Source: Verrucomicrobiaceae bacterium (lineage in GTDB: Bacteria > Pseudomonadota > Gammaproteobacteria > Pseudomonadales > CAMLJR01). From it: 64,000 bases of DNA. The notes under the pieces are model-generated. The model made no database searches. It was not told the origin of the DNA and was given only the letters and a program-made list of their open reading frames with translations. The stretch is taken from the NCBI GenBank assembly GCA_028293825.1, contig JAQGNY010000039.1:62001-126000 (forward strand), given 5' to 3'. Numbering within the stretch: position 1 is the first letter of the stretch; every line of letters begins with the position of its first letter. Of this stretch, positions 1-64,000 are shown piece by piece. A program made the position numbers and the translations under genes.

Positions 1-279
1 CTATCTTTTTACGAAGCACTACTCGCCGCGTGCAATAACCCCTGGCTGTTGTGGTCGTGGCGTTTGCTGTATGCGCAAAATATGCGCTACCGCCATTTGT
101 ATTTACCGCTCGCGCAATACGAGCTCGAACTCAATCCCGATCACGCCACAATCATGCAGGCGGTATTAGCGCGCGATATCGAGCGCGCCGTCGAATTGAG
201 CCTGTCGAACTACGAAAAAATTTCGAACTTTATCGAAAACAAAATCAAGGATCGTTCCGATCCGCTCTTTAAAAATTAA
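1..279 (+). CDS. GntR-family regulator, C-terminal FCD-domain fragment
   Basis: The open frame runs in from the left edge, so the start and the DNA-binding domain lie outside the window. The visible 92 residues begin LSFYEALLAACNNPWLL and continue through an arginine/tyrosine-rich helix and NPDHATIMQAVLARDIERAVEL, ending at a TAA. This is the usual end of an FCD ligand-binding domain: a helical bundle whose late His (here in NPDH) helps bind metal or a carboxylate effector in FadR/GntR regulators. It reads toward the convergent N-acetyltransferase gene, with 46 bases between the two stops. The effector cannot be inferred. The family call is fairly sure; the regulator's targets are probably to the left. 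Confidence 0.75.
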   Translation, partial: LSFYEALLAACNNPWLLWSWRLLYAQNMRYRHLYLPLAQYELELNPDHATIMQAVLARDIERAVELSLSNYEKISNFIENKIKDRSDPLFKN

Positions 280-325
280 GCGCAACAAAAATTAATCGAA
301 ACGTTTTCGCGTCGACATAAAATAA

Positions 326-1135
326 TTAAACCGGTTCGCGCTCGGCAATACGCTGCAACAGCGGGCGCCACTCATTTTCTATCGGCAATTTAAATAAATC
401 CGCCAGTGCCTGTTCGAGCTCGATCGCATTCAGTGTGCGCCGCTCAAACTGCCCGTCCGCGCTGCGCAACGACAAGCGATTATTCAACAACGAGTACCGC
501 ATTTGCGGCGTGGTGCGGGCGACCATTAAATCGTGGCGAAAATGCGAGGTCGGAAATTTCGAGCTGAACCAATTGGCCTGTTCGTAATCGGCATCGATCA
601 GCGGCTCAGCCGATTGGTCGTACACTTTTTCCCACACATCACCGATCTGCGCTTCCAGCCGAAAACCATGCGGCAGCGGCGATAGGCGAAACGATTCATG
701 CGCAGTCGATTGCACGGCCGTGGTGTCGATTCGCAGCGGCGCCGGCAACACCAAACCACCAAAACCGACATCGGCCAACCAAAGCTGATCGCCGACAGCG
801 ACACGCAGCGTCATATGCGTACGCGCTCGCAGCGGTGCATCGTCCGCTTGCATCCAGCGCACGCGGCCAATCAATCCATCCACCTTGAAACCGAGCGCCA
901 CTAATACGCGCTTGAATAAGCTGTTTTGCTCGAAGCAATAGCCGCCGCGTTTGCGCGCAATTAATTTGTCGTCAATGGCAGCGGGCTTGAGATCGATAGT
1001 GCGATCAAGCAAAACATCGAATGCTTCGAACGGAATCGCGGCCGGATGCAGCGCATGCAATTCATGCAACACGTCGAGCGTTGCGGTGCGCGGACCGGAA
1101 TAACCAATGCGGGAGAAATAAGCGTCAATATCCAC
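326..1135 (-). CDS. Arylamine N-acetyltransferase (NAT family)
   Basis: This 269-residue protein matches the normal length of bacterial NATs, which move an acetyl (or other acyl) group from acyl-CoA to aromatic amines, hydrazines or related acceptors in the cytoplasm. The catalytic triad is visible as Cys67 (RGGYCFEQN), His107 (RTHMTL) and Asp122 (WLADVGFGG), and the N-terminal IPFEAFDVL segment corresponds to the family's IPFENL motif. The start is a GTG at 1133-1135 with a GGGG ribosome-binding stretch about nine bases upstream; no ATG fits better. In actinobacteria NAT genes can sit in sterol-degradation clusters, and here it neighbours SDR genes, but a catabolic role is only an inference. 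Three 21-bp direct repeats lie 81-143 bases upstream of the start. Confidence 0.9.
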   Translation of the reverse strand: MDIDAYFSRIGYSGPRTATLDVLHELHALHPAAIPFEAFDVLLDRTIDLKPAAIDDKLIARKRGGYCFEQNSLFKRVLVALGFKVDGLIGRVRWMQADDAPLRARTHMTLRVAVGDQLWLADVGFGGLVLPAPLRIDTTAVQSTAHESFRLSPLPHGFRLEAQIGDVWEKVYDQSAEPLIDADYEQANWFSSKFPTSHFRHDLMVARTTPQMRYSLLNNRLSLRSADGQFERRTLNAIELEQALADLFKLPIENEWRPLLQRIAEREPV

Positions 1136-1215
1136 TGTGAACAGCCCCGGGCGAATAGCAAAGGATGGATTTTAAACTTTGCTATCGGCCGGGCAACAAT
1201 TTCTATGCGCAATTT

Positions 1216-1278
1216 TTATTTCACGGACCAAAAACTTTATTTCACGGACTTAAAATCTAATTTCACGAAATTAAAAAT
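1216..1278. repeat. Three 21-bp direct repeats between NAT and SDR genes
   Basis: Copies begin at 1216, 1237 and 1258 with an exact 21-base period. The shared core is ATTTCACGGAC followed by an A-rich tail; the third copy has drifted to ATTTCACGAAATT and overlaps the SDR stop codon. The period equals two DNA helical turns, so a bound protein would sit on one face. The block lies upstream of the minus-strand NAT gene and may be a regulatory array. A related pair occurs at 4483-4525. Confidence 0.6.
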
Positions 1279-2002
1279 TCTGCGCCGCCAGTGGACGCAC
1301 AATGATTTCATTCACGGCTACGCCATCCGGTTGCGCCAATACATAAGCAACCGCATCGGCAATCGCCTGGGCCGGCATTGCCGCCTGCGACATACCGCGA
1401 GCCATATCGCGAATTTCGGGAACAGTTACCGACTCGGTCAATTCCGACTCGGTAATTCCCGGGCAAATCATACAGACCCGCACCTTGCCCGACGTTTCCT
1501 TACGCAGCGCTTCGGTAATCGCGCGCACCGCAAATTTGGATGCCGCATATACCGCACCGCCGGCGTGTGCATCGTGCGCCGATACCGACGCAATATTGAT
1601 GATGCTGCCGTTACCGCGCTCAAGCATGTGATTAAGCACCGAATGAATACCGTAGAGAACGCCTTTCACATTGACGTCGATGGTGCGGTCCCAGTCATCA
1701 ACCTTGCCCATCGCCATTGGCGACGCCGGCATGATGCCTGCGTTGTTAACGAGCGCATCAATACGACCGAAACGATCGATCGCCAATTTTGCCAATGCCA
1801 ATAAATCATCCAATTTAGTGACGTCGGTTGCGCGCCAGATTGCGTTGGCGCCGATGCTATCGGCCAATTTAGCCAAGCGATCGCCGCGCCGTGCACCGAG
1901 CACCACGTTCGCGCCTAGCGCTGCCAAATGCCGCGCGGTGGCTTCACCAATACCGCTGCTGGCGCCGGTAATTACAACCACTTTATCTTTTAATGTTTGC
2001 AT
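1271..2002 (-). CDS. Short-chain dehydrogenase/reductase (classical SDR)
   Basis: A 244-residue NAD(P)-dependent oxidoreductase of the classical SDR fold. The cofactor motif TGASSGIG is near residue 12-19, followed by NNAG, the catalytic serine in INIASVSAH and the YAASK catalytic Tyr-Lys pair. An Arg-rich stretch after strand 2 (GARRGDRL) favours NADP(H). The ATG at 2000-2002 is chosen because it begins MQTLKDKVVVITG in the usual family register and has a purine-rich AAAGGCAGAG upstream; the frame stays open to 2047 but adds a non-homologous tail. The substrate is unknown. It lies between a second SDR and the NAT gene, each separated by over 130 bases, so co-transcription is possible but not shown. 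Confidence 0.9.
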   Translation of the reverse strand: MQTLKDKVVVITGASSGIGEATARHLAALGANVVLGARRGDRLAKLADSIGANAIWRATDVTKLDDLLALAKLAIDRFGRIDALVNNAGIMPASPMAMGKVDDWDRTIDVNVKGVLYGIHSVLNHMLERGNGSIINIASVSAHDAHAGGAVYAASKFAVRAITEALRKETSGKVRVCMICPGITESELTESVTVPEIRDMARGMSQAAMPAQAIADAVAYVLAQPDGVAVNEIIVRPLAAQNF

Positions 2003-2169
2003 CGCTGCTCTGCCTTTTAAAATGCTGACCCTAAAACGACGCCACACCGTGGCGACCGCAAAAACGCAGCAACGATACGATTAAACCGATAACAACGACA
2101 GTCTTAACCAGATTGCGACAAAGCCAAACTATCGCGCTGCGGACATGAAATAGCGTTTGAATAAAAAAG

Positions 2170-2952
2170 TTAAATACCCAGCGGATAGCCGCCGGATACT
2201 TTGAGCGTTTCGCCGGTGATAAAGCTCGCCGCATCGCTGCACAAATACAAAACGGTCGCGGTGATATCTTCCATTTTGCCGAGGCGATGCACCAGCTGCA
2301 GTTCGTCGCGAAATTTCGTCACGAACTCCTCCGGCAGTTCGGCCAATGCGGCTTCGGTGCCCATCAATCCGGGCGCAATCGCATTGACACGAATGTTATC
2401 GGCGGCCAATTCGCCGGCAAACGCAATCGTCAAACCGCGCACCGCCAATTTGCTCACGCCATACGGCGTCGAACTTAAATAGCCGGCAATCGATGCGATA
2501 TTAATAATTACACCGCCGCCCCGCGCGCGCATTGAATCGCGGCAGGCCAGCGTGCAATTGACCACGCCCATGAAATTCACATCCATCATTTCGCGAATAT
2601 CGGTGCGTGAAAGTTTAGCGAACGGCTGATTGTATTTGGTCAGATGCCGGCCGGCGTTGTTGATCAGAATATCGATACCACCCCACTGCTGAACAACATC
2701 GGCGACGGCCGCATCGACCGTGCCCTCATCGGCGACATCAGCGCGCACGGCGATGGCACGTTCATTACCTGCGGCAATGGCGGCAGCTGTCGCACGCGCA
2801 GCGTCGAGATCAATATCGCAGATAACCGCACGACCACCCGCCGCGACAATGGCCTCGGCAAAATTGCGGCCAAAGCCCTGTGCGGCGCCGGTGATAAATG
2901 CCACCTTGCCGCTGAATGCCGGTGTTAGATTTTTTATGGCGGGATGGGTCAT
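2170..2952 (-). CDS. Short-chain dehydrogenase/reductase (classical SDR)
   Basis: This 260-residue SDR has TGAAQGFG as the Rossmann glycine motif, an acidic CDIDLDAAR turn that favours NAD(H), NNAG, a catalytic Ser in INIASIAG and the Tyr-Lys pair in YGVSK. The C-terminal SDAASFITGETLKVSGGY is the usual end of the FabG-like branch. It probably oxidises a secondary alcohol or reduces a ketone; the substrate is not evident. The start ATG at 2950-2952 has only a weak upstream AGAGC. The 151-base gap to the phosphotransferase gene upstream holds an AT-rich stretch with repeated TTTAAAAGTCA units at about 3011 and 3026. Confidence 0.9.
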   Translation of the reverse strand: MTHPAIKNLTPAFSGKVAFITGAAQGFGRNFAEAIVAAGGRAVICDIDLDAARATAAAIAAGNERAIAVRADVADEGTVDAAVADVVQQWGGIDILINNAGRHLTKYNQPFAKLSRTDIREMMDVNFMGVVNCTLACRDSMRARGGGVIINIASIAGYLSSTPYGVSKLAVRGLTIAFAGELAADNIRVNAIAPGLMGTEAALAELPEEFVTKFRDELQLVHRLGKMEDITATVLYLCSDAASFITGETLKVSGGYPLGI

Positions 2953-3103
2953 GGCGCTAAGCTCTAAACGATTGGATTGAGCAAAAAACGCAGCTCGTGT
3001 TTGTTTTCTTTTTAAAAGTCATTTTTTTAAAAGTCATTTTTTAAAAATCTCTTTAAAAAAAATATTGCTTTGAAAAAACGGCTGCGATTATTGCTGCGAC
3101 ATA

Positions 3104-4465
3104 TCAATTGCGCGTGGGGACGTAGTCCAAATGCGCAGCCGATTTGCCGATACCTTCGGGGCCGTACAATTGCACGCGGCGCTCGATCCACGCGGCGAAA
3201 AAACGAATCAGCGGCAAATCGTGTTCGGGACCGGATTGCTGTACGAATTTTTCCAGCGGTATTTCAGCTTCGGTCCAGCTGCTGTAGCGTTTGCCCAAAA
3301 TCGGCGCCAGATCATCGAGCGTGAGCTGCTCCAAATCCGCAGCCATTTTGTCGGAGCGGACGATCGTATCGACCAGATTCTGAATCGATTGTTTTTGCGC
3401 CGCTTGCTCTTCATCGCGCGCATCGATACGCGATACCGAATCGGCAAGCATGTGCAGCAAAATTGTGCACGGACCCGAATTTTCCACCAACGGTTTTGGC
3501 GTTTCGATTTTTACGTCGAGCGCATCCGACAACGTGATTACGATGGCGCGGCTCAGCGCCAACTCCCACTCCATATACACATCGTGCGGCGAACCGGGTT
3601 GCGGATTAGCAACTGTTGCCGCGACCATCATCGACTGCACCGTCGAGAACAACACCGAATGAAACCGCAGTGCGTCGTAATCGATCGGCGCGCCGGTGAC
3701 GTCTTCATAGTGTTTCCACAATGCACGCACATCGTCGCCGACCGGCTCGTACGGATCGCGAATGCGCATCGCCACCAAATCACAGACTGGATCGCCGATT
3801 AAGCTCGCCTCGAAATCGAACAGCGCGGTGAGCTTGCCGTCTTTGTGCATGAATTGCGCGGCATCGTAGTGACTGAATACACGACGCGTGCGATCTTTCG
3901 GCACATTGCGTCGCACCCAATTCAAGGCGAATTCGATCAGCGGTTGTGGTTTGCTTTTATTCCGTTGATACAGCGGAATAGTTTCCGTCAAGCCTTCGAG
4001 CGCGACGGCTTCTGCTCCTTCCGGCACTTCAAGTCCAACCTTCGCAAATTCTTCGACCGGAATTTTTTGCGTCTCGATCATCGCCTCGACATATTGCCGC
4101 CCAAGCGAGCGTCGCGCTTCATCGTTAGGCGCAGTCGCTACATCGCGCGAACCGGGTACAGCGTCCATCACAATGGCAATCGGGTCTTCGCAAAAACCAA
4201 AAACGTGCGGCACTTTAATGCCGTGCTTTTCCAGCACCTGCAAAATATTCGCTTCGCGACGCAATTCCGGGTACGGCAGAATATCGGCATTGCGATCGCC
4301 GCGAATATAAATCGGCACGACTTTGCCATTCACTTCGACATCGGCAAACCACGCTGGGCGCCAGCGAATTTGGCGTTCCAATTTGATTACGCGCCCGCCG
4401 GTGACTTTTTCCACGAAGGCATGTAATTTTTTTTCATCGTTATTTTCGTTGAGTACGGTCGACAT
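3104..4465 (-). CDS. APH-like phosphotransferase family protein
   Basis: A 453-residue protein with the choline/aminoglycoside-phosphotransferase kinase fold. The Brenner motif reads FSHYDAAQFM and the metal-binding loop reads ALFDFEASLIGDP, giving the two Asp residues needed for phosphotransfer. The Asn that normally ends HxDxxxxN is Met here. The N-terminal lobe (about residues 20-110) carries WFADVEVNGK and REANILQVLEKHGIKVPHV; about 130 extra C-terminal residues follow the kinase core. Proteins of this kind are common in catabolic clusters of lipid and steroid degraders with unknown small-molecule substrates, so antibiotic resistance should not be assumed. The start has GAGAGAAAGCA just upstream. 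Two 23-bp-spaced direct repeats lie 18-60 bases upstream. Confidence 0.75.
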   Translation of the reverse strand: MSTVLNENNDEKKLHAFVEKVTGGRVIKLERQIRWRPAWFADVEVNGKVVPIYIRGDRNADILPYPELRREANILQVLEKHGIKVPHVFGFCEDPIAIVMDAVPGSRDVATAPNDEARRSLGRQYVEAMIETQKIPVEEFAKVGLEVPEGAEAVALEGLTETIPLYQRNKSKPQPLIEFALNWVRRNVPKDRTRRVFSHYDAAQFMHKDGKLTALFDFEASLIGDPVCDLVAMRIRDPYEPVGDDVRALWKHYEDVTGAPIDYDALRFHSVLFSTVQSMMVAATVANPQPGSPHDVYMEWELALSRAIVITLSDALDVKIETPKPLVENSGPCTILLHMLADSVSRIDARDEEQAAQKQSIQNLVDTIVRSDKMAADLEQLTLDDLAPILGKRYSSWTEAEIPLEKFVQQSGPEHDLPLIRFFAAWIERRVQLYGPEGIGKSAAHLDYVPTRN

Positions 4466-4482
4466 TGCTTTCTCTCTTTACA

Positions 4483-4525
4483 TTTCACAACAACTTAATT
4501 TTATATTTCACATCGACTTAATTTA
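4483..4525. repeat. Pair of 20-bp direct repeats upstream of the phosphotransferase gene
   Basis: The two copies start at 4483 and 4506 and match at 17 of 20 positions, each reading ATTTCACA, three variable bases, then ACTTAATTT. They sit immediately upstream of the ribosome-binding site of the minus-strand phosphotransferase gene. The ATTTCAC...ACTTAA core resembles the 21-bp repeats at 1216-1278, which suggests a shared binding site for an unidentified regulator. Confidence 0.5.
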
Positions 4526-4575
4526 TTTTTAAAAGTATTAAAAAAAATCGGAAATTATTTATTCAGCTTAAATAG

Positions 4576-4604
4576 AATTGCGCCGACATGTTGTCGGCGC
4601 AATT
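4576..4604 (-). terminator. Hairpin after the tyrosine-phosphatase gene
   Basis: A perfect 12-bp inverted repeat, AATTGCGCCGAC and its complement GTCGGCGCAATT, encloses a 5-base loop. It starts three bases beyond the stop codon of the minus-strand phosphatase gene. The AT-rich outer arm supplies a short U-stretch, so it could act as an intrinsic terminator between that gene and the phosphotransferase gene. Confidence 0.65.
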
Positions 4605-4607
4605 TAA

Positions 4608-5408
4608 TTAACGCGCGGTCAACAGCTGATCACGAACATGTTTTTGCAATTCCGGCGTGATACCGAAGCGCTCATTGAGAAAGTTATCGATAGTTTTATA
4701 GTCTTGCTCAATCTGATCGAGCGCAGCACTTAGATAAACGGGATCAGCACTGAGCAATGCTTCACGTACATCGGGCGCCATTTTTTTCAGCGGATGTTCC
4801 TGATCGGTCAAACCCATACCGGCCTTTTTATGCTTCATCATGAATCCACCCAAATCCACGGCAGTATTCGTCAATGCGTAATCGGCCAGAATGGTTTCGC
4901 GATCGACACCCAGACTGTGCAGAATCAGCGAAGCCGTTAAGCCGGTGCGATCTTTTCCCGCTGCGCAGTGAAATAGTAACGGCACATTGCCGGCTGCGAG
5001 ATATTCGAATACGCCGCGCAAACGATTTTCTAACCACGCCGGCATATTGCGATACAGCTTGATCATCACATCGCGAATATGTTCGCCGCTCTTGGCATTT
5101 TGCCAGGACAGCTCACCAGCCGATTCGACATCGGGCTCATCGTCCCAGATAAAAAATTTGACGTTCGCATCGACCGGCCATTGCGTCGGCTCATCAGCGC
5201 GCTCATCGGAGCGACGCAGATCGCACACCGCGCGAATACCCAATTCCGCAATACGCTGTTTATCAGTCTCGGTTAAATACGCGAGCACGCCGGAACGAAA
5301 TAATTTCCCAGTTTGCACACAGCGACCATCAGCGGCGGGATAGCCACCCATATCGCGCAGGTTGCAGCTGCCTTCTAAATTTAAAACGCGTTGAAATGTG
5401 TCTGCCAT
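4608..5408 (-). CDS. Tyrosine-phosphatase superfamily protein (Y_phosphatase3 type)
   Basis: A 266-residue protein with the CX5R phosphatase signature at residues 148-154 (HCAAGKDRTG) and the N-terminal family motif GSCNLRDMGGYPAADGR. The general acid is likely within the WDDEPD segment near residue 88-93. This bacterial group includes secreted MptpB-like enzymes acting on phosphotyrosine or phosphoinositides, but no signal peptide is visible, so it should be cytoplasmic. The start at 5408 is chosen over 5423 because GAGAGTGG lies five bases upstream. It follows the molybdopterin oxidoreductase gene by 39 bases and is probably co-transcribed with it. The physiological substrate is unknown. 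Confidence 0.85.
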   Translation of the reverse strand: MADTFQRVLNLEGSCNLRDMGGYPAADGRCVQTGKLFRSGVLAYLTETDKQRIAELGIRAVCDLRRSDERADEPTQWPVDANVKFFIWDDEPDVESAGELSWQNAKSGEHIRDVMIKLYRNMPAWLENRLRGVFEYLAAGNVPLLFHCAAGKDRTGLTASLILHSLGVDRETILADYALTNTAVDLGGFMMKHKKAGMGLTDQEHPLKKMAPDVREALLSADPVYLSAALDQIEQDYKTIDNFLNERFGITPELQKHVRDQLLTAR

Positions 5409-5447
5409 GATTACCACTCTCAAAGTTTATGAATGTGAATTGACTGT

Positions 5448-7682
5448 TTATCCGACTGCGGCGCTTGCAGGCGATGAAGTTTTCGATGTTGCATGAGTTG
5501 GCGTTGTGGTTTTTGCCGGTACGGCGTTACGCAACGGCGCTGTGACTGCATAAATATTTACCGGTATGCCCGACATGCGCGGCATCGCGTTGATACTTTG
5601 CAAATCGCGATCGGTGCTGATTAACAAATTGGTGGAGGCACCGTCTTCGATAAAATCGTCTTCGTCCGGCAAGCCACCGAAGCCGTGACTAATCGAAACC
5701 ACACCGCTGCGCACGCCATCTTCCGCCTGCACAATGACAGTAATTGCGCCGTTATCGGATTCGACTTTGATCCAACCGTTGTCGGCAATTTTCAACGCGG
5801 CCATATCGGCAGGATTCATGTACGCAAAATTATGCGGCAACAGCCGTTTCAATCCCGGTTGCGCGGCAAATCCAAACGAATTAAAACGATGCCGGGTGCG
5901 GCGGCTGATCATGCGAAAAGAAAAATTCTGTTTTGCATCGAGACTGGCTTTTAATAACGCGGCAACCTCGTCGCGCACATCGTCGGGCATAGTGCTGAAT
6001 TTGCCGGATGTCATCGCATCGGGCGGCAACGCGATTTGTTTTTCGCCATCGTAAAAACAGCCGAGTGTTTGCCGTTTTATTTCATCGAACGGTACCGGCG
6101 CATCTTTCGCGGTGATGCCGAGCAACTGATCTTCGGTCGGCGGCGTTTGCATATCAAGCGGGACGCCCATGTAGGTCAGCGGTCTATTCAAGCGCTGCGC
6201 CAGCGACCACAATACATACCATTCATCGCACACTTCCGAGTCGACTGGCGGCTCGACCACTTTTGCGGTGTAGCGCGTATACGGCGTCGGAAAGAAAATA
6301 GTCTCGAAAATATAGATCGGTAAATCGGCGCGCTCGTAATGCAGTTTCGGCGGCAAAATATAATCCGACAGCGCAGCGCTCGGCGTCATGTACGGTTCGA
6401 TACTTACCATCAATTCCAGCGAGCGCAACGCCTTCACCATTTTGCGTTGATCGGGAATTGCCTGCGCCGGATTGCCACCGTGATTGAGCAGGAATTTCAC
6501 CTGCCCCACACCCGGCTGCAAAATTTCATCGGCGAGAACGCCGGTAACCATTTCGCCGCCGATCAAACCGTAATTACCGATGCGCGATTTTGGGCCGTGC
6601 TCCCAAGGACGCGGTGCCGGCATCACACCGGCTTGACGCGGTCCGCGCCCGACTAGAAAACCCGAATTAGAAACTTCTTCGCCTTCGCGAATAAAACGGC
6701 CGCACACCACATTTAACGTTTGTACCAAATGCTCGGTGAGATTTGAAAATGCACTCATGTCGGGGCCGGTGCCAGTACCCGCTAAACCGCGCGTGCCGGT
6801 GTGCGCAAATACTTCGGCAGCTTCACGCAATGATCCCGGCGCAATATCGGCGCATTGTTCAACGAATTGCTCGGTGAACGGTTCCAGCGCCGCGCGCAAT
6901 TCGGTTAAATCGCCGACATAACGATCGCAAAACTCAACATCGTGCCAGCCCTCGTCGAGAATAATGCGCAGCAATGCGCCTGCGATCAGTGCATCGTTGC
7001 CCGGCAACGGTTGAATAAATACATCGGCAAATTTAGCGGTTTCGGTACGGCGCGGATCGATGACAATTAATTTCAAACCACGCGCTTTTGCCTCTTTCAA
7101 ACGCTTTAACGGATTGCGCGTATCGAGATGCGCAATCGACACCAGCGGATTGCTGCCGAACAACAGCGACACGTCGGCGGTTTGAAAACGCTGCATGCCA
7201 GCAGGCCAGTAGCCGAGGCGACCGGCGGCTACGACCTTGGCTGACTGATCGATAGTTAGGGTCGAAAATAATTTCGGTGAGCCGATCGCCTGCATCCAAT
7301 TGGGCAACAGCGATAAGCAGATCGCCGTGAAAAAACCGCCGGAGCCGCGATACGCAGCAATTGCTTCGGGGCCGTCGCGGTCGAGAATGGTTTTTAATTT
7401 TTCGGCAATTTCAGTTAATGCTTGTTCGAGCGTGATGCGTTCGAATTTTCCGTTGGGCATACGCTTGAGTGGATGCAAAATACGTTCGTCGCTGTAATGC
7501 GCATCGGCGGCGCCGGCGCCTTTCGAGCAGATAAATCCCATCGTTTGCGGATCGTCGTTATCGCCGCGCACCGCAACAATGCGCTCGTTCTGATCGACAG
7601 TTACCACCGTGCCGCAAACGCCGGTGCAGATTCGGCAGAACGAACGCTTTTCAGTAAAGCCCGATTGATCTACGTGAGACAT
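5448..7682 (-). CDS. Molybdopterin-dependent oxidoreductase, 4Fe-4S N-terminus
   Basis: A 744-residue member of the DMSO-reductase/formate-dehydrogenase superfamily. Cys16, Cys19 and Cys23 (CRICTGVCG), followed by Cys51 in GFICSKG, form the iron-sulfur site. Cofactor-binding segments include LLFGSNPLVSIAH and LIVIDPRRTETAKFAD, and the C-terminal domain has the molydop-binding signature NPADMAALKIADNGWIKVES. There is no twin-arginine leader, so it acts in the cytoplasm. The segment where many relatives carry the Cys or selenocysteine molybdenum ligand reads TIDQSAKVVAAG, without cysteine. AGGAG lies upstream of the ATG. It lies 64 bases after an AveC-like membrane protein and just before the phosphatase. 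No partner electron-transfer subunit is encoded nearby, and the substrate is unknown. Confidence 0.88.
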   Translation of the reverse strand: MSHVDQSGFTEKRSFCRICTGVCGTVVTVDQNERIVAVRGDNDDPQTMGFICSKGAGAADAHYSDERILHPLKRMPNGKFERITLEQALTEIAEKLKTILDRDGPEAIAAYRGSGGFFTAICLSLLPNWMQAIGSPKLFSTLTIDQSAKVVAAGRLGYWPAGMQRFQTADVSLLFGSNPLVSIAHLDTRNPLKRLKEAKARGLKLIVIDPRRTETAKFADVFIQPLPGNDALIAGALLRIILDEGWHDVEFCDRYVGDLTELRAALEPFTEQFVEQCADIAPGSLREAAEVFAHTGTRGLAGTGTGPDMSAFSNLTEHLVQTLNVVCGRFIREGEEVSNSGFLVGRGPRQAGVMPAPRPWEHGPKSRIGNYGLIGGEMVTGVLADEILQPGVGQVKFLLNHGGNPAQAIPDQRKMVKALRSLELMVSIEPYMTPSAALSDYILPPKLHYERADLPIYIFETIFFPTPYTRYTAKVVEPPVDSEVCDEWYVLWSLAQRLNRPLTYMGVPLDMQTPPTEDQLLGITAKDAPVPFDEIKRQTLGCFYDGEKQIALPPDAMTSGKFSTMPDDVRDEVAALLKASLDAKQNFSFRMISRRTRHRFNSFGFAAQPGLKRLLPHNFAYMNPADMAALKIADNGWIKVESDNGAITVIVQAEDGVRSGVVSISHGFGGLPDEDDFIEDGASTNLLISTDRDLQSINAMPRMSGIPVNIYAVTAPLRNAVPAKTTTPTHATSKTSSPASAAVG

Positions 7683-7746
7683 TGGCGAGCACTCCTGCTT
7701 CAGAACATATATTTACATCGAACATGTTTAAATTCGAAAAATAAAT

Positions 7747-8496
7747 TCACGGAATCAGCGGCGTGTTAATTCCGGTAAAAATTCGGAACAAAATATTGGG
7801 CAGCGTGGTGAGAAAAAAGAACACCGCATTCATCGTTATCGCCCAAGCAAATGCACGTCGCAATTCGCGCGCCACACCTCGTACCGCTGCGTGCACGCCG
7901 AACACACGTTCATGCCACCAGACGCCGCTGTCATCGCGCAACATCAATACCCAAATCATCACCACGATACTGAACGACATGCCGACAATCGGCCACACCG
8001 TCGGAAACGCGCTACGCGCATTCGCCAGTGACGGCCCATTGACGACGACGTACTGCCACCAGCCGAACGATGTCGAATAATGTTCGATGCCGAGATCCCA
8101 TAAATAAAATAGTGGGCCGGTAGTAATTAATGCGGCGCCAAATTTTCCGAGGCTGGGCTGCTTCTTGAACAACCATTCGGCAAGCGCAATAAATAGCAAT
8201 AACACCGGGCCGAAAAACCAACCGTACGATGCCACCAGCGCGAACGGTTTGCTCGGCGAAGTAAACGGTGTGTGTCCCCACCACGGCATTTGTACGAACG
8301 CCGAATTAAATAATACGTAACCGCCCCAGTCGGCATAAGTCTCCTGCCAGAACATACTGGTGCCGCCGAACAATAACAGCGCGCCGATACTTAATTTGCC
8401 GTTTCTCTTTGCTTCAATTAAAAACCAGACAATCAATAAAAACCAAAGCACCGGTCCGACAATTTCAAACATCCATTTAAATTGTGGCTCACCCAT
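7747..8496 (-). CDS. Multi-pass membrane protein, possibly spirocyclase AveC-like
   Basis: A 249-residue protein with about seven hydrophobic helices: near residues 10-28, 38-50, 82-105, 118-135, 165-185 and 210-235, plus a weaker one between. The segment FWQETYADWGGYVLFNSAF followed by a PWWGHTP turn resembles the WQ...YxxYL...N region of AveC-type proteins, the integral membrane family named for the avermectin spirocyclase and widespread in actinobacteria. That resemblance comes from recall, not a search. The ATG at 8494-8496 is preferred over the adjacent GTG because AGGAG then lies at a proper spacing of six. Gene order suggests it belongs with the molybdopterin oxidoreductase downstream. 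Confidence 0.55.
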   Translation of the reverse strand: MGEPQFKWMFEIVGPVLWFLLIVWFLIEAKRNGKLSIGALLLFGGTSMFWQETYADWGGYVLFNSAFVQMPWWGHTPFTSPSKPFALVASYGWFFGPVLLLFIALAEWLFKKQPSLGKFGAALITTGPLFYLWDLGIEHYSTSFGWWQYVVVNGPSLANARSAFPTVWPIVGMSFSIVVMIWVLMLRDDSGVWWHERVFGVHAAVRGVARELRRAFAWAITMNAVFFFLTTLPNILFRIFTGINTPLIP

Positions 8497-8719
8497 CACA
8501 GGCTCCTACGCAAAATAATTATGATTATTGGTTTGCTGAATAAGTCGTTTATGGCATTGGCAAAATATTAATTGAGGTCGTAAATACGGTAACGCGCACA
8601 GCTGTTAAAAGACGCTGCACAGCGCCGTAAACCGTTTGGCACCTTAGCAAAAAGCCGCGACGAATGTATATGTAAACGCCGTTCAGTTATTTGACCGACA
8701 TTAAAATAGTCGGCAACCA

Positions 8720-8748
8720 GCAGTGTCGATCAATCCGCTCGACACTGC
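8720..8748 (-). terminator. Hairpin after the DapB-fold dehydrogenase gene
   Basis: A perfect 10-bp inverted repeat (GCAGTGTCGA and complement, 9-base loop) lies 30 bases beyond the stop of the minus-strand dehydrogenase gene. It probably separates that transcript from the AveC-like gene 224 bases further on. There is no clear T-tract, so a rho-independent role is uncertain. The rest of the 8497-8777 gap shows nothing recognisable. Confidence 0.5.
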
Positions 8749-8777
8749 ATTGAATCTTCACGCGCACGTCGGCAATA

Positions 8778-9839
8778 TTACTTAACACGCCGAAATGCAT
8801 CGGTGCCCCACACCGGCGGCACATCGGCCAACGATAGAATGCCGGGCTTCGCGTCGATCACATACGGCACTGCATGCACCGCGTTCATCGCAGCCGTCCA
8901 GCAGCCCTGATCGGTATGATCTTCATCGTGAATGCCGACATTAATTTTTACCGACATCGAGGGCACACCCTCGAACACCAGCGTCCAACCTTCACCGCGC
9001 GGCCAATCCGGTGCCAGATTAGGATCCATACGCGTGTAATGTTGCATCACGATGACAGGCCGCCCCTCGGAAATAATTCGCACGCCGAAATTCATCGCCG
9101 CCACCGTACCTTTACGAATAAACCCTGACGCCACTTCAAAATCGTGATCGGCTACCACCACATCGCGAAAACATTGCGCTTCATCGATTTTGATGCCGGC
9201 TGCTTCCGCCAATAACACCGCGGACGGACGCCATACGTGGCCGACGAATTCGAGATTAGTAAACATCGGAGTCGGATCATCCGGCTCGTAACCGAAACCC
9301 ATGCAATCGAACATTTGAAAATGGCTCGGGTATTTGTCGTACACCAGCGATTCGTACGCCGACATTTGATCGATACGGCGCGACAGCCGCGTCATCATCA
9401 ACGCCACGCCTTCGCTGACAAAGCCGGGCATCACACCCAAGCCGTGAAAAGTAGTACCACCGCGTTTGCAGGCGGCGGCAATATCACCTTCGAATTCGGC
9501 GCTGATGCCTTTTGGATAAACAAATTGCGTCGACGTCGCGGTAACATTTTTACCGCTGGCCAGCAGATCGCAAACATCGCGCAGGCTGCTGGCTAAATCC
9601 ATTTCCGCCGATGCCAGAAACAATACGCAATCGGCTTCGGTATCGATAATTTTTTGGCGATCATTAGTGACGGCAACACCGAGTTTTCGTGTCTCGCAAA
9701 TTTCGCCGAGATCGCGACCGGCTTTTGCAGCGTCGTAAACAAAACCGGCGACGATTTCATAATCGGGACGCTCGGCCATAGCCTGTACCGCTTTGCGCGC
9801 GGTAAATCCAGTTGCCCATTGAATGACGCGGTATGTCAT
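8778..9839 (-). CDS. NAD(P)-dependent amine-dehydrogenase-family / DapB-fold oxidoreductase
   Basis: A 353-residue protein with a DapB-like Rossmann domain. It opens MTYRVIQWATGFTARKAVQAM, where the glycine loop follows the first strand, and continues with VAGFVYDAAKAGRDLGEI, a dinucleotide-binding turn. GLGVMPGFVSEGVALMMT forms the start of the second domain. The nearest family known to me contains 2,4-diaminopentanoate dehydrogenase and many uncharacterised proteins from actinobacteria and hydrocarbon or steroid degraders. The substrate is not identifiable. The start at 9839 is decided by a strong AAAGGAGGATATCGCA site; the open frame upstream to 9923 is not conserved-looking. It is divergent from a TetR gene across 335 bases, the classic arrangement for control by that regulator. 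Confidence 0.8.
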   Translation of the reverse strand: MTYRVIQWATGFTARKAVQAMAERPDYEIVAGFVYDAAKAGRDLGEICETRKLGVAVTNDRQKIIDTEADCVLFLASAEMDLASSLRDVCDLLASGKNVTATSTQFVYPKGISAEFEGDIAAACKRGGTTFHGLGVMPGFVSEGVALMMTRLSRRIDQMSAYESLVYDKYPSHFQMFDCMGFGYEPDDPTPMFTNLEFVGHVWRPSAVLLAEAAGIKIDEAQCFRDVVVADHDFEVASGFIRKGTVAAMNFGVRIISEGRPVIVMQHYTRMDPNLAPDWPRGEGWTLVFEGVPSMSVKINVGIHDEDHTDQGCWTAAMNAVHAVPYVIDAKPGILSLADVPPVWGTDAFRRVK

Positions 9840-10174
9840 TGCGATATCCTCCTTTAATTTTTGGTTTTCGTTATGGTTATTGTCGCGCTGGCCGCGCTGT
9901 CGATCAGCCGCCGACACTAGCAACTAAGCAAACCACGTTCAATCGAATTTAATTGTATGTATCGGCAAATTATCGGCGCAGCCGCGCGTTGATTTAATGG
10001 CGCAACTGCGCGACAGTGAACGACGTATTTTCAGCAGCGTAACGCGTTGCGTTAAAACCACTCGACCTCAACGATTATTTAAATAACACAGCGACACATT
10101 TAATTTCATTGACAACCCAAGCGCGGTAAAACGAATTACTTACAACAATAACGATACAGCCCTAAGAGATGCAA
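9840..10174. promoter_or_regulatory. Divergent regulatory region with candidate TetR operator
   Basis: This gap separates the divergent DapB-fold dehydrogenase and TetR genes. It contains the near-palindrome CGTAACGCGTTGCG at 10038-10051 (one mismatched pair), a plausible operator size and symmetry for a TetR dimer. A TTGACA hexamer is at 10109-10114, but no good -10 follows at 16-18 bases, so no promoter is called there. Confidence 0.4.
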
Positions 10175-10897
10175 ATGACTTCACGCGCGGACAACACCCA
10201 CTCCGATCAAGAGCGCTCCGACCATGAACGCCGCAGCAACACCGGCAAGCTGACACGCGCACGCACCGATCAGGCCAAAGAAAAAGTACGCGCCGATGTC
10301 ATTCGCGCCGGGCAAGAATTATTTGCCGCTGAAGATTTCGAAAAAGTATCGCTGCGCAAAATTGCAGCTGCGGCCAATTACAGCCCCGGCACCGTGTATC
10401 AATATTTTTCCGACCGCGATGCCTTGTTCATCGCCATCCGCGATTTGGAATTAATAAAACTGAACGATGCGTTGCACGTCATCGCCGACAAAGTGGCAGA
10501 CCCCGAGCAGCGACTGTGGAAAATGATCGAGTATTCGATGAAGTTTTGGAAAAAGAATTTCGGCCGTTACGGCGAATCGTTTTTAAGCGGACCGCCGCTG
10601 AAAAAAATCAACGCCACTACCACGCAAAGTAATAGCAGTCATATGGATCAATCGCCCGCATCGGCGACGCTGCACCAATTGTTCGATAATTCGATGAAAG
10701 ATTTTTTCGATACGTTGCCGCGCCATCCACTACCAGTGACTCATGCCACCGATGCAATGATCGCTGCGATCGATGGCGTAATGATTATTCCCGATACATC
10801 GCCGCACCGCCGTTGGACCGAAAAGAAAATTCTCAGCCGCATTGTGTTCGACGCGCTTGTGCATCACTGGCGCGCGCTGACTAACGAGCGCAATTAA
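10175..10897 (+). CDS. TetR/AcrR-family transcriptional regulator
   Basis: A 240-residue repressor-type regulator. After a charged 30-residue N-terminal tail, the helix-turn-helix domain spans roughly residues 40-90, with SLRKIAAAANYSPGTVYQYFSDRDALFIAI being the canonical recognition helix region (motif continues across 10371-10440). The C-terminal ligand domain is unassigned. ATG at 10175 is preferred over 10169 because AAGAG then has a six-base spacing. It is divergent from the DapB-fold dehydrogenase gene and precedes the PKD-esterase gene by 410 bases; it most likely controls the divergent gene, its own, or both. The inducer is unknown. Confidence 0.9.
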   Translation: MTSRADNTHSDQERSDHERRSNTGKLTRARTDQAKEKVRADVIRAGQELFAAEDFEKVSLRKIAAAANYSPGTVYQYFSDRDALFIAIRDLELIKLNDALHVIADKVADPEQRLWKMIEYSMKFWKKNFGRYGESFLSGPPLKKINATTTQSNSSHMDQSPASATLHQLFDNSMKDFFDTLPRHPLPVTHATDAMIAAIDGVMIIPDTSPHRRWTEKKILSRIVFDALVHHWRALTNERN

Positions 10898-11307
10898 CTG
10901 AGAATGTAATAGCAGTGAAAACGATAAATGCATTGAAACTAATCGACCAATCTGGACAGCGGCCGTCATCGCGCTAACGCAAATAATCCCTCGCGTGTAA
11001 CAGCCTGAATATCCGACTTGAGTCCCGCGGCTATTTAACGACGTAACCTTTACGACGAGTCCGTCCGCTTGCGGACTAATCCATCAATTTTAATACGTGC
11101 CCTACCCTACCCTGCTCGCATTCGCGTCCGCTGGTTATTCCCACCAGCGCTGGTGAGCGCCCCTCGGTTACAAATATTTAATTTACACTTTCGACCAATT
11201 ACTAAGTTACACTCGCGTCCAATAAAAATGGACCGGTAAATTAGCCGCGCCGCAACACCTAAACCAACACGACCCACCCTTGATTTCGGATTAAATAAGG
11301 AGCCGCT
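10898..11307. promoter_or_regulatory. Upstream region of the PKD hydrolase: palindrome and direct repeats
   Basis: No gene is supported in this 410-base gap. It holds a perfect 14-bp palindrome, CACCAGCGCTGGTG, at 11142-11155. Two 19-bp direct repeats follow at 11183-11201 and 11207-11225 (TTACACT core, then CCAAT, 15 of 19 identical, 24-base period). The gap ends in a good ribosome-binding site, AAGGAG, before the next ATG. The sites could serve a regulator, for instance the adjacent TetR protein. Confidence 0.4.
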
Positions 11308-13389
11308 ATGAGCGCACCGATAAACCTTGAGGATTACAAACCCACCGACCCGTATTTCGGCAAGGCGTATATCGATCGCGACGAATGGCGCGAAGCGCCG
11401 TTTCCGAATCGCAATATCCACGGCGGTTTCGCCGGCACCGATACGCGTTTTACGTTTTATTTTCCGGCACAAGAACACTATAAAAACCGCATGTTTCAAC
11501 CGATCGAAGGCGCGCATGCCGGTCATGAAGAAGCGTTCGGCGGTGCCATGGGTTTGATGCTCGGCGGGCTGCCGATGATCGCGCGCCTCGGCGGCTTTAT
11601 GGTCGAGTCGAACGCCGGCCATATCGGCGACACCATCGATGAAAAAGCCGGTCCCGACCCCACGCTTTATGGGCACCGCGCCAGTGTCGAAACCGCGCGG
11701 CTGTCTAAGTTCGTCGCGGCTCAGGTTTACGGTGCAGCGCCGAAATACTCGTACGTGTGGGGCGGCAGTGGCGGCGGTCGTCGTTCGCCGCTGTGTTTGG
11801 AATATGGCGCCGGTGTTTATGATGGCGCGCTGCCGTTCATGGGCGGCGGCAATGTAGAAGAACACGGCACCACGTCGCGCGTGCGCAGCGACGGTCCGGT
11901 TGCATTCGGTTCGATGTTCAACGTGCAGCGCGTGCTGCGCGACAAAATGGAAAGTGTCGTCGATGCGATGCAGCCCGGCGGCAGCGGCAATCCGTTCGCC
12001 GGATTAAATACGCATCAGGCGGAAGAACTCGCCAATTTGTACCGGCTCGGCTATCCGCGCGGCGACGAATACATGATCAGCCAGCCGATGGGACAAGCAT
12101 GGCTGTGGTGCTCGATTGCCGATCTACTGCAAGAAGAAGACGCCGACTATTTCGATGCGTTCTGGACCAAACCAGGTTACGCCGGCCACGACCAGCCGTG
12201 GTTGGTCAACGACGATCTGATCAACATCAAACTCAAAGTTAAACGCGTCATTACCGCTAAAGAAATGCTAACCAACCCGGCGTACTCCGGCCCCGAGTAC
12301 GCCCGCGCACGGCCAATGGCTGCAGCGATGTCGTCGATGTCGGGCCGCGAATCATTGCCGTTGGCGGTTGAACTGGAAGGCGTCGGCTCGGGTTATCGGC
12401 TCGGTACCGGCGTGCGTATCCTGAGCGGCAAAGCGGCAGGCCGCCAATTGTATTGCTTGAATCACGGCGGTAATTTGTTGTTCTGCGACGGTCGCGACGA
12501 CGCCAATATTCTGCGCTTCACCGATGTCGAGCCCGGCGATGAAGTTCATGTCGATAACCGCGCCTTCCTCGCCTACTGCTATTACTACCGTCATCACGCG
12601 TCGGCCGATGCCGCCTTCGATTTCACCCGCCTCGACGGTCAACCGATTTATCCGCAACACGGTGTGCCGTTGGCATCGCCATTAATGGGCGTGCCCTACT
12701 CCGGCCAATACGAAGGCAAATTGATGTGGGTGCATCACACGCACGACGCGTCGCTGTGGCCATCGCAAGGTTTGATTTACGAGCGCGCCGTCAAGCAGGC
12801 ACAGGGTGAAGCAAAAGCTGCCGAAAAATTCTGTCTGCGCTGGGTCGATAACGCCGAGCATTTATCGCCGGCATTTTTACCATCGCCACCGAATCGTTCC
12901 ACCGCGACGTGGCTGGTCGATTACATGCCGTACATCGAGCAGAGCCTTGCCGATTTATGCACGTGGGTCGAGCACGGCATCAAGCCGGTTCAGACTAATT
13001 ATCAATTTATCGATGGCAAAGTGATTTTGCCGGCGACGGCAAAAGAGCGCTTAGGCATTCAACCGGTGCTGACAGTGCGCGCCAACGGCGAAGCGCGGAT
13101 CGAAGTGCCGGTCGGCAAATCCATCACCGTGGAAGTACATGCGGAAGTGCCGCCAAACGCGGGCACCATTGTCGGCGTACTGTGGGATTTCGATGGCACC
13201 GGCAAGTTTCCGGTGGTGCAGGAAGTCGATGGCAAGCAAACCGAAATCACGCTGACCACCACACACACCTACGACAAACCGGGAACGTATTTCGCAACTG
13301 CACAGGTGCTGTCGCATCGAGACGGCGATGTGAAAGCAACCTCGCGCCGCGTCCCGAATTTGGCATCGGCGCGTGTGGTAGTTAAATAA
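11308..13389 (+). CDS. Predicted alpha/beta-hydrolase with C-terminal PKD domain
   Basis: A 693-residue protein that I cannot place in a named family with certainty. A nucleophile-elbow-like GGSGGGRR has Ser at residue 154, and later segments offer candidate Asp (HHTHDASLWP, about residue 478) and His (WVDNAEHLSP, about 516) partners, the order of a tannase/feruloyl-esterase-like alpha/beta hydrolase. Residues from about 600 to the end form a PKD-like beta sandwich (WDFDGTGKFPVVQ and THTYDKPGTYFATAQV). No signal peptide is present: the protein starts MSAPINLEDYKPTDPYF directly after AAGGAG, which is odd because PKD domains are usually extracellular. It lies just upstream of two TonB receptors and may act on what they import. 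Confidence 0.65.
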   Translation: MSAPINLEDYKPTDPYFGKAYIDRDEWREAPFPNRNIHGGFAGTDTRFTFYFPAQEHYKNRMFQPIEGAHAGHEEAFGGAMGLMLGGLPMIARLGGFMVESNAGHIGDTIDEKAGPDPTLYGHRASVETARLSKFVAAQVYGAAPKYSYVWGGSGGGRRSPLCLEYGAGVYDGALPFMGGGNVEEHGTTSRVRSDGPVAFGSMFNVQRVLRDKMESVVDAMQPGGSGNPFAGLNTHQAEELANLYRLGYPRGDEYMISQPMGQAWLWCSIADLLQEEDADYFDAFWTKPGYAGHDQPWLVNDDLINIKLKVKRVITAKEMLTNPAYSGPEYARARPMAAAMSSMSGRESLPLAVELEGVGSGYRLGTGVRILSGKAAGRQLYCLNHGGNLLFCDGRDDANILRFTDVEPGDEVHVDNRAFLAYCYYYRHHASADAAFDFTRLDGQPIYPQHGVPLASPLMGVPYSGQYEGKLMWVHHTHDASLWPSQGLIYERAVKQAQGEAKAAEKFCLRWVDNAEHLSPAFLPSPPNRSTATWLVDYMPYIEQSLADLCTWVEHGIKPVQTNYQFIDGKVILPATAKERLGIQPVLTVRANGEARIEVPVGKSITVEVHAEVPPNAGTIVGVLWDFDGTGKFPVVQEVDGKQTEITLTTTHTYDKPGTYFATAQVLSHRDGDVKATSRRVPNLASARVVVK

Positions 13390-13406
13390 CTAAGCAGTAA
13401 ATACTT

Positions 13407-13435
13407 CGGCGGGCGCTTAAATTCGGCGCCCGCCG
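13407..13435 (+). terminator. GC-rich hairpin after the PKD hydrolase gene
   Basis: A perfect 10-bp inverted repeat (CGGCGGGCGC and complement, 9-base loop) lies 18 bases after the stop codon. Only a short CTTTA follows, so it is a strong hairpin with a weak T-tract. It likely ends the hydrolase transcript before the receptor gene. Confidence 0.6.
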
Positions 13436-13626
13436 CTTTAGCATTCGTAAAATAATTCTTCTTAGTTAATTAAATTTCGCTTCTCCCACTTATTAACTCC
13501 GCGAAACCGCCTAACAACGCATACGGGGCTTTTATGAAATAATTTTAAATATACATATCTGTAACTTTACATTTTAATAGGCCAACTTTTAAAAATAACA
13601 ACTGCTTACACTGGGGAAACATAAAA

Positions 13627-16185
13627 ATGCGAAAGAAGCCAAATTGGAAATTTCTTTGTTCTAATGAATTAGCGGCGGCGAGTACTGTCGCGTTGATTTT
13701 AACTACAGCGATGCCAATGGCAGCGCGGGCTCAGGATGCAGAGGAGAAAAAACCCAGAGTCATGGGGCTGGAGGAAGTGTTCGTCACCGCGCGTAAACGC
13801 GACGAGAACCTGCAGGAAACTCCGATCGCGATGACCGCAATCACTGCGGACGAATTACGCGCCAAAGCGATTGATTCGCCACAAAACTTGATGCTGCACA
13901 CACCCGGCCTGGAAATTCGCACCGCCGGATTGCAGCGCAACAACCTGCAGTTTTTTATCCGCGGCCAGGGCTCAACTTTCGGCTCAGCGCCGGGCGTTGT
14001 CACTTATTTTTCCGATGCGGCGGTCGGCAATTCGCCAAAAGTCAGCATTGGCAACAATGGGCAGTTCTTTGATCTGGAGTCGGTGCAGGTTTTGAAAGGA
14101 CCGCAGGGAACCCTGTTCGGCAAAAACACGACCGGCGGCGCGGTGCTTTTCACCCCGCAATCCCCCGGCAACGAATTCGGTGGCTTCCTGCAAGCTAAAC
14201 TCGGCAATTACGGCATGCAGGAATACACCGGTGCAGTCACCGTTCCCATTGTCGATGGCATTCTCAGCACCCGCCTGGCGGGAAATATTATTCGCCGCGA
14301 TGGTTTCACCAAAAGCTTAACCACCGGTCAAGAGCTGGATGACCGCAACCGCGATTCGTACCGCCTCGGCATCAGCTTCACCCCGACCGATTGGTTCGAC
14401 AACTACACGATGTTTCAACACAACACCGTCAACGAAAATAACACCGGCACGGTGTTAGTGGATTTCAACGAAAATAATCCGATATATGGCGCCGCCGGTG
14501 CTGCTGCAATTGCATTGCAACCAGGATTATCGCCCGCCCTGCCAAATGGCGGACTTTGTTATCAACTCAACCAGGCCACTCCTGCCAACATCCCCGCGTG
14601 CATAGCAACACGGCTGGGCATCTTGACCAATTTGAGAAACGGACTGATCGCCGAGGAAAACCGTGTTAAAAACGGCGGCGACAGTGCTAAACGCAAAACC
14701 GTGACCAGCGACATGTTGGTTTACGAAGGTAAAACCGAACAACTGAACAACATCACCAAAATAGAGCTGGGAGAACTCGGCTGGCTCGGCGAAACTTCGG
14801 TCAAAAACGTGTTCAATACCGTTCGCAATCTCGGCGTTCACACCAAGTATGACTCCGGCTCACCACTTCCGAACGGCCTAGTTTTCAACAATTACGGCAT
14901 GGTCAATTTCGTGCCGGTGGCCGACTCCAAGTCGGATGGGCGCAACGATTGGTTCGACGACTTCAGCGAAGAATTCCAAATCTTCGGCAGCATCGCCGGA
15001 AAACACGACTGGATAGTTGGCTACTACTACGAAGAGGACAACGACGAGCTCAATTACCCGCCGCTGTTCAGCGCCTATGGCAACGTCTTTAGTCCCACGC
15101 TGAGCCCCTCGGTGGTTGCTACCTTTTCGAAAAATAGCTTGAACCGGGACCGCGGGTACTTTGCTCAAGGCACTGCCGATCTTTCGGATTTCGTGGACGG
15201 ATTGAAATTGACCTACGGCTGGCGCCATTCGGAATCCAATTTCGACGCCTTCGGACTAAACCCCGATCCACTGGCGTTGTCGCAGGGCAATCTGGTTCCG
15301 GGCACCACCGGCGCGCCCCGACCGAAAGTTCGCAGTCAGGCAGATACGCACAACGTGGGCGTGGACTATCAAGTCACACCAGAAATGCTGCTCTATGTCG
15401 CCAGTCGCACCGGCTTCAAACCGGGCGGTGCCAACGTCGCCCCACCGGCCGGCTCGGTAATAGCCGGCTACACCCCGGAATACGGTCCAGAGAAAGTCGA
15501 GGACGTCGAGTTCGGCATAAAAGCGGATTGGGATATTGCAGGCCACCCGCTGCGGACCAACCTCGCGATCTATCGCACTTGGTATAACGACATTCAGCGC
15601 TCGCAAACGCTGTCGCTCAGCGGTGTTCCGTTCACGCAGACCGGCAATATTGCCAAGGCCCGCATCGACGGTCTGGAGTTGACCGCGATCTTCCAGGCAA
15701 CGGATAGCCTGTTGGTGACGTTCAATTACAGTTACATCGACCCCGAGTATCTGAAGTGGCCCGGCACCACCACGGAAGTATTAACCGGCCAGACCAAAAA
15801 TCTGATCGACAGCCCCTTCGTCGGTACGCCGGAAAATCAGGGTACGCTCTCGCTCAGCTACATTCTGCCGACACCGGCAGCATGGGGTGAAATGACAGCA
15901 CAGATTGATTACTACAAGCAGAGCTCGGTACATTTGAACGATACCGAACTGGCCGATGGTTTCGGTAAAGAGCCCGGTTACGACAATATCAACATGCGTC
16001 TCTCGTGGGCCAATGTGGTCGGCGCTCCGGTAGATCTCGCGTTGTTTGTCACCAACCTAAAAGACGATATCCACGCGCAATCGTTGAACTCGTTTTATTC
16101 GGTAGTCGGTACTGCCAACGCGGTGTACAGCGAACCACGCATGTTCGGTGCTGAAGTTCGCTACCGCTTCGGCGCGAATAAATAA
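13627..16185 (+). CDS. TonB-dependent outer-membrane receptor
   Basis: An 852-residue receptor. A Sec signal peptide ends near residue 36 (LTTAMPMAARAQ). The plug domain follows with EEVFVTARKRDENLQETPIA and VLKGPQGTLFGKNTTGGAV, hallmarks of the sphingomonad/proteobacterial receptor group; the beta-barrel occupies the remainder and ends AEVRYRFGANK. A Cys pair in one extracellular-loop segment (GLC...AC, about residues 314-326) is conserved in the paralogue downstream. It should take up a bulky or scarce compound with energy from TonB-ExbBD, which is not encoded here. GGGGAAA precedes the ATG. It is closely similar along its whole length to the receptor at 16851-19427, so one arose by tandem duplication. 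Confidence 0.93.
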   Translation: MRKKPNWKFLCSNELAAASTVALILTTAMPMAARAQDAEEKKPRVMGLEEVFVTARKRDENLQETPIAMTAITADELRAKAIDSPQNLMLHTPGLEIRTAGLQRNNLQFFIRGQGSTFGSAPGVVTYFSDAAVGNSPKVSIGNNGQFFDLESVQVLKGPQGTLFGKNTTGGAVLFTPQSPGNEFGGFLQAKLGNYGMQEYTGAVTVPIVDGILSTRLAGNIIRRDGFTKSLTTGQELDDRNRDSYRLGISFTPTDWFDNYTMFQHNTVNENNTGTVLVDFNENNPIYGAAGAAAIALQPGLSPALPNGGLCYQLNQATPANIPACIATRLGILTNLRNGLIAEENRVKNGGDSAKRKTVTSDMLVYEGKTEQLNNITKIELGELGWLGETSVKNVFNTVRNLGVHTKYDSGSPLPNGLVFNNYGMVNFVPVADSKSDGRNDWFDDFSEEFQIFGSIAGKHDWIVGYYYEEDNDELNYPPLFSAYGNVFSPTLSPSVVATFSKNSLNRDRGYFAQGTADLSDFVDGLKLTYGWRHSESNFDAFGLNPDPLALSQGNLVPGTTGAPRPKVRSQADTHNVGVDYQVTPEMLLYVASRTGFKPGGANVAPPAGSVIAGYTPEYGPEKVEDVEFGIKADWDIAGHPLRTNLAIYRTWYNDIQRSQTLSLSGVPFTQTGNIAKARIDGLELTAIFQATDSLLVTFNYSYIDPEYLKWPGTTTEVLTGQTKNLIDSPFVGTPENQGTLSLSYILPTPAAWGEMTAQIDYYKQSSVHLNDTELADGFGKEPGYDNINMRLSWANVVGAPVDLALFVTNLKDDIHAQSLNSFYSVVGTANAVYSEPRMFGAEVRYRFGANK

Positions 16186-16199
16186 GTTATGTTCCGACG

Positions 16200-16233
16200 G
16201 GGAAACAGTGTGCGCCAAATGCCACTGTTTCCC
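16200..16233 (+). terminator. Hairpin just after the first receptor gene
   Basis: A perfect 11-bp inverted repeat, GGGAAACAGTG and CACTGTTTCCC, with a 12-base loop, begins 15 bases past the receptor stop. No T-tract follows directly. A comparable 15-bp hairpin occurs 13 bases after the second receptor gene, so it may stabilise the mRNA 3' end or pause polymerase before the true terminator. Confidence 0.55.
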
Positions 16234-16258
16234 TGCAGCAAAAAAATACTCTCCATTT

Positions 16259-16287
16259 GCCTCACCATTAGAGTGGGGCCTTTTTTT
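16259..16287 (+). terminator. Rho-independent terminator after the first receptor gene
   Basis: A 7-bp stem (GCCTCAC with GTGGGGC, one G-U pair in RNA) and a 7-base loop are followed at once by CTTTTTTT. This is a standard intrinsic terminator on the plus strand. Confidence 0.75.
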
Positions 16288-16598
16288 AAATGTGTTATCG
16301 CACCACCCTCATACACATTCTCAGCCTCCGCAACAAGGCGCACATAAGTTACCTTTACGTAACAATTATATTTTTGGCATAAACAATTTACGCCGCGCTT
16401 TCCCCGTTGATGGAACAGGGGTTTTTACCCTGAAAAATAAAGCACATCAAACCTCGCTTAAATCCTCCTCAAACACTCCTCAAACACTCCTCAAGCAAAT
16501 AGCGCAATAATTTCCGAAGTCAGTATTAAAATTCTTTAATACTTTTTATTGAAGAAATATTGACCCCTTTAGCTGAAAAAAATCTTTCACCATCAAAG

Positions 16599-16628
16599 TT
16601 TTAAATAGACAGCGATGTCTATTTAAAA
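16599..16628. promoter_or_regulatory. 13-bp perfect inverted repeat upstream of the receptor relic
   Basis: Arms TTTTAAATAGACA and TGTCTATTTAAAA enclose a GCGA tetraloop. It lies 51 bases before the decayed receptor leader and 222 bases before the intact second receptor. The AT-rich arms lack a following T-run, so an operator or a structured 5' untranslated region is as likely as a terminator. Slightly upstream, at 16467-16496, an 11-base unit CCTCAAACACT is repeated about two and a half times. Confidence 0.5.
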
Positions 16629-16679
16629 TTTAATTGCCTCACCTAAAACAATAACAGTGGCTCACCACAGGATAATAAG

Positions 16680-16802
16680 ATGCATAACAAGCTCAGCTGG
16701 AAATTCCCTCGCATAAATGGATTCGCTGCCGCCGGAATACTGTCCGTGCACGCAGTTTTTGCATAGACACGCAGCGCAAACCAAACACAGCCACAAAAAT
16801 AA
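16680..16802 (+). pseudogene. Relic of a TonB-receptor signal peptide
   Basis: An ATG with an AGGATAATAAG ribosome-binding site opens a 28-codon frame that ends in TAG at 16764-16766. The start, MHNKLSWKFPRINGFAAAG, resembles the first receptor's MRKKPNWKF...ELAAAS signal peptide. Reading through the TAG gives ...ANQTQPQK before a second stop at 16800, resembling the second receptor's AAQTQPQP just after its cleavage site. This looks like the start of a third receptor gene that lost its body and gained a stop. Only the signal-peptide part remains; a translated leader peptide is an alternative. Confidence 0.6.
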
Positions 16803-16850
16803 TAGAAAGCTAACAACACCGAAAAAAATAACTATAGAGAGGATTTTTGT

Positions 16851-19427
16851 ATGCGAAAAATAAAGAAAGATGAATGCAACACCCTAGTGGCTGCAGGGGC
16901 TGTCGCGCTGATTTTAACGACTGCGACGCCCGTGGCAGCACAGACACAACCACAACCTGCCGATCACCCCGCCGCCAAAGTAAAAATGGAAGAGGTAATA
17001 GTCACCGCGCGTAAACGCGATGAAAATCTGCAAACAGTGCCGGTTGCAGTCACCGCTATCAGCGCCGAGGAACTGCGCGAAAAAGCCATTTCCGCACCGA
17101 GCGATTTGCAAAACCATACGCCCGGCCTAGAGCTTCGCCCCGGCGGCGGCCAACAACGTAACGCCGTGCAGTTCTTCCTCCGCGGCCAGGGCACGACCTT
17201 CGGCTCGGCACCGGGCGTTGTAACCTATTTTTCAGACGCACCGGTCGGTAACTCGCCGAAAGTTAGCATCGGCAATAACGGCCAATTTTTCGACTTGTCG
17301 TCAGTGCAGGTTTTGAAGGGACCGCAAGGCACACTGTTCGGCAAAAATACCACCGGCGGCGCGGTACTGTTCACGCCAGAGCACCCCGGCAATGAATTCG
17401 GCGGTTTTCTGCAAGCAAAAGCGGGCAACTACGACATGCGCGAATACACTGGCGCGGTCACTGTTCCTCTCATTGATGGCATCCTCAGCGTACGCGCAGC
17501 TGGCAATATTATCCGCCGCGATGGTTTCACCACGAGCCTGACTACCGGACAAGTCCTGGACGACCGCCATCGCGACTCGTACCGTCTCGGCATCAGCTTC
17601 ACGCCGACGCAATGGTTCGATAACTACACGATGTACCAGCGCAACAAGGTCGATGAAAATAATAGCGGCTCGGTGCTCTTCAACTTCAACGAAAGTAACG
17701 CGCTGTATAACACCACGCCCGTAAACCTAGCTACCTTTAACCCTTTAACCGACCCCGTAACCGGCTTTGTTGCAGTAGCAGGACTTTGCGGAGGAATCTA
17801 TGGCGCCACACCTGCTGCCGGTGCATGCGTGCAAACGCGCCTCGGCATTCTAAATAGCTTAAGAAACGGCCTGATCGCCGAGGAAAACAGAATTAACAAC
17901 GGCGGTGACAGCGCCAAGCGTAAAAATGTGACCGACGATATCCTGACTTTTACCGGCGAAAACGAACAGCTCAACAACATCACCAAAATTAATCTGGGCA
18001 CGCTGGGCTGGCTCGGCGACATGTCGATCAAAAACGTGTTCAACAGTGTCAAAAATGATGGTGTGCACACCAAGTACGATGGCGGCTCGCCGCTGCCGAA
18101 CGGTCTGGTTTACAACAATTACGATTCCATCAACGGCACCCAAGTCGCGACCTCTAAATCCGATGGCAGCAACGACTGGTTCGACGACTACAGCGAGGAA
18201 ATTCAAATCCTCGGCACCATCGCCGAAAAACACACATGGATTGCCGGCTACTACCGCGAAAGGGATTACGACAAACTCGACTATCCGCCGCTGTTCTCCG
18301 CCTATGGCAATGCGTTCAGCCCCAATTTATTGCCGGCGGTTGTCGCCAGCTTTTCCCACAACAGCCTGAACCTGGACACCGGTTACTTTATTCAGGGCAC
18401 CGCCGATCTTTCCGTTCTTGGCTTGGAAGGCCTCAAACTCACTTACGGCTGGCGCCACTCGAAATCGAGTTTCGAAGGTGATCAACAGGGTTACGACACT
18501 TTGGCGTATCTCACGCAGGGTACTCTGACTCCCAACGGTATCGATGTCGCGCGACCGAAGGTCCAAGATGAAGCGGATACACACAACATCGGCCTGGACT
18601 ATCAAATCACGCCCGACATGCTGCTGTACGTCGCCAGCCGTACCGGCTTCAAACCGGGCGGAGCCAATATTGCACCTTCTGGCGGCGTCGTCGTACCTAG
18701 CTTCACACCCAACTATGGCCCGGAGAAGGTCGAAGACGTTGAGTTCGGCATGAAAGCGGACTGGGATATTGCCGGCCGCCCGCTGCGCACCAACGTCGCG
18801 GCCTACCGCACTTGGTACAACGACATCCAGCGCTCGGAGTCATTCGCAACCGCCGGTGGCGTCCCCTTCACGCAGACAGCCAATATCGCCAAGGCTCGCA
18901 TCGATGGCCTTGAGTTGGAGGCCATATTCCAGGCGACCGACTACCTGCGGATATCGCTGAATTACGCCTGGATGAATGCCAAATACCTAAAATGGCCGGG
19001 CACGACCACAACGGTATTAACCGGCGAAACCAAAGAGTTGGCCGACAGCCCATATGTCGGCACACCGAAGAATCAAGGCACTCTCTCCTTGCGCTACACG
19101 CTCCCGACACCGGCCGAATGGGGTGAAATCGCCGCTACTGCGAATTACTACGCGCAGAGCTCGGTGCACTTGAACGACACCGAGCTGGCCGATGGTTTTG
19201 GCAAACAGTCCGGTTGGTCGAACCTGAACTTACGTCTCGACTGGGCCAACGTGGTCGGTGCGCCGGTGGATTTGGCGCTGTTTGTAACCAATGCCACCGA
19301 TGGCCTCCACGCCGTTGCGTTGAACTCGTTCTATCCGTTTGTCGGTACTGCAAACGCGATTTACAACGAGCCGCGTATGTGGGGCGCAGAAGTTCGATAT
19401 CGCTTTGGCTCTAACGCGAAGAAATAA
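16851..19427 (+). CDS. TonB-dependent outer-membrane receptor (tandem paralogue)
   Basis: An 858-residue receptor nearly co-linear with the one at 13627-16185. The signal peptide ends around residue 31 (LTTATPVAAQTQPQP). The plug contains EEVIVTARKRDENLQTVPVA and VLKGPQGTLFGKNTTGGAV, and the barrel ends AEVRYRFGSNAKK. The two proteins share long identical blocks in plug and strands and differ mainly in loop segments, for example around residues 285-330 and 555-575, as expected when paralogues diverge in ligand specificity. The GLC...AC cysteine pair is kept. AGAGAGGA precedes the ATG. A relic of a further receptor leader lies just upstream. The ligand is unknown; nearby esterases suggest an ester-containing compound. 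Confidence 0.93.
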   Translation: MRKIKKDECNTLVAAGAVALILTTATPVAAQTQPQPADHPAAKVKMEEVIVTARKRDENLQTVPVAVTAISAEELREKAISAPSDLQNHTPGLELRPGGGQQRNAVQFFLRGQGTTFGSAPGVVTYFSDAPVGNSPKVSIGNNGQFFDLSSVQVLKGPQGTLFGKNTTGGAVLFTPEHPGNEFGGFLQAKAGNYDMREYTGAVTVPLIDGILSVRAAGNIIRRDGFTTSLTTGQVLDDRHRDSYRLGISFTPTQWFDNYTMYQRNKVDENNSGSVLFNFNESNALYNTTPVNLATFNPLTDPVTGFVAVAGLCGGIYGATPAAGACVQTRLGILNSLRNGLIAEENRINNGGDSAKRKNVTDDILTFTGENEQLNNITKINLGTLGWLGDMSIKNVFNSVKNDGVHTKYDGGSPLPNGLVYNNYDSINGTQVATSKSDGSNDWFDDYSEEIQILGTIAEKHTWIAGYYRERDYDKLDYPPLFSAYGNAFSPNLLPAVVASFSHNSLNLDTGYFIQGTADLSVLGLEGLKLTYGWRHSKSSFEGDQQGYDTLAYLTQGTLTPNGIDVARPKVQDEADTHNIGLDYQITPDMLLYVASRTGFKPGGANIAPSGGVVVPSFTPNYGPEKVEDVEFGMKADWDIAGRPLRTNVAAYRTWYNDIQRSESFATAGGVPFTQTANIAKARIDGLELEAIFQATDYLRISLNYAWMNAKYLKWPGTTTTVLTGETKELADSPYVGTPKNQGTLSLRYTLPTPAEWGEIAATANYYAQSSVHLNDTELADGFGKQSGWSNLNLRLDWANVVGAPVDLALFVTNATDGLHAVALNSFYPFVGTANAIYNEPRMWGAEVRYRFGSNAKK

Positions 19428-19439
19428 TTTTTACACTGG

Positions 19440-19481
19440 AACGATTGCAGAGAAGCGGCGACTACTTTCTCTGCAATCGTT
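19440..19481 (+). terminator. 15-bp hairpin after the second receptor gene
   Basis: Perfect arms AACGATTGCAGAGAA and TTCTCTGCAATCGTT with a 12-base loop start 13 bases after the stop codon. The position parallels the 11-bp hairpin after the first receptor gene. There is no T-tract. Confidence 0.6.
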
Positions 19482-19580
19482 ACCGGCGTCGATCAGATTC
19501 ATATCCAAATTCATAGCAAATCAAATTCGTCATCGACCAATACAAAAATTTCAATTAATACCGTGAACACGTCGAACATT

Positions 19581-19609
19581 AGCCCTGCAGAAGGAGTGGG
19601 GCTCTTTTT
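19581..19609 (+). terminator. Intrinsic terminator downstream of the second receptor
   Basis: AGCCCT pairs with GGGGCT across an 11-base loop and is followed by CTTTTT. It probably ends the receptor transcript before the TetR gene. The rest of the 19428-19783 gap shows no gene and no other clear signal beyond the hairpin listed separately. Confidence 0.55.
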
Positions 19610-19783
19610 ACAAACGCAAACTTTATATTCATAAATACATCGGTCTGATTTTCCAAACGCATCGGCAACAAATACGATGACAGAATATTGTTGATATACT
19701 TTCGCCCACCTCATCACTGCTAATGAATTAAAAAAGCGTTTATGCAGGTGAACACAACAATAAATCAGACAGGATTTTAGACG

Positions 19784-20461
19784 TTGAAACAGACTACCAA
19801 TGCAACGCGCCCGCAAAACCGCGAACCGAGAAAAAGAGGCCGCCCCGATCCTGCTGCTGGCGAAGAAGCGTTAAATACATTACATCGCGTCGCGTACGCT
19901 CACTTCATCGTCAACGGTGTTGAGGATGCGAGCATGTTGACGATCGCGCGCGAAGCCGGTGTATCGCGGCAGATGATTCATAACCGTTTTGGTAACAAGC
20001 AACAATTTTTCGATGCCGTGGTGCAGCATGGCGACGACCACATGCAAAACAAATTCAACATGGCATCGCTGCCTTCGACTACCGATCCGTGGGTGATTTT
20101 TAATTTTCTCGGCAATGGCATCTGCAATGTAGTGCTCGATCCCGATGGCATCAGCATTTTTCGAGTGATGAATGTTGCCGCCTATCGCCACCCGGAAATC
20201 GCCGCTACGCACGAAATGTCATTAAATAAAGCGTACACAATGTTCGCGCGCTTTTTGCGTCTCGCCGGCAAAGAACTCAACGTCGATATCGAAGACGCGA
20301 AAGGTGCATCGCGCGATTTTCTCGCGCTCGTGCACGGTTTTACTTTGCCGGTGATTCAGGGCCGCCGCGAACGCCCTTCCGCTGCGGTGCAGGCAAAAGA
20401 AATCAAAGCGATCGTGGGACGTTTTCTGCGCGGCGTCGGCTTTGTCGAACCCAAAAAATAA
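19784..20461 (+). CDS. TetR-family transcriptional regulator (TTG start)
   Basis: A 225-residue regulator with a basic N-terminal tail (REPRKRGRPDP). The helix-turn-helix, LTIAREAGVSRQMIHNRFGNKQQFF, runs at about residues 50-75 (shown here in part: LTIAREAGVSRQMIHNRFGN). The C-terminal region resembles the AefR-like/TetR_C group, with GISIFRVMNVAAYRHPEI. The only start giving the complete basic tail is a TTG at 19784-19786 with AGGA nine bases upstream; the frame in which ATG occurs just before is closed by TAG. It lies between the receptor pair and the esterase genes and is a plausible local regulator of the island. The ligand is unknown. Confidence 0.88.
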   Translation: MKQTTNATRPQNREPRKRGRPDPAAGEEALNTLHRVAYAHFIVNGVEDASMLTIAREAGVSRQMIHNRFGNKQQFFDAVVQHGDDHMQNKFNMASLPSTTDPWVIFNFLGNGICNVVLDPDGISIFRVMNVAAYRHPEIAATHEMSLNKAYTMFARFLRLAGKELNVDIEDAKGASRDFLALVHGFTLPVIQGRRERPSAAVQAKEIKAIVGRFLRGVGFVEPKK

Positions 20462-20474
20462 TCTGCCGCGCCGC

Positions 20475-21011
20475 TTAAAATACGGCGCCGGGTTGCTTTA
20501 AAAATTCTACCTCCACCGCTGTCGATAGCCGTCCTAAAATCGGATTGCGATGTGGAAAGCGGCCGAATCTTTCGATGATTTGTTTATGCGCAACCTCGGC
20601 ATCGAGGCTGCCCTGAATACCATTTCGGCTAAATAGCTGCAGCGCGATGTGATGAATTTTCAGCGACTCGCTGTGCATAAATGGCATGTACAAAAAATTT
20701 CGATACTCGACCGTTAATTCTTTATCCGCGCCATTGGCAATCGCTTCCTGCGCCAAGCCTAGCGCCAATGCGTCGTTTGCAAAAGCCAGCGACAGATTTC
20801 TAAAAATATTTCTCGAAAACTGATCGAGTACAATCACTTCTGCCAAGCGACCCTGCGCGGTTTTACGCCATTCGAATAATTCGCAGCGTGCAGCCCTCGC
20901 ATGCAGCTCGCCGAAACGCGCGGCGATGGCAGCATCGAACGATTCATCCTTTTCCCACCATTGCTTCGGATCTATCTCCTCGAACCAGAATTGCAAAACA
21001 GCTTTATACAT
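20475..21011 (-). CDS. DUF924 family protein
   Basis: A 178-residue protein with the DUF924 pattern: VLQFWFEEIDPKQWWEKD at the start, VIVLDQFSRNIFRN near residue 60-75, and FLYMPFMHSESLKIH near 107-120. Members are small, all-helical, cytoplasmic, and resemble tetratricopeptide-like folds; no biochemical function is established. The gene converges on the TetR gene with 13 bases between stops, the gap being a GC-rich imperfect inverted repeat that may terminate both. GGGAG lies eight bases before the ATG. It is likely an unrelated passenger in this island. Confidence 0.88.
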   Translation of the reverse strand: MYKAVLQFWFEEIDPKQWWEKDESFDAAIAARFGELHARAARCELFEWRKTAQGRLAEVIVLDQFSRNIFRNLSLAFANDALALGLAQEAIANGADKELTVEYRNFLYMPFMHSESLKIHHIALQLFSRNGIQGSLDAEVAHKQIIERFGRFPHRNPILGRLSTAVEVEFLKQPGAVF

Positions 21012-21175
21012 CGCATCAACTCCCGCGAAGATATCGATCCCGTTGAATACTTCAATTCATAAAACGAGCTTATCAAACTCAGATTTTTAGACGATGCACG
21101 CATCGACCTGACCTATTTATTCCATTTAACGCTGACATGAATAAAATTTAACGCCCTCTACATTAATTTACATTG

Positions 21176-21204
21176 TTGACAATTTATAGTCCGCACCTTA
21201 GGGT
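21176..21204 (+). promoter_or_regulatory. Possible sigma-70 promoter for the carboxylesterase gene
   Basis: A consensus TTGACA at 21176-21181 is followed after 17 bases by TAGGGT, a weak -10. It lies about 106 bases before the carboxylesterase ATG in an AT-rich gap (21012-21309) that shows no other recognisable signal. Confidence 0.35.
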
Positions 21205-21309
21205 TGCATGACTCTATGTACATCACTAAAAACACTAAACTATTTTTAATAATTAACACTTATTTTCGATTCATAAAAATAAGCATCATTTAAAAATTCG
21301 GAGCCGATC

Positions 21310-22905
21310 ATGCACGACGTAATTGTAGAAACCAATGCAGGTAAATTAGGCGGTGTCACTGAAAATGGCGTGCACATATTCAAGGGTATCCCCTACGGTG
21401 CATCCACTGCCGGTGCCAATCGTTTTCGCGCGCCGCAACCGCTCGAAGCGTGGAGCGGCATTCGCGATGCAACGCGCTATGGCGACACATCGCCGCAACG
21501 CTCACCGTCCGAAATGGCCGGCGGTGAACCTGGCGACGGCGAAGGCGATGCGCGCCTGTCCGCGTTCATGGGTTTTCTGCAAGGGCTGGCCGGCGATGAA
21601 CCTGCACAGGGCGAAGATTGCTTAAAGTTGAATATTTGGACCGCCGGACTCGATACCAAAAAATCGCGCGCGGTTATGGTGTGGTTGCACGGCGGTGCGT
21701 TCGACAGCGGTTCAGGATCTTGGCCAATGTACGACGGCACGCCGCTCGCTGCTCGCGACGATGTGGTCGCGGTCACCATCAATCACCGCCTCGGCCCGCT
21801 CGGATTTTTATACCTCGATGAAATCGGCGGCGAAAAATACGCAGGCTCCGGCAACGCCGGCATGCTCGACATCGTGCAGGCGCTGCAATGGATTCGCGAC
21901 AATATCGCCAGCTTCGGCGGCGACCCGAGCAAAGTCATGGTGTACGGCGATTCCGGCGGCGCATCGAAAAGTGCAACGCTGCTCGGCATGCCCGCAGCGA
22001 AAGGTTTATTTCAGCGCGCCGTGATTATGAGTGGCCCGTTGGTGCGCGTGCGTCGATTGGAAACAGCGCGCCGCGTCACGCAGGAATTTCTCGAACACCT
22101 GAATATTCCCGCTGCGGAATTTCATAAATTGCACGATGTGCCCTATCCACAATTACTCGAAGCCGCAGCGAAATTACAGGTCGCGATCGACACCGGTCTC
22201 GCCGGCGCTGCCAGCCCGGAAGATTTTATGCCGCTGCAACCGATGGTCGACGGCAAAACTATTCCGGTGCAGCCACTCGATCCGGTTTGTACACCGATCG
22301 GCGCCGACGTCACCACGATGGTCGGTTCGACGCAGGACGACATGAAAATGATCATGTTGAGCATGCCGTGGTTCGGGCGCATGGACGACGCTGGCCTCAA
22401 GCAATTTGCCGGCGCTACGTTCGGCGAATTGGGTGAAGCGATGCTCGCCGAATATAAAAAGATTTATCCCAACGCGACGCCGACCGACATCGCCTGCCAG
22501 TGTGTCACCGACCGCGTGATGTGGGCCGGCAGTATCGATTGGGCCGAGCGCAAAATCGGCGGCGGTGGCGCTCCGGTTTACATGTACCGCTTCGACTACA
22601 CCACGCCGGCACTGGGCGGCATTCTCGGCGCCACTCACGGTGGCGAGGTACCGTTCGCGATGAACAATTACACCTACACGCCAATGGCCGGCGAGCGCCC
22701 CGAAAATGCCGCGATGGGAAAATTAATGAGCGAAACATTTGTACGCTTCGCGCATACCGGCAATCCCAACCATGCGCAATTGCCGGAGTGGAAACCGTAT
22801 TCGTTGCAGGCGCGCGACACCATGGTGTTCAACGTCGATACGCACGTCGAAGCCAATCCACGCGCGCAGTTACGCGCGTTGTACGCGAAGAAAGACGGCA
22901 AATAA
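21310..22905 (+). CDS. Type-B carboxylesterase (cytoplasmic)
   Basis: A 531-residue carboxylesterase/lipase of the alpha/beta-hydrolase fold. The EDCLKLNIWTA signature, the oxyanion-hole HGGAF and the nucleophile elbow YGDSGGA with Ser215 are all visible; the catalytic His is probably in GATHGGEVPF near residue 443. It hydrolyses short to medium carboxylic esters. There is no signal peptide, so it acts inside the cell, unlike the exported paralogues at 33116 and 42622. CGGAG lies six bases before the ATG. It is followed after 97 bases by an exported tannase-family esterase, then an SDR, which suggests a stepwise route from an ester to an alcohol to a ketone. Confidence 0.92.
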   Translation: MHDVIVETNAGKLGGVTENGVHIFKGIPYGASTAGANRFRAPQPLEAWSGIRDATRYGDTSPQRSPSEMAGGEPGDGEGDARLSAFMGFLQGLAGDEPAQGEDCLKLNIWTAGLDTKKSRAVMVWLHGGAFDSGSGSWPMYDGTPLAARDDVVAVTINHRLGPLGFLYLDEIGGEKYAGSGNAGMLDIVQALQWIRDNIASFGGDPSKVMVYGDSGGASKSATLLGMPAAKGLFQRAVIMSGPLVRVRRLETARRVTQEFLEHLNIPAAEFHKLHDVPYPQLLEAAAKLQVAIDTGLAGAASPEDFMPLQPMVDGKTIPVQPLDPVCTPIGADVTTMVGSTQDDMKMIMLSMPWFGRMDDAGLKQFAGATFGELGEAMLAEYKKIYPNATPTDIACQCVTDRVMWAGSIDWAERKIGGGGAPVYMYRFDYTTPALGGILGATHGGEVPFAMNNYTYTPMAGERPENAAMGKLMSETFVRFAHTGNPNHAQLPEWKPYSLQARDTMVFNVDTHVEANPRAQLRALYAKKDGK

Positions 22906-23002
22906 ATCGGCAGTGATTTTTTTCGTTAACCATTGCGGTGCTGCAACAGCACCGCCAATTAATTCGCATAACAAAACTAATAATTAATAAGAGGAATGCG
23001 CT

Positions 23003-24565
23003 ATGAATAAGAATTCAAAAAATATCGCGATGGGCGCCACGCTATCGCTATTGATGAGCGCGACCGGCACCTCGCTCGCCGCAGACAACTGTACCATCGA
23101 TAACATTAAAAAAGCCGTTGCCAGCGATACCACCATTGTCTCGGCAACACACCTCACCGATCCGGTTCCGTACTGCTCCGTTGAAGGTTTCGTCACCACG
23201 CAAAATCCCGGCCCGAACAATGTTGGCTTCTTATTAGGACTGCCCGATAAAGGCTGGAACGGTCGTTTCTTTTTTAATTCGGTCGGCGGCTCCGCCGGAT
23301 TTTTGCAAACGCCGAATGCACAATTAATTGTCGATGGATTTGCCGTTGCCACCACTGACGGCGGTCATCGCAGCAGTAGCATTCTCGATTGGGCGGATTT
23401 GAAAGACGAAGCCAAGGCGCTCGATTTGGCGCGGCGTTCGATGCACGTGTCCGCCGTCGCGGCCCAGGCAATTACCAAATCGTTTTACAACGCCGAATCG
23501 ATGTATCGCTATGTCGAAGGTTGCTCCGGCGGCGGACAACGCACGTTGTCGGCCGCGCGTCATTATCCCGAGGATTACGACGGCTTTATTGTCGAGGCAC
23601 CGGGAATTAACGCCGGTAATATTCTTGCCTTTGCCAGCGCCACGCAATTTATGGCGAAGAATCCCGACGCGTGGATTCCACCGGCGAAAGTCATGATGAT
23701 GGAACAAAAAGTTAATCAGGCCTGCGGCGCACTCGGTGGCGTGGTGCCGAATTCGCTGGCGTGTAAATTCGATGCCGCATCGTTGCAATGTCCCGGAGCC
23801 GATGCACCCGATTGTTTAACGGCGAAACAAGTGCAAACCGCGCAATTAATTGCACGTGGACCGCGCAGCCCGAAAGGACAAATTTATCCCGGCGCACCCT
23901 ACACCAACACCACTGGCTGGATCGGGTTTTATACCGGTATGACGCCACCGCCGTGGAGCGAAACCGATCTTGGCAAAGCACCCGGCGGTTACATAATTTC
24001 GCATTCGTTTATGCGCGGTTATTTCGGTGCGAAATACGACTTCGTCAATCAATTCAATTTCAACAATCAAAAAGATGTCGATGCGTATTTGGCAGCCGAT
24101 AGCAAAGCGCAAATGGGGCAAACTGACGCCGATCTCACCGGCGTGGAAAAAGCCGGACACAAAGTTATTTTCTGGCACGGCATGAGCGATCACGGCATTG
24201 TTTACGCCGACATGATTCGCTATTACGAGCAACTGAAAAAAACCATGCCCGGCGATGGACGCGTCGAGAAATTCACCCGACTTTTCGCAGCGCCCGGTGT
24301 ATTGCATTGTGGCGGCGGTAGCGGCCCGACCGATATGGGTCCGCGTGCGCTCGACAAAATGGTCGACTGGGTCGAGAAAGGTATTTATCCCGAAGCACTG
24401 GTCGCCAATCGCACCGTCGAACCCGGCGCAAAAGTACGGCAGTTCCTGAGCTGTGGATATCCAAAAGTCGCCGTGTATAAACCGAAAGAATTACCGAAGA
24501 GCGATCCAATGGCACCGCTGCGCGGCGACCCTGCGTTCGATGCCAATAATTGGGCCTGCGAATAA
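23003..24565 (+). CDS. Tannase/feruloyl-esterase family hydrolase, exported
   Basis: A 520-residue member of the tannase family with a Sec signal peptide (cleavage near residue 27, GTSLAADNC). The family's CS-D-HC motif is complete: Cys174-Ser175 in YVEGCSGGGQR, Asp in HGMSDHGIVYAD, and adjacent His-Cys in PGVLHCGGG, the two Cys normally forming a disulfide that holds the triad. Such enzymes release phenolic or other acids from esters in the periplasm or outside the cell. AGAGGA lies eight bases before the start. With the TonB receptors upstream and a carboxylesterase just before it, it fits an ester-utilisation role; the true substrate is not determined. Confidence 0.92.
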   Translation: MNKNSKNIAMGATLSLLMSATGTSLAADNCTIDNIKKAVASDTTIVSATHLTDPVPYCSVEGFVTTQNPGPNNVGFLLGLPDKGWNGRFFFNSVGGSAGFLQTPNAQLIVDGFAVATTDGGHRSSSILDWADLKDEAKALDLARRSMHVSAVAAQAITKSFYNAESMYRYVEGCSGGGQRTLSAARHYPEDYDGFIVEAPGINAGNILAFASATQFMAKNPDAWIPPAKVMMMEQKVNQACGALGGVVPNSLACKFDAASLQCPGADAPDCLTAKQVQTAQLIARGPRSPKGQIYPGAPYTNTTGWIGFYTGMTPPPWSETDLGKAPGGYIISHSFMRGYFGAKYDFVNQFNFNNQKDVDAYLAADSKAQMGQTDADLTGVEKAGHKVIFWHGMSDHGIVYADMIRYYEQLKKTMPGDGRVEKFTRLFAAPGVLHCGGGSGPTDMGPRALDKMVDWVEKGIYPEALVANRTVEPGAKVRQFLSCGYPKVAVYKPKELPKSDPMAPLRGDPAFDANNWACE

Positions 24566-24740
24566 CCGTAGCGGTGAACAACAAAGCGGCGCTCGATAAA
24601 TTTATCGGCGCCGCATTACTATCAATCAACATCAAAAAAAATAAATCGAAATATATTTTTATAAAAATTTTAGAAAAAAAATTTCAACTGTTCTATTTCA
24701 ATAATTCAATTTCAATAACTAGAAAAATGGAGCAATAACG

Positions 24741-25493
24741 ATGGCACGTCGTTTGGAAAATCGTGTAGCGCTAATCACTGGTACAGGCAAAGGTATGGGC
24801 CGCGCAGCAGCATTACGTTTCGCCGCTGAAGGCGCGTGGGTTATCGGCTGCGATCTGGATGCCGAAGCCAACGCTTCAACAATCGCCGATGTGCAGGCGG
24901 CGCACGGCACCATGCACGGTATGACGCCGGTCGATTTGGGCGATCCGGTACAGGCGCGACAATGGGTGGCCGATGCGGTCGCCATTCACGGCCGCATCGA
25001 TATTCTCTACAACAATGCATCGGCGTGTCGCTTCGTCACCATCGATCAAATGACCGACGACGATTGGTATTTCACCACACGCAATGAATTGGATTTGGTC
25101 GCACACGTTACGCGCGCCGCGTGGTCGCATTTGTGTAAAAACGGCGGCGTGATTATCAACACCGCATCGGTCGCCGGACACGGTGGCGGCGTCGGCGGCT
25201 TCTGTCATTCGACAACCAAGGCCGGCGTATTGGCGATGACGAAAGTGATGGCGGCCGAAGGCGCACCGCATGGTATTCGTGCCGTCAGCATCAGCCCCGG
25301 CATGATCGAAACGCCCGGCTCCGCCGATCAACTCGCCATGCCCGGCGTGCGCGATATGTTGATGGCACACTCGCTGGTGAAGCGCATCGGCAGGCCGGAA
25401 GAAATCGCCGGCGTCGCGGCATTTCTCGCCTCCGACGAAGCGTCATTTATTACCGGCACCGATTACCTAGTCGATGGCGGACTGACCAACTGA
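24741..25493 (+). CDS. SDR-family protein with altered catalytic site
   Basis: A 250-residue SDR with a Rossmann TGTGKGMG loop, CDLDAEANA acidic turn favouring NAD(H), and the C-terminal SDEASFITGTDYLVDGG typical of the FabG-like branch. Two hallmark positions differ: NNAG reads NNAS, and the YxxxK pair reads HSTTK, with His156 in place of the catalytic Tyr and Lys160 kept. The serine in NTASVAG remains. It may use His for proton transfer, act on an unusual substrate, or have lost activity. GGAG lies eight bases upstream of the ATG. It follows the tannase-family gene and may process its product. Confidence 0.87.
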   Translation: MARRLENRVALITGTGKGMGRAAALRFAAEGAWVIGCDLDAEANASTIADVQAAHGTMHGMTPVDLGDPVQARQWVADAVAIHGRIDILYNNASACRFVTIDQMTDDDWYFTTRNELDLVAHVTRAAWSHLCKNGGVIINTASVAGHGGGVGGFCHSTTKAGVLAMTKVMAAEGAPHGIRAVSISPGMIETPGSADQLAMPGVRDMLMAHSLVKRIGRPEEIAGVAAFLASDEASFITGTDYLVDGGLTN

Positions 25494-25591
25494 GGCGCGC
25501 TCGCGCCTTTCCATCGCTGACGCGGCTGCACAGCATCAACAAAATCTAAGAAGTAATCGAGATTTCCTACGCAAAAGTAGACGCCACCTAG

Positions 25592-25951
25592 CTATGGCGT
25601 TTGTACTCTATTTACCGCTGCATACCAACGAGAGCTCTGATACAAATATGGGTAAATTACAACGCAAAACATAGTATCGCGTTCTGGCCACCAATTTGAC
25701 TCTGAGGTTGGCACTGATTGAAACGCTACATGCTCAACCACGTAACGAAATTTGTACTTCGAAGCCCTTGGATTGAGTTCATAAAATGAATTAGGCAGAT
25801 GTTCGCTTGTTATCTCGATGGCACTACCAACCTCTAACTGGGAGATACGTCGCCGCCATATCTCATCTAATACGATCTCGATTCCAGCGTCACCTAGATA
25901 TCTCTTGTGTATCTTTTTTTCGATACGCCTATTCATCGCTGAGTGAGCCAT
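25592..25951 (-). CDS. Small hypothetical protein in an integron cassette
   Basis: A 119-residue frame I do not recognise. It is rich in charged and aromatic residues, with no signal peptide or membrane helix. Its ATG at 25949-25951 lies within the R' box of the attC site upstream, so it begins right at the cassette boundary and has no ribosome-binding site; this is common in integron cassettes. A start at the second Met (MNRRIEKK) is equally possible. No attC was found after its stop, so its cassette appears truncated toward the SDR gene. Coding status is probable rather than certain. Confidence 0.5.
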   Translation of the reverse strand: MAHSAMNRRIEKKIHKRYLGDAGIEIVLDEIWRRRISQLEVGSAIEITSEHLPNSFYELNPRASKYKFRYVVEHVAFQSVPTSESNWWPERDTMFCVVIYPYLYQSSRWYAAVNRVQTP

Positions 25952-26080
25952 AACGCCGCGTTAAGCGGCAGTTTTTAAGTTGTAGTTTTGTGGAGTAATT
26001 TGCGCAGAAAAACCACAAAATACGACCTAAAAACTGTCCAGTGTAGCGAAGCAGAACGGTGCTGCAACGACTTGTTAGGC
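25948..26080 (-). other. Integron attC recombination site (133 bp)
   Basis: Read on the minus strand, the site opens with R'' GCCTAAC at 26080-26074, a five-base spacer AAGTC, then L'' GTTGCAGC carrying the family's extra base. It closes with L' GCTTAAC, spacer GCGGC and R' GTTATGG at 25954-25948. This follows the aadA-type attC plan box for box. The centre is an imperfect palindrome: 25969-25993 pairs with 26013-26036. The HNH gene's TAA stop lies inside R'', as in typical cassettes. About 22 bases on one arm are unpaired, a mild asymmetry. Length is within the normal attC range. Confidence 0.85.
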
Positions 26081-26887
26081 GCGCCTCGCTGTGTAGATTG
26101 ACTTTAATTTTTCTACTGACATAGCTGGCTTTTCCGTATGTACCATTACATGGCAATTCGGGCATAAAGGAATTAAATCAAGCTTTGGATCAACAACATG
26201 CTCACCTTGGTTGCTTGCAAGATCTACTCTATGGTGTACATGTATATAATTTCTTCCAATTTCCCCATATTCTTTTTCAAAATTAATAGAACACACGCTG
26301 CAATTATAACAAAAGTGTTCTAGGCACTTTTGTCTAACTAAGCTATCACGCTCTATTGCTGTGGAGCTCACTGAAAATCTTTTACCTTCAAAATATACAA
26401 TTTCTTCCGACTTTTTTGTTCCCTTGCATTTTGCTAAAGTCCACCTCACATTTTCACCATCTGCTACTGATGAGTCCGATGCTAGCCACAATATTTGCGG
26501 ATCAATATCTGTTAAAGCCGCAGGACGTTGGTGTGCATACCCCAGAATTGCATTTTCTTTATCAAAAATGTAATTTCCTGTTATTTCAAATACACATTCA
26601 CGGCGACCATTTGCAGTGACAATGACTTGGTCACCAATTTCAACTTCTGAATAAAGATTCCATAGGCTTGGGCCAGCCATCATTGCATTAGAAGTGTCTG
26701 ACTTTACCAATTTTATTTCTGAAGAAATATCTTTGCTGTTTTGAGGATTTAAAATTGATAGATCTCCAAGATCAGACCAACCAATCGCTACCCTACCTGT
26801 TTCTTTCATTTGCTTTAGAGCTTTATCTGACTCTTCATGGTGGGCAACCAATCTCCAAATTTGCATAATTTCTCCGATTTCGCCTAA
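25954..26887 (-). mobile_element. Complete integron gene cassette carrying an HNH nuclease gene
   Basis: The unit runs from the TT of a GTTAGGC core (minus strand, 26888-26882) to the G of the attC R' box at 25954, 934 bases in all. It contains one gene with a 20-base leader and the 133-bp attC, the standard layout of a mobile cassette. The sequence is visibly more AT-rich than the flanking chromosomal genes. No integrase gene or attI site is seen in the window, so the array is either an orphan (CALIN-like) cluster or the result of an off-site insertion. Confidence 0.8.
26075..26866 (-). CDS. Predicted modification-sensing HNH endonuclease (EVE-like + HNH)
   Basis: A 263-residue two-domain protein. 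Residues about 1-130 (MQIWRLVAH, VAIGWSDLGDL, SLWNLYSEVEIGDQVIVTAN, EITGNYIFD) resemble the EVE/PUA-like domains that bind modified bases in McrB- and MrcB-type restriction proteins; this is recalled similarity. Residues about 185-255 form an HNH module with two CxxC zinc pairs (CSVC, CPNC), HVHHRVDL as the catalytic His pair and LCPNCHVMVH as the final Asn/His part. Together they suggest a Type IV-like enzyme that cuts modified DNA, such as phage DNA. GGAG lies upstream of the ATG. The gene sits in a single integron cassette and is unusually AT-rich. Confidence 0.75.
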   Translation of the reverse strand: MQIWRLVAHHEESDKALKQMKETGRVAIGWSDLGDLSILNPQNSKDISSEIKLVKSDTSNAMMAGPSLWNLYSEVEIGDQVIVTANGRRECVFEITGNYIFDKENAILGYAHQRPAALTDIDPQILWLASDSSVADGENVRWTLAKCKGTKKSEEIVYFEGKRFSVSSTAIERDSLVRQKCLEHFCYNCSVCSINFEKEYGEIGRNYIHVHHRVDLASNQGEHVVDPKLDLIPLCPNCHVMVHTEKPAMSVEKLKSIYTARRA

Positions 26888-27415
26888 CAGGTTGTTAGTG
26901 AGGCAATCGGCCTCACATTAATTATTAATAGGTCGACCTTTTTATTTTTTTGAGTGATTTTTGGCATCGCCAATCTCTGGTTAGAGAAAGGGAAAGTATA
27001 GCGAGCTTTTTGCCAGTTGTTCTTATGTCAAGGTCGATAGCGCCAAAGGTCAATAGAGCCAGGCTTTGGTCCAAAACCATACGAGCCAACTAATTACGTC
27101 ACCGCTCCTGCGCGATCTCGCAGAACTATTGCGCCATCTGCACCGAATAACTTCCGCAACGAGCGCCAACTTCTTGAAGTAATTTTTCTGCCGACTCGCT
27201 CGGCGCAAAAGGTGAGGCTCGACGTCCGTATTGTGCCCTTCCATAACGCGTTAATTTACCGGACGGTCAGCAATATCAATTGCGCTGCCTGAATCCTCGC
27301 ATTACATTGCAAAACGCCGCAATTTCGCCGCTCGGCGATTAATCGCTTGATCAAATCGAAAGACTGGCACGCATTTATAACAATTAAAACACTGCATCAA
27401 TCAAGAGGTACCCGC
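26867..27415. other. Cassette remnant and P450 upstream region
   Basis: From right to left on the minus strand the stretch has an attC-like half-site at 27241-27254 (TTAACGCGTTATGG), a short ORF (listed separately), then a 7-bp hairpin GTGAGGC/GCCTCAC at 26899-26917. It ends in a CACTAAC-AACCT-GTTAGGC boundary resembling L' and R' boxes at 26882-26900. The part next to the P450 gene (27255-27415) holds a good ribosome-binding site and no other clear signal. Confidence 0.45.
27050..27244 (-). pseudogene. Short ORF, probable degraded cassette gene
   Basis: A 64-codon frame starts at the ATG inside GTTATGG, the same boundary arrangement as the cassette ORF at 25951. It begins MEGHNTDVEPHLLRRASRQ and is very rich in Arg and Trp, with no recognised family. 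After the stop another frame remains open for about 40 codons, which suggests a frameshifted or non-coding remnant. No complete attC lies beside it. It may be only a cassette-end sequence rather than a gene. Confidence 0.3.
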
Positions 27416-28663
27416 ATGAATTCCACCGCACCGATTGCCATCGACTCGCTGGACGCCACCAACTTTCTCGATATCGATATGGAAAGCGAAACGCTGCGGC
27501 AAAACGCCATGAACGGCATGCTTGCCGAATGGGCGGTGCGTAAACCGTTTTATGCGCGGCGCAACGGCCTAGCGGTAGCTGTATGCGCACGAGCGAAAGA
27601 TGTGCGCGAGGTGTATACGCATCCTGAGATATTTACCGTCATCGCACCGCCGTATGATGCGTACAAAGTTTTCGATATTTTCGGTGGGCTGGAAAGCGTG
27701 CTGCAGATGGATGGCGAACGTCACGCACGCGTGCGCCGCTTGATGACGCCGGCATTTATGCCATCGGGCGTGCAACAACTCGAAAACGCGATCGATACCA
27801 TCATTAAAGAAAAACTCGACAACATCGCCGCGATGGGTGCCGAGTTTGACGTGATGGAACATTTCTCACGCGATATTATCGTGCGCGTTTTATTGGAGGC
27901 TTCGTTCAAGTTAACGCCGGAACAGCAGGAAGTATTTTCGCGCATGCACAACAGCATGGGACTCGCGACCGAATTCGAACCGGATAAACCGCTGCCGGAA
28001 GAGTTTATAAATACCGTAGTCGCGGTGCGAAAAGTCATCGACGAAATTGTTGCGGAGCGCCGCAAAAATCCCGGCGACGATATGATCAGTCATTTGGTAA
28101 TGGCGCGCGACGAAGGGCGCGGTCTTAACGATGAAGAATTATTCGGCCAAATCAATTCGATTTGCGCGGCGGGTCTCGGCACCACCGCCGCAACCATCGG
28201 CGGCGCGCTGTATATATTGGGAAAACACCCCGAGCAATTGGATTTATTAAAACGCGAACCGCAGTTAGTCGATATCGCTGTGGAAGAATGTCTGCGTTAC
28301 CACGGCCCCGGCATTAACACGTTCACCCGTTTCACCACGCAGGACACCGAACTCGGCGGCGTATTTATTCCGAAAGACATGCCGGTGATTGCATCGATTC
28401 AAGCGGCTTCGTATGACCCGGAAGAATTTGCCGATCCATTGCGCTTCGATATTCGCCGCAGCCCGCGCGCGATTTTGGCATTCGGCAGCGGTCCGCATTT
28501 TTGTATCGGCAATCGGCTGGCGCGTTTAATTATGCGCAAGGCGATTTTAAAATTGATTACGCGCTTTCCGAATCTACGTTTGGCCGATCCCAATTTCAAA
28601 CCGGTTTACACCGGTTTTCCCGGCGAATTGTGTTTAACTAAATTGCCGATGCGGATCGATTAA
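27416..28663 (+). CDS. Cytochrome P450 monooxygenase
   Basis: A 415-residue soluble bacterial (class I) P450. The oxygen-binding I-helix reads CAAGLGTTAAT near residue 250, the K-helix ExxR is EECLR, and the haem loop FGSGPHFCIGNRLAR places the cysteine ligand near residue 363. It uses O2 and electrons from a ferredoxin and reductase, neither of which is encoded nearby, to hydroxylate a hydrophobic substrate. ATG at 27416 is chosen over the longer frame from 27347 because AGAGG lies nine bases upstream. It converges on the PRISE/aldehyde dehydrogenase/amidohydrolase operon with 30 bases between stops, so shared pathway membership is plausible. The substrate is unknown. Confidence 0.93.
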   Translation: MNSTAPIAIDSLDATNFLDIDMESETLRQNAMNGMLAEWAVRKPFYARRNGLAVAVCARAKDVREVYTHPEIFTVIAPPYDAYKVFDIFGGLESVLQMDGERHARVRRLMTPAFMPSGVQQLENAIDTIIKEKLDNIAAMGAEFDVMEHFSRDIIVRVLLEASFKLTPEQQEVFSRMHNSMGLATEFEPDKPLPEEFINTVVAVRKVIDEIVAERRKNPGDDMISHLVMARDEGRGLNDEELFGQINSICAAGLGTTAATIGGALYILGKHPEQLDLLKREPQLVDIAVEECLRYHGPGINTFTRFTTQDTELGGVFIPKDMPVIASIQAASYDPEEFADPLRFDIRRSPRAILAFGSGPHFCIGNRLARLIMRKAILKLITRFPNLRLADPNFKPVYTGFPGELCLTKLPMRID

Positions 28664-28693
28664 CTTTTTGCTTAGAACCTGAAGCCGAGAGCC

Positions 28694-29791
28694 CTAGCGC
28701 GGCGGCAATAATTTTTCGTCGCGCCAGCGTCTAATCCACCCTACCACACTCACCGCCGAATCGATGCAATCGTGAAAACCGGCCTGACGAATTTTTATCG
28801 TGCTGGTCAAAACACTGCGCCCGCAATTATTTAATTGAAAATCGGCGAGCGCGGCGGACTCACCGAGAAACTCTTTCCAATCCGCCGGTGCATTTAATTG
28901 GTGACGCGCCACCAGCTGCTTCCACATATCGGCCTGCGCCGCGATTGCTGCAACCACGGATATCGGTTGCGGTGCGCCGAGCGGAATACCGATTTCATCC
29001 GCAATCGCTGCCCATATATCGGGCCACACATACACATCGCCGTTGGCCATATTAAATGTTTGATTGCGCGCGCTCTGCGCATCGGTCGACCATGCAATCG
29101 CGCGCGCGAGCAACTCGACATCGACCATTTCCATCACGCCGAGATTATCGGCGCTGCCGGGAAACGCCAGCGGCAAGCCGGCTTCTTTCTGCAAGCTCGC
29201 AAACACAGCTATCGCCAGCAAACCATTTAAATTACTGCCGAGACCGCCGCCGACAATGGCCGGCGCGCGAAAGACAGTCCAGCTCCAATTCGCATCGCGC
29301 TGACGCTGCCACAAATAATCTTCCTGCCGAAAATAAAAATCATCGTGCGGTGGACGTGGCAGCGATTCGCGTAACGGCACCTGCGGCCGGTTTTGCGGCA
29401 GATGGGTCGCATACGCTTTAGTGCCGTGTACCAGCACAATATGTTCGAGGTTTTTATTATCGACGAGCGCAATGTCTAGCAAATTGCGAAACATAATGCC
29501 GTTGCGTTCCGCATGTTTCGGATCGGTCCAACTCGCGACCAGATCGCCGGGCGTTTCATTCACTGCCGCATAAATCACATGCGTGACATCGCTTAATTGT
29601 GTCGCGTTAATTCGACACGCCTCGGCATCCAATAAATCGAGCGCGATATGCGCAACGTGAGCAGGCAATTGCGCGGGCCGTCGCCGCGACAATCCAATTA
29701 CGCGATTGGCATCGCTCTTCGCCAATTGCTGAATTGCCGCATCGCCAACCAGACCCGATGCACCGACCACCAACACTTTTTTATTATTCAT
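28694..29791 (-). CDS. PRISE-type SDR (progesterone 5-beta-reductase/iridoid synthase-like)
   Basis: A 365-residue extended SDR of the PRISE group. Motifs in order are VVGASGLVGDAA for NADPH, SRRRP as the phosphate-binding turn, HGTKAYATHL with the family's conserved Lys, FYFRQEDYL with the catalytic Tyr, and FRAPAIVGGG. PRISE enzymes reduce C=C bonds of enones, including steroids and small enals. Bacterial homologues are known but mostly uncharacterised. It is the last gene of a likely operon, 55 bases after the aldehyde dehydrogenase. With the facing P450 it hints at terpenoid or steroid-like conversion; this is inference. Confidence 0.85.
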   Translation of the reverse strand: MNNKKVLVVGASGLVGDAAIQQLAKSDANRVIGLSRRRPAQLPAHVAHIALDLLDAEACRINATQLSDVTHVIYAAVNETPGDLVASWTDPKHAERNGIMFRNLLDIALVDNKNLEHIVLVHGTKAYATHLPQNRPQVPLRESLPRPPHDDFYFRQEDYLWQRQRDANWSWTVFRAPAIVGGGLGSNLNGLLAIAVFASLQKEAGLPLAFPGSADNLGVMEMVDVELLARAIAWSTDAQSARNQTFNMANGDVYVWPDIWAAIADEIGIPLGAPQPISVVAAIAAQADMWKQLVARHQLNAPADWKEFLGESAALADFQLNNCGRSVLTSTIKIRQAGFHDCIDSAVSVVGWIRRWRDEKLLPPR

Positions 29792-29846
29792 ACGCTTTAT
29801 TTTTCATAGGCGCGCTCGCTTTAATTTTTTTTAACAGGAATTTTAT

Positions 29847-31337
29847 TTAGCCAGCGGGAAAACCAATCGCTTTGATTTCCGAATACTCGTTAAATCCTTC
29901 TTCGCCCCACTCGCGGCCGAGACCCGAACGTTTGTAACCGCCGAATGGCATATCGGGATGAAAGCCGCCGGAGCCGCCGTTGATATGAATTTGGCCGGTG
30001 CGTACGCGCAGCGCCATATCGAAAGCAGTGGCTTTATCGCGCGAAATAATCGCGCCGCCCAGGCCGTAATCGGATTCGTTCGCCAGTTGGATTGCTTCTT
30101 CGTCTCTATCGAAACCGATGATTGCCGCAATCGGCCCAAACACTTCGCGTTGACCTAAATGACTGTCGTTGCGCACGTCGTCGAATATGGTCGGCTCGAA
30201 GAAAAAACCTTTATCCAACCCCACCGGACGTTTGCCGCCCAATAATAATTTCGCGCCTTCATCGAGCGCACGTCGGCAAAAATCTTCGGTGCGCGCACGC
30301 GCTACTTCGCGAATCAATGGCCCCATAAAAGTTTTGCTGTCGTAGGGATCGCCAACTTGCAGTGCCGCAACGGCCTCGGTTAACGCCGCCGCATAAGTGG
30401 GACGAATACGATTGTCGACCAACATGCGCGTCGTCATCGAACAACCCTGCCCGGCCTGAAAAACAAAACCGTACAGCCCCGCCATCACTGCCAACTCGAT
30501 ATCGGCATCGTGTCGAATAATTAATGGTGATTTACCACCCAGCTCCAAATGCACTTTCTTCAGCGTCGGTGCCGCCTGCGCCATCACCATCGCGCCAACG
30601 GTGTCGGAGCCGGTAAAACTGATCATGTCGACGCGCGGATCGGTGGTGAGTTTTTGCCCCACTTCCAAACCACCAGTGACCACATTAAATACACCGGGCG
30701 GTAATTCGAGCGCTGCCACCAGCTCGGCAATAAACATTGTCTGCAACGGCGTGAATGGCGATGGTTTCAATACCACGGTATTGCCCGCCGCCATCGCCGG
30801 CACCGATTTCATCAGCCCTAACAGAAAGCCTGAGTTGTACGGTGTGATCGCAACCACCAAACCAATCGGATCGCGCGTGACGACAGCGCCGCCCAATGTG
30901 CGGCGTCCATCCGGATAATTTTTTTGCAGCAACGGCAGCGACTTCATCGGATCTTTGCGCGCCAGTTCGATAAATTTTGTAATTTGCGTGAAGCCGAGTT
31001 CGAACTGCATTTCGCACTGCATGCGCGTGAAACCCATTTCGAGTTGCATTAACCCGATGGCTTCTTCTTTGCGCGCAATAACGCTATCGAGCAAACGCTG
31101 CATATGATCGGCGCGAACCGCGCGCTTTTCGTTGGGCCACGAACCGCGATCGAATGCGCGCCGTGCCGCAGCGATGGCGCGGTCGGCATCATTCAAGTCG
31201 CCAACCGGCGCTTTGCCCACGACCGCTTCGGTAACGGGGCTAATGACATCGTCTAAAGCCGAGGTCGGTTTTATCCAATTGCCATCGATAAATAATTCTT
31301 CGTAATGCGTCTTGAGTGTTGAACTGGATGCCGTCAT
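29847..31337 (-). CDS. NAD(P)-dependent aldehyde dehydrogenase
   Basis: A 496-residue aldehyde dehydrogenase. The general base Glu265 sits in LELGGKSP and the nucleophile Cys299 in FQAGQGCSMTTR. The cofactor loop FTGSDTVGA and the C-terminal PFGGYKRSGLGREWGEEG are standard. It oxidises an aldehyde to the acid. ATG at 31337 is chosen over 31403 because GAGAGAGG stands just upstream and the longer version adds a non-family tail overlapping the gene before. It lies 56 bases after the amidohydrolase gene and before the PRISE gene, probably one transcript. The natural aldehyde is unknown. Confidence 0.95.
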   Translation of the reverse strand: MTASSSTLKTHYEELFIDGNWIKPTSALDDVISPVTEAVVGKAPVGDLNDADRAIAAARRAFDRGSWPNEKRAVRADHMQRLLDSVIARKEEAIGLMQLEMGFTRMQCEMQFELGFTQITKFIELARKDPMKSLPLLQKNYPDGRRTLGGAVVTRDPIGLVVAITPYNSGFLLGLMKSVPAMAAGNTVVLKPSPFTPLQTMFIAELVAALELPPGVFNVVTGGLEVGQKLTTDPRVDMISFTGSDTVGAMVMAQAAPTLKKVHLELGGKSPLIIRHDADIELAVMAGLYGFVFQAGQGCSMTTRMLVDNRIRPTYAAALTEAVAALQVGDPYDSKTFMGPLIREVARARTEDFCRRALDEGAKLLLGGKRPVGLDKGFFFEPTIFDDVRNDSHLGQREVFGPIAAIIGFDRDEEAIQLANESDYGLGGAIISRDKATAFDMALRVRTGQIHINGGSGGFHPDMPFGGYKRSGLGREWGEEGFNEYSEIKAIGFPAG

Positions 31338-31393
31338 AAAACCTCTCTCTTTATTCGGAATGCAAAAATTAGATTTATTAATGCACGTAGGTC

Positions 31394-32719
31394 TCAAGCC
31401 CACGCGCCAATTTGACGAAATGCCAACGCACCGCCATTGCTCGGAATCGCGTGTATTGGCGTCATTAATTCCTTGAGCGATGGCGCGCCAATACTTTTCG
31501 CAACACGCGTAAGCTCAGCGCGATCGAGCTGATAAACCTCGAGCGCATTGTCACTCGCCATCTGCTGAATGGCCGCAGCGGGAATGTTGGAGAAGGCGTG
31601 ACGTAGCGATAAACGACTCGGATTTGTCGCCGGATCGATATCGACTGTCGGCACAAACGTACCCTCGATATGACCGTAATCACGCCCCCACATCACATTG
31701 CCGGTGTACGCATGCTGCACGGCATCGGCCGCTTCGAACGGCGCAAGAAAACTGCCGCCGATATAAACATTGCTCGCCATGTATTCGCTGGGTTTGCGGC
31801 TTAAATGTTTAAGTTGACCGCGATGCATCGCAAACGATGAATCGAATTCGCGCCGGCTCGATACCCACCAATCGAAATTCTGCTCGGTGAGAATTAATTT
31901 TAATTTCGGATGGCGCTCGAACACACCGCTGAAAATCATTTGGTGCACGGCTTTGCGCGCGGGCCAGCCGGCTGTTTCGATTTCGTGCATACAGAATTCA
32001 TGCGGACCGTGCACGGCATCTTCCAGCGGCGCGCCGGAATGCGCATTTAACGTCAACCCCAAATCTTCGCACACTGCCCAAAACGGTTCCCAATCGGGAT
32101 GGTCGTAGCGCTTAAATCCCGGCCGCGGCATCAACAAAAATACACCTTTCAAGCCGGCCTGCGCCGCCCATTTGACGGTCGTTATCGACGCATCGATATC
32201 CCACAACGGCGGTGTCACCAAACCGATAAAGCGCTGCGGTGAAACTTTCACGGCATCGGCCAACCACTCGGCATAAATGCGCATGCCGACGGCAAATAAT
32301 TCGGTATCGCCACGCAGTGGATCGAGAAATAAATCGCTTTGAATAAACGGTTCCGATTGACCGTTATGGCTCGATGGAAAAATCACTTCCGCCGTAACGC
32401 CGTCGTGATCCATATCGGCCAGACGCGCGTGCATATCGTGATGGCCGTCGATCGCCATCATGTCGTCGAACATTTTCATCAGACGCGCGGCGTCTTCGGA
32501 ATCGCTTTCGCCGAGCAGCGTGCGCGCGGATTGTTCCAGTTGCTCGCTGCGCAGGCGCTCGACATATTCATCGAATGCCTGCAAATATTTTTGCGGACAG
32601 TACGGGCGTAAATCCTCGACCAAACGCGGGCCGATATGGCCATCGCAAGAAACTACCGCGAGCGGCTCATCGAGCGGTTGCAGTGGTTGATTAGATGATT
32701 GCGTTTGCATGGCGGTCAT
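31394..32719 (-). CDS. Amidohydrolase-2 family metal-dependent hydrolase/decarboxylase
   Basis: A 441-residue TIM-barrel protein of the amidohydrolase-2 group (ACMSD-like). It begins with a CDGHIGP element that replaces the usual HxH metal site, then has FIGLVTPPLWDI, a helical ligand segment ending in LNAHSGAP, and a C-terminal MWGRDYGHIEGTF with the late Asp/His. Members include decarboxylases and ring-opening hydrolases; many long ones with this start occur in aromatic and terpenoid catabolic clusters. It should be the first gene of a three-gene operon. AGGAG lies six bases before the ATG at 32719, which favours it over the ATG nine bases downstream. The exact reaction is unknown. Confidence 0.82.
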   Translation of the reverse strand: MTAMQTQSSNQPLQPLDEPLAVVSCDGHIGPRLVEDLRPYCPQKYLQAFDEYVERLRSEQLEQSARTLLGESDSEDAARLMKMFDDMMAIDGHHDMHARLADMDHDGVTAEVIFPSSHNGQSEPFIQSDLFLDPLRGDTELFAVGMRIYAEWLADAVKVSPQRFIGLVTPPLWDIDASITTVKWAAQAGLKGVFLLMPRPGFKRYDHPDWEPFWAVCEDLGLTLNAHSGAPLEDAVHGPHEFCMHEIETAGWPARKAVHQMIFSGVFERHPKLKLILTEQNFDWWVSSRREFDSSFAMHRGQLKHLSRKPSEYMASNVYIGGSFLAPFEAADAVQHAYTGNVMWGRDYGHIEGTFVPTVDIDPATNPSRLSLRHAFSNIPAAAIQQMASDNALEVYQLDRAELTRVAKSIGAPSLKELMTPIHAIPSNGGALAFRQIGAWA

Positions 32720-33115
32720 AACTTTCTCCTCGCGCGGTAATGCAGACGCAAATGCCGCGAATAATGGAACGTTATTTTTTATGTGGCGCGATCATATTTT
32801 TCGCGTGCGGCTCACGAAAGCTTTTTAACAAAAGCTCACGTTCAGAAGCGGCTCACGCAGAGGGTTCACCACAGCGGCGATAATACTAACAGCTGCACGA
32901 AAATTTGATGCTGTCGAAATGATTACAGCTGCAAGCGACTCTTTCCGATACGTTTTCTCAGATTCACGACAGGATTAAGCTGCAGCAAAAGCCAATATTT
33001 CAGCATCGAAATGAAATTTAATTTGAGCGGACGTTATCGTTGATGCAGATTTTCTAAGCGAAGATCAGGCAGACGCCCCAAGACGCTGCCTGCTTTAGAG
33101 CGGAATATCTAACTG
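32720..33115. promoter_or_regulatory. Intergenic region upstream of the amidohydrolase operon
   Basis: No gene is supported. GCTCACG occurs three times in direct orientation, at 32810, 32834 and 32851, 91-138 bases upstream of the amidohydrolase start, and might be a binding array. A 7-bp hairpin (CAGGCAG/CTGCCTG, 33066-33092) lies 24 bases past the stop of the minus-strand carboxylesterase gene and could help end that operon. Confidence 0.35.
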
Positions 33116-34660
33116 CTAACCCCAGAAACCACAGTGATGGCGCACAGCGTAATCGCTGGTCACCGACGGCGTCGGCGCTTGCAGATATTGCAGCACGTCT
33201 TGATAGTTTTGATATTTACTCCACAGCGGTGTGGTCACCGCATTGGGGTTGCCGGTCTTCGCAAACTGCGTCCAATATTTGCGCATAGTGGTGGCAAGCT
33301 CCTGACTGACCGCCGGTAAATCGGCTGGACCGCCAGCGATCGTATTCATCAAATATTGAATTTCCGAGCCGTGCGTTGCCACACCTCCTGCGCCACCGTT
33401 ATCGATAAATTCGTACTCATAAGTCGGCACCTTCGTCGAAATAATTTGCGACACCTGCCGCGCCGAACAGGCGAACGATGAGTCGCCCAATAACGCAGCC
33501 GCTGCAAAATACGGCGACGGATAATTCGCCAACGGATATTCCGCCAACGCGGCAGCCGGATCCTTGCCGGCCCGCGCGGCGAGCGCACCGGCAAATTGGG
33601 CATACGCATCGGCGGTTATATTTGGCGCAACGAAAATTAAGCCCTCGTCTTTATTGGCACCCAATAATGTCGACACTTTATTAAAGCGACCGGCCTTGAA
33701 TGCCGAACGTTGCGACTCGGGCAATATTTTTCCATCGATTGTCGACTGGTTGTGCGCGGCCCCTTGCGCACCACCGGTTCCACCCGGACCTTGATTGGCC
33801 AGAATCGTCGCCACCGATAATGCACGCAGACACGCTGCAGTCTGCGCGGTGCAGCCAACCTGATTGGCAAACGCGGTGCCCAATGCTTCCGAAGCGGCTA
33901 ACGTCGGCGTATCTAATTCATACGCACCGCTTTCGGAAATCGCATTTTTAAACAGACCTTTCGATGCCGGCGAAATCAAATGCGACAACACATTCAAGCC
34001 ACCTGCGGATTCACCGAAAATCGTGACGTTGGCGGGATCGCCACCGAAAGCCTGAATATTATTTTTAACCCACGTTAACGCTAATTGCTGATCCATTATT
34101 CCGTAATTGGCAAATGGATGATTTTCTTTATCGAGTGCTGGATGCGCGATAAAACCGAGCGCACCGATTCGATAATTAATCGTCACCGCAATGACTTTTC
34201 CGGTATCGACCAGCGGCGTTGGATTATAAATATCGGCAGAGCCTTGCACATTGGCGCCACCGTAAATCCAGACCATCACCGGCAATTTAATTGCCGAGAT
34301 GCGCGGTTTATACACATTCAAAAACAGACAGTCTTCATTTTCATTAGCAGGCAACGGCGTGGTTTGCGGACAACGACTACCGAACTGGCTGGCATCGCGA
34401 GTACCGGTCCATGAACTTGCCGCCTGCGGTGGCTGCCAGCGTAAATTTGCCACCGGCGGGCGCGCAAACGGAATACCAAAAAAAGTAATCGTCGTATCGT
34501 TGACAACGCCTTTTACCGTGCCATTTTTGGTTGCGACAATATCGGGCGCGGGAGCTCCTCCGGGTGCGCCCCACGCGTGAACGAATGAGCCCGACAATAA
34601 AAATACAACAGCGAGAGCGAGCGTGCGAACTTGAGATTTATCCACATTAAGTAAACGCAT
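33116..34660 (-). CDS. Type-B carboxylesterase, exported
   Basis: A 514-residue carboxylesterase with a Sec signal peptide ending near residue 31 (LLSGSFVHAWGA). The EDCLFLNVYKP signature and the nucleophile IFGESAGG with Ser218 are present; the oxyanion motif is YGGAN rather than HGGGF, a tolerated variant. The His is likely in TATHGSEIQYLM. It should hydrolyse esters in the periplasm. GGAGGAACACA before the ATG is a strong ribosome-binding site. It is the last gene of the six-gene minus-strand run that includes a TonB receptor and DctA, 157 bases after the alpha/beta-hydrolase gene. It differs from the carboxylesterase that opens the run in leader type and motif, so they probably cleave different ester bonds. 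Confidence 0.92.
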   Translation of the reverse strand: MRLLNVDKSQVRTLALAVVFLLSGSFVHAWGAPGGAPAPDIVATKNGTVKGVVNDTTITFFGIPFARPPVANLRWQPPQAASSWTGTRDASQFGSRCPQTTPLPANENEDCLFLNVYKPRISAIKLPVMVWIYGGANVQGSADIYNPTPLVDTGKVIAVTINYRIGALGFIAHPALDKENHPFANYGIMDQQLALTWVKNNIQAFGGDPANVTIFGESAGGLNVLSHLISPASKGLFKNAISESGAYELDTPTLAASEALGTAFANQVGCTAQTAACLRALSVATILANQGPGGTGGAQGAAHNQSTIDGKILPESQRSAFKAGRFNKVSTLLGANKDEGLIFVAPNITADAYAQFAGALAARAGKDPAAALAEYPLANYPSPYFAAAALLGDSSFACSARQVSQIISTKVPTYEYEFIDNGGAGGVATHGSEIQYLMNTIAGGPADLPAVSQELATTMRKYWTQFAKTGNPNAVTTPLWSKYQNYQDVLQYLQAPTPSVTSDYAVRHHCGFWG

Positions 34661-34817
34661 TGTGTTCCTCCGATGAATAACAGTTGCTTGTTGGTTAACT
34701 AACGAAAAAATTATTATTTTGACTAATAGTTAATAAACCCAGGCAAATCTTAAATCCAAAAAAAAATCTACTTATTACGTCTAAAACTCTTGCATCGACG
34801 CGTGCAATCCTCGCTTT

Positions 34818-36368
34818 TTATTTCCAAAGATCGACGGCTTGCGCGTGTTGATATATTTCGTCGCGATCGGCCGGGCGCACAAAACCCGCTGTAATCGATG
34901 CATCCAGTGCTGCGCTAAATTTATCGAGATAATCTTTTTTGGTCGGATACAGCGTGTGAATATCCGGCTCAGGATTTGGCGAAGGGTCCATCAGCCATTT
35001 GCCATCCCATGCATCGCTATCGCCATTCCATGGATCGCTAGCGCCGAACAAAATACAAAACGGTGATTTGAATATCGAACGCAGCGGACGACGACCGCTT
35101 AATGTTTCAATCGGCACCGCAACCTGTGGCAATTTAATGCCCGCGGTGACAATACCCGTAACCGCATCGCGCACCAACGAATGCCCATCGGTTTGCAGAT
35201 GCGGACCGCTCGGTGCCGGTTCACCCGTACGCACCCACTGATTCAATGCATGAATCGCTGCGCGCATTGCATACGTTTGCGGACCGCGATTTATCGGCGC
35301 ACCACCGCATTCGATCGGAAATGTCGCATTGGATTTAATACCGTCCGCTTTGCCGGCGTCGAAAACATATTGATCGGCATGCGCGGTGCCCGCCAATTCC
35401 CACATTCTAAAAGTCGCACTATCGGCCTGCTGGCGAAAACCGGGATAACCGAACCAGCCGTTGACATCGGCTTCGCTATTTACGATCAACACCGGTGCCT
35501 TGATATCGTCGCGAATAAATACTTTAGCAACACCCGGCACATCTATTTTTTCCGTCTTTGGAATATCCGCGCGCGCATCGATTGTCTTAAAAAATTTTGC
35601 GATAACTTTTGCCGCGCTGGTTTGCGATAAATCCTCGCCACGACTACCACTGTGAATAAGAAAGCCCTGATACACCGGGTTTATCGGGTGAATGGCATTT
35701 ACGTAAGTGAGCATGCGCGCTGCAGATTGCGATTCGCCATCGGCAATCAGTGCGTGAATCGCCGGCGTTAAATCACCGAGCGGTTTAGGCTCGCCGTCAC
35801 GCGGATGCAAAATAGCCTCGCCCGCCTGCGAAAAAATATCGTAAGAAAAAGAATCACCCGGATGTTGTAAAGATGCGTAGCGTACGCCGTCCCAGCTGCG
35901 ATCAAAATCAACACCAAGGTATTGGGCGGCAACGCCGACATAGGCATAGCCTTCGCGCAGCAATTCAACCTGTGCCATAGTCCAGTCCGGTGTTACTTCC
36001 ATACCCGCCGACACATTCATCCATTCGACAATCACTGTGCCATTGAATTTATCGGGCGCCGGGCTGCGCACCAGCAAGCGCGTTTTATACGGCGCAATGG
36101 CGCCCGCATTCGGTTTTGCATTCCACTTGCCGTCGCTACCGAAATCGCCGTCGTTAACATAAGCCTGCGCCATGCCGCCGATGAAAAATTCATTCTCGGT
36201 GTAGCCATAGGCTGCGAGATCGAGACCCGACGACATAAATGGAAAGCCCTTGGCTCCCACCGGAGGAATTGAAATCGCCGGCACCACCGTAGCCGATGCA
36301 TGACCGATTAACAGCGTCGCCAATACCGCGACCACCGCTTTATTAATCAGTGAAAACTTGGAAATCAC
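34818..36368 (-). CDS. Exported alpha/beta-hydrolase-domain protein (PF20091-like), GTG start
   Basis: A 516-residue protein with a signal peptide ending near residue 26 (LLIGHASATVVPA). The segments LLVRSPAPDKFNGTVIVEWMN, YVGVAAQYLGVDF (split for brevity: YVGVAAQYLG) and ADGESQSAARML match the alpha/beta-hydrolase-domain family whose members are secreted esterase-like proteins of unknown substrate; Ser in GESQS is the likely nucleophile. The start is the GTG at 36366-36368, because GAGGAG lies six bases upstream and it opens directly into the signal peptide. The ATG at 36410 would prepend 14 residues and lacks a site. It follows the TonB receptor and belongs to the esterase operon. Confidence 0.85.
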   Translation of the reverse strand: MISKFSLINKAVVAVLATLLIGHASATVVPAISIPPVGAKGFPFMSSGLDLAAYGYTENEFFIGGMAQAYVNDGDFGSDGKWNAKPNAGAIAPYKTRLLVRSPAPDKFNGTVIVEWMNVSAGMEVTPDWTMAQVELLREGYAYVGVAAQYLGVDFDRSWDGVRYASLQHPGDSFSYDIFSQAGEAILHPRDGEPKPLGDLTPAIHALIADGESQSAARMLTYVNAIHPINPVYQGFLIHSGSRGEDLSQTSAAKVIAKFFKTIDARADIPKTEKIDVPGVAKVFIRDDIKAPVLIVNSEADVNGWFGYPGFRQQADSATFRMWELAGTAHADQYVFDAGKADGIKSNATFPIECGGAPINRGPQTYAMRAAIHALNQWVRTGEPAPSGPHLQTDGHSLVRDAVTGIVTAGIKLPQVAVPIETLSGRRPLRSIFKSPFCILFGASDPWNGDSDAWDGKWLMDPSPNPEPDIHTLYPTKKDYLDKFSAALDASITAGFVRPADRDEIYQHAQAVDLWK

Positions 36369-36441
36369 TTCGCTCTCCTCGACAGCAATAATTTGCAATT
36401 GCCATGGCAATTAATTTATAGGTTTAACAAACTAAACTTAG

Positions 36442-36466
36442 AAAAAGGGAGGGAGCCTGAGCTCCC
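36442..36466 (-). terminator. Intrinsic terminator-like hairpin after the third receptor gene
   Basis: On the minus strand GGGAGC-TCAG-GCTCCC is followed by TCCC and a run of five T. It lies about 110 bases after the receptor stop and before the alpha/beta-hydrolase gene, so it may make expression of the last two genes of the run lower than the receptor. Confidence 0.6.
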
Positions 36467-36575
36467 CCAAACTGGGTAGACGTTAAAAATATTAAAAATC
36501 AAAAATCTGAATCGACTTCGATGCGCTCTAATTAAACAGAGCGTTTACCAAATCACTCGTGACGCTTAGATAAAA

Positions 36576-38828
36576 TTAATCGCCAAAGGCATAACGCACC
36601 TCAACGCCATACATGCGCGGAATGCTATAAAGGTAAGATGAAACGCCGAAGAATCCCGATAATTGATTGCTCGATCCCACCTTGTATTCTTTATCAGTAG
36701 CATTGAGTACATACGCAGCAGCGCTGATTTTTGAGCCATAGATCTGCTGCCAGTCCGCGCGCAAATCGACTTTTGTATAGCCGCTTAAATTGCCTGCCTC
36801 GGATGACAGTGCAACCTGAGGACTGCCATTGGGGACGTTTGCAGGATCGGTGGCCATTTTGCTCTGATAATAAACATTGGCGAGCACCGACAATTTACCC
36901 ATGTTTTCCGGAATTGGCAGATGCACCACAGGCGTAAACGTCAATTGTTGGCGCGGTGTATTGGGGAATTTGCTATCCGATAAATCACCGAGCGCGGCAT
37001 CGTCATACTTGTTGTATTTGCCGTCGATAAATGAATAGGCCAGCGATACATCGAGCAATGGCGATGGGCTCACCAGCAAATCCAGCTCGATACCTTTCAG
37101 CGTTCCCGATGCCGCATTTTTGGTAACGGTGGAAGCCGGTACGGTTGGTAGATTTACGAAGCGTTGAATGTCGGTGTAGTCGTCATAGAAAACCGCGCCG
37201 TTTGCACGTACCAACCACTCACCAACTTGCCAATTGGTTTTAGCGCCGAGCTCGTAGTCGGTTACATATTCAGGCTGAAAGAAACGTGTGTCTGCAGAGG
37301 GTGCCGTAGCGTTGAATCCGCCTGCTTTGTAGCCCTTACGCACCGTTCCGTACAAGTTGATATCCGGCGATAGCGCGTATGCCAACGCAACGTTCCAGGT
37401 GGTTGCATAGAAGTCGCCCGACAAAGCCGGCGGTGCCGCGCCATCGGGCCCTTGCGGCTCTGGAAATCCAACCGGGAATACAAATGTTTCGCCAAATGAT
37501 TTGCGCGTGTCATGGGTGTAGCGAACACCTGCGGTGAACTCGAGATCGTCAGTCAGGTTATATTTGGCTTGGCCAAAATACGCTTCGCTGCCGTTATCAC
37601 TAGAAGTGAATGCCTTGGCCTGCAACGCAACAAACTGTAGTGAATTATAGAAAGTTCGCAGCGGCGCCTTCGCGCTCTCGTGGTAATAACCCAGCACCGT
37701 TTCTAAATTGTCGAAATGACCCTGCACCTGAAATTCTTCCGTGCGCTCGGTCGGTTGGTTTTTCGCGTAAGGATTAGTGACCTGCAACCAAGGCAGCGGC
37801 GTACCGTCGAGATCGTAACTGGTGCTGACGTCATAGCGGCGATAGCTGAGAATATTTTTTAACGTCAAATAGTCATTCAAATCCCATGTCGTCGAATTGA
37901 TAATGCCGCGCGATTTGGACCCGACGTACGTCGGCCAATTTGCGGTGACAAACATTTTTCGCGGGCCCGCATCTTCCTGCTGATTCAATGCCGCTTGCAG
38001 GATGGGAAATACCGCGGCGTTGGCGCCACTGTTATTTATTTTTCCGATCGATTGGCCAGAGCCCGCCTCGCGAATATTTTCATACTGATAAATAAAATAG
38101 TTTTCAAACTTATCGCTAGGCTGCAGGATCGCGCTAAAGCGATAGGAAGAGCGGTTTTCATTATCCGCCCAGCCGCCTTGGTTGACGTTATCGGTGAAAC
38201 CGCTGCGATTGATACGCTGTGTGGCGAAACGCACACGCAATAAATCCGGTAGCACTGCGCCGCCAACCGCTGCTTCATAGTCGAGACGGTTGTAATTACC
38301 CATGCGTGCGCTGACGTAGCCATCGAATTTTTCGGTGGGCTCTTTTGGCGTAAACAAAATCGCTCCGCCGTTGGTATTGCGACCGAACAATGTACCTTGT
38401 GGCCCTTTCAATACCTGTACGCCGTTCAAGTCATAAAAGAATCCGCTGGAGAAATCTGGCACCTCTGCAAAATAGGCGATTACTCCCGGTGAATTCTGAC
38501 CGAACGTCTGGCCTTGGCCGCGAATCGAGTAGGTCGTTGTGTTGCGATTGGACGAGGTATTTTGCACGCTGAGGCCAGGCGCCACCGACGCCAAATCGTT
38601 CGAATTGCGCACGTTTTTCTGCTCAAGAACTTTTTCATCGAGCACTACAACCGACAACGGTACTTTCTGCGCTGATTCCAAATCGCGACGTGCGGTCACG
38701 ATCACTTCGTCGAGCGCCCGACCGCCGCTTTCGGAAACCTGCGCATGCGCAGGGTTTGCCTGCAGCAAAGCCAAACCGACGCTGCAAAGGCAGGTGTAAC
38801 CCAATTTATTTTTATTGTATCTACGCAT
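36576..38828 (-). CDS. TonB-dependent outer-membrane receptor
   Basis: A 750-residue receptor with a signal peptide ending near residue 30 (LLQANPAHAQ). The plug starts at DEVIVTARRDLESAQKVPLS and carries VLKGPQGTLFGRNTNGGAI; the barrel ends GVEVRYAFGD. It is shorter by about 100 residues than the pair at 13627 and 16851 and is not their close copy, so it should bind a different ligand. GAGGAG precedes the ATG. It is preceded by the DUF6351 hydrolase and DctA and followed by two more hydrolases. It probably brings the intact ester-bearing substrate through the outer membrane to the exported hydrolases. Confidence 0.94.
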   Translation of the reverse strand: MRRYNKNKLGYTCLCSVGLALLQANPAHAQVSESGGRALDEVIVTARRDLESAQKVPLSVVVLDEKVLEQKNVRNSNDLASVAPGLSVQNTSSNRNTTTYSIRGQGQTFGQNSPGVIAYFAEVPDFSSGFFYDLNGVQVLKGPQGTLFGRNTNGGAILFTPKEPTEKFDGYVSARMGNYNRLDYEAAVGGAVLPDLLRVRFATQRINRSGFTDNVNQGGWADNENRSSYRFSAILQPSDKFENYFIYQYENIREAGSGQSIGKINNSGANAAVFPILQAALNQQEDAGPRKMFVTANWPTYVGSKSRGIINSTTWDLNDYLTLKNILSYRRYDVSTSYDLDGTPLPWLQVTNPYAKNQPTERTEEFQVQGHFDNLETVLGYYHESAKAPLRTFYNSLQFVALQAKAFTSSDNGSEAYFGQAKYNLTDDLEFTAGVRYTHDTRKSFGETFVFPVGFPEPQGPDGAAPPALSGDFYATTWNVALAYALSPDINLYGTVRKGYKAGGFNATAPSADTRFFQPEYVTDYELGAKTNWQVGEWLVRANGAVFYDDYTDIQRFVNLPTVPASTVTKNAASGTLKGIELDLLVSPSPLLDVSLAYSFIDGKYNKYDDAALGDLSDSKFPNTPRQQLTFTPVVHLPIPENMGKLSVLANVYYQSKMATDPANVPNGSPQVALSSEAGNLSGYTKVDLRADWQQIYGSKISAAAYVLNATDKEYKVGSSNQLSGFFGVSSYLYSIPRMYGVEVRYAFGD

Positions 38829-38995
38829 GGTTTTTCTCCTCGTTTATTCGGATATTTATTTTTTTACCGACAACTAATTACAACCCGCCTACCCCATTTC
38901 TCATGCGGAATCCCACATCGAAATTCGATATTTAAAAAAAGTGATTCTGCTATTGCTACGTCTTACTTTTAAAACTGCGTTTCAGCTACTGCAAT

Positions 38996-41257
38996 TCACT
39001 GCTGGAAATTCTCCGGTACCGGCCCATAAGAAGCGCGTGGTATCGCGCGCGTTTGCGCCACACCGGGTTTTGACCAGTCGCAGACGCCCTGCGAGAAAAT
39101 TTCCGATAATTTTTTAAATTCGTTTGCAGTGAATGCAACGGCGTAATCATTTTTATCGATGGGTTTCAATTGGCATTTAATGATGTCAGCTGCCAACGGC
39201 CCGCCTGCGATAAAGCGCGGAAATGCGTAGGACGGAAATAGCGCATTGCATTGCGTGGACGGCAAGCGACCAAACGATTGCGGCTCGGCAATAAATTCAT
39301 TGGCACTTTTCCAGCAGCCATCAATCGCTTTTTGCGGCTTATGCAGTTGTGTCTTTTCACGCACAGAAAGCAGCGATGAATCGGCATTTACCGCAGCGAC
39401 CCAGTCAATAAATGTCGACCACGCATCGGCGAACGGCACCGGATTGCCACGCCACATAACATGATTGTTAGCATCGCCATTGGCACTTGCCATGCGCTCG
39501 CGTTGCGCGAAGTGAAACCACTGATAGTGGTAACCGGCATCTTCATTGATGGTGCCGCTGATATCGAACACAGGAATTGCAGCAAGGCCAGCGGCGCCAC
39601 TCAATTGCAAACCACTTTGATAGGCGCGGCGAATTGCGTGTATGTCGCCAACGACGCGTTTTTGCACGTAATTAAAATCGTGATCGTAGCCGCCGACTTT
39701 TTTATTAAGATCGAGAAATTGCTGCGCTGTTATTACACCGCTATTTAGCGCGGCGAGGCCGTATTGCACGCCGACGTTATCGAACGGACTGCGCGCAAAA
39801 CCAGTTTTTTTATCGATGCCATAAATAGCTTTCGCCGCATCGAATAAAGTAGGCCGCGCGCCGCTTGGATTTTTAATCGAATCGTAGCGAACCGATGCGG
39901 GAACGGCCGGGCTCCATGCAGCCGATTTATAGCCATCGATATCTTTGCGCTCAGCCACTGGATCGATACGACCCGCCTGATTCGCCGCATCGATAAACGC
40001 TTTCATATTTTTGTAGCCAGAGATCGCGACTTGTTGTTCCGGTGTCAGCGCATCGGGATTTTGCGAAAAATAATGCGTCAGCAAATGACCGTCGGCGCCA
40101 GAAAATGCAATACCGAGCGGATCGGGAAATGTGCTCGATATTAAAATGCCGTCGAATAATCCAGGCCATACATCGGCCAATTGGCTGCTGCCATACGATC
40201 CACCCGAAGCACCGGCACTGACGGTAAATGAAGGCACGCCGAAGGTTTCGATGAAATGCTCTTTACTCATCAGCGCCGCTTCGCCAGCAAGCACCGCATT
40301 ACAATTTTGCGAAGCGTTTTGCAGCGTGTTGCCAAATAGCGCATAGCCTTCGCCGAGCCGGCTAATATTGAACAAACTAAATTCAGCCACGCCCGCCAGC
40401 ATAATGCTGCCGCCGATGGTTCCCTGCTGATACCAACCACCGGGACAACCGCCGCCCTCAACGGCAATAAGCCGCTTATTCCATCCCTGCGGCGGCATAC
40501 GCCAACTCGGCGCTGGCTCGCTAATCGGATCGTGCAAAATCGTGCTTTGATAAATACCGCGATCAATCGTCGCTGTTTCAACCCGCACGATGAAATTAAC
40601 CGTCGCACCGTTAAGAGTGGTTGTCTTCGCGACATCGGCAGGCAATTCCGTCGTACTCGGCAATGGTTTAAATGCATTGCCATTGGTCGGCAAATACAAA
40701 TAGGTGATCTTGGTTTTTGCCGAACAATTTTCGTCGAGCGCAGCACCCAATGTTGTGTCGTCGATGGGCTCAATGCCGTAAACGCCGGAATAAATTTTGA
40801 ATTGTTCGCCGGTGCAGACAAATGGTTTTTGATGCGGGCCGGAAATAATCGGCCCGCTCAGCGGATAATTGGTCAGCGTTAACCGATCTGCTTCTTTGCC
40901 ATTTAATTGCGCGGCTAATTTATTTTTACCGAGACGCAACCCGGAAACTAAACCCGTTAATGTTTGCGTGGTTTTATCCGCGACAAATGCCGACGTTATA
41001 TCGTCGCTATTCAGTTTTATTTGCACATCGTCAAACTTTGCATTCAACGGTAGATCGACACGCACCAATACGTCGCCGCCGCTAATTAAATTCGGCTGCG
41101 TCGACAAGGTGTGAATGTGAACAGCGCCAGTGCCATTCTCAGCATGAACCGTTGCCGCAAATCCCATTAGCAACGCCGATATCGCAACCGCAATGGATTT
41201 CGTGAAAGTATTTTGTGGCGATAATAATTTCACGCAGCCAAGCTCTATATTCATCAT
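38996..41257 (-). CDS. DUF6351 family exported hydrolase-like protein
   Basis: A 753-residue exported protein, signal peptide ending near residue 40 ([13 protein letters not shown]). The first 130 residues form a beta-rich domain ([19 protein letters not shown]); the rest includes [14 protein letters not shown], a nucleophile-like [12 protein letters not shown] and [19 protein letters not shown], which I associate with DUF6351, a tannase-like alpha/beta-hydrolase group of unknown substrate. Its ATG overlaps the stop of dctA as ATGA, so it is translationally coupled to the transporter. That ties the hydrolase directly to dicarboxylate uptake. Eight or more cysteines are consistent with a disulfide-bonded periplasmic or extracellular enzyme. 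Confidence 0.8.
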
Positions 41258-42552
41258 TCAGCTCCACCGCTTTGTTGCAGGACAGGGATAAGAGGACCAG
41301 CAGCCAACTGCGCGTGTAATTGATTTTTATCGAGTGCACCGACCCAGCGTGAAACCACAATTGTCGCGACGCCATTGCCAACTAAATTGGTCAATGCGCG
41401 CGCCTCCGACATAAAACGATCGATGCCGAGAATTAATGCCAACGCTGTCACCGGCAACGTGCCGAGTGCCGACAACGTGCTAGCTAACACGATGAAACCG
41501 CTGCCGGTAACGCCGGTGGCGCCTTTTGAAGTCAGTAACAACAACCCAAGCAACAGCAGTTGATCGGTCCAACCCAGTGGCGTGTTGGTGGCCTGCGCGA
41601 TAAATACCGTTGCCATCGTCAGGTAAATAGAAGTGCCGTCGAGGTTGAATGAGTAACCGGTGGGGATAACCAATCCCACAACGGGCCGACCGCAACCCAA
41701 TTGCTCCAAGCGATTCATAATGCGTGGCAGTACCGATTCGGACGACGAGGTGCCGAGCACGATTAACAATTCTTCGCGAATATATTTTATAAATGCCCAG
41801 ATACTAAAACCGTTAACGCGCGCGATGGCGCCGAGCACGACAAAAATAAATAGCAGGCACGCGCCGTAAAAACACGCCATCAATGCCGCCAGCGAACCGA
41901 GCGCATTAATACCGTATTTGCCGATGGTAAATGCCATTGCGCCGAACGCACCGATCGGTGCCACGCGCGTGATAATGCCGACGATGCCGAAAAAAACATG
42001 CGATAACTGTGCGATGAAATTAAAAATCGGTTCGCCACGACTGCCTAACGCATGCAGCGAAAAACCGAACAGCAACGCGAACAACAACACCTGCAGAATA
42101 TCGCCGCGCGCGAATGCATCGATCACCGTGTTAGGAATAATATTGAGCACATGATCGATAATATTTTCTTGTTGCGCCGCTTTGGTATAAGTATCGATCT
42201 GGCTCGCATCAAGCGCGGTGACATCGATATTCATACCTACGCCGGGTCGCGCCACATTGATTACGATCAAACCGATAACCAATGCAAAGGTGCTGACAAC
42301 CTCGAAATACAACAACGCAAAAATACCGGTGCGCCCCACTGCTTTGATATCTTTCATACCGGCAATGCCGGTGACGACCGTGCAGAAAATAATCGGCGCG
42401 ATAATCATTTTTATCAGTCGAATAAAGCCATCGCCGAGCGGCTTCATGCGCGCGCCGGTTTCCGGAAAAAAATGACCGAGCAAAATACCGAACGCAATTG
42501 CGATCAAAACTTGTAGATAGAGCGATCGGTAAAACGGTTTACGCGTCGTCAT
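41254..42552 (-). CDS. dctA: C4-dicarboxylate:cation symporter, DctA-type
   Basis: A 432-residue inner-membrane transporter of the dicarboxylate/amino acid:cation symporter (GltPh-like) family, normal length for DctA. Recognisable parts are [13 protein letters not shown]-like helix 3 (here [20 protein letters not shown]), the serine-rich hairpin [24 protein letters not shown] and the second hairpin [15 protein letters not shown]. It imports succinate, fumarate, malate or related acids with H+ or Na+. DctA rather than a glutamate carrier is favoured by the ending and length, but substrate choice is inferred. It overlaps the DUF6351 gene by four bases, an unusual partner for dctA, and sits in an esterase operon. 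Confidence 0.9.
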
Positions 42553-42593
42553 GAGTTACGCCGTAATAATTATTATGTAAGCGATTTTTTTAC

Positions 42594-42616
42594 GTTCCCA
42601 GCTTAATGCTGGGAAC
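42594..42616 (-). other. Intercistronic hairpin between carboxylesterase and dctA
   Basis: A perfect 9-bp inverted repeat, GTTCCCAGC and complement, with a 5-base loop lies five bases past the carboxylesterase stop and 41 bases before dctA. The T-run is on the plus-strand side, so in the operon's direction it is not a classic terminator. It may protect or process the mRNA. Confidence 0.55.
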
Positions 42617-42621
42617 AATTT

Positions 42622-44229
42622 TTATAGGCTTGCCCAGAACAACCGTTCGGCTTTATTCGGATCGTTAACCACGGTTGGATTAACATCGAAATGCAAGGTA
42701 GCGCGAGTTTCCGTTGAAAACGCCGGCCATTGCGGTAGCCCGGCATGATTCGGATTGCCGGTGCGCGCAAACGCGACGAACGATTTGCTCATCAGCTCGG
42801 ACATTTTTTGCGGTGCCGGTCCATCGCCCAATAAACCTTTGGCGATATCTGTATTGTCAAACACCAATGGCAAATCGATGCCGTGCGGCGAACGCATCAT
42901 GCCGCCGAGAACCGGTGTTTCCCACGTCACCATGTAGAGATAAACCGGCGCTTTGCTCTGCGCGAATTTACGTTCGGCCAATTGAATCGAACCGACTGTC
43001 ATGTAAGTGCTGGTGGTGATGTCAACCAACAAATCGGTGGGCGTATGCTGCGGATATAATTTTCGATAGAAATCGACAATTTTATTGGCGTCTTTTGTTT
43101 CCAGCATGAAACCGACGCGCTGCAATAATTCTTCGTTCGTCATCGTGCCGTATTTCGGATCGGCCATTAACAGACTGGTCATCTCGTCTTTGGTCGAGCC
43201 AATTAAAATCGGCACATTGGCTGATCCTGCCGGCGCGATTGGGTCCCACGGTTGCGTTAATAACGAACGGCCATCGACCAACGGCGAAAATGACAAACCG
43301 CCTGCACCTGCGCGCCCCATCGCACCGCCGAGAGCCACTAATTGCTCGGCGGGAATTTCCTGCAATTTGCGCAAATCGTTTTTGCTTAAATCTAATTTTT
43401 TAAATAAAGCGTCGGCGGAATTTGTCGCCATGTCGCGCGGCGTTACTTTAAGTCCGGGTCCGCTCATGATGATGGCTTTGTGAAATAAACCCTGCGCCGA
43501 TGGCATCGCCAATAGCATGCTGACTTTGGCGCCACCACCGGATTGTCCGAATATCGTTACGTTATTGGCGTCGCCGCCGAAATTGGCGATGTTCGTGCGC
43601 ACCCACTCCAACGCCAGCACCAAATCCAACATGCCGGCGTTACCGGTTGCGTACTCGTCGCCGATAACATCGCCGAGATACAAATAACCGAGCACATTTA
43701 AACGATGATTAACGGTAACGACGACCACATCGTTATCGCGCGCGAGATTCGCGCCGTCGTAATCCGGCTCCTGTCCCGAGCCGATGGCGAAACCGCCGCC
43801 GTGACACCAGAACAACACCGGTTTTTTCGCGTTGCGATTGGCGGTAGGTGTCCAGACATTCAACACCAGACAGTCTTCGCTCATTGGATCGGATGAAAAA
43901 CGAAACAGCTGCTTAACTTCGGCGGGAATATTGGTCGGCATGGCGTTTTGCGGCGCGCGATTGCCGTATGCAAATGCATCGCGCACGCCAGTCCACGCTT
44001 GCGCTTTTACCGGTGGCAGAAACCGCGCTTTGCCGCCGGTCGGTGCGCCGTACGGAATTCCTAAAAAGGCTTGGGTGTCCTTCGCGCTTTTTCCGCGCAC
44101 TTTGCCGTTATCGGTATCGACGACCAACTTATCTGACACTGCGTCAGCGATGCTAATTGTCGAGAATGTCGTCAGCGCTAAACCTGCGGCCAACGAAGAT
44201 GTTTGTTTTAGAAAAGTACGACGCATCAT
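42622..44229 (-). CDS. Type-B carboxylesterase, Tat-exported
   Basis: A 535-residue carboxylesterase. The leader MMRRTFLKQTSSLAAGLAL has a twin-arginine-like RRTFLK motif, so export folded by Tat is likely. EDCLVLNVWTP, the oxyanion HGGGF and the nucleophile FGQSGGG with Ser230 are all present; the His is probably in MRSPHGIDLPLV. It resembles the cytoplasmic enzyme at 21310 more than the one at 33116 around the active site. AAGGATA stands upstream of the start. It is the first gene of the six-gene run, facing the double-GntR regulator across an inverted repeat, and so is the most directly controlled member. Confidence 0.92.
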   Translation of the reverse strand: MMRRTFLKQTSSLAAGLALTTFSTISIADAVSDKLVVDTDNGKVRGKSAKDTQAFLGIPYGAPTGGKARFLPPVKAQAWTGVRDAFAYGNRAPQNAMPTNIPAEVKQLFRFSSDPMSEDCLVLNVWTPTANRNAKKPVLFWCHGGGFAIGSGQEPDYDGANLARDNDVVVVTVNHRLNVLGYLYLGDVIGDEYATGNAGMLDLVLALEWVRTNIANFGGDANNVTIFGQSGGGAKVSMLLAMPSAQGLFHKAIIMSGPGLKVTPRDMATNSADALFKKLDLSKNDLRKLQEIPAEQLVALGGAMGRAGAGGLSFSPLVDGRSLLTQPWDPIAPAGSANVPILIGSTKDEMTSLLMADPKYGTMTNEELLQRVGFMLETKDANKIVDFYRKLYPQHTPTDLLVDITTSTYMTVGSIQLAERKFAQSKAPVYLYMVTWETPVLGGMMRSPHGIDLPLVFDNTDIAKGLLGDGPAPQKMSELMSKSFVAFARTGNPNHAGLPQWPAFSTETRATLHFDVNPTVVNDPNKAERLFWASL

Positions 44230-44267
44230 TCTTGTTATATCCTTCTGCGCTTGGTGTGCTTATAACG

Positions 44268-44324
44268 AGTGACCGATTCACCACGACTTAGTTGAGATAT
44301 TTGGGGCGCGGCAAATCGGTCACT
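44268..44324. promoter_or_regulatory. Candidate operator: 11-bp inverted repeat between divergent genes
   Basis: AGTGACCGATT at 44268-44278 is matched by its perfect complement AATCGGTCACT at 44314-44324, 35 bases apart, in the 202-base gap between the carboxylesterase operon and the double-GntR gene. A second small palindrome, CAGCC-TTTAAAT-GGCTG, follows. Arms and position suit a regulator with two DNA-binding units or two dimers and a loop. Confidence 0.55.
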
Positions 44325-44431
44325 TCTATGAACAGCCTTTAAATGGCTGGACATGGCAAATCACTGACCTATTCAAATATACTACTAGCCTGTTAACGGG
44401 CCGGTCAACACTTGAGTTGTTATTCGTAGAA

Positions 44432-45817
44432 ATGAAAAAGCAAGCTGCCGGCGTCGCTCTCGCCGATCAAATCGAACAGGAAGTTCGCACGGGAAAATAC
44501 AAACCCGGCGCGGTACTGGGTTTTGAGCCCGACCTTATCGCCCGCTATGAAGCCGGCCGCTCGGTGGTACGCCAGGCCGTATTGATTCTGGAGCAGCGCG
44601 GCATTGCCTACAGCCGGCGCGGCAAAGGTGGCGGCTTGGTATTGGCCGAACCGGACCCCGCCTCGGCCATGCGCGCGCTATCGATGGTGATTGGCAGCCA
44701 GCTCGCCGACTTCACCGATATCGCCGCGCTCACCAGCGCCGCCGACAACCATCAATTTCTAAATTGCGCCGCGCACATCGAGTTAGCCGCGTGCGATGAA
44801 TTAGACGCGCTGATGCAAAAAGTCGAGGCCATGAGCGATGACGAATTCGTTAGCGCTCATGGCCACGGCCAAATTGTCAATGCATTTTCCAACGCCTTTG
44901 GCGACCCGGCGGCGACGCTGGCGCAGCGCACCGGCATCGATTACGGCACCGACTTGGTTCCGTATGCAATCTTCGCGACCGAGTCGCGCCGTCGCGGCGA
45001 GTTCTGGGAATTAACCAAGCAATTGGTTGCGGCATTAATCAGCGGCAATGTGTCGCAGCTATTCGATTTGCGCATGCAGCAGTGGCGAATGTCGGCCAAA
45101 CAGCTCACGCCATTTGGCGATTTGGAACATGCCGACAAGCGTATTCCGGAAAAAATAGAAACCAAGCCCAGCGCGAGCGAACCGCAGTCGAGCGCCGAAC
45201 GGCTGTCGCGCGAAATCCTGCGCGACATTCGTCAATTACACTGGAAAGCGGGCGAGCGCATCGGCGGCACCGATGAATTGCTGACGCGTTACGGCGCCAG
45301 CCCCAATGTATTGCGCCAGGCCGTGTGCATATTGGAGGAGTATTCGGCGGTCGAAATGCAGCGCGGCCGCACCGGCGGATTATTGATAGCGATACCGGAC
45401 GAAGCCGTCGCCATTCAACGCGCCGTTGCGTATCTGGAGCTGGTCGATGTCAAACCGGAAAATATCGGAAAATTTATTATTCAACTCGCACTGGAGGCGA
45501 TCAATCAAAGCGCCACCAAGCTCGATCGCAAACGTCTGCCCGAATTGCGCGCCGCCATCGACCGCGCCAAAACACCACAACCGGACCAACAGCAACTACG
45601 GCGCGATATTTATTTAGCGGTTACTCGATTATCCGGCAGCCCAACCCTGCAACTATTCGTACAACTGCTGCTGGAGTATTTGTCCGCCCACAAAAGCAAA
45701 CCTCCAGCGCCGAGCACGCCCGGCGTACTGGACGAATTATTCGACGCAATCCTCACCGGGCACACCGGGAAAGCGCGACGCGCCTTCATCCAATTCTCGC
45801 AAGCGGACTGTCGCTAA
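44432..45817 (+). CDS. Regulator with two GntR-type DNA-binding domains
   Basis: A 461-residue protein with an internal duplication. A GntR winged helix spans residues about 5-73 (ALADQIEQEVRTGKYKPGAV, then EPDLIARYEAGRSVVRQAV and RRGKGGGLVL); a second spans about 250-320 (RLSREILRDIRQLHWKAGER, TDELLTRYGASPNVLRQAV, RGRTGGLLIA). Each is followed by a helical, FCD-like region (about 85-225 and 325-455). Usual FadR/GntR proteins have one of each and dimerise. ATG at 44432 is preferred to a TTG at 44417. It is divergent from the esterase/TonB/DctA operon, with an inverted repeat between, and most likely regulates it. Its ligand could be a dicarboxylate or a pathway acid; that is inference. Confidence 0.85.
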   Translation: MKKQAAGVALADQIEQEVRTGKYKPGAVLGFEPDLIARYEAGRSVVRQAVLILEQRGIAYSRRGKGGGLVLAEPDPASAMRALSMVIGSQLADFTDIAALTSAADNHQFLNCAAHIELAACDELDALMQKVEAMSDDEFVSAHGHGQIVNAFSNAFGDPAATLAQRTGIDYGTDLVPYAIFATESRRRGEFWELTKQLVAALISGNVSQLFDLRMQQWRMSAKQLTPFGDLEHADKRIPEKIETKPSASEPQSSAERLSREILRDIRQLHWKAGERIGGTDELLTRYGASPNVLRQAVCILEEYSAVEMQRGRTGGLLIAIPDEAVAIQRAVAYLELVDVKPENIGKFIIQLALEAINQSATKLDRKRLPELRAAIDRAKTPQPDQQQLRRDIYLAVTRLSGSPTLQLFVQLLLEYLSAHKSKPPAPSTPGVLDELFDAILTGHTGKARRAFIQFSQADCR

Positions 45818-45916
45818 ATGAGGGATTGATGAGCGGTCGCCAACTCTCAGCAACGCTCATCGCTATTACCGCCCCCTTTTTAATAACTGACCTATTAAGA
45901 CAAGCAAGAGCGCTAT

Positions 45917-46912
45917 TTAGCCTAAATACTTTTCCAGAAAGCGCAGAAACTGCGCGCGGATTTCCAAATCCTCCGGCGTTGGCGCGCCCGAAATGGCACC
46001 ACCGAAGCCGCCATGCGGCATCGCTTCCCAAATATGTAACTCTGCTTCATTACCGCCCTGCAACAATTTACGGTGCATACGCACGGTGTCCGACAGCAAT
46101 AAATCGCGCGTACCCGACTGCAGAAACGTCGGCGGAAAACCTTTGCTGAAATCGCCAAACAACGGCGACAAATAAGGATCGGTCTGATCGTGACCGTCGG
46201 CGTAGAGCGCACCGGCTTTACCAAAAGGTCGCAACACCGTGTCGATGCCATCGTGCGCGTGAATTGAATCGCCGGAACGCGTTAAATCCAACGAGCCAGT
46301 CAGCAAACCGACGGCGCCGGGCAACGGCAATCCGTTATCGCGAATCTTCAACGTCACCGCCGCTGCGATGTTGCCGCCGGCCGAGCCGCCCGAAATCACA
46401 ATTTTTTTCGGGTCGTAGCGTTTCAGCAATTCGGTGTAAGCGGCGAAAGCATCATCAACCGCAGCTGGAAACGGATGATCCGGTGGCATCCGGTAATCGA
46501 GCGAAAATGTGGTGCAGCCAAACGCTGCCGCATAAATGGCCGACTCTGCTTTCGCATAATCGCCGCCGAGAAATACCCAGCTGCCGCCATGCAACGATAA
46601 ATGGGCCCAATCCGCGTGCTGCATTACGTGAGGCGTGCCGACATAGACAATCGCGCCATTTAAATCGCCGCGCTCGACGGTTGCAGCCGTATTTTCAAGC
46701 ACGCGCGTCACCATCGGCGCGAACATTTTATCGACCGCCGCCGCAATATTTTTCCAGGCCGCTTTATCGCTCAACTCCGGTTCGGCTGGCGTCGGAAATT
46801 GCGTCGCCAAAAAACGCCGCGCCGCGTCGCTTACCGAGGTCGGAAGCGGAATCGTTCGAGCCGCAATTTGTAAATTACCGTTGTCGTCAAAGGTGATTGA
46901 AACTGGCTTCAT
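45917..46912 (-). CDS. HSL-family alpha/beta-hydrolase (esterase)
   Basis: A 331-residue esterase of the hormone-sensitive lipase group. The oxyanion HGGSW is at residue 108, the nucleophile elbow is SGGSAGG with Ser177, and AGFG-like MPHGGFGGA holds the catalytic His near the C-terminus. A first 95-residue cap segment precedes. No signal peptide, so it is cytoplasmic and acts on short acyl esters. It begins 24 bases after the aldolase stop with GGGGAAAA as a ribosome-binding site, so it is probably co-transcribed with aldolase, a pairing without an obvious metabolic link. Confidence 0.88.
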   Translation of the reverse strand: MKPVSITFDDNGNLQIAARTIPLPTSVSDAARRFLATQFPTPAEPELSDKAAWKNIAAAVDKMFAPMVTRVLENTAATVERGDLNGAIVYVGTPHVMQHADWAHLSLHGGSWVFLGGDYAKAESAIYAAAFGCTTFSLDYRMPPDHPFPAAVDDAFAAYTELLKRYDPKKIVISGGSAGGNIAAAVTLKIRDNGLPLPGAVGLLTGSLDLTRSGDSIHAHDGIDTVLRPFGKAGALYADGHDQTDPYLSPLFGDFSKGFPPTFLQSGTRDLLLSDTVRMHRKLLQGGNEAELHIWEAMPHGGFGGAISGAPTPEDLEIRAQFLRFLEKYLG

Positions 46913-46936
46913 TTATTATTTTCCCCGTTAGAATTT

Positions 46937-47953
46937 TTATTCCATTGCAACCGTATATTCGCCGCGCCGCGCCGCCGTATTGCATTGGGCGCGATGATAG
47001 AGCGCCTGCTGCGCTGCTGGCACATTTGCCTCCTCGCCGCGCCAAAGCTCCAGCGCTGGCTGCTGAATCGCGCGCGAATATGAAAATGTCACCGACCACG
47101 GCAGACGCGATTTATAGCGCACATTCATCGCATTTAATCGCGCGGAAGCCAACTGCGCCGATTGCCCGCCCGATAAAAATGCAATGCCCGGTACCGCAGC
47201 GGGAACCGTGCGCAATAAACATTTCACCGTGGCATCGGCAACTTCATTTGCCGTTTGCTGGGTTGCGCACTCAATGCCCGGCAATACCATATTAGGTTTT
47301 AAAATCATTCCTTCCAGTAATACACGCTGCAAATAGAGCTGATTAAAAACCGCAACCAAGGTTTGTTCGGTCGCCGCGTAACATTGCGCCAGCGTATGTG
47401 CACCATCCATTAATACTTCCGGCTCGACAATCGGCACCAGTCCCGCTTCCTGGCACAACGCCGCATAACGCGCCAGTGTGGATGCGTTAGTTTCAATGCA
47501 ACTGCGACTGGGAATATCGGCGCCGATAACAATCACTGCGCGCCATTTAGCGAAGCGTGCACCGAGCTGAAAATATTCCGCCAGACGTTCGCGCAAGCCA
47601 TCGAGACCTTCGGTAATTTTTTCGCCCGGATGCGCCGCTAAATCCTTGGCACCCTGGTCGACTTTAATACCGGCGATAATTCTTGCGCCATTGAGCGATT
47701 TCACGAAGGGCGTACCGTCGCGCGCGCTTTGACGAATAGTTTCATCGGCGAGGATTGCGCCATTTAAACAATTGCCGAGGCCCGCGGTGGTCACGATTAA
47801 TTCGCGGTAGTTGCGCCGATACTCTTCCGTTTGCGGAATTCCCAATTTGGCAAAGCGCTGATTGCAGGTGGAGGTGCTCTCATCCATCGCCAACAAACCT
47901 TTCTCATTGGCGACCAATGCGTTCGCCGTATCGATCAATGCCTGGACGTTCAT
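46937..47953 (-). CDS. Fructose-bisphosphate aldolase, class I
   Basis: A 338-residue class I aldolase that splits or forms fructose-1,6-bisphosphate by a Schiff base with Lys219 (GMILKPNMVLPG). Other signature parts are LLAMDEST, GIKVDQG with Lys97, VEPEV (Glu177/179) and FLSGGQS, the phosphate loop. Most bacteria use class II; class I of this animal-like type occurs in some proteobacteria. GAGAGGAAACGC precedes the ATG. It lies upstream of the HSL esterase in one likely transcript and may serve gluconeogenesis from small acids. No class II partner is in the window. Confidence 0.95.
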   Translation of the reverse strand: MNVQALIDTANALVANEKGLLAMDESTSTCNQRFAKLGIPQTEEYRRNYRELIVTTAGLGNCLNGAILADETIRQSARDGTPFVKSLNGARIIAGIKVDQGAKDLAAHPGEKITEGLDGLRERLAEYFQLGARFAKWRAVIVIGADIPSRSCIETNASTLARYAALCQEAGLVPIVEPEVLMDGAHTLAQCYAATEQTLVAVFNQLYLQRVLLEGMILKPNMVLPGIECATQQTANEVADATVKCLLRTVPAAVPGIAFLSGGQSAQLASARLNAMNVRYKSRLPWSVTFSYSRAIQQPALELWRGEEANVPAAQQALYHRAQCNTAARRGEYTVAME

Positions 47954-48256
47954 GCGTTTCCTCTCTGCTACCGAGTCGAATTTGAATTCATCACTGTGAA
48001 CTCACTGCACCTTTTATTGCCTTTCACTACATCGCGAACTGCATCTAAGCAGGCACATTGGACAACAACAGTGCTGCCAAAAATCCACCGCCTGCGCGCA
48101 TAGCAACAATACAATATTTTTTTTACGGATTGCTCGAATTAATGCGGGTTATCGATTGAGGCCCTCCGCGCGGCGATTTAGACTTCGCCGCATCGAGAAT
48201 ATTTACGCTAACTGCGCCGCGTTCTCTGCTTATTTTTAGAGCGAGTAAAACTCCAG
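47954..48256. other. Divergent gap between aldolase and Rap1a-like gene
   Basis: A 303-base stretch between divergent genes with no supported ORF, RNA gene or strong repeat. Promoters for both sides should lie here, but no consensus pair stands out. Confidence 0.4.
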
Positions 48257-48676
48257 ATGATCCAACGTGCTGCCATCTTTGTAAGTCCATTTTTTAAACG
48301 TCCACTTTTTTTAGCCTCACTACTTTTTTCTATTCATGCCTACGCCGCCGACGAAGCGGCCGGGTTTTTAACAGGACAGGAATTATTAAACGATTGCGGT
48401 CTCGCTATCCAGGCATTCAATGGCGGCACCGTGGTGTCAGCCACCGACGCCGCACAAATCGCCGAATGTAAAAGCTATATTCGCGGCGTTATTGAAGCGG
48501 AGTGGACCGATAACAAAAAGCTGGCCAGCTGCAGACCGCAGGAGGATATTTCGCTGACCGCGATGATTCGTATCGTGACGAAGTTTTTAATCGATAGACC
48601 GCAGCAACTGGAAAAGCCCGCTCCTACGGTCATCAAGATTGCTCTGGCGAAACTGTCATCGTGCGATGAAGGTTAG
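48257..48676 (+). CDS. Rap1a/Tai-family small exported protein
   Basis: A 139-residue protein with a signal peptide ending near residue 30 (LFSIHAYAAD). The mature part has the pattern GFLTGQELLNDCGL, then ECKSYIRGVIEAEW, SCRPQEDISLTAMIRIVTKFL, PQQLEKPAPTVIKIAL and a final SCDE, with four regularly spaced Cys. This matches Rap1a/Tai, periplasmic immunity proteins that block the Tae4-type and related amidase toxins of type VI secretion; many homologues occur without any toxin gene. No effector or secretion gene is in the window, so immunity is an untested inference. It converges on glgB. Confidence 0.75.
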   Translation: MIQRAAIFVSPFFKRPLFLASLLFSIHAYAADEAAGFLTGQELLNDCGLAIQAFNGGTVVSATDAAQIAECKSYIRGVIEAEWTDNKKLASCRPQEDISLTAMIRIVTKFLIDRPQQLEKPAPTVIKIALAKLSSCDEG

Positions 48677-48734
48677 CGCCCGAGCAAAAAATTTTCCGTT
48701 TGGCACAGCGGCAAATAAATTTTTCCGAAATTAT

Positions 48735-50987
48735 TTACTCGCCAATAAAAATGCTTACGGACAAAGGCGGAATCGTCAACAACAAAGATTGCTGTTGTTG
48801 GTGCGCCGCTTGTGGCGATGACTGCACACCGCCGCCGTTACCGATATTGCCACCGCCATAACAGGCTGCATCGGAATTTAATAACTCACGCCAGAAGCCA
48901 GCGCGCGGCACACCAACGCGATAGTCATAACGTGGCACCGGCGTGAAATTGCAAACGATCAGCAGCGGCGGCGCATTATCGGCGTAGCGGCAAAAAGCGA
49001 ACACGCTATTCACGCTGTCGTCACCGATAATCCACTGAAAACCTCGGCTTTCGCTATCCAGCGCATGCGCCGCATTTTGCTCGCGATATACCGTATTTAA
49101 ATCGCGTACCAATTGTTGTAGGCCGCGATGCAATGGATCATCGAGCGCAGCCCAATCCAACGATGCATCATGATTCCATTCGCGTTCCTGCCCGAATTCA
49201 CCGCCCATAAATAATAATTTTTTACCCGGCTGCATCCACATAAAACCGAAATAAACACGCAGGTTGGCAAATTTCTGCCAGCGATCGCCCGGCATTTTTC
49301 CAATGAGCGAGCCCTTGCCGTGCACGACTTCATCGTGCGACAACGGCATTACAAATTTTTCAGCAAACGCGTACAACAGACCAAACGTCATTTTGTTGTG
49401 TTCGAAATTGCGATAGAGCGGATCGGTGCGAATGTACTGCAACGTATCGTGCATCCAACCCATGTTCCATTTGTACGCAAAACCCAGCCCACCCTGCTCT
49501 ATATCTGCGGTAACACCAGGCCACGCGGTCGATTCTTCAGCGATAATTACTGCACCGGGACAACGCTCTGTGACGCGTGCATTTAATTGCCGCAGAAAAT
49601 CCACCGCTTCCAAATTTTCCCGACCACCGAATTTATTCGGCAGCCAACCGCCCGGTTGACGCGAATAATCGCGATACAACATCGACGCCACCGCATCCAC
49701 GCGCAAGCCATCGATGTGATAACGCTCCAACCAGTGAATCGCGCTCGCCAATAAAAAATTGCGCACTTCATTGCGGCCGAAGTTGTAAATCAGCGTATTC
49801 CAATCTTGATGAAAGCCTTCGCGCGGATCGGCATATTCATACAACGCCGTACCATCGAAATGCGCGAGGCCATAAGCATCGGACGGAAAATGCGCCGGTA
49901 CCCAATCGAGAATCACGCCGATATTGGCGGCATGGCAACGATCGACAAAACGCGCAAAGGCGGCGGGCTCACCATAAATTGCATGCGGTGCGTACAAGCC
50001 TAACGGTTGATAGCCCCACGAGCCGCCGAACGGATGCGCAGTAATAGGCATCAATTCGATATGCGTAAAACCCAGATTTGAAACATAGGGAATTAATGTT
50101 TCAGCCAGTTGGTCCCAGGTTGGCGTTTGCCCCGGCGCAAATTGTTTCCATGAACCCGCATGCACTTCATACGTGGAAACCGGCGCGCTCGGCGCCTGAT
50201 GTTCGCTGCGCGTCTGCAACCACTGTGCATCGGTCCATTCGAATGCAGCGGGCGCTGTAACAATCGATGCCGAGCCTGGAGAAGGCTCAACCTGTAAAGC
50301 CAGCGGATCGCTTTTTAACGGCAACAATCCGTGCGGGCCGAGAATTTCGAATTTGTATTTCGCACCCGGTTTCAAGCGCGGGACGAATAATTCCCACAGC
50401 CCCGCCTCAACACGTTTGCGCATGATGTGACGGCGGCCATCCCAACTGTTGAAATCGCCGACTACCGAAACGCGCCGTGCATTCGGTGCCCATACGGCGA
50501 AACGCACACCGAGCACATTCTCGACCTGTGTAAGTTGCGCGCCGAGACAGCGACCTAATTCCAAATGCTGGCCTTCGGCAAATAAATAAATATCGAGATC
50601 GCTAATCAATAATCCGAATGCATACGGGTCTTCGGTTTCCTCCACCGCATCAGGCCACTGAATGCGCAAACGATAGCGGTCGGCGCTGGCAATAAAACCG
50701 GCAAATAGACTCGGGCTCTGCACTTCGCTCAAATTTGCCAGCAGCGCGCCGGTGCGCGCATCGACCACATCGACTTTTAACGCGCCGGGCAAATACGCAC
50801 GCACGATAAAACCATTGCCGTCTCTATCTGGCCCCGCATCTCGGTGTAGACCCCCATCTCTATGCGGACCAAGAAAAGCAAACGGATCGCCGACCGTGCC
50901 GTTCGACAGCGCGATAACCGCCGCCGGATCGATTAACAGCCGCCGCTGAGCGTCATCGTTAGATTTCGACGCGAGTTTATTTGGCAT
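48735..50987 (-). CDS. glgB: 1,4-alpha-glucan branching enzyme GlgB
   Basis: A 750-residue GH13 branching enzyme that makes alpha-1,6 branches in glycogen. The N-terminal CBM48-like modules ([29 protein letters not shown]) are followed by the barrel with the nucleophile Asp in [15 protein letters not shown] (about residue 432), acid Glu in [11 protein letters not shown] (about 480) and [12 protein letters not shown] (about 550). It starts inside the treS-mak gene (11-base overlap) with GGGAGAAG as its ribosome-binding site. It works on linear chains made by GlgE and gives the ends that GlgE extends further. The mid-N-terminal segment around residues 33-60 is a Gly/Asp/Arg repeat-like insertion ([16 protein letters not shown]). 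Confidence 0.96.
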
Positions 50988-53900
50988 GAGCTTCTCCCAA
51001 TCGCGCCACGATTGTGGCTAATCCGCGCAATGGCACGCTCACCCACTCGGGCCGATTAGCCGCCTCATAAACTACTTCGTACGCAGCTTTTTCCAGCAGG
51101 AATAAATCAATTAGCGCGACGCCCGCCTTAGTGGACCAGCGCTGCGCAATGTTTGTGGTTGCTTGTTGATACGCTTCAACAAAAGCCTGCGCCGCGTGCG
51201 TGCGAAATTGTTGCAGCAAATCATGTCGCGCAATTTGACCGGCCTCCGTGCTGTCGGTCGTCGGCACCGATGCCATTGCAGTGGCGTAATCGAACGAGCG
51301 CAACATTCCGGCGACATCGCGCAACGGACTGTATTTAGCGCGACGTTCGGCCAGCGGACGCGCCGGCTCACCTTCGAAGTCGATAAAAAATGCATCGTCT
51401 TGCGACACCAATACCTGGCCCAAATGTAGATCGCCATGAATGCGAATACGCAGCGAGTTTTTGCCCTGCGCGGCCAAGCGCTGAATTAATGCAGCAGCCT
51501 GTGGGCGCCACGCCAATAAATCAGCCGCCAGTTTCCGGTCATCGGCTGACGACCATTCGGTCAAAGAACTAAGTACCGCGAACGCTTCGTCGAGTCGCGC
51601 GGTTGCACTCGCGGCCCAACCGTCGCAATCGGCTGCACTCACCGTTTCCGGCGTGAATTCGACATCGTCCGTCGGTTGCGCCAACGCCATATGCATTTCG
51701 CCCAAGCGCCGGCCCAATACACCGGCGAAGCGCGAAAATTCCGTCATCGGATCGGCATCGGCTGCACCCGGCTCCGTGCCCGGCAACAACACCTCGCGCA
51801 AAGCACGCTCCAATAAATTTTGCGACCAGGTCCATGCATCGCCCTGCGTATGAATATATTGCTGCGCCACCATCAGCGTACGCGGCGTGCCGTCCGCTTC
51901 GTAACGCGTTACTTGTCCGAGCAATTGCGCTGTATTAGCAAAGCCGCGCTCGGTCAACGCACGTCCCATCTCCGCTTCCGGATGCACGCCCGCTGCAATG
52001 CGGCGAATAATTTTAATGATGACATCGCCAATGACTAACGAACTGTTTGACTGCTCGACACCGATCCAGCGAATTTCCGCGTCGGCGCCCACTGTCATTT
52101 CCGTTAAACGCGTGCTGCCTTCAAAACGTAACTCGCTATCAGTCGCCGGTAACGTGGCATTCTTTTGTAACAGATCAACTATGGCGCGTGCGAATGGCTC
52201 TAAGGTAAATGCGTCAGTCAAATAACCTACGCGTTTGCCGCGCCGCGCCCGCGTTAACGCGAGTTGATTCGGCAGCGGTCCGACTTTGTCATCCTCCGAA
52301 ATAAATCCGAGCGGCAATAAATAATGTTGCGGCTCGTGCTCGCCAGCCACTTCAATTTCACTGAGCAATAATGGCAAACCCGCGCTCGGCAAAATCGTTG
52401 TGGTCGCTATTCGCACCGTACCCAACGTTTCAGCTTTACCGGAAAACCAGCGCCGTTTCGGCAGATAGGTCGGCAGCACTTCGCGCTCAAGAATTCCGCG
52501 CGCCGGCTCAGCGAGAATATCGTCAACACCGCGCGACAAAACCAGCGTAATTAAATCGGGCATCGGCTCGGGATACGGTGAATGCCAAGTCGGCATTTGC
52601 GCCTGACCGGCGAGGAAAAACCAATAGAACCCATACGGCGGCAACGTCAGTAAATACGGCAATTGACCGATGGGCGGAAATGCAGAGCCGCCCATCATTT
52701 CCACCGGCACACTGCCCGCATAGGCGGATAAATCCAGTTCGACCGCCTGTGCGGAGCGTCCCACGTTGACTACGCACAATAATGTTTCGGTAGCGCCCAG
52801 AGCATCGGTGTGAGTGCGCAAATACGCGAGCACGCGACGATTGGTTGGATACAACAATTTCAACGCGCCGCGACTGAATGCTTTTTGGCGTTTGCGAATA
52901 TCGAGCATGCGCCGCATCCAATTCAGTAATGAATGCGCATCGCTGCTTTGGGCTTCGACGTTGACCGCTTCGTAGCCGTAAAGCGCATCCATAATCGGCG
53001 GCAGCACCAAACGCGACGGATCGGCGCGCGAAAAGCCACCGTTGCGATCGGGCGACCATTGCATTGGTGTGCGAACGCCGTCGCGATCGCCCAAATAAAT
53101 ATTGTCGCCCATCGAAATTTCATCGCCGTAATAAATAATCGGCGTACCCGGCATCGACAACAATAATGAATTTAATAATTCGATACGACGACGATCGTGC
53201 TCCATTAATGTCGATAAACGCCGACGAATTCCGAGATTAATCCGCGCGCGTCCTTCCACCGCGTATTTTTCCCAAAGATAATCGCGCTCTTTATCGGTGA
53301 CCATTTCCAGCGTTAATTCATCGTGATTACGCAGAAAAATTGCCCACTGACAATGCGCTGGAATATCCGGCGTCTGCCGTAAAATATCGGTAATCGGAAA
53401 GCGATCTTCCTGCGCCAGCGCCATGTACATACGCGGCATTAATGGAAAGTGAAACGCCATATGACATTCGTCGCCGGCGCCGAAATATTGCTGGGTATCC
53501 TCCGGCCATTGATTGGCTTCGGCCAACAACATGCGGCCGGGAAATAATGCATCGACCTCGGCGCGAATGCGCTTCAGAATTTCGTGCGTCTCCGGCAGAT
53601 TTTCATTGTTGGTTCCCTCGCGCTCGACCAAATACGGCACCGCATCCAGACGTAATCCGTCGACACCGAGCTTCAACCAAAAATGCATTACGCTCAAAAC
53701 CGCTTTTAATACCTGCGGATTATCGAAATTTAAATCCGGTTGATGCGAATAAAATCGATGCCAGTAATACGCATTGGCGACCGGATCCCAGGTCCAGTTC
53801 GACTGCTCGCTGTCGCAAAAAATAATGCGCGTGCCGGCATATTTTTCACTGCTGTCCGACCACACATAAAAATCGCGCGCCGCCGATCCTTCTTTAGCCA

Positions 53901-54321
53901 ATCGTGCGCGTTGAAACCACGGGTGCTGATCGGAGGTATGGTTGATAACGAGTTCAGTAATTACGCGTAAACCGCGCTCGTGCGCTTCGGCGATAAAACG
54001 TTTTACATCGACCATCGTGCCGTAATCGGGATGCACACCGCGATAATCAGCAATATCGTAACCATCGTCGCGGCGCGGGCTTGGATAGAAAGGCAACAAC
54101 CAAATGGTATTTACGCCGAGACTGACGATGTAATCGAGCTTTTGAATCAGGCCGGGGAAATCACCGATGCCATCATTATTGCTATCGAAAAAAGATTTAA
54201 CGTGCACCTGATAAATAATGGCGTCTTTGTACCAAAGCGGATCGTCGGCGAATGCGATTTGACTGATATCAGGTACAGTGCGCATCGCATTTCCAGTTGG
54301 AACCATCTGGGCTACATTCAT
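50977..54321 (-). CDS. treS: Trehalose synthase-maltokinase fusion (TreS-Mak)
   Basis: A 1114-residue bifunctional protein. Residues about 20-560 are trehalose synthase (GH13), which interconverts trehalose and maltose: nucleophile Asp in LRLDAVPYL (about 222), Glu in [10 protein letters not shown] (about 265), Asp in [11 protein letters not shown] (about 332). Residues about 600-1114 are a maltokinase (Mak/Pep2), phosphorylating maltose with [14 protein letters not shown] (about 963) and [11 protein letters not shown] are the catalytic and metal loops. The fusion channels trehalose to maltose-1-phosphate, the GlgE donor. It starts four bases into the glgE stop (ATGA-type overlap) with GGAGAAAAAT. 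Separate TreS and Pep2 exist in mycobacteria; fused forms are usual in proteobacteria. Confidence 0.96.
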
Positions 54322-56573
54322 ATTTTTTCTCCGCGCGGCAACGTCGAATTAGTTTCGGACGCTGATATTTTTTCTTGTGGCGCTAACTGTTTTGCCAGAG
54401 GCTCCTCTCGATCGGACTGTTGTTCGTGATGCGGCTCCTGATGAGAAGCCGCTGAATTTTTTTGCGGCAACGCGACGCGCCAAATCGCCAACGGCAACTC
54501 GTTGGGATCAAAATACCAATGCTGGTAAGCGCCACTCCAAATCATGGTTTGGCCGCGCAGTAATTCTTCGACATGCAATTCTTGGATGGCTGGTTTTTCC
54601 GCGGCTGCTGTATCTATCGCAGCACCGTGCAAATCTTCTTTTATATCTCTCGCCGGCAAATCATCTGCGAGTAACTGCAGCGGCACTTCGAGATAAGCTT
54701 CCTGAGATTGCTTGGGATCGAGACTAATCGCGATCAACAACACATTGCTGCGATCCGCCGTCGCTTTACTGAAATACAGAACTTGATCGTTGCCACTGCC
54801 TAAAAACTTCAATCCCAAATGCGTTTGTAAGGCGGCATTTTCTTTGCGAATTCGATTGAGACTGCTGATCAGTCCAATAATGTTGCCGGGCGCATTCCAA
54901 TCGCGCGGTTTGATTTCGTATTTTTCCGAATGCAAATATTCTTCTTTGCCGGGCACCGGTTCCCCTTCACATAATTCGAAACCGCTGTAGACGCCCCACA
55001 GTCCCGATAATGTTGCAGCGAGTGCAGCGCGGATTTGAAAACCGCCACGGCCTGATGTCTGCAAAAAATACGGGTTAATATCGGGTGTATTAACAAAAAA
55101 ATGCGGACGGAAGAAATCGCGCGGCTCACCGCTGCTTAACTCGATTAAGTAATCGGTTAATTCTTCTTTGGTCTTGCGCCAAGTGAAATAGGTGTAACTC
55201 TGCGTGAATCCAATTTTCGCCAGCTCGTACATCATCGCTGGTCGAGTAAACGCCTCGGCTAAAAAAATCGCGTCGGGATGCCGCGAACGAATATCCGCAA
55301 TCAACCATTGCCAGAACGGCAGCGGTTTTGTGTGCGGATTATCGACGCGAAAAATTTTCACACCTTCATCAACCCAACTTTGCACCACATCGCGCAACGC
55401 CACCCACAGCGACGGCTGCGCTCCTTCGGCATAAAAATCAACGTTGACAATATCTTCGTATTTTTTTGGCGGATTCTCCGCATAGCGAATCGACCCGTCG
55501 GGTCGCCATGAAAACCATTCCGGGTGCTGCTGCAACCAAGGATGATCCGGCGAGCATTGCACGGCAAAATCCAGCGCAATTTCGATATCGTAGTCGGACG
55601 CCGCCGCACGCAAACGGCGGAATGCATCGATGCCGCCTAAATCCGGATGCACTGCATCGTGCCCACCCTCTTCCGACCCGATTGCATACGGGCTACCGGG
55701 ATCGTCCGGCGCGGCGGTCAATTGATTATCGCGACCTTTGCGATGCGTGCGACCGATCGGATGAATCGGCGGAAAATACAACACGTCAAAACCCATTGCG
55801 TGAATCGCAGGTAAACGTGCAATCACATCGTCGAAAGTACCGTGCGTGCCATCGGCGCGCGTCTGCGAACGCGGGAACAGTTCATACCAGCTGGAAAATC
55901 CAGCAGCGGTTCGCTCCACATCCACACGCAGTAATTCGGTACGCTGTAAAAATCGGCGCTCGTCCAGTGCGCTCATAAGCTCGTGCACACCATCGGTGAG
56001 CAATAACATTTTCGTACGTTCGTCATTGGCGCTGGCCAACTGCCGCGCCAATTGATAAACCTGCCGCGCATTGGACGACTTTGCCGAAACATTTTGATCG
56101 GCGATTGCGCGCACTAAAATTCGGCCTTCCTGTATTTCAAGCGCTGTCGCCACACCGGCGCGCTCTTTCTTTTCCAGTTCATCGCGATACGTACCCCAGC
56201 GATCGCTCCACGCTTCGATAGCAAATTCATGCATACCGCTCTGCTCAGGAATAAATCCTGCGACCCAGCGATCATTTCCCATTGCACGTAATGGGGTGGT
56301 ATTCCATTGTTCGACATCGACTGCGCGCCATACTATTTGCGCGGCAAGATGATCATGGCCATCCATAAAAATGGTGGCTTCAACAGGAATATGTTGGTCG
56401 ACGATTCCCTTTGCGGGAAAACGTCCACCATCAACAGACGGCGAAATATGTTCGATCGCAATACGTGCTTCGGTGAGCGCGGCTAACACGGCCGCAGGCA
56501 CTTGATCGTTGGTGAAATTTTGGGGGTTCACTGAAGTCATGGTTTTACACTCGTCTATGTTTGCCCTCTTCAT
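54318..56573 (-). CDS. glgE: Maltose-1-phosphate maltosyltransferase GlgE
   Basis: A 751-residue GH13_3 enzyme that adds maltosyl units from maltose-1-phosphate to alpha-1,4-glucan. The N-terminal IEHISPSVDGGRFPAKGIV, the VYFPPIHPIGRTHRKG type segment (here VLYFPPIHPIGRTHRKGRDN), nucleophile Asp in KIFRVDNPHTKPLPF (about residue 409) and Glu in IFLAEAFTRP (about 437) are typical. A start at 56540 (MTSVNPQN) is an alternative; neither ATG has a strong ribosome-binding site. Final residues are a hydrophilic, Glu/Gln-rich tail of about 40 aa not typical of the family. It is the first gene of the three-gene glgE-treS/mak-glgB operon. Confidence 0.95.
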   Translation of the reverse strand: MKRANIDECKTMTSVNPQNFTNDQVPAAVLAALTEARIAIEHISPSVDGGRFPAKGIVDQHIPVEATIFMDGHDHLAAQIVWRAVDVEQWNTTPLRAMGNDRWVAGFIPEQSGMHEFAIEAWSDRWGTYRDELEKKERAGVATALEIQEGRILVRAIADQNVSAKSSNARQVYQLARQLASANDERTKMLLLTDGVHELMSALDERRFLQRTELLRVDVERTAAGFSSWYELFPRSQTRADGTHGTFDDVIARLPAIHAMGFDVLYFPPIHPIGRTHRKGRDNQLTAAPDDPGSPYAIGSEEGGHDAVHPDLGGIDAFRRLRAAASDYDIEIALDFAVQCSPDHPWLQQHPEWFSWRPDGSIRYAENPPKKYEDIVNVDFYAEGAQPSLWVALRDVVQSWVDEGVKIFRVDNPHTKPLPFWQWLIADIRSRHPDAIFLAEAFTRPAMMYELAKIGFTQSYTYFTWRKTKEELTDYLIELSSGEPRDFFRPHFFVNTPDINPYFLQTSGRGGFQIRAALAATLSGLWGVYSGFELCEGEPVPGKEEYLHSEKYEIKPRDWNAPGNIIGLISSLNRIRKENAALQTHLGLKFLGSGNDQVLYFSKATADRSNVLLIAISLDPKQSQEAYLEVPLQLLADDLPARDIKEDLHGAAIDTAAAEKPAIQELHVEELLRGQTMIWSGAYQHWYFDPNELPLAIWRVALPQKNSAASHQEPHHEQQSDREEPLAKQLAPQEKISASETNSTLPRGEKI

Positions 56574-57587
56574 GAGGCAAACGGCTAAGCCATCGGCAAC
56601 CTAAACAGCCGGTAGACATTGAATAAAACGCGGCAAGAAAGATTTGTTAGATGTAGTCCTTCTTTAAATAACCTCTAAATTCGACCTATCCTCCACTCCA
56701 CGCGTAGATGCGAGCTATGAATTGCTTATCCGCTCTTCTCACGCAAATAGAAAATTGCTCGAATTCAGCCTTGAATTTGCACCATAAAAAATGGGATGCC
56801 TTTTTCAATCGGACACCTGCAACTGGACACTCGCGCCATGCTTATAGGCGTTAACGCAAGGTGCGTTCCAATAAATAAATTCAACAATTCCGAGGAGTTG
56901 GAGATTTCTCAACACGGACACTTTGAAAATATGGGTACGCGCTGTGCACATTTTTACTTCGACTTGGCGAAATCCGAGGTGACTCTTACCATTCAAGTTT
57001 TCACTTAAATTGTTTCAGTTAAATTGAGAGGCGAGAAAGAAGACGGAAAAGAGAGCACATTTCGAAGGGGCGGCCACATCACTTCAGCTGCTGTATTTTA
57101 TCGTCAATAGTTATCGCCAACAGTTGTCGCCGATAGCGGTCTTCAATAGGAATGATTAGTAAACTTCAATGACCAGGTGAGCGTTGCTCGCTCGATTGAA
57201 TAATAATTATTGCAAAGCGCTTGACCCCTTTTTTAAAAAGCCAATTCGAACTTATTCTTTAACCAACTTGAAACAAAGCATGATAATTTCGACGCTGCAG
57301 CATTTTTCAAAAAATATCCGGAAATAAAAATTGTCACAAATTTTAAATCCAGCAATTGCTGCGCTGCGGCTTGTTCGATAAAGTCGATCGCGTTTATCGA
57401 TTATCAACACAGCAAACGTGCATAGTATTTGCACATTTTATTCATTATTTGTGCACGCAGCAGCGCCATAATTTTTTGACCTGCCCGAATGAGTGAATGA
57501 ATTTTTTGTTCAGCGTCTACGGCCCCAAAAAATATTGCGACTTAAAACAGCCCCTTAAATAATTGAGTGTCGCTAGAATTATCGAAT
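56574..57587. other. Long intergenic gap before the glycosyltransferase gene
   Basis: About one kilobase with no supported gene. Small frames here, such as 56796-57008, lack ribosome-binding sites and family features. An imperfect tandem AGTTRTCGCC repeat lies at about 57110-57133 and an AAGCGCTT palindrome at about 57215. The upstream control of the glgE operon should lie in its left part, but no promoter pair is convincing. Confidence 0.4.
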
Positions 57588-58829
57588 ATGCGAATTCTGA
57601 TAACGAACTACACGTTGGCGACGCGCTCTGGCACTGAAACTTATGTGCGCGATCTGGCACTTGGTTTACTTGCCAAAGGTCACTCACCCATTCTTTATAG
57701 TCCACTCGGCGGGCCGCTCGCCGATGAATTGCGGGCGCTGACAATTCCAGTAGTGGACGATCTTTCAAAAATCTCCGGCTCGGTCGATTTAATTCACGGC
57801 CAGCATCGTCACGAAACCATGACAGCGCTGCTGCACTTTCCCGGCGTACCCGCTATTTTTTTTGTGCATGACTGGCATGCCTGGCAAGACATTCCGCCGT
57901 TGTTCCCGCGCATTTTGCGTTACGTAGCGGTAGATGAAACGCGTAAGGACCGTTTGATTCTTGAAAATGGAATTTCGGAATCCATCGTGCGCGTATTGCC
58001 AAACGGCGTCGATATCGAACGTTTTCAACCGCGCCCGCCGTTACCGGAACAGCCGGTACGCGGTTTGGTTTTTAGCAATTACATAAAAAATCAAACGCAA
58101 CTAAACGTGTTGAAACAAGCCTGCACTAAAACTGGAATAGCGCTTGAAGTCATCGGCGCCGGCGTAAAACGTACGGAGCCCGAACCCGAGCTCATTCTGC
58201 CGCGTTACGATTTGGTATTCGCGATGGGTCGCAGCGCACTGGAAGCAATGGCGGTTGGCAGCGGCGTGGTGATTTGGGGTTTGGAGGGACTCGGCGAATT
58301 CGTGACCACAGATAATTTTGCGCGTTTGCAGCAAAACAACTTCGGCAGGCGTGCGCTGCGCCCGACTAACGTCACCGAATTGGAAACGGCAATTCGCGAT
58401 TTCGATGCACACGAAGCACGCGCGGTACAGCAGCATGTGCGCACCACGCTCAATCAAGCTTCTCTGGTTGAGCGTCACCTCGATCTGTATCGAGAGGTTA
58501 TTAAAGAAGCCGCATCTTGCGTCTGGAATCCGACGCAGGAATTGCGCGCAGCGGCGCACTATATGAAATGCTGCGTCCCCGAACAGCAGCAAGATGCACG
58601 ACTCACTAAAGAATCACGGCGGCATGAGCGCCAAACAAATCGACTGATGGATATTGGTTGGATTTCCCTGGCGCTGTTGGTCGTGGGTTTTGGTGTGCGC
58701 GTGGAAACGCTGGCAATCAGCATGCATAACTTCGGCTTGGCGATCTCAACCGTACCGATTTGTCTGTTGATGGGCCTTGCCATTTACCTAATGCGTACAC
58801 ATCTGCGTGGCGGCAGCCCGTCAACGTAA
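57588..58829 (+). CDS. Family-4-like glycosyltransferase with C-terminal membrane anchor
   Basis: A 413-residue GT-B protein. The N-terminal domain opens MRILITNYTLATRSGTETYV, the glycine-rich acceptor/donor loop, and includes LIHGQHRHETMTAL and FVHDWHAWQD. The C-terminal Rossmann domain has VRVLPNGVDIERFQP and a shortened donor site, FAMGRSALEAMAVGSGVVIWG, containing the family's E-x7-E-like segment only in part. Residues about 358-405 form two hydrophobic helices (WISLALLVVGFGV; ISTVPICLLMGLAIYLM), an unusual tail that would anchor the enzyme in the inner membrane. ATG at 57588 is used. The sugar and acceptor are unknown; an envelope-glycan role is likely. Confidence 0.8.
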   Translation: MRILITNYTLATRSGTETYVRDLALGLLAKGHSPILYSPLGGPLADELRALTIPVVDDLSKISGSVDLIHGQHRHETMTALLHFPGVPAIFFVHDWHAWQDIPPLFPRILRYVAVDETRKDRLILENGISESIVRVLPNGVDIERFQPRPPLPEQPVRGLVFSNYIKNQTQLNVLKQACTKTGIALEVIGAGVKRTEPEPELILPRYDLVFAMGRSALEAMAVGSGVVIWGLEGLGEFVTTDNFARLQQNNFGRRALRPTNVTELETAIRDFDAHEARAVQQHVRTTLNQASLVERHLDLYREVIKEAASCVWNPTQELRAAAHYMKCCVPEQQQDARLTKESRRHERQTNRLMDIGWISLALLVVGFGVRVETLAISMHNFGLAISTVPICLLMGLAIYLMRTHLRGGSPST

Positions 58830-58853
58830 TAAATCCACTAACAATAAATCGCC

Positions 58854-58872
58854 GAAACGCTCATAGCGTTTC
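58854..58872 (+). terminator. Short hairpin after the glycosyltransferase gene
   Basis: GAAACGCT-CAT-AGCGTTTC, an 8-bp perfect stem with a 3-base loop, lies 24 bases past the stop. There is no T-tract, so it is a weak terminator candidate. Confidence 0.45.
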
Positions 58873-59042
58873 TACGCCCTCTCAGAACCGTTGCGTATTT
58901 CAAATAGCGAACGAACTTCGCTAAGCTGTCGCGCGCTGACACTGCTTCGCAGCCATTTACTCATCCGCTGCCCGCTCTTTATTTTGCTTTTTGTTTACTC
59001 TCAATTTTTTTAGGCGCTCTGATATTTTTAGGAAATGACTTA

Positions 59043-59522
59043 ATGCGATTTTTGCTGACACTGATTGCGCTTATGCTAACTACCGCCGCATTGGCCGCGC
59101 CATTTCCCTTCGACGAAAACGCCAATGCGAAAGCAGATATACAGCAGACGTTATTGAACGCACAAACCGCCAAGTTACCGGTACTGATAATTTTTGGCGC
59201 CAATTGGTGTCCCGATTGCCGTGCGTTGGACGCATCGATTAAAACGGAAAAAAATGCCGAATTAATCGCCAAGACTTTTCGCATCGTGAAAGTCGATATC
59301 GGTAATTTCGATCGCAATTTAGATATCGCCGCCGCCTATGGCGATCCGCAAAAAAATGGCATTCCCGCCGCCGTTATCGTCTCGCCCAATAATGACGTGC
59401 TTTACACCTCGCGCCGCGGCGATATTTCAAGCGCTCGACGCATGAGCGATACGGCAATTTACGAATACTTTCGCGATGCCGCCGCCACGGCAAACAACAC
59501 TAACGGCGCTGCTAAACAGTAG
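59043..59522 (+). CDS. Exported thioredoxin-family protein
   Basis: A 159-residue thioredoxin-fold protein with a Sec signal peptide ending near residue 19 (TTAALAAPFPF). The active site is FGANWCPDCRAL with Cys56 and Cys59; CPDC is typical of thioredoxin_7/DsbD-gamma-like periplasmic reductases rather than the CGPC of cytoplasmic thioredoxin. The cis-proline loop is NGIPAAVIV. It probably reduces or isomerises disulfides, or delivers electrons to a cytochrome maturation or oxidative-stress route. AGGA lies nine bases before the ATG. It has its own terminator and no functional tie to its neighbours is visible. Confidence 0.88.
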   Translation: MRFLLTLIALMLTTAALAAPFPFDENANAKADIQQTLLNAQTAKLPVLIIFGANWCPDCRALDASIKTEKNAELIAKTFRIVKVDIGNFDRNLDIAAAYGDPQKNGIPAAVIVSPNNDVLYTSRRGDISSARRMSDTAIYEYFRDAAATANNTNGAAKQ

Positions 59523-59552
59523 CGATAGGCCGCTACGACGCGACCGCATTTC

Positions 59553-59584
59553 GGTGGAATGAGCGTTCTATTCCACCCATTTTT
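59553..59584 (+). terminator. Intrinsic terminator after the thioredoxin-like gene
   Basis: GGTGGAAT pairs with ATTCCACC across a 9-base loop and is followed by CATTTTT, 30 bases past the stop. Confidence 0.7.
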
Positions 59585-59806
59585 CTACCGCACTATTCGC
59601 CCTGCTCCTGCTATTGGCTAATTCAGGGGCAGGCCCGTTATGATGGTGCCCTTCCATCGCCCTTACCGGCATGCGCGCCGCTCAATCTGTGCACGATTCA
59701 ACTCTGCAAATTATTCAAACTGCGGCGGCATCGCCTTTCTAAATCGGCGGGCATTAGCGCTAGATCAACACCCGCCATTGCGGCGGCAGCATAAGAGAAT
59801 GATCGA

Positions 59807-62800
59807 ATGAGCACAGTTTCGGACGAAGGCTCTGAGTCCAATAAAGATCTGCCACGGCCTTACTTTCCCGTGGTCGGCATCGGCGCCTCTGCCGGCGGTC
59901 TGGCTACCATTCAATGCTTCTTTGAAAACATGCCGACCGATAGCGGCATGGCCTTCGTCGTCATTCTGCATTTGTCGCCCGATCACGAAAGCAATGCCGA
60001 CGCAATTTTGCAGCGCTCGACCCCAATTCCGGTGATCCAGGTTACCGAGCGCGTGCCACTGCAGCCCAATCATATTTACGTTATTCCGCCGGCCCATACT
60101 TTGATTATGGAAGACGGTCATCTGGCATTGTCGGCTCGCGAAAAATCCAGGCTGCCAATCGCCATCGATTTATTTTTCCGCACCCTGGCCGAGGCGCATC
60201 GCGAGCGCGCGATTTGCATCGTGTTATCCGGCTTCGGTTCCGATGGCGCGGTGGGACTGACTCAGGTCAAAGAGCACGGCGGTGTCACCATCGCGCAATT
60301 GCCAGAGGATGCGGATTACGACGGCATGCCGCGCGCCGCAATTTCGACCACGCATGTCGACATCATATTGCCCGTCGCGGAGATACCGCAGCGTTTATTA
60401 GACCTGTGGAAAAATGCGAAGGAAATTCGGCTGCCGACGTCTGGCGACGATGAACAAGTGCTCGCGCTTGAAACCAATGCCGAGCAGAACGATGAAGCAG
60501 CACTCAACGCCATATTAAAAACCTTGCGTGAACGCACCAATCACGATTTTCGTTTTTATAAGCGCGCCACCATGTTGCGTCGGCTAGAACGTCGCTTGCA
60601 AGTTAACGCGCTGCCGAACCTTAGCGCCTACCGCGATTACCTGAATCAAAATCCTGGGGAAACATCGTTTTTATTGCAGGACATGCTGATCAGCGTGACC
60701 AATTTTTTTCGCGATCGCGACGCCTTCGAAGTCTTGGAACATCAAGTAATTCCCAGTCTCTTTTCCAATCGCGATGATCCCGATCCTATTCGCGCATGGG
60801 TTGCCGGTTGCGCCACCGGCGAAGAGGCATATTCGATCAGCATATTGCTGCGCGAATATATGGATGTGCACAGCGCCGCGACTCGCGCCCAGATTTTTGC
60901 CACCGATATCGATGAGCGCGCTATCGCCATGGCGCGCGCCGGGGTTTATCCCAGCGCGATTGCCACCGATGTTTCGCAAACGCGCTTGCAGAATTATTTT
61001 GTGGCGGACCACGATAATTTTTGTGTTGCCAAATCGGCGCGCGAGCCGGTGTTATTTGCAGCGCACAATGTGTTGCGCGATCCGCCGTTCTCGCGGCTCG
61101 ATCTAATTTGCTGCCGCAATTTATTAATTTATCTGGATCGCGACGCGCAGAAAAATGTGCTCGAAACGTTTCACTTCGCGCTGAAGCCGGACGGCTATCT
61201 ATTCCTCGGCAATTCCGAAACCGAAGATGCAGCGCCGAATTTGTTTACCGTCGTCGATAAAAAGAATCGTATCTACCGAGCCAATCCGCGCGCGAACAGC
61301 GTGCGCTACTTGCCCACACTGCCCAGCTCGGCATTCGACGATCGCAATAGGCTGCCACTCGCCTCCCCGCGCGAACGCCGCCGGCAATCGTTCACGCAAA
61401 TCCATCAGCGCGGGCTGGAAAAAATTTCACCGCCGACGGTGTTACTCGATCGCGACTACAACATTCTGCATCTGTCGGTCGATGTTGGCCGTTATCTGCA
61501 ACATCAGAGCGGCGACGCTTCGCACAACCTATTGGCTAATATTCGCCCGGAATTGCGTCTAGAGCTGCGTACAGCGCTATTTAAAGCCGTGCAATCCGAG
61601 AGTAACGTCGATACGCAGCCCATTCGCATACAGATAGATGGCGCACCGATCTCGTTGCGAATTGCCGTGCGTCATTATCGCGATCACGAATTGGCGCAGG
61701 AATTATTAATTGTTGTATTCGAAAGCATTGAAAACATTTCGATCAATGCCGAACCGATGTCGGACCCAAACGCCGAGTTACTGGTACGTCAACTCGAAAG
61801 TCAAATTGCGCGCTACAAAAGCGATTTACAAGAGACCATCGAGCGCTCGGAAGTTTCCACCGAAGAGTTAAAAGCCTCGAACGAAGAATTGCAGGCGATC
61901 AACGAGGAGTTACGTTCCGCCACCGAGGAGCTGGAAACCAGCAAAGAAGAATTGCAATCGATGAACGAGGAATTGATCACCCTCAATTACGAGCTGAAAT
62001 TAAAAATCGAAGAGACCGACGCCAGCAACGACTATCTGTATAACTTAATTGCGTCGACCGATATCGCCACTATCTTCATCGATAAAGATTTACATATCGT
62101 GCGCTTTACCCCGCGTGCCACCGATATTTTTAAACTGATATTTTCCGATCACGGTCGCGCGTTGACTGATATTCGCCATCAGCTCGATTACGACGAATTG
62201 ATCGACGATGCCAACGATGCCTTTCGCACGCTGCGCGGCAGCCAGCGCAAAGTCCGCGGCGCCGACGGCAAATATTATCTGGCCCGCGTACTGCCCTACC
62301 GCACCAAGGAAGACAAGATCGAAGGCGCGGTACTGACCTTTATCGATGTCACTGCACTGCACAAAGCCGAAGAGCAGGTGCGCGTCGGCGAGGAGCGTCT
62401 GAAGCTTGCCGCCGAAACTACCAAAGATTACGCCATCATCACCAGCGACGAAGCCGGCGTGATTACAACCTGGAATGCCGGCGCGGTCACCGCCTTCGGC
62501 TACACCGAAGCGGAAGCGATCGGTAAACAACTTGAATTTATTTACACGGCGGAAGATCGCTCCAGCGGAAAATATAAAAGCGAGTTGCAACGCGCCCGCG
62601 ATTTTAATAAATCCGACGATGAACGCTGGTATATGCATAAAAATGGCAGCACATTTTTCGGCAGCGGCGTACTCAGCGTAATCGGCGGCGATACCGCGCA
62701 GGGCTACGTTAAAATAATACGCGACATCAGCAGCAACAAACGTCTTGAAACCGAGCGCGAGGCGCAGCTAATTCGCGAAAAAAGCGCACGGCAGAAAATT

Positions 62801-63931
62801 CAATTAGCCAGCGAGATGAAAGATGAATTTCTTGCCGTGCTGTCGCATGAATTGAAACATCCGCTCAATCTGATTCATGTCAATGCTGAATTATTGGCGC
62901 ATTTACCAGAAGCGCGCGAATTGCCCGCTGTGGTGCGTGCCACCGACACGATTCGCCGCACGGTGTTAAGCCAAGCGAAAATTATCGATGACTTATTGGA
63001 CTTGTCGCGCGCGCGCACTGGCAAACTAACGCTGACATTAACACCCAACCGTTTGAACGAACCGATAGCGACAATGGTTGAAGCCGCTGCAGCCGACGCC
63101 GCCAACAAATCGATTACCGTCGATTATTTCAGCGACGACGAAGCGCTGGTTTCAATTTGCGATCCGGTTCGGGTCGAACAGATTTTATGGAACCTGCTTA
63201 GTAATGCGATCAAATTCACACCGCCACGCGGATTAATTCAAGTGCGCTTGGTGCGCGATGAGAAATTCGCCAAATTAAGCGTGGCCGACAACGGTGAGGG
63301 TATTTCCGAAGATTACTTGACTTCGGTCTTCGAGATGTTCAATCAGGGCAGTCGTGTACGTGCGCGTCGCGATGGCGGCATGGGAATCGGCCTGGCGTTG
63401 GTAAAAGAATTCGTGTCCGCGCAACAGGGTCACGTCAAGGCCGAATCGGCAGGCTTGGGCAAAGGCTCTACATTCACGGTTTGGCTGCCACTGTGCGAAA
63501 CCACGCACGCGATCGAGCACAGTAAAAAATCCAGCGCCGATTTATTAAAAGGCTTACGCATATTGGTTGTGGATGATTCGGCCGATTCGCTGGCGACCTT
63601 CGCGATGTTATTGCAAATGCTCGGCGCCACCGTGCAAACCGCCACCAGCGGCGTGCTGGCGCTCGAATATCTCGATTCCAACACCTGCGATTTATTAATT
63701 TCAGATATCGGTATGCCGGAAATGACCGGCAATGAATTAATCGTTGAAGTGCGCAAGCGCGAAAACTTAGCCACGCTGCCGGCGATTGCATTGACCGGCT
63801 ATGGCCGCCCGGAAGATAAAGAACGAGCGTTGGAGCACGGCTTCAATGCGCATCTGCCGAAGCCGACCTCGCTTGAGGATTTGCAAAGAGTGATTACCGA
63901 TTTGCAAAAGCAGCGCCGGCTTGCTCTTTAA
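59807..63931 (+). CDS. CheB-CheR-PAS hybrid histidine kinase with receiver domain
   Basis: A 1374-residue fusion. CheB methylesterase is first (residues about 20-200; GIGASAGGLATIQ, HLSPDHES, SGFGSDGAVG give Ser, His, Asp). CheR methyltransferase follows (about 245-485; RLERRLQVN, AGCATGEEAYS for S-adenosylmethionine, CRNLLIYLDRD). A coiled coil of repeated EEL units spans about 680-740, then two PAS domains (about 745-990). The kinase core has SHELKHPLN (phospho-His near 1012), NLLSNAIKFT and a G-box GGMGIGLALV. The receiver is at about 1250-1370 with the phospho-Asp in LISDIGMPEMTG. No N-terminal receiver controls CheB. It is soluble and likely senses a cytoplasmic signal. Targets are unknown. 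Confidence 0.94.
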   Translation: MSTVSDEGSESNKDLPRPYFPVVGIGASAGGLATIQCFFENMPTDSGMAFVVILHLSPDHESNADAILQRSTPIPVIQVTERVPLQPNHIYVIPPAHTLIMEDGHLALSAREKSRLPIAIDLFFRTLAEAHRERAICIVLSGFGSDGAVGLTQVKEHGGVTIAQLPEDADYDGMPRAAISTTHVDIILPVAEIPQRLLDLWKNAKEIRLPTSGDDEQVLALETNAEQNDEAALNAILKTLRERTNHDFRFYKRATMLRRLERRLQVNALPNLSAYRDYLNQNPGETSFLLQDMLISVTNFFRDRDAFEVLEHQVIPSLFSNRDDPDPIRAWVAGCATGEEAYSISILLREYMDVHSAATRAQIFATDIDERAIAMARAGVYPSAIATDVSQTRLQNYFVADHDNFCVAKSAREPVLFAAHNVLRDPPFSRLDLICCRNLLIYLDRDAQKNVLETFHFALKPDGYLFLGNSETEDAAPNLFTVVDKKNRIYRANPRANSVRYLPTLPSSAFDDRNRLPLASPRERRRQSFTQIHQRGLEKISPPTVLLDRDYNILHLSVDVGRYLQHQSGDASHNLLANIRPELRLELRTALFKAVQSESNVDTQPIRIQIDGAPISLRIAVRHYRDHELAQELLIVVFESIENISINAEPMSDPNAELLVRQLESQIARYKSDLQETIERSEVSTEELKASNEELQAINEELRSATEELETSKEELQSMNEELITLNYELKLKIEETDASNDYLYNLIASTDIATIFIDKDLHIVRFTPRATDIFKLIFSDHGRALTDIRHQLDYDELIDDANDAFRTLRGSQRKVRGADGKYYLARVLPYRTKEDKIEGAVLTFIDVTALHKAEEQVRVGEERLKLAAETTKDYAIITSDEAGVITTWNAGAVTAFGYTEAEAIGKQLEFIYTAEDRSSGKYKSELQRARDFNKSDDERWYMHKNGSTFFGSGVLSVIGGDTAQGYVKIIRDISSNKRLETEREAQLIREKSARQKIQLASEMKDEFLAVLSHELKHPLNLIHVNAELLAHLPEARELPAVVRATDTIRRTVLSQAKIIDDLLDLSRARTGKLTLTLTPNRLNEPIATMVEAAAADAANKSITVDYFSDDEALVSICDPVRVEQILWNLLSNAIKFTPPRGLIQVRLVRDEKFAKLSVADNGEGISEDYLTSVFEMFNQGSRVRARRDGGMGIGLALVKEFVSAQQGHVKAESAGLGKGSTFTVWLPLCETTHAIEHSKKSSADLLKGLRILVVDDSADSLATFAMLLQMLGATVQTATSGVLALEYLDSNTCDLLISDIGMPEMTGNELIVEVRKRENLATLPAIALTGYGRPEDKERALEHGFNAHLPKPTSLEDLQRVITDLQKQRRLAL

Positions 63932-64000
63932 GCATTCACAACGTAGGTATTAAATGGCTAGGAGCGAATAAGTAAATATAGAGCGAAATCAAAGTTTTGA
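63932..64000. other. Right-edge non-coding stretch
   Basis: Sixty-nine bases after the kinase stop. Nothing recognisable is seen before the window ends. Confidence 0.4.

Follow-up and report, generated by a model that had tools for sequence, protein, structure and literature searches.

The locus described here, flanked by a P450 gene and an SDR gene in the window (by which is meant the whole 64 kb stretch of DNA that was analysed), is best read as an insertion platform for gene cassettes that has no integrase beside it and that is one of a family of dispersed attI sites; cassettes would enter such a platform by the action of an integron integrase (IntI) supplied in trans, and in the present genome the platform is probably frozen. 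On the sequence evidence, a probability of roughly 0.8 seems appropriate for this reading. It draws on the presence of an attC and an attI at the locus, on the absence of intI in cis, on the occurrence of attI in multiple copies with attCs on the correct side only, and on the replacement of cassettes at intI-less loci in relatives. Read along the minus strand, the layout is attI, HNH cassette, attC and a further ORF of 119 residues (Table 1).

Table 1 Features of the locus, with positions counted along the window.
Feature	Coordinates	Strand	Evidence
Gene cassette 1 (TTAGGC ... attC ... G), 934 bp	25954..26887	minus	Ends lie at the crossovers of attI and of the attC R' box
Cassette ORF, 263 aa, putative HNH endonuclease	26075..26866	minus	Pfam HNH; PADLOC; 6ghc; Vibrio plasmid homologue
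ORF of 119 aa, ATG in R' (GTTATGG)	25592..25951	minus	Position; no relatives; no attC after it
attI, 57 bp, crossover between G26888 and T26887 (CCTG^TTAGGC on minus)	26882..26938	minus	Model R3, 54 bits, E=1e-8; homologues about 200 bp upstream of intact intI (G038, others)
attI hairpin GTGAGGC-cgatt-GCCTCAC, adjoining the L half of the site	26898..26916	minus	Covariation over 66 sites
attC of cassette 1	25948..26080	minus	PSSM and pairing score 41.6, null maximum 28.6
Expected intI stretch	26943..27346	plus	No intI and no recognisable remnant (tblastn, translations)

The attC site

The attC is genuine. A first-pass annotation of the window had described four recombination boxes, two five-base spacers, an extra base in L'' and a central palindrome in the order of an aadA-type attC, and all of these are indeed present on the minus strand, where the sequence from 26080 to 25948 reads GCCTAAC-AAGTC-GTTGCAGC ... 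GCCGCTTAAC-GCGGC-GTTATGG. The boxes are R'' (GCCTAAC, 26080-26074), L'' (GTTGCAGC, 26068-26061), L' (GCCGCTTAAC, 25969-25960) and R' (GTTATGG, 25954-25948), with AAGTC and GCGGC as the spacers and the palindrome lying between L'' and L'. GCCTAAC fits the R'' consensus RYYYAAC, and the inverted L''/L' boxes have the spacers of 5-6 bases and the extra base in L'' expected of an attC; R' departs from its consensus GTTRRRY at two positions, as is also seen in some accepted attC sites. The same annotation correctly placed the stop codon of the upstream gene within R''; it is the TAA of the HNH gene. When the region is folded as single-stranded DNA it is more stable than its dinucleotide shuffles (z = -2.4).

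Scoring was by a two-half PSSM combined with a pairing term, trained on 72 attCs taken from related arrays that adjoin intI genes in genomes of the same order, the window being left out. On this scale the window site, at 41.6, exceeds the 75th percentile (39.0) of true attCs and the median (36.3) of those left out, while the maximum per 64 kb in 60 simulated windows ranged from 17.5 to 28.6 and the second-ranked site in the window itself reached 19.5; the scan finds one attC in the window. A home-made covariance model of attC (R1), built from related arrays, recovers known arrays in the expected orientation and at the window attC gives only a wrong local alignment of 7.8 bits, with the whole site left unaligned, probably on account of the long loop, the pairing of 5/7 R-box positions and the weak L stem. 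A scan of the region against Rfam returned no match above gathering scores.

The attI site and its hairpin

The attC is preceded, at a distance of about 0.8 kb, by a 57 bp element that the first-pass annotation missed. The minus-strand sequence just before the HNH gene is TAATAATTAATGTGAGGCCGATTGCCTCACTAACAACCTGTTAGGC, with the core GTTAGGC at its end, and this element is matched by a model (R3) trained on 23 attI sites from other genomes only, with no sequence of the window's genome among them. Across 398 genomes of the phylum R3 finds matches in just two, the window's genome (G000) and G038, and in G038 the homologous site precedes an intact intI by about 200 bp. The family adjoins intI also in G232, G292, G107 and others, the sites in G292 and G107 being upstream of the gene. 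Judged by its sequence, the element is a bona fide attI, that is, an integron insertion site with no integrase beside it; since the cassette begins at the attI crossover, the locus would be a proper insertion site in which merely the integrase is wanting.

The hairpin within the site is conserved as structure. Over 66 sites, in an alignment that was itself fitted to the structure, 96% of cells are paired, compensatory changes occur in 7/8 pairs, and none of 500 shuffles reaches the observed score; when the hairpin is slid along the same sites as a control, the paired cells drop to 21-50%. A plain MAFFT alignment of six sites likewise gives an 8-bp hairpin, with compensatory changes at five pairs. 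When the sequences ahead of the attIs were searched for a conserved Pc promoter, the signal was not above that on the opposite strand, and the attI motif had no match in plasmids or viral contigs.

Distribution of attI copies

The attI site is found in 37 of 392 genomes of the order, and in most of these 37 it is multicopy: there are six copies in a single-contig genome (G232), four each in G181 and G242, and seven, the maximum, in the window's genome. At 61 attI loci, picked by score and genome completeness rather than at random, a near-complete intI stands in cis (within 1.6 kb upstream) at 9, a short fragment at 17 and neither at 35, which leaves 52/61 copies without a near-complete gene. 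A search for the integrase family in 16 attI-bearing genomes returned between none and three integrases each, with none in G181 (at E 1e-30), a fragment only in G242, and intact IntI genes in G078 and G301. In G301 two full-length integron integrase genes are 2.7 kb apart and point the same way (C3:146606-147553 and 149354-150295).

Within one genome the copies share about 87% identity from -40 to GTTA and 27%, the random level, starting with the fifth base; to the left the identity fades gradually and is at background by about -180. This positional profile is that of an attI, shared up to G^TT and followed by different cassettes. Downstream of the copies, within 2.5 kb and on the same strand, an attC scoring 28 bits or more is present at 33/47 loci, as against 0/47 on the opposite strand and 0/47 upstream.

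In the only relative in the same genus (G001) an attI heads two attC-bearing cassettes and there is no intI; in that locus (L067, C136, 6783-8454) the cassettes encode a DUF3644 protein and a 158-aa ORF, the attCs are strong, and the locus lies at a contig end. In the window's genome, where attCs were sought by model and in selected stretches, other integron remains are found on C34 (attI at 124138, attC at 123525), on C29, C48 and C11, and on C16, whose left end has an array. On C11 (L129) three degenerate attI copies stand in tandem, at 1764-1816, 2642-2696 and 3245-3300, alternating with single ORFs (a 215-aa protein, a SpoU-like methyltransferase and a 90-aa ORF), as though every attI headed its own one-gene cassette; no attC could be recognised between them.

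Integrase genes

That the window holds no intI, as the first-pass annotation had stated, was borne out by tblastn with 28 IntI proteins, the best match having an E value of 0.015 and lying outside the stretch in which the gene would be expected; the locus is not, in other words, a complete integron with intI in cis. Elsewhere in the genome an attC also occurs at C34 123525 and a cassette array on C16; for intI, only pseudogenes were found, with no intI above the curated cut-off in the genome. One of these pseudogenes adjoins the attI copy on C29, and consists of an N-terminal part and, downstream of it, an IntI C-terminus that contains a TAG stop. With only pseudogenes found, present recombination activity in the window's genome is unlikely and the array there is probably frozen. 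The exception would be an intact intI hidden in a gap of the assembly, which is possible because the C16 array exits its contig towards the side where intI would stand.

The C16 array itself (L092) occupies positions 1-2600 at the left contig end, and 40 kb from it, near 12040-12290 of L068, there is a decayed intI fragment with frameshifts. XerC and XerD were also absent from this assembly at the curated cut-off, the best XerD match being one of 110 bits (C51:4906-5697); an assembly gap or a divergent Xer may account for the shortfall.

Cassette replacement at intI-less loci in relatives

The question of whether such platforms can be used once they have no integrase beside them is best approached through G242, G078 and G301, which are three species of one genus. 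At one pair of orthologous loci (L144/L163) the upstream flanks are 92% identical up to the crossover, the cassettes that follow are unrelated (1.4 against 3.5 kb), the far flanks are again 92% identical, and neither species has intI there; a second pair (L145/L166) shows the same, with 92% identity in both flanks, unrelated cassettes of 1.35 and 2.2 kb and no intI in either. In a third pair (L143/L170) the upstream flank is 94% identical, the cassettes differ and intI is reduced to a remnant of 30-40 residues; both junctions are exact, at G^TTA of attI and at G^TTATGC of the last attC, with 98% identity beyond. In another genus the same pattern of replacement is seen at the left end of L137/L172. 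There, counted from the crossover, the two sequences become homologous again at about +930 and +802, at the R'' box rather than the R' box of an attC-like sequence that both share, and our reading is that this swap kept an old attC-like half.

Since the flanks are shared and neither species has intI there, intI was most likely already absent in cis by the time of the exchange, whose simplest agent would be an IntI encoded elsewhere in the genome; G078 and G301 have intact ones. It is also possible that alleles were exchanged with, or replaced from, strains of another history (intI in cis, for example), or that different deletions of one longer array produced the differences between species.

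The mechanism we propose, then, is that the attI family consists of short sites (57 bp, with the conserved hairpin), several per genome in this order and mostly without intI in cis; that recombination between such an attI and a folded attC would bring a cassette in at the G^TT of the attI; that the catalyst would be an IntI encoded elsewhere in the genome; and that in the window's genome, where only IntI pseudogenes were found, the array would now probably be frozen. We infer that IntI in trans made the exchange in the relatives and did likewise at the window locus, and the order of events is arrived at in the same way; the HNH cassette (26887-25954) would, by analogy with those loci, have been inserted at its attI. 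A wider formulation, on which the integron is a distributed one, with one integrase serving many stand-alone hairpin attIs of about 55 bp and cassettes being captured and exchanged in trans chromosome-wide, the window's lineage having lost the integrase, seems to us finely balanced between true and false.

The most serious competitor is a simple relic, a once complete integron whose intI was deleted and whose array has been dead since, with no activity in trans. The intI fragments at the expected place in 17/61 attI loci are what this would predict, as is the intI pseudogene beside attI on C29 of the window's own genome, and loss of intI with retention of arrays is known in Xanthomonas (PMC12444791). 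Against it, replacement of cassettes at exact junctions in orthologous loci that have no intI in either species calls for an integrase after the loss, and attI is far better conserved than its flank. The relic is a reading to be taken seriously, though we think it somewhat doubtful.

Other readings of the attI element

Dispersed attI sites served in trans presuppose that the 57 bp element is an attI, and three readings that deny this, or deny it a role, were considered and rejected. The element might be a short, divergent attC, in which case the locus would be an array with two attCs; its two halves do resemble R''-L''-L'-R' with a short stem, and the three degenerate copies on C11 alternate with ORFs. 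Its left half, however, has a conserved TAAT where a RYYYAAC box should be, and it is found at the head of arrays rather than after ORFs, and about 200 bp upstream of intI, which makes this reading improbable.

More improbable still is that a single cassette landed in an ordinary genomic site (attG) and so gave rise to a lone attC, or, as the first-pass annotation had put it, that this is an orphan attC or an off-site insertion between two metabolic genes. Insertion at attG is an accepted route (PMC12901181, PMC12444791), and one attC without intI in otherwise metabolic surroundings would suit it; the left boundary of the cassette, however, is no random sequence but the attI at 26882-26938 (R3, E=1e-8), a 57-bp site with a conserved hairpin, homologous to attIs that adjoin intI. 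Least probable of all is that the palindromic element is a dispersed terminator-like or REP-like repeat that ends in GTTA by chance, since, although it is multicopy, has a hairpin and is terminator-like on the plus strand in a pattern scan, its copies stop exactly at the crossover, attCs occur only downstream and in the right orientation, and several genomes have one copy at the attI position of intI.

Relation to known integrons

Much of what is described here (attC, cassettes, the loss of intI, CALINs) is already known. With chromosomal (sedentary) integrons the locus shares attI, cassettes and attC in canonical order, a stop codon in R'' and the crossover at G^TT; it differs in having no intI in cis and in belonging to a genome with several short attI-headed arrays, whereas a sedentary integron has one array and one intI. 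"CALIN-like", the label given in the first-pass annotation, holds loosely, for a cassette without an integrase, but not by the default of IntegronFinder 2, which asks for two attCs where this locus has one, and the locus in addition keeps a recognisable attI at its head. Single-attC loci that arise by insertion at attG (PMC12901181, PMC12444791) similarly have a lone attC distant from an integrase, but the insertion point here is an attI and not a random attG. The inactivated integrons of Xanthomonas (PMC12444791) also retain an array after loss or truncation of intI; in that case, however, intI belongs to one conserved locus, downstream of ilvD, while the attIs described here are dispersed and in many copies, and relatives show cassette turnover after intI loss. 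In delta-attI-type cassettes of class 1 and 2 integrons (PMC12901181) attI sequence is likewise found away from its own intI, but there a partial attI replaces the attC at a cassette end, and here a full attI heads the array. In the open-access literature no description was found of multicopy stand-alone attI sites or of the present attI hairpin (which is weak evidence of novelty).

In genome surveys, cassette arrays without an integrase are about as frequent as complete integrons, and attI sites other than those of class 1 are poorly described and are not detected by IntegronFinder (PMC9024848), so that array heads of the present kind would go unseen. The usual reading takes integrase-less arrays for debris or for stray insertions. 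Should they have an attI of their own, and should a distant integrase still use them, the cassette system would be a network rather than one locus, and a genome would offer more positions for expression than has been assumed. In practical terms, the covarying hairpin provides a model with which to find attI sites outside class 1, undetected by current software, and the orthologous intI-less loci of sister species make activity in trans directly testable.

The cassette gene and its neighbourhood

Besides its Pfam HNH match, the cassette ORF is matched by PADLOC models over its N-terminus (PDC-S02) and its C-terminus (mREase_IV), and the ORF also matches EcoKMcrA (6ghc); its N-terminus is of a type that occurs in candidate defence proteins. 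A Vibrio plasmid protein is 67% identical over the full length, and no attC was seen on the flanks of the plasmid gene. From these matches the product looks like a modification-dependent restriction enzyme. Defence genes are common in integron cassettes, and a defence-like cassette gene fits that pattern.

The 119-aa ORF that follows the attC has no relative among 84,980 species or in plasmids, and a PSSM and pairing scan found no attC 3' of it; it may be a second cassette whose attC has been lost, or else old flanking sequence. Comparison with an empty site by way of the P450 gene had no material to work on, none of the relatives carrying that gene, and no locus orthologous to that of the window was available among them. 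A hairpin at 25577-25604, terminator-like on both strands, spans the stop codon of the 119-aa ORF, between this ORF and the convergent SDR gene.
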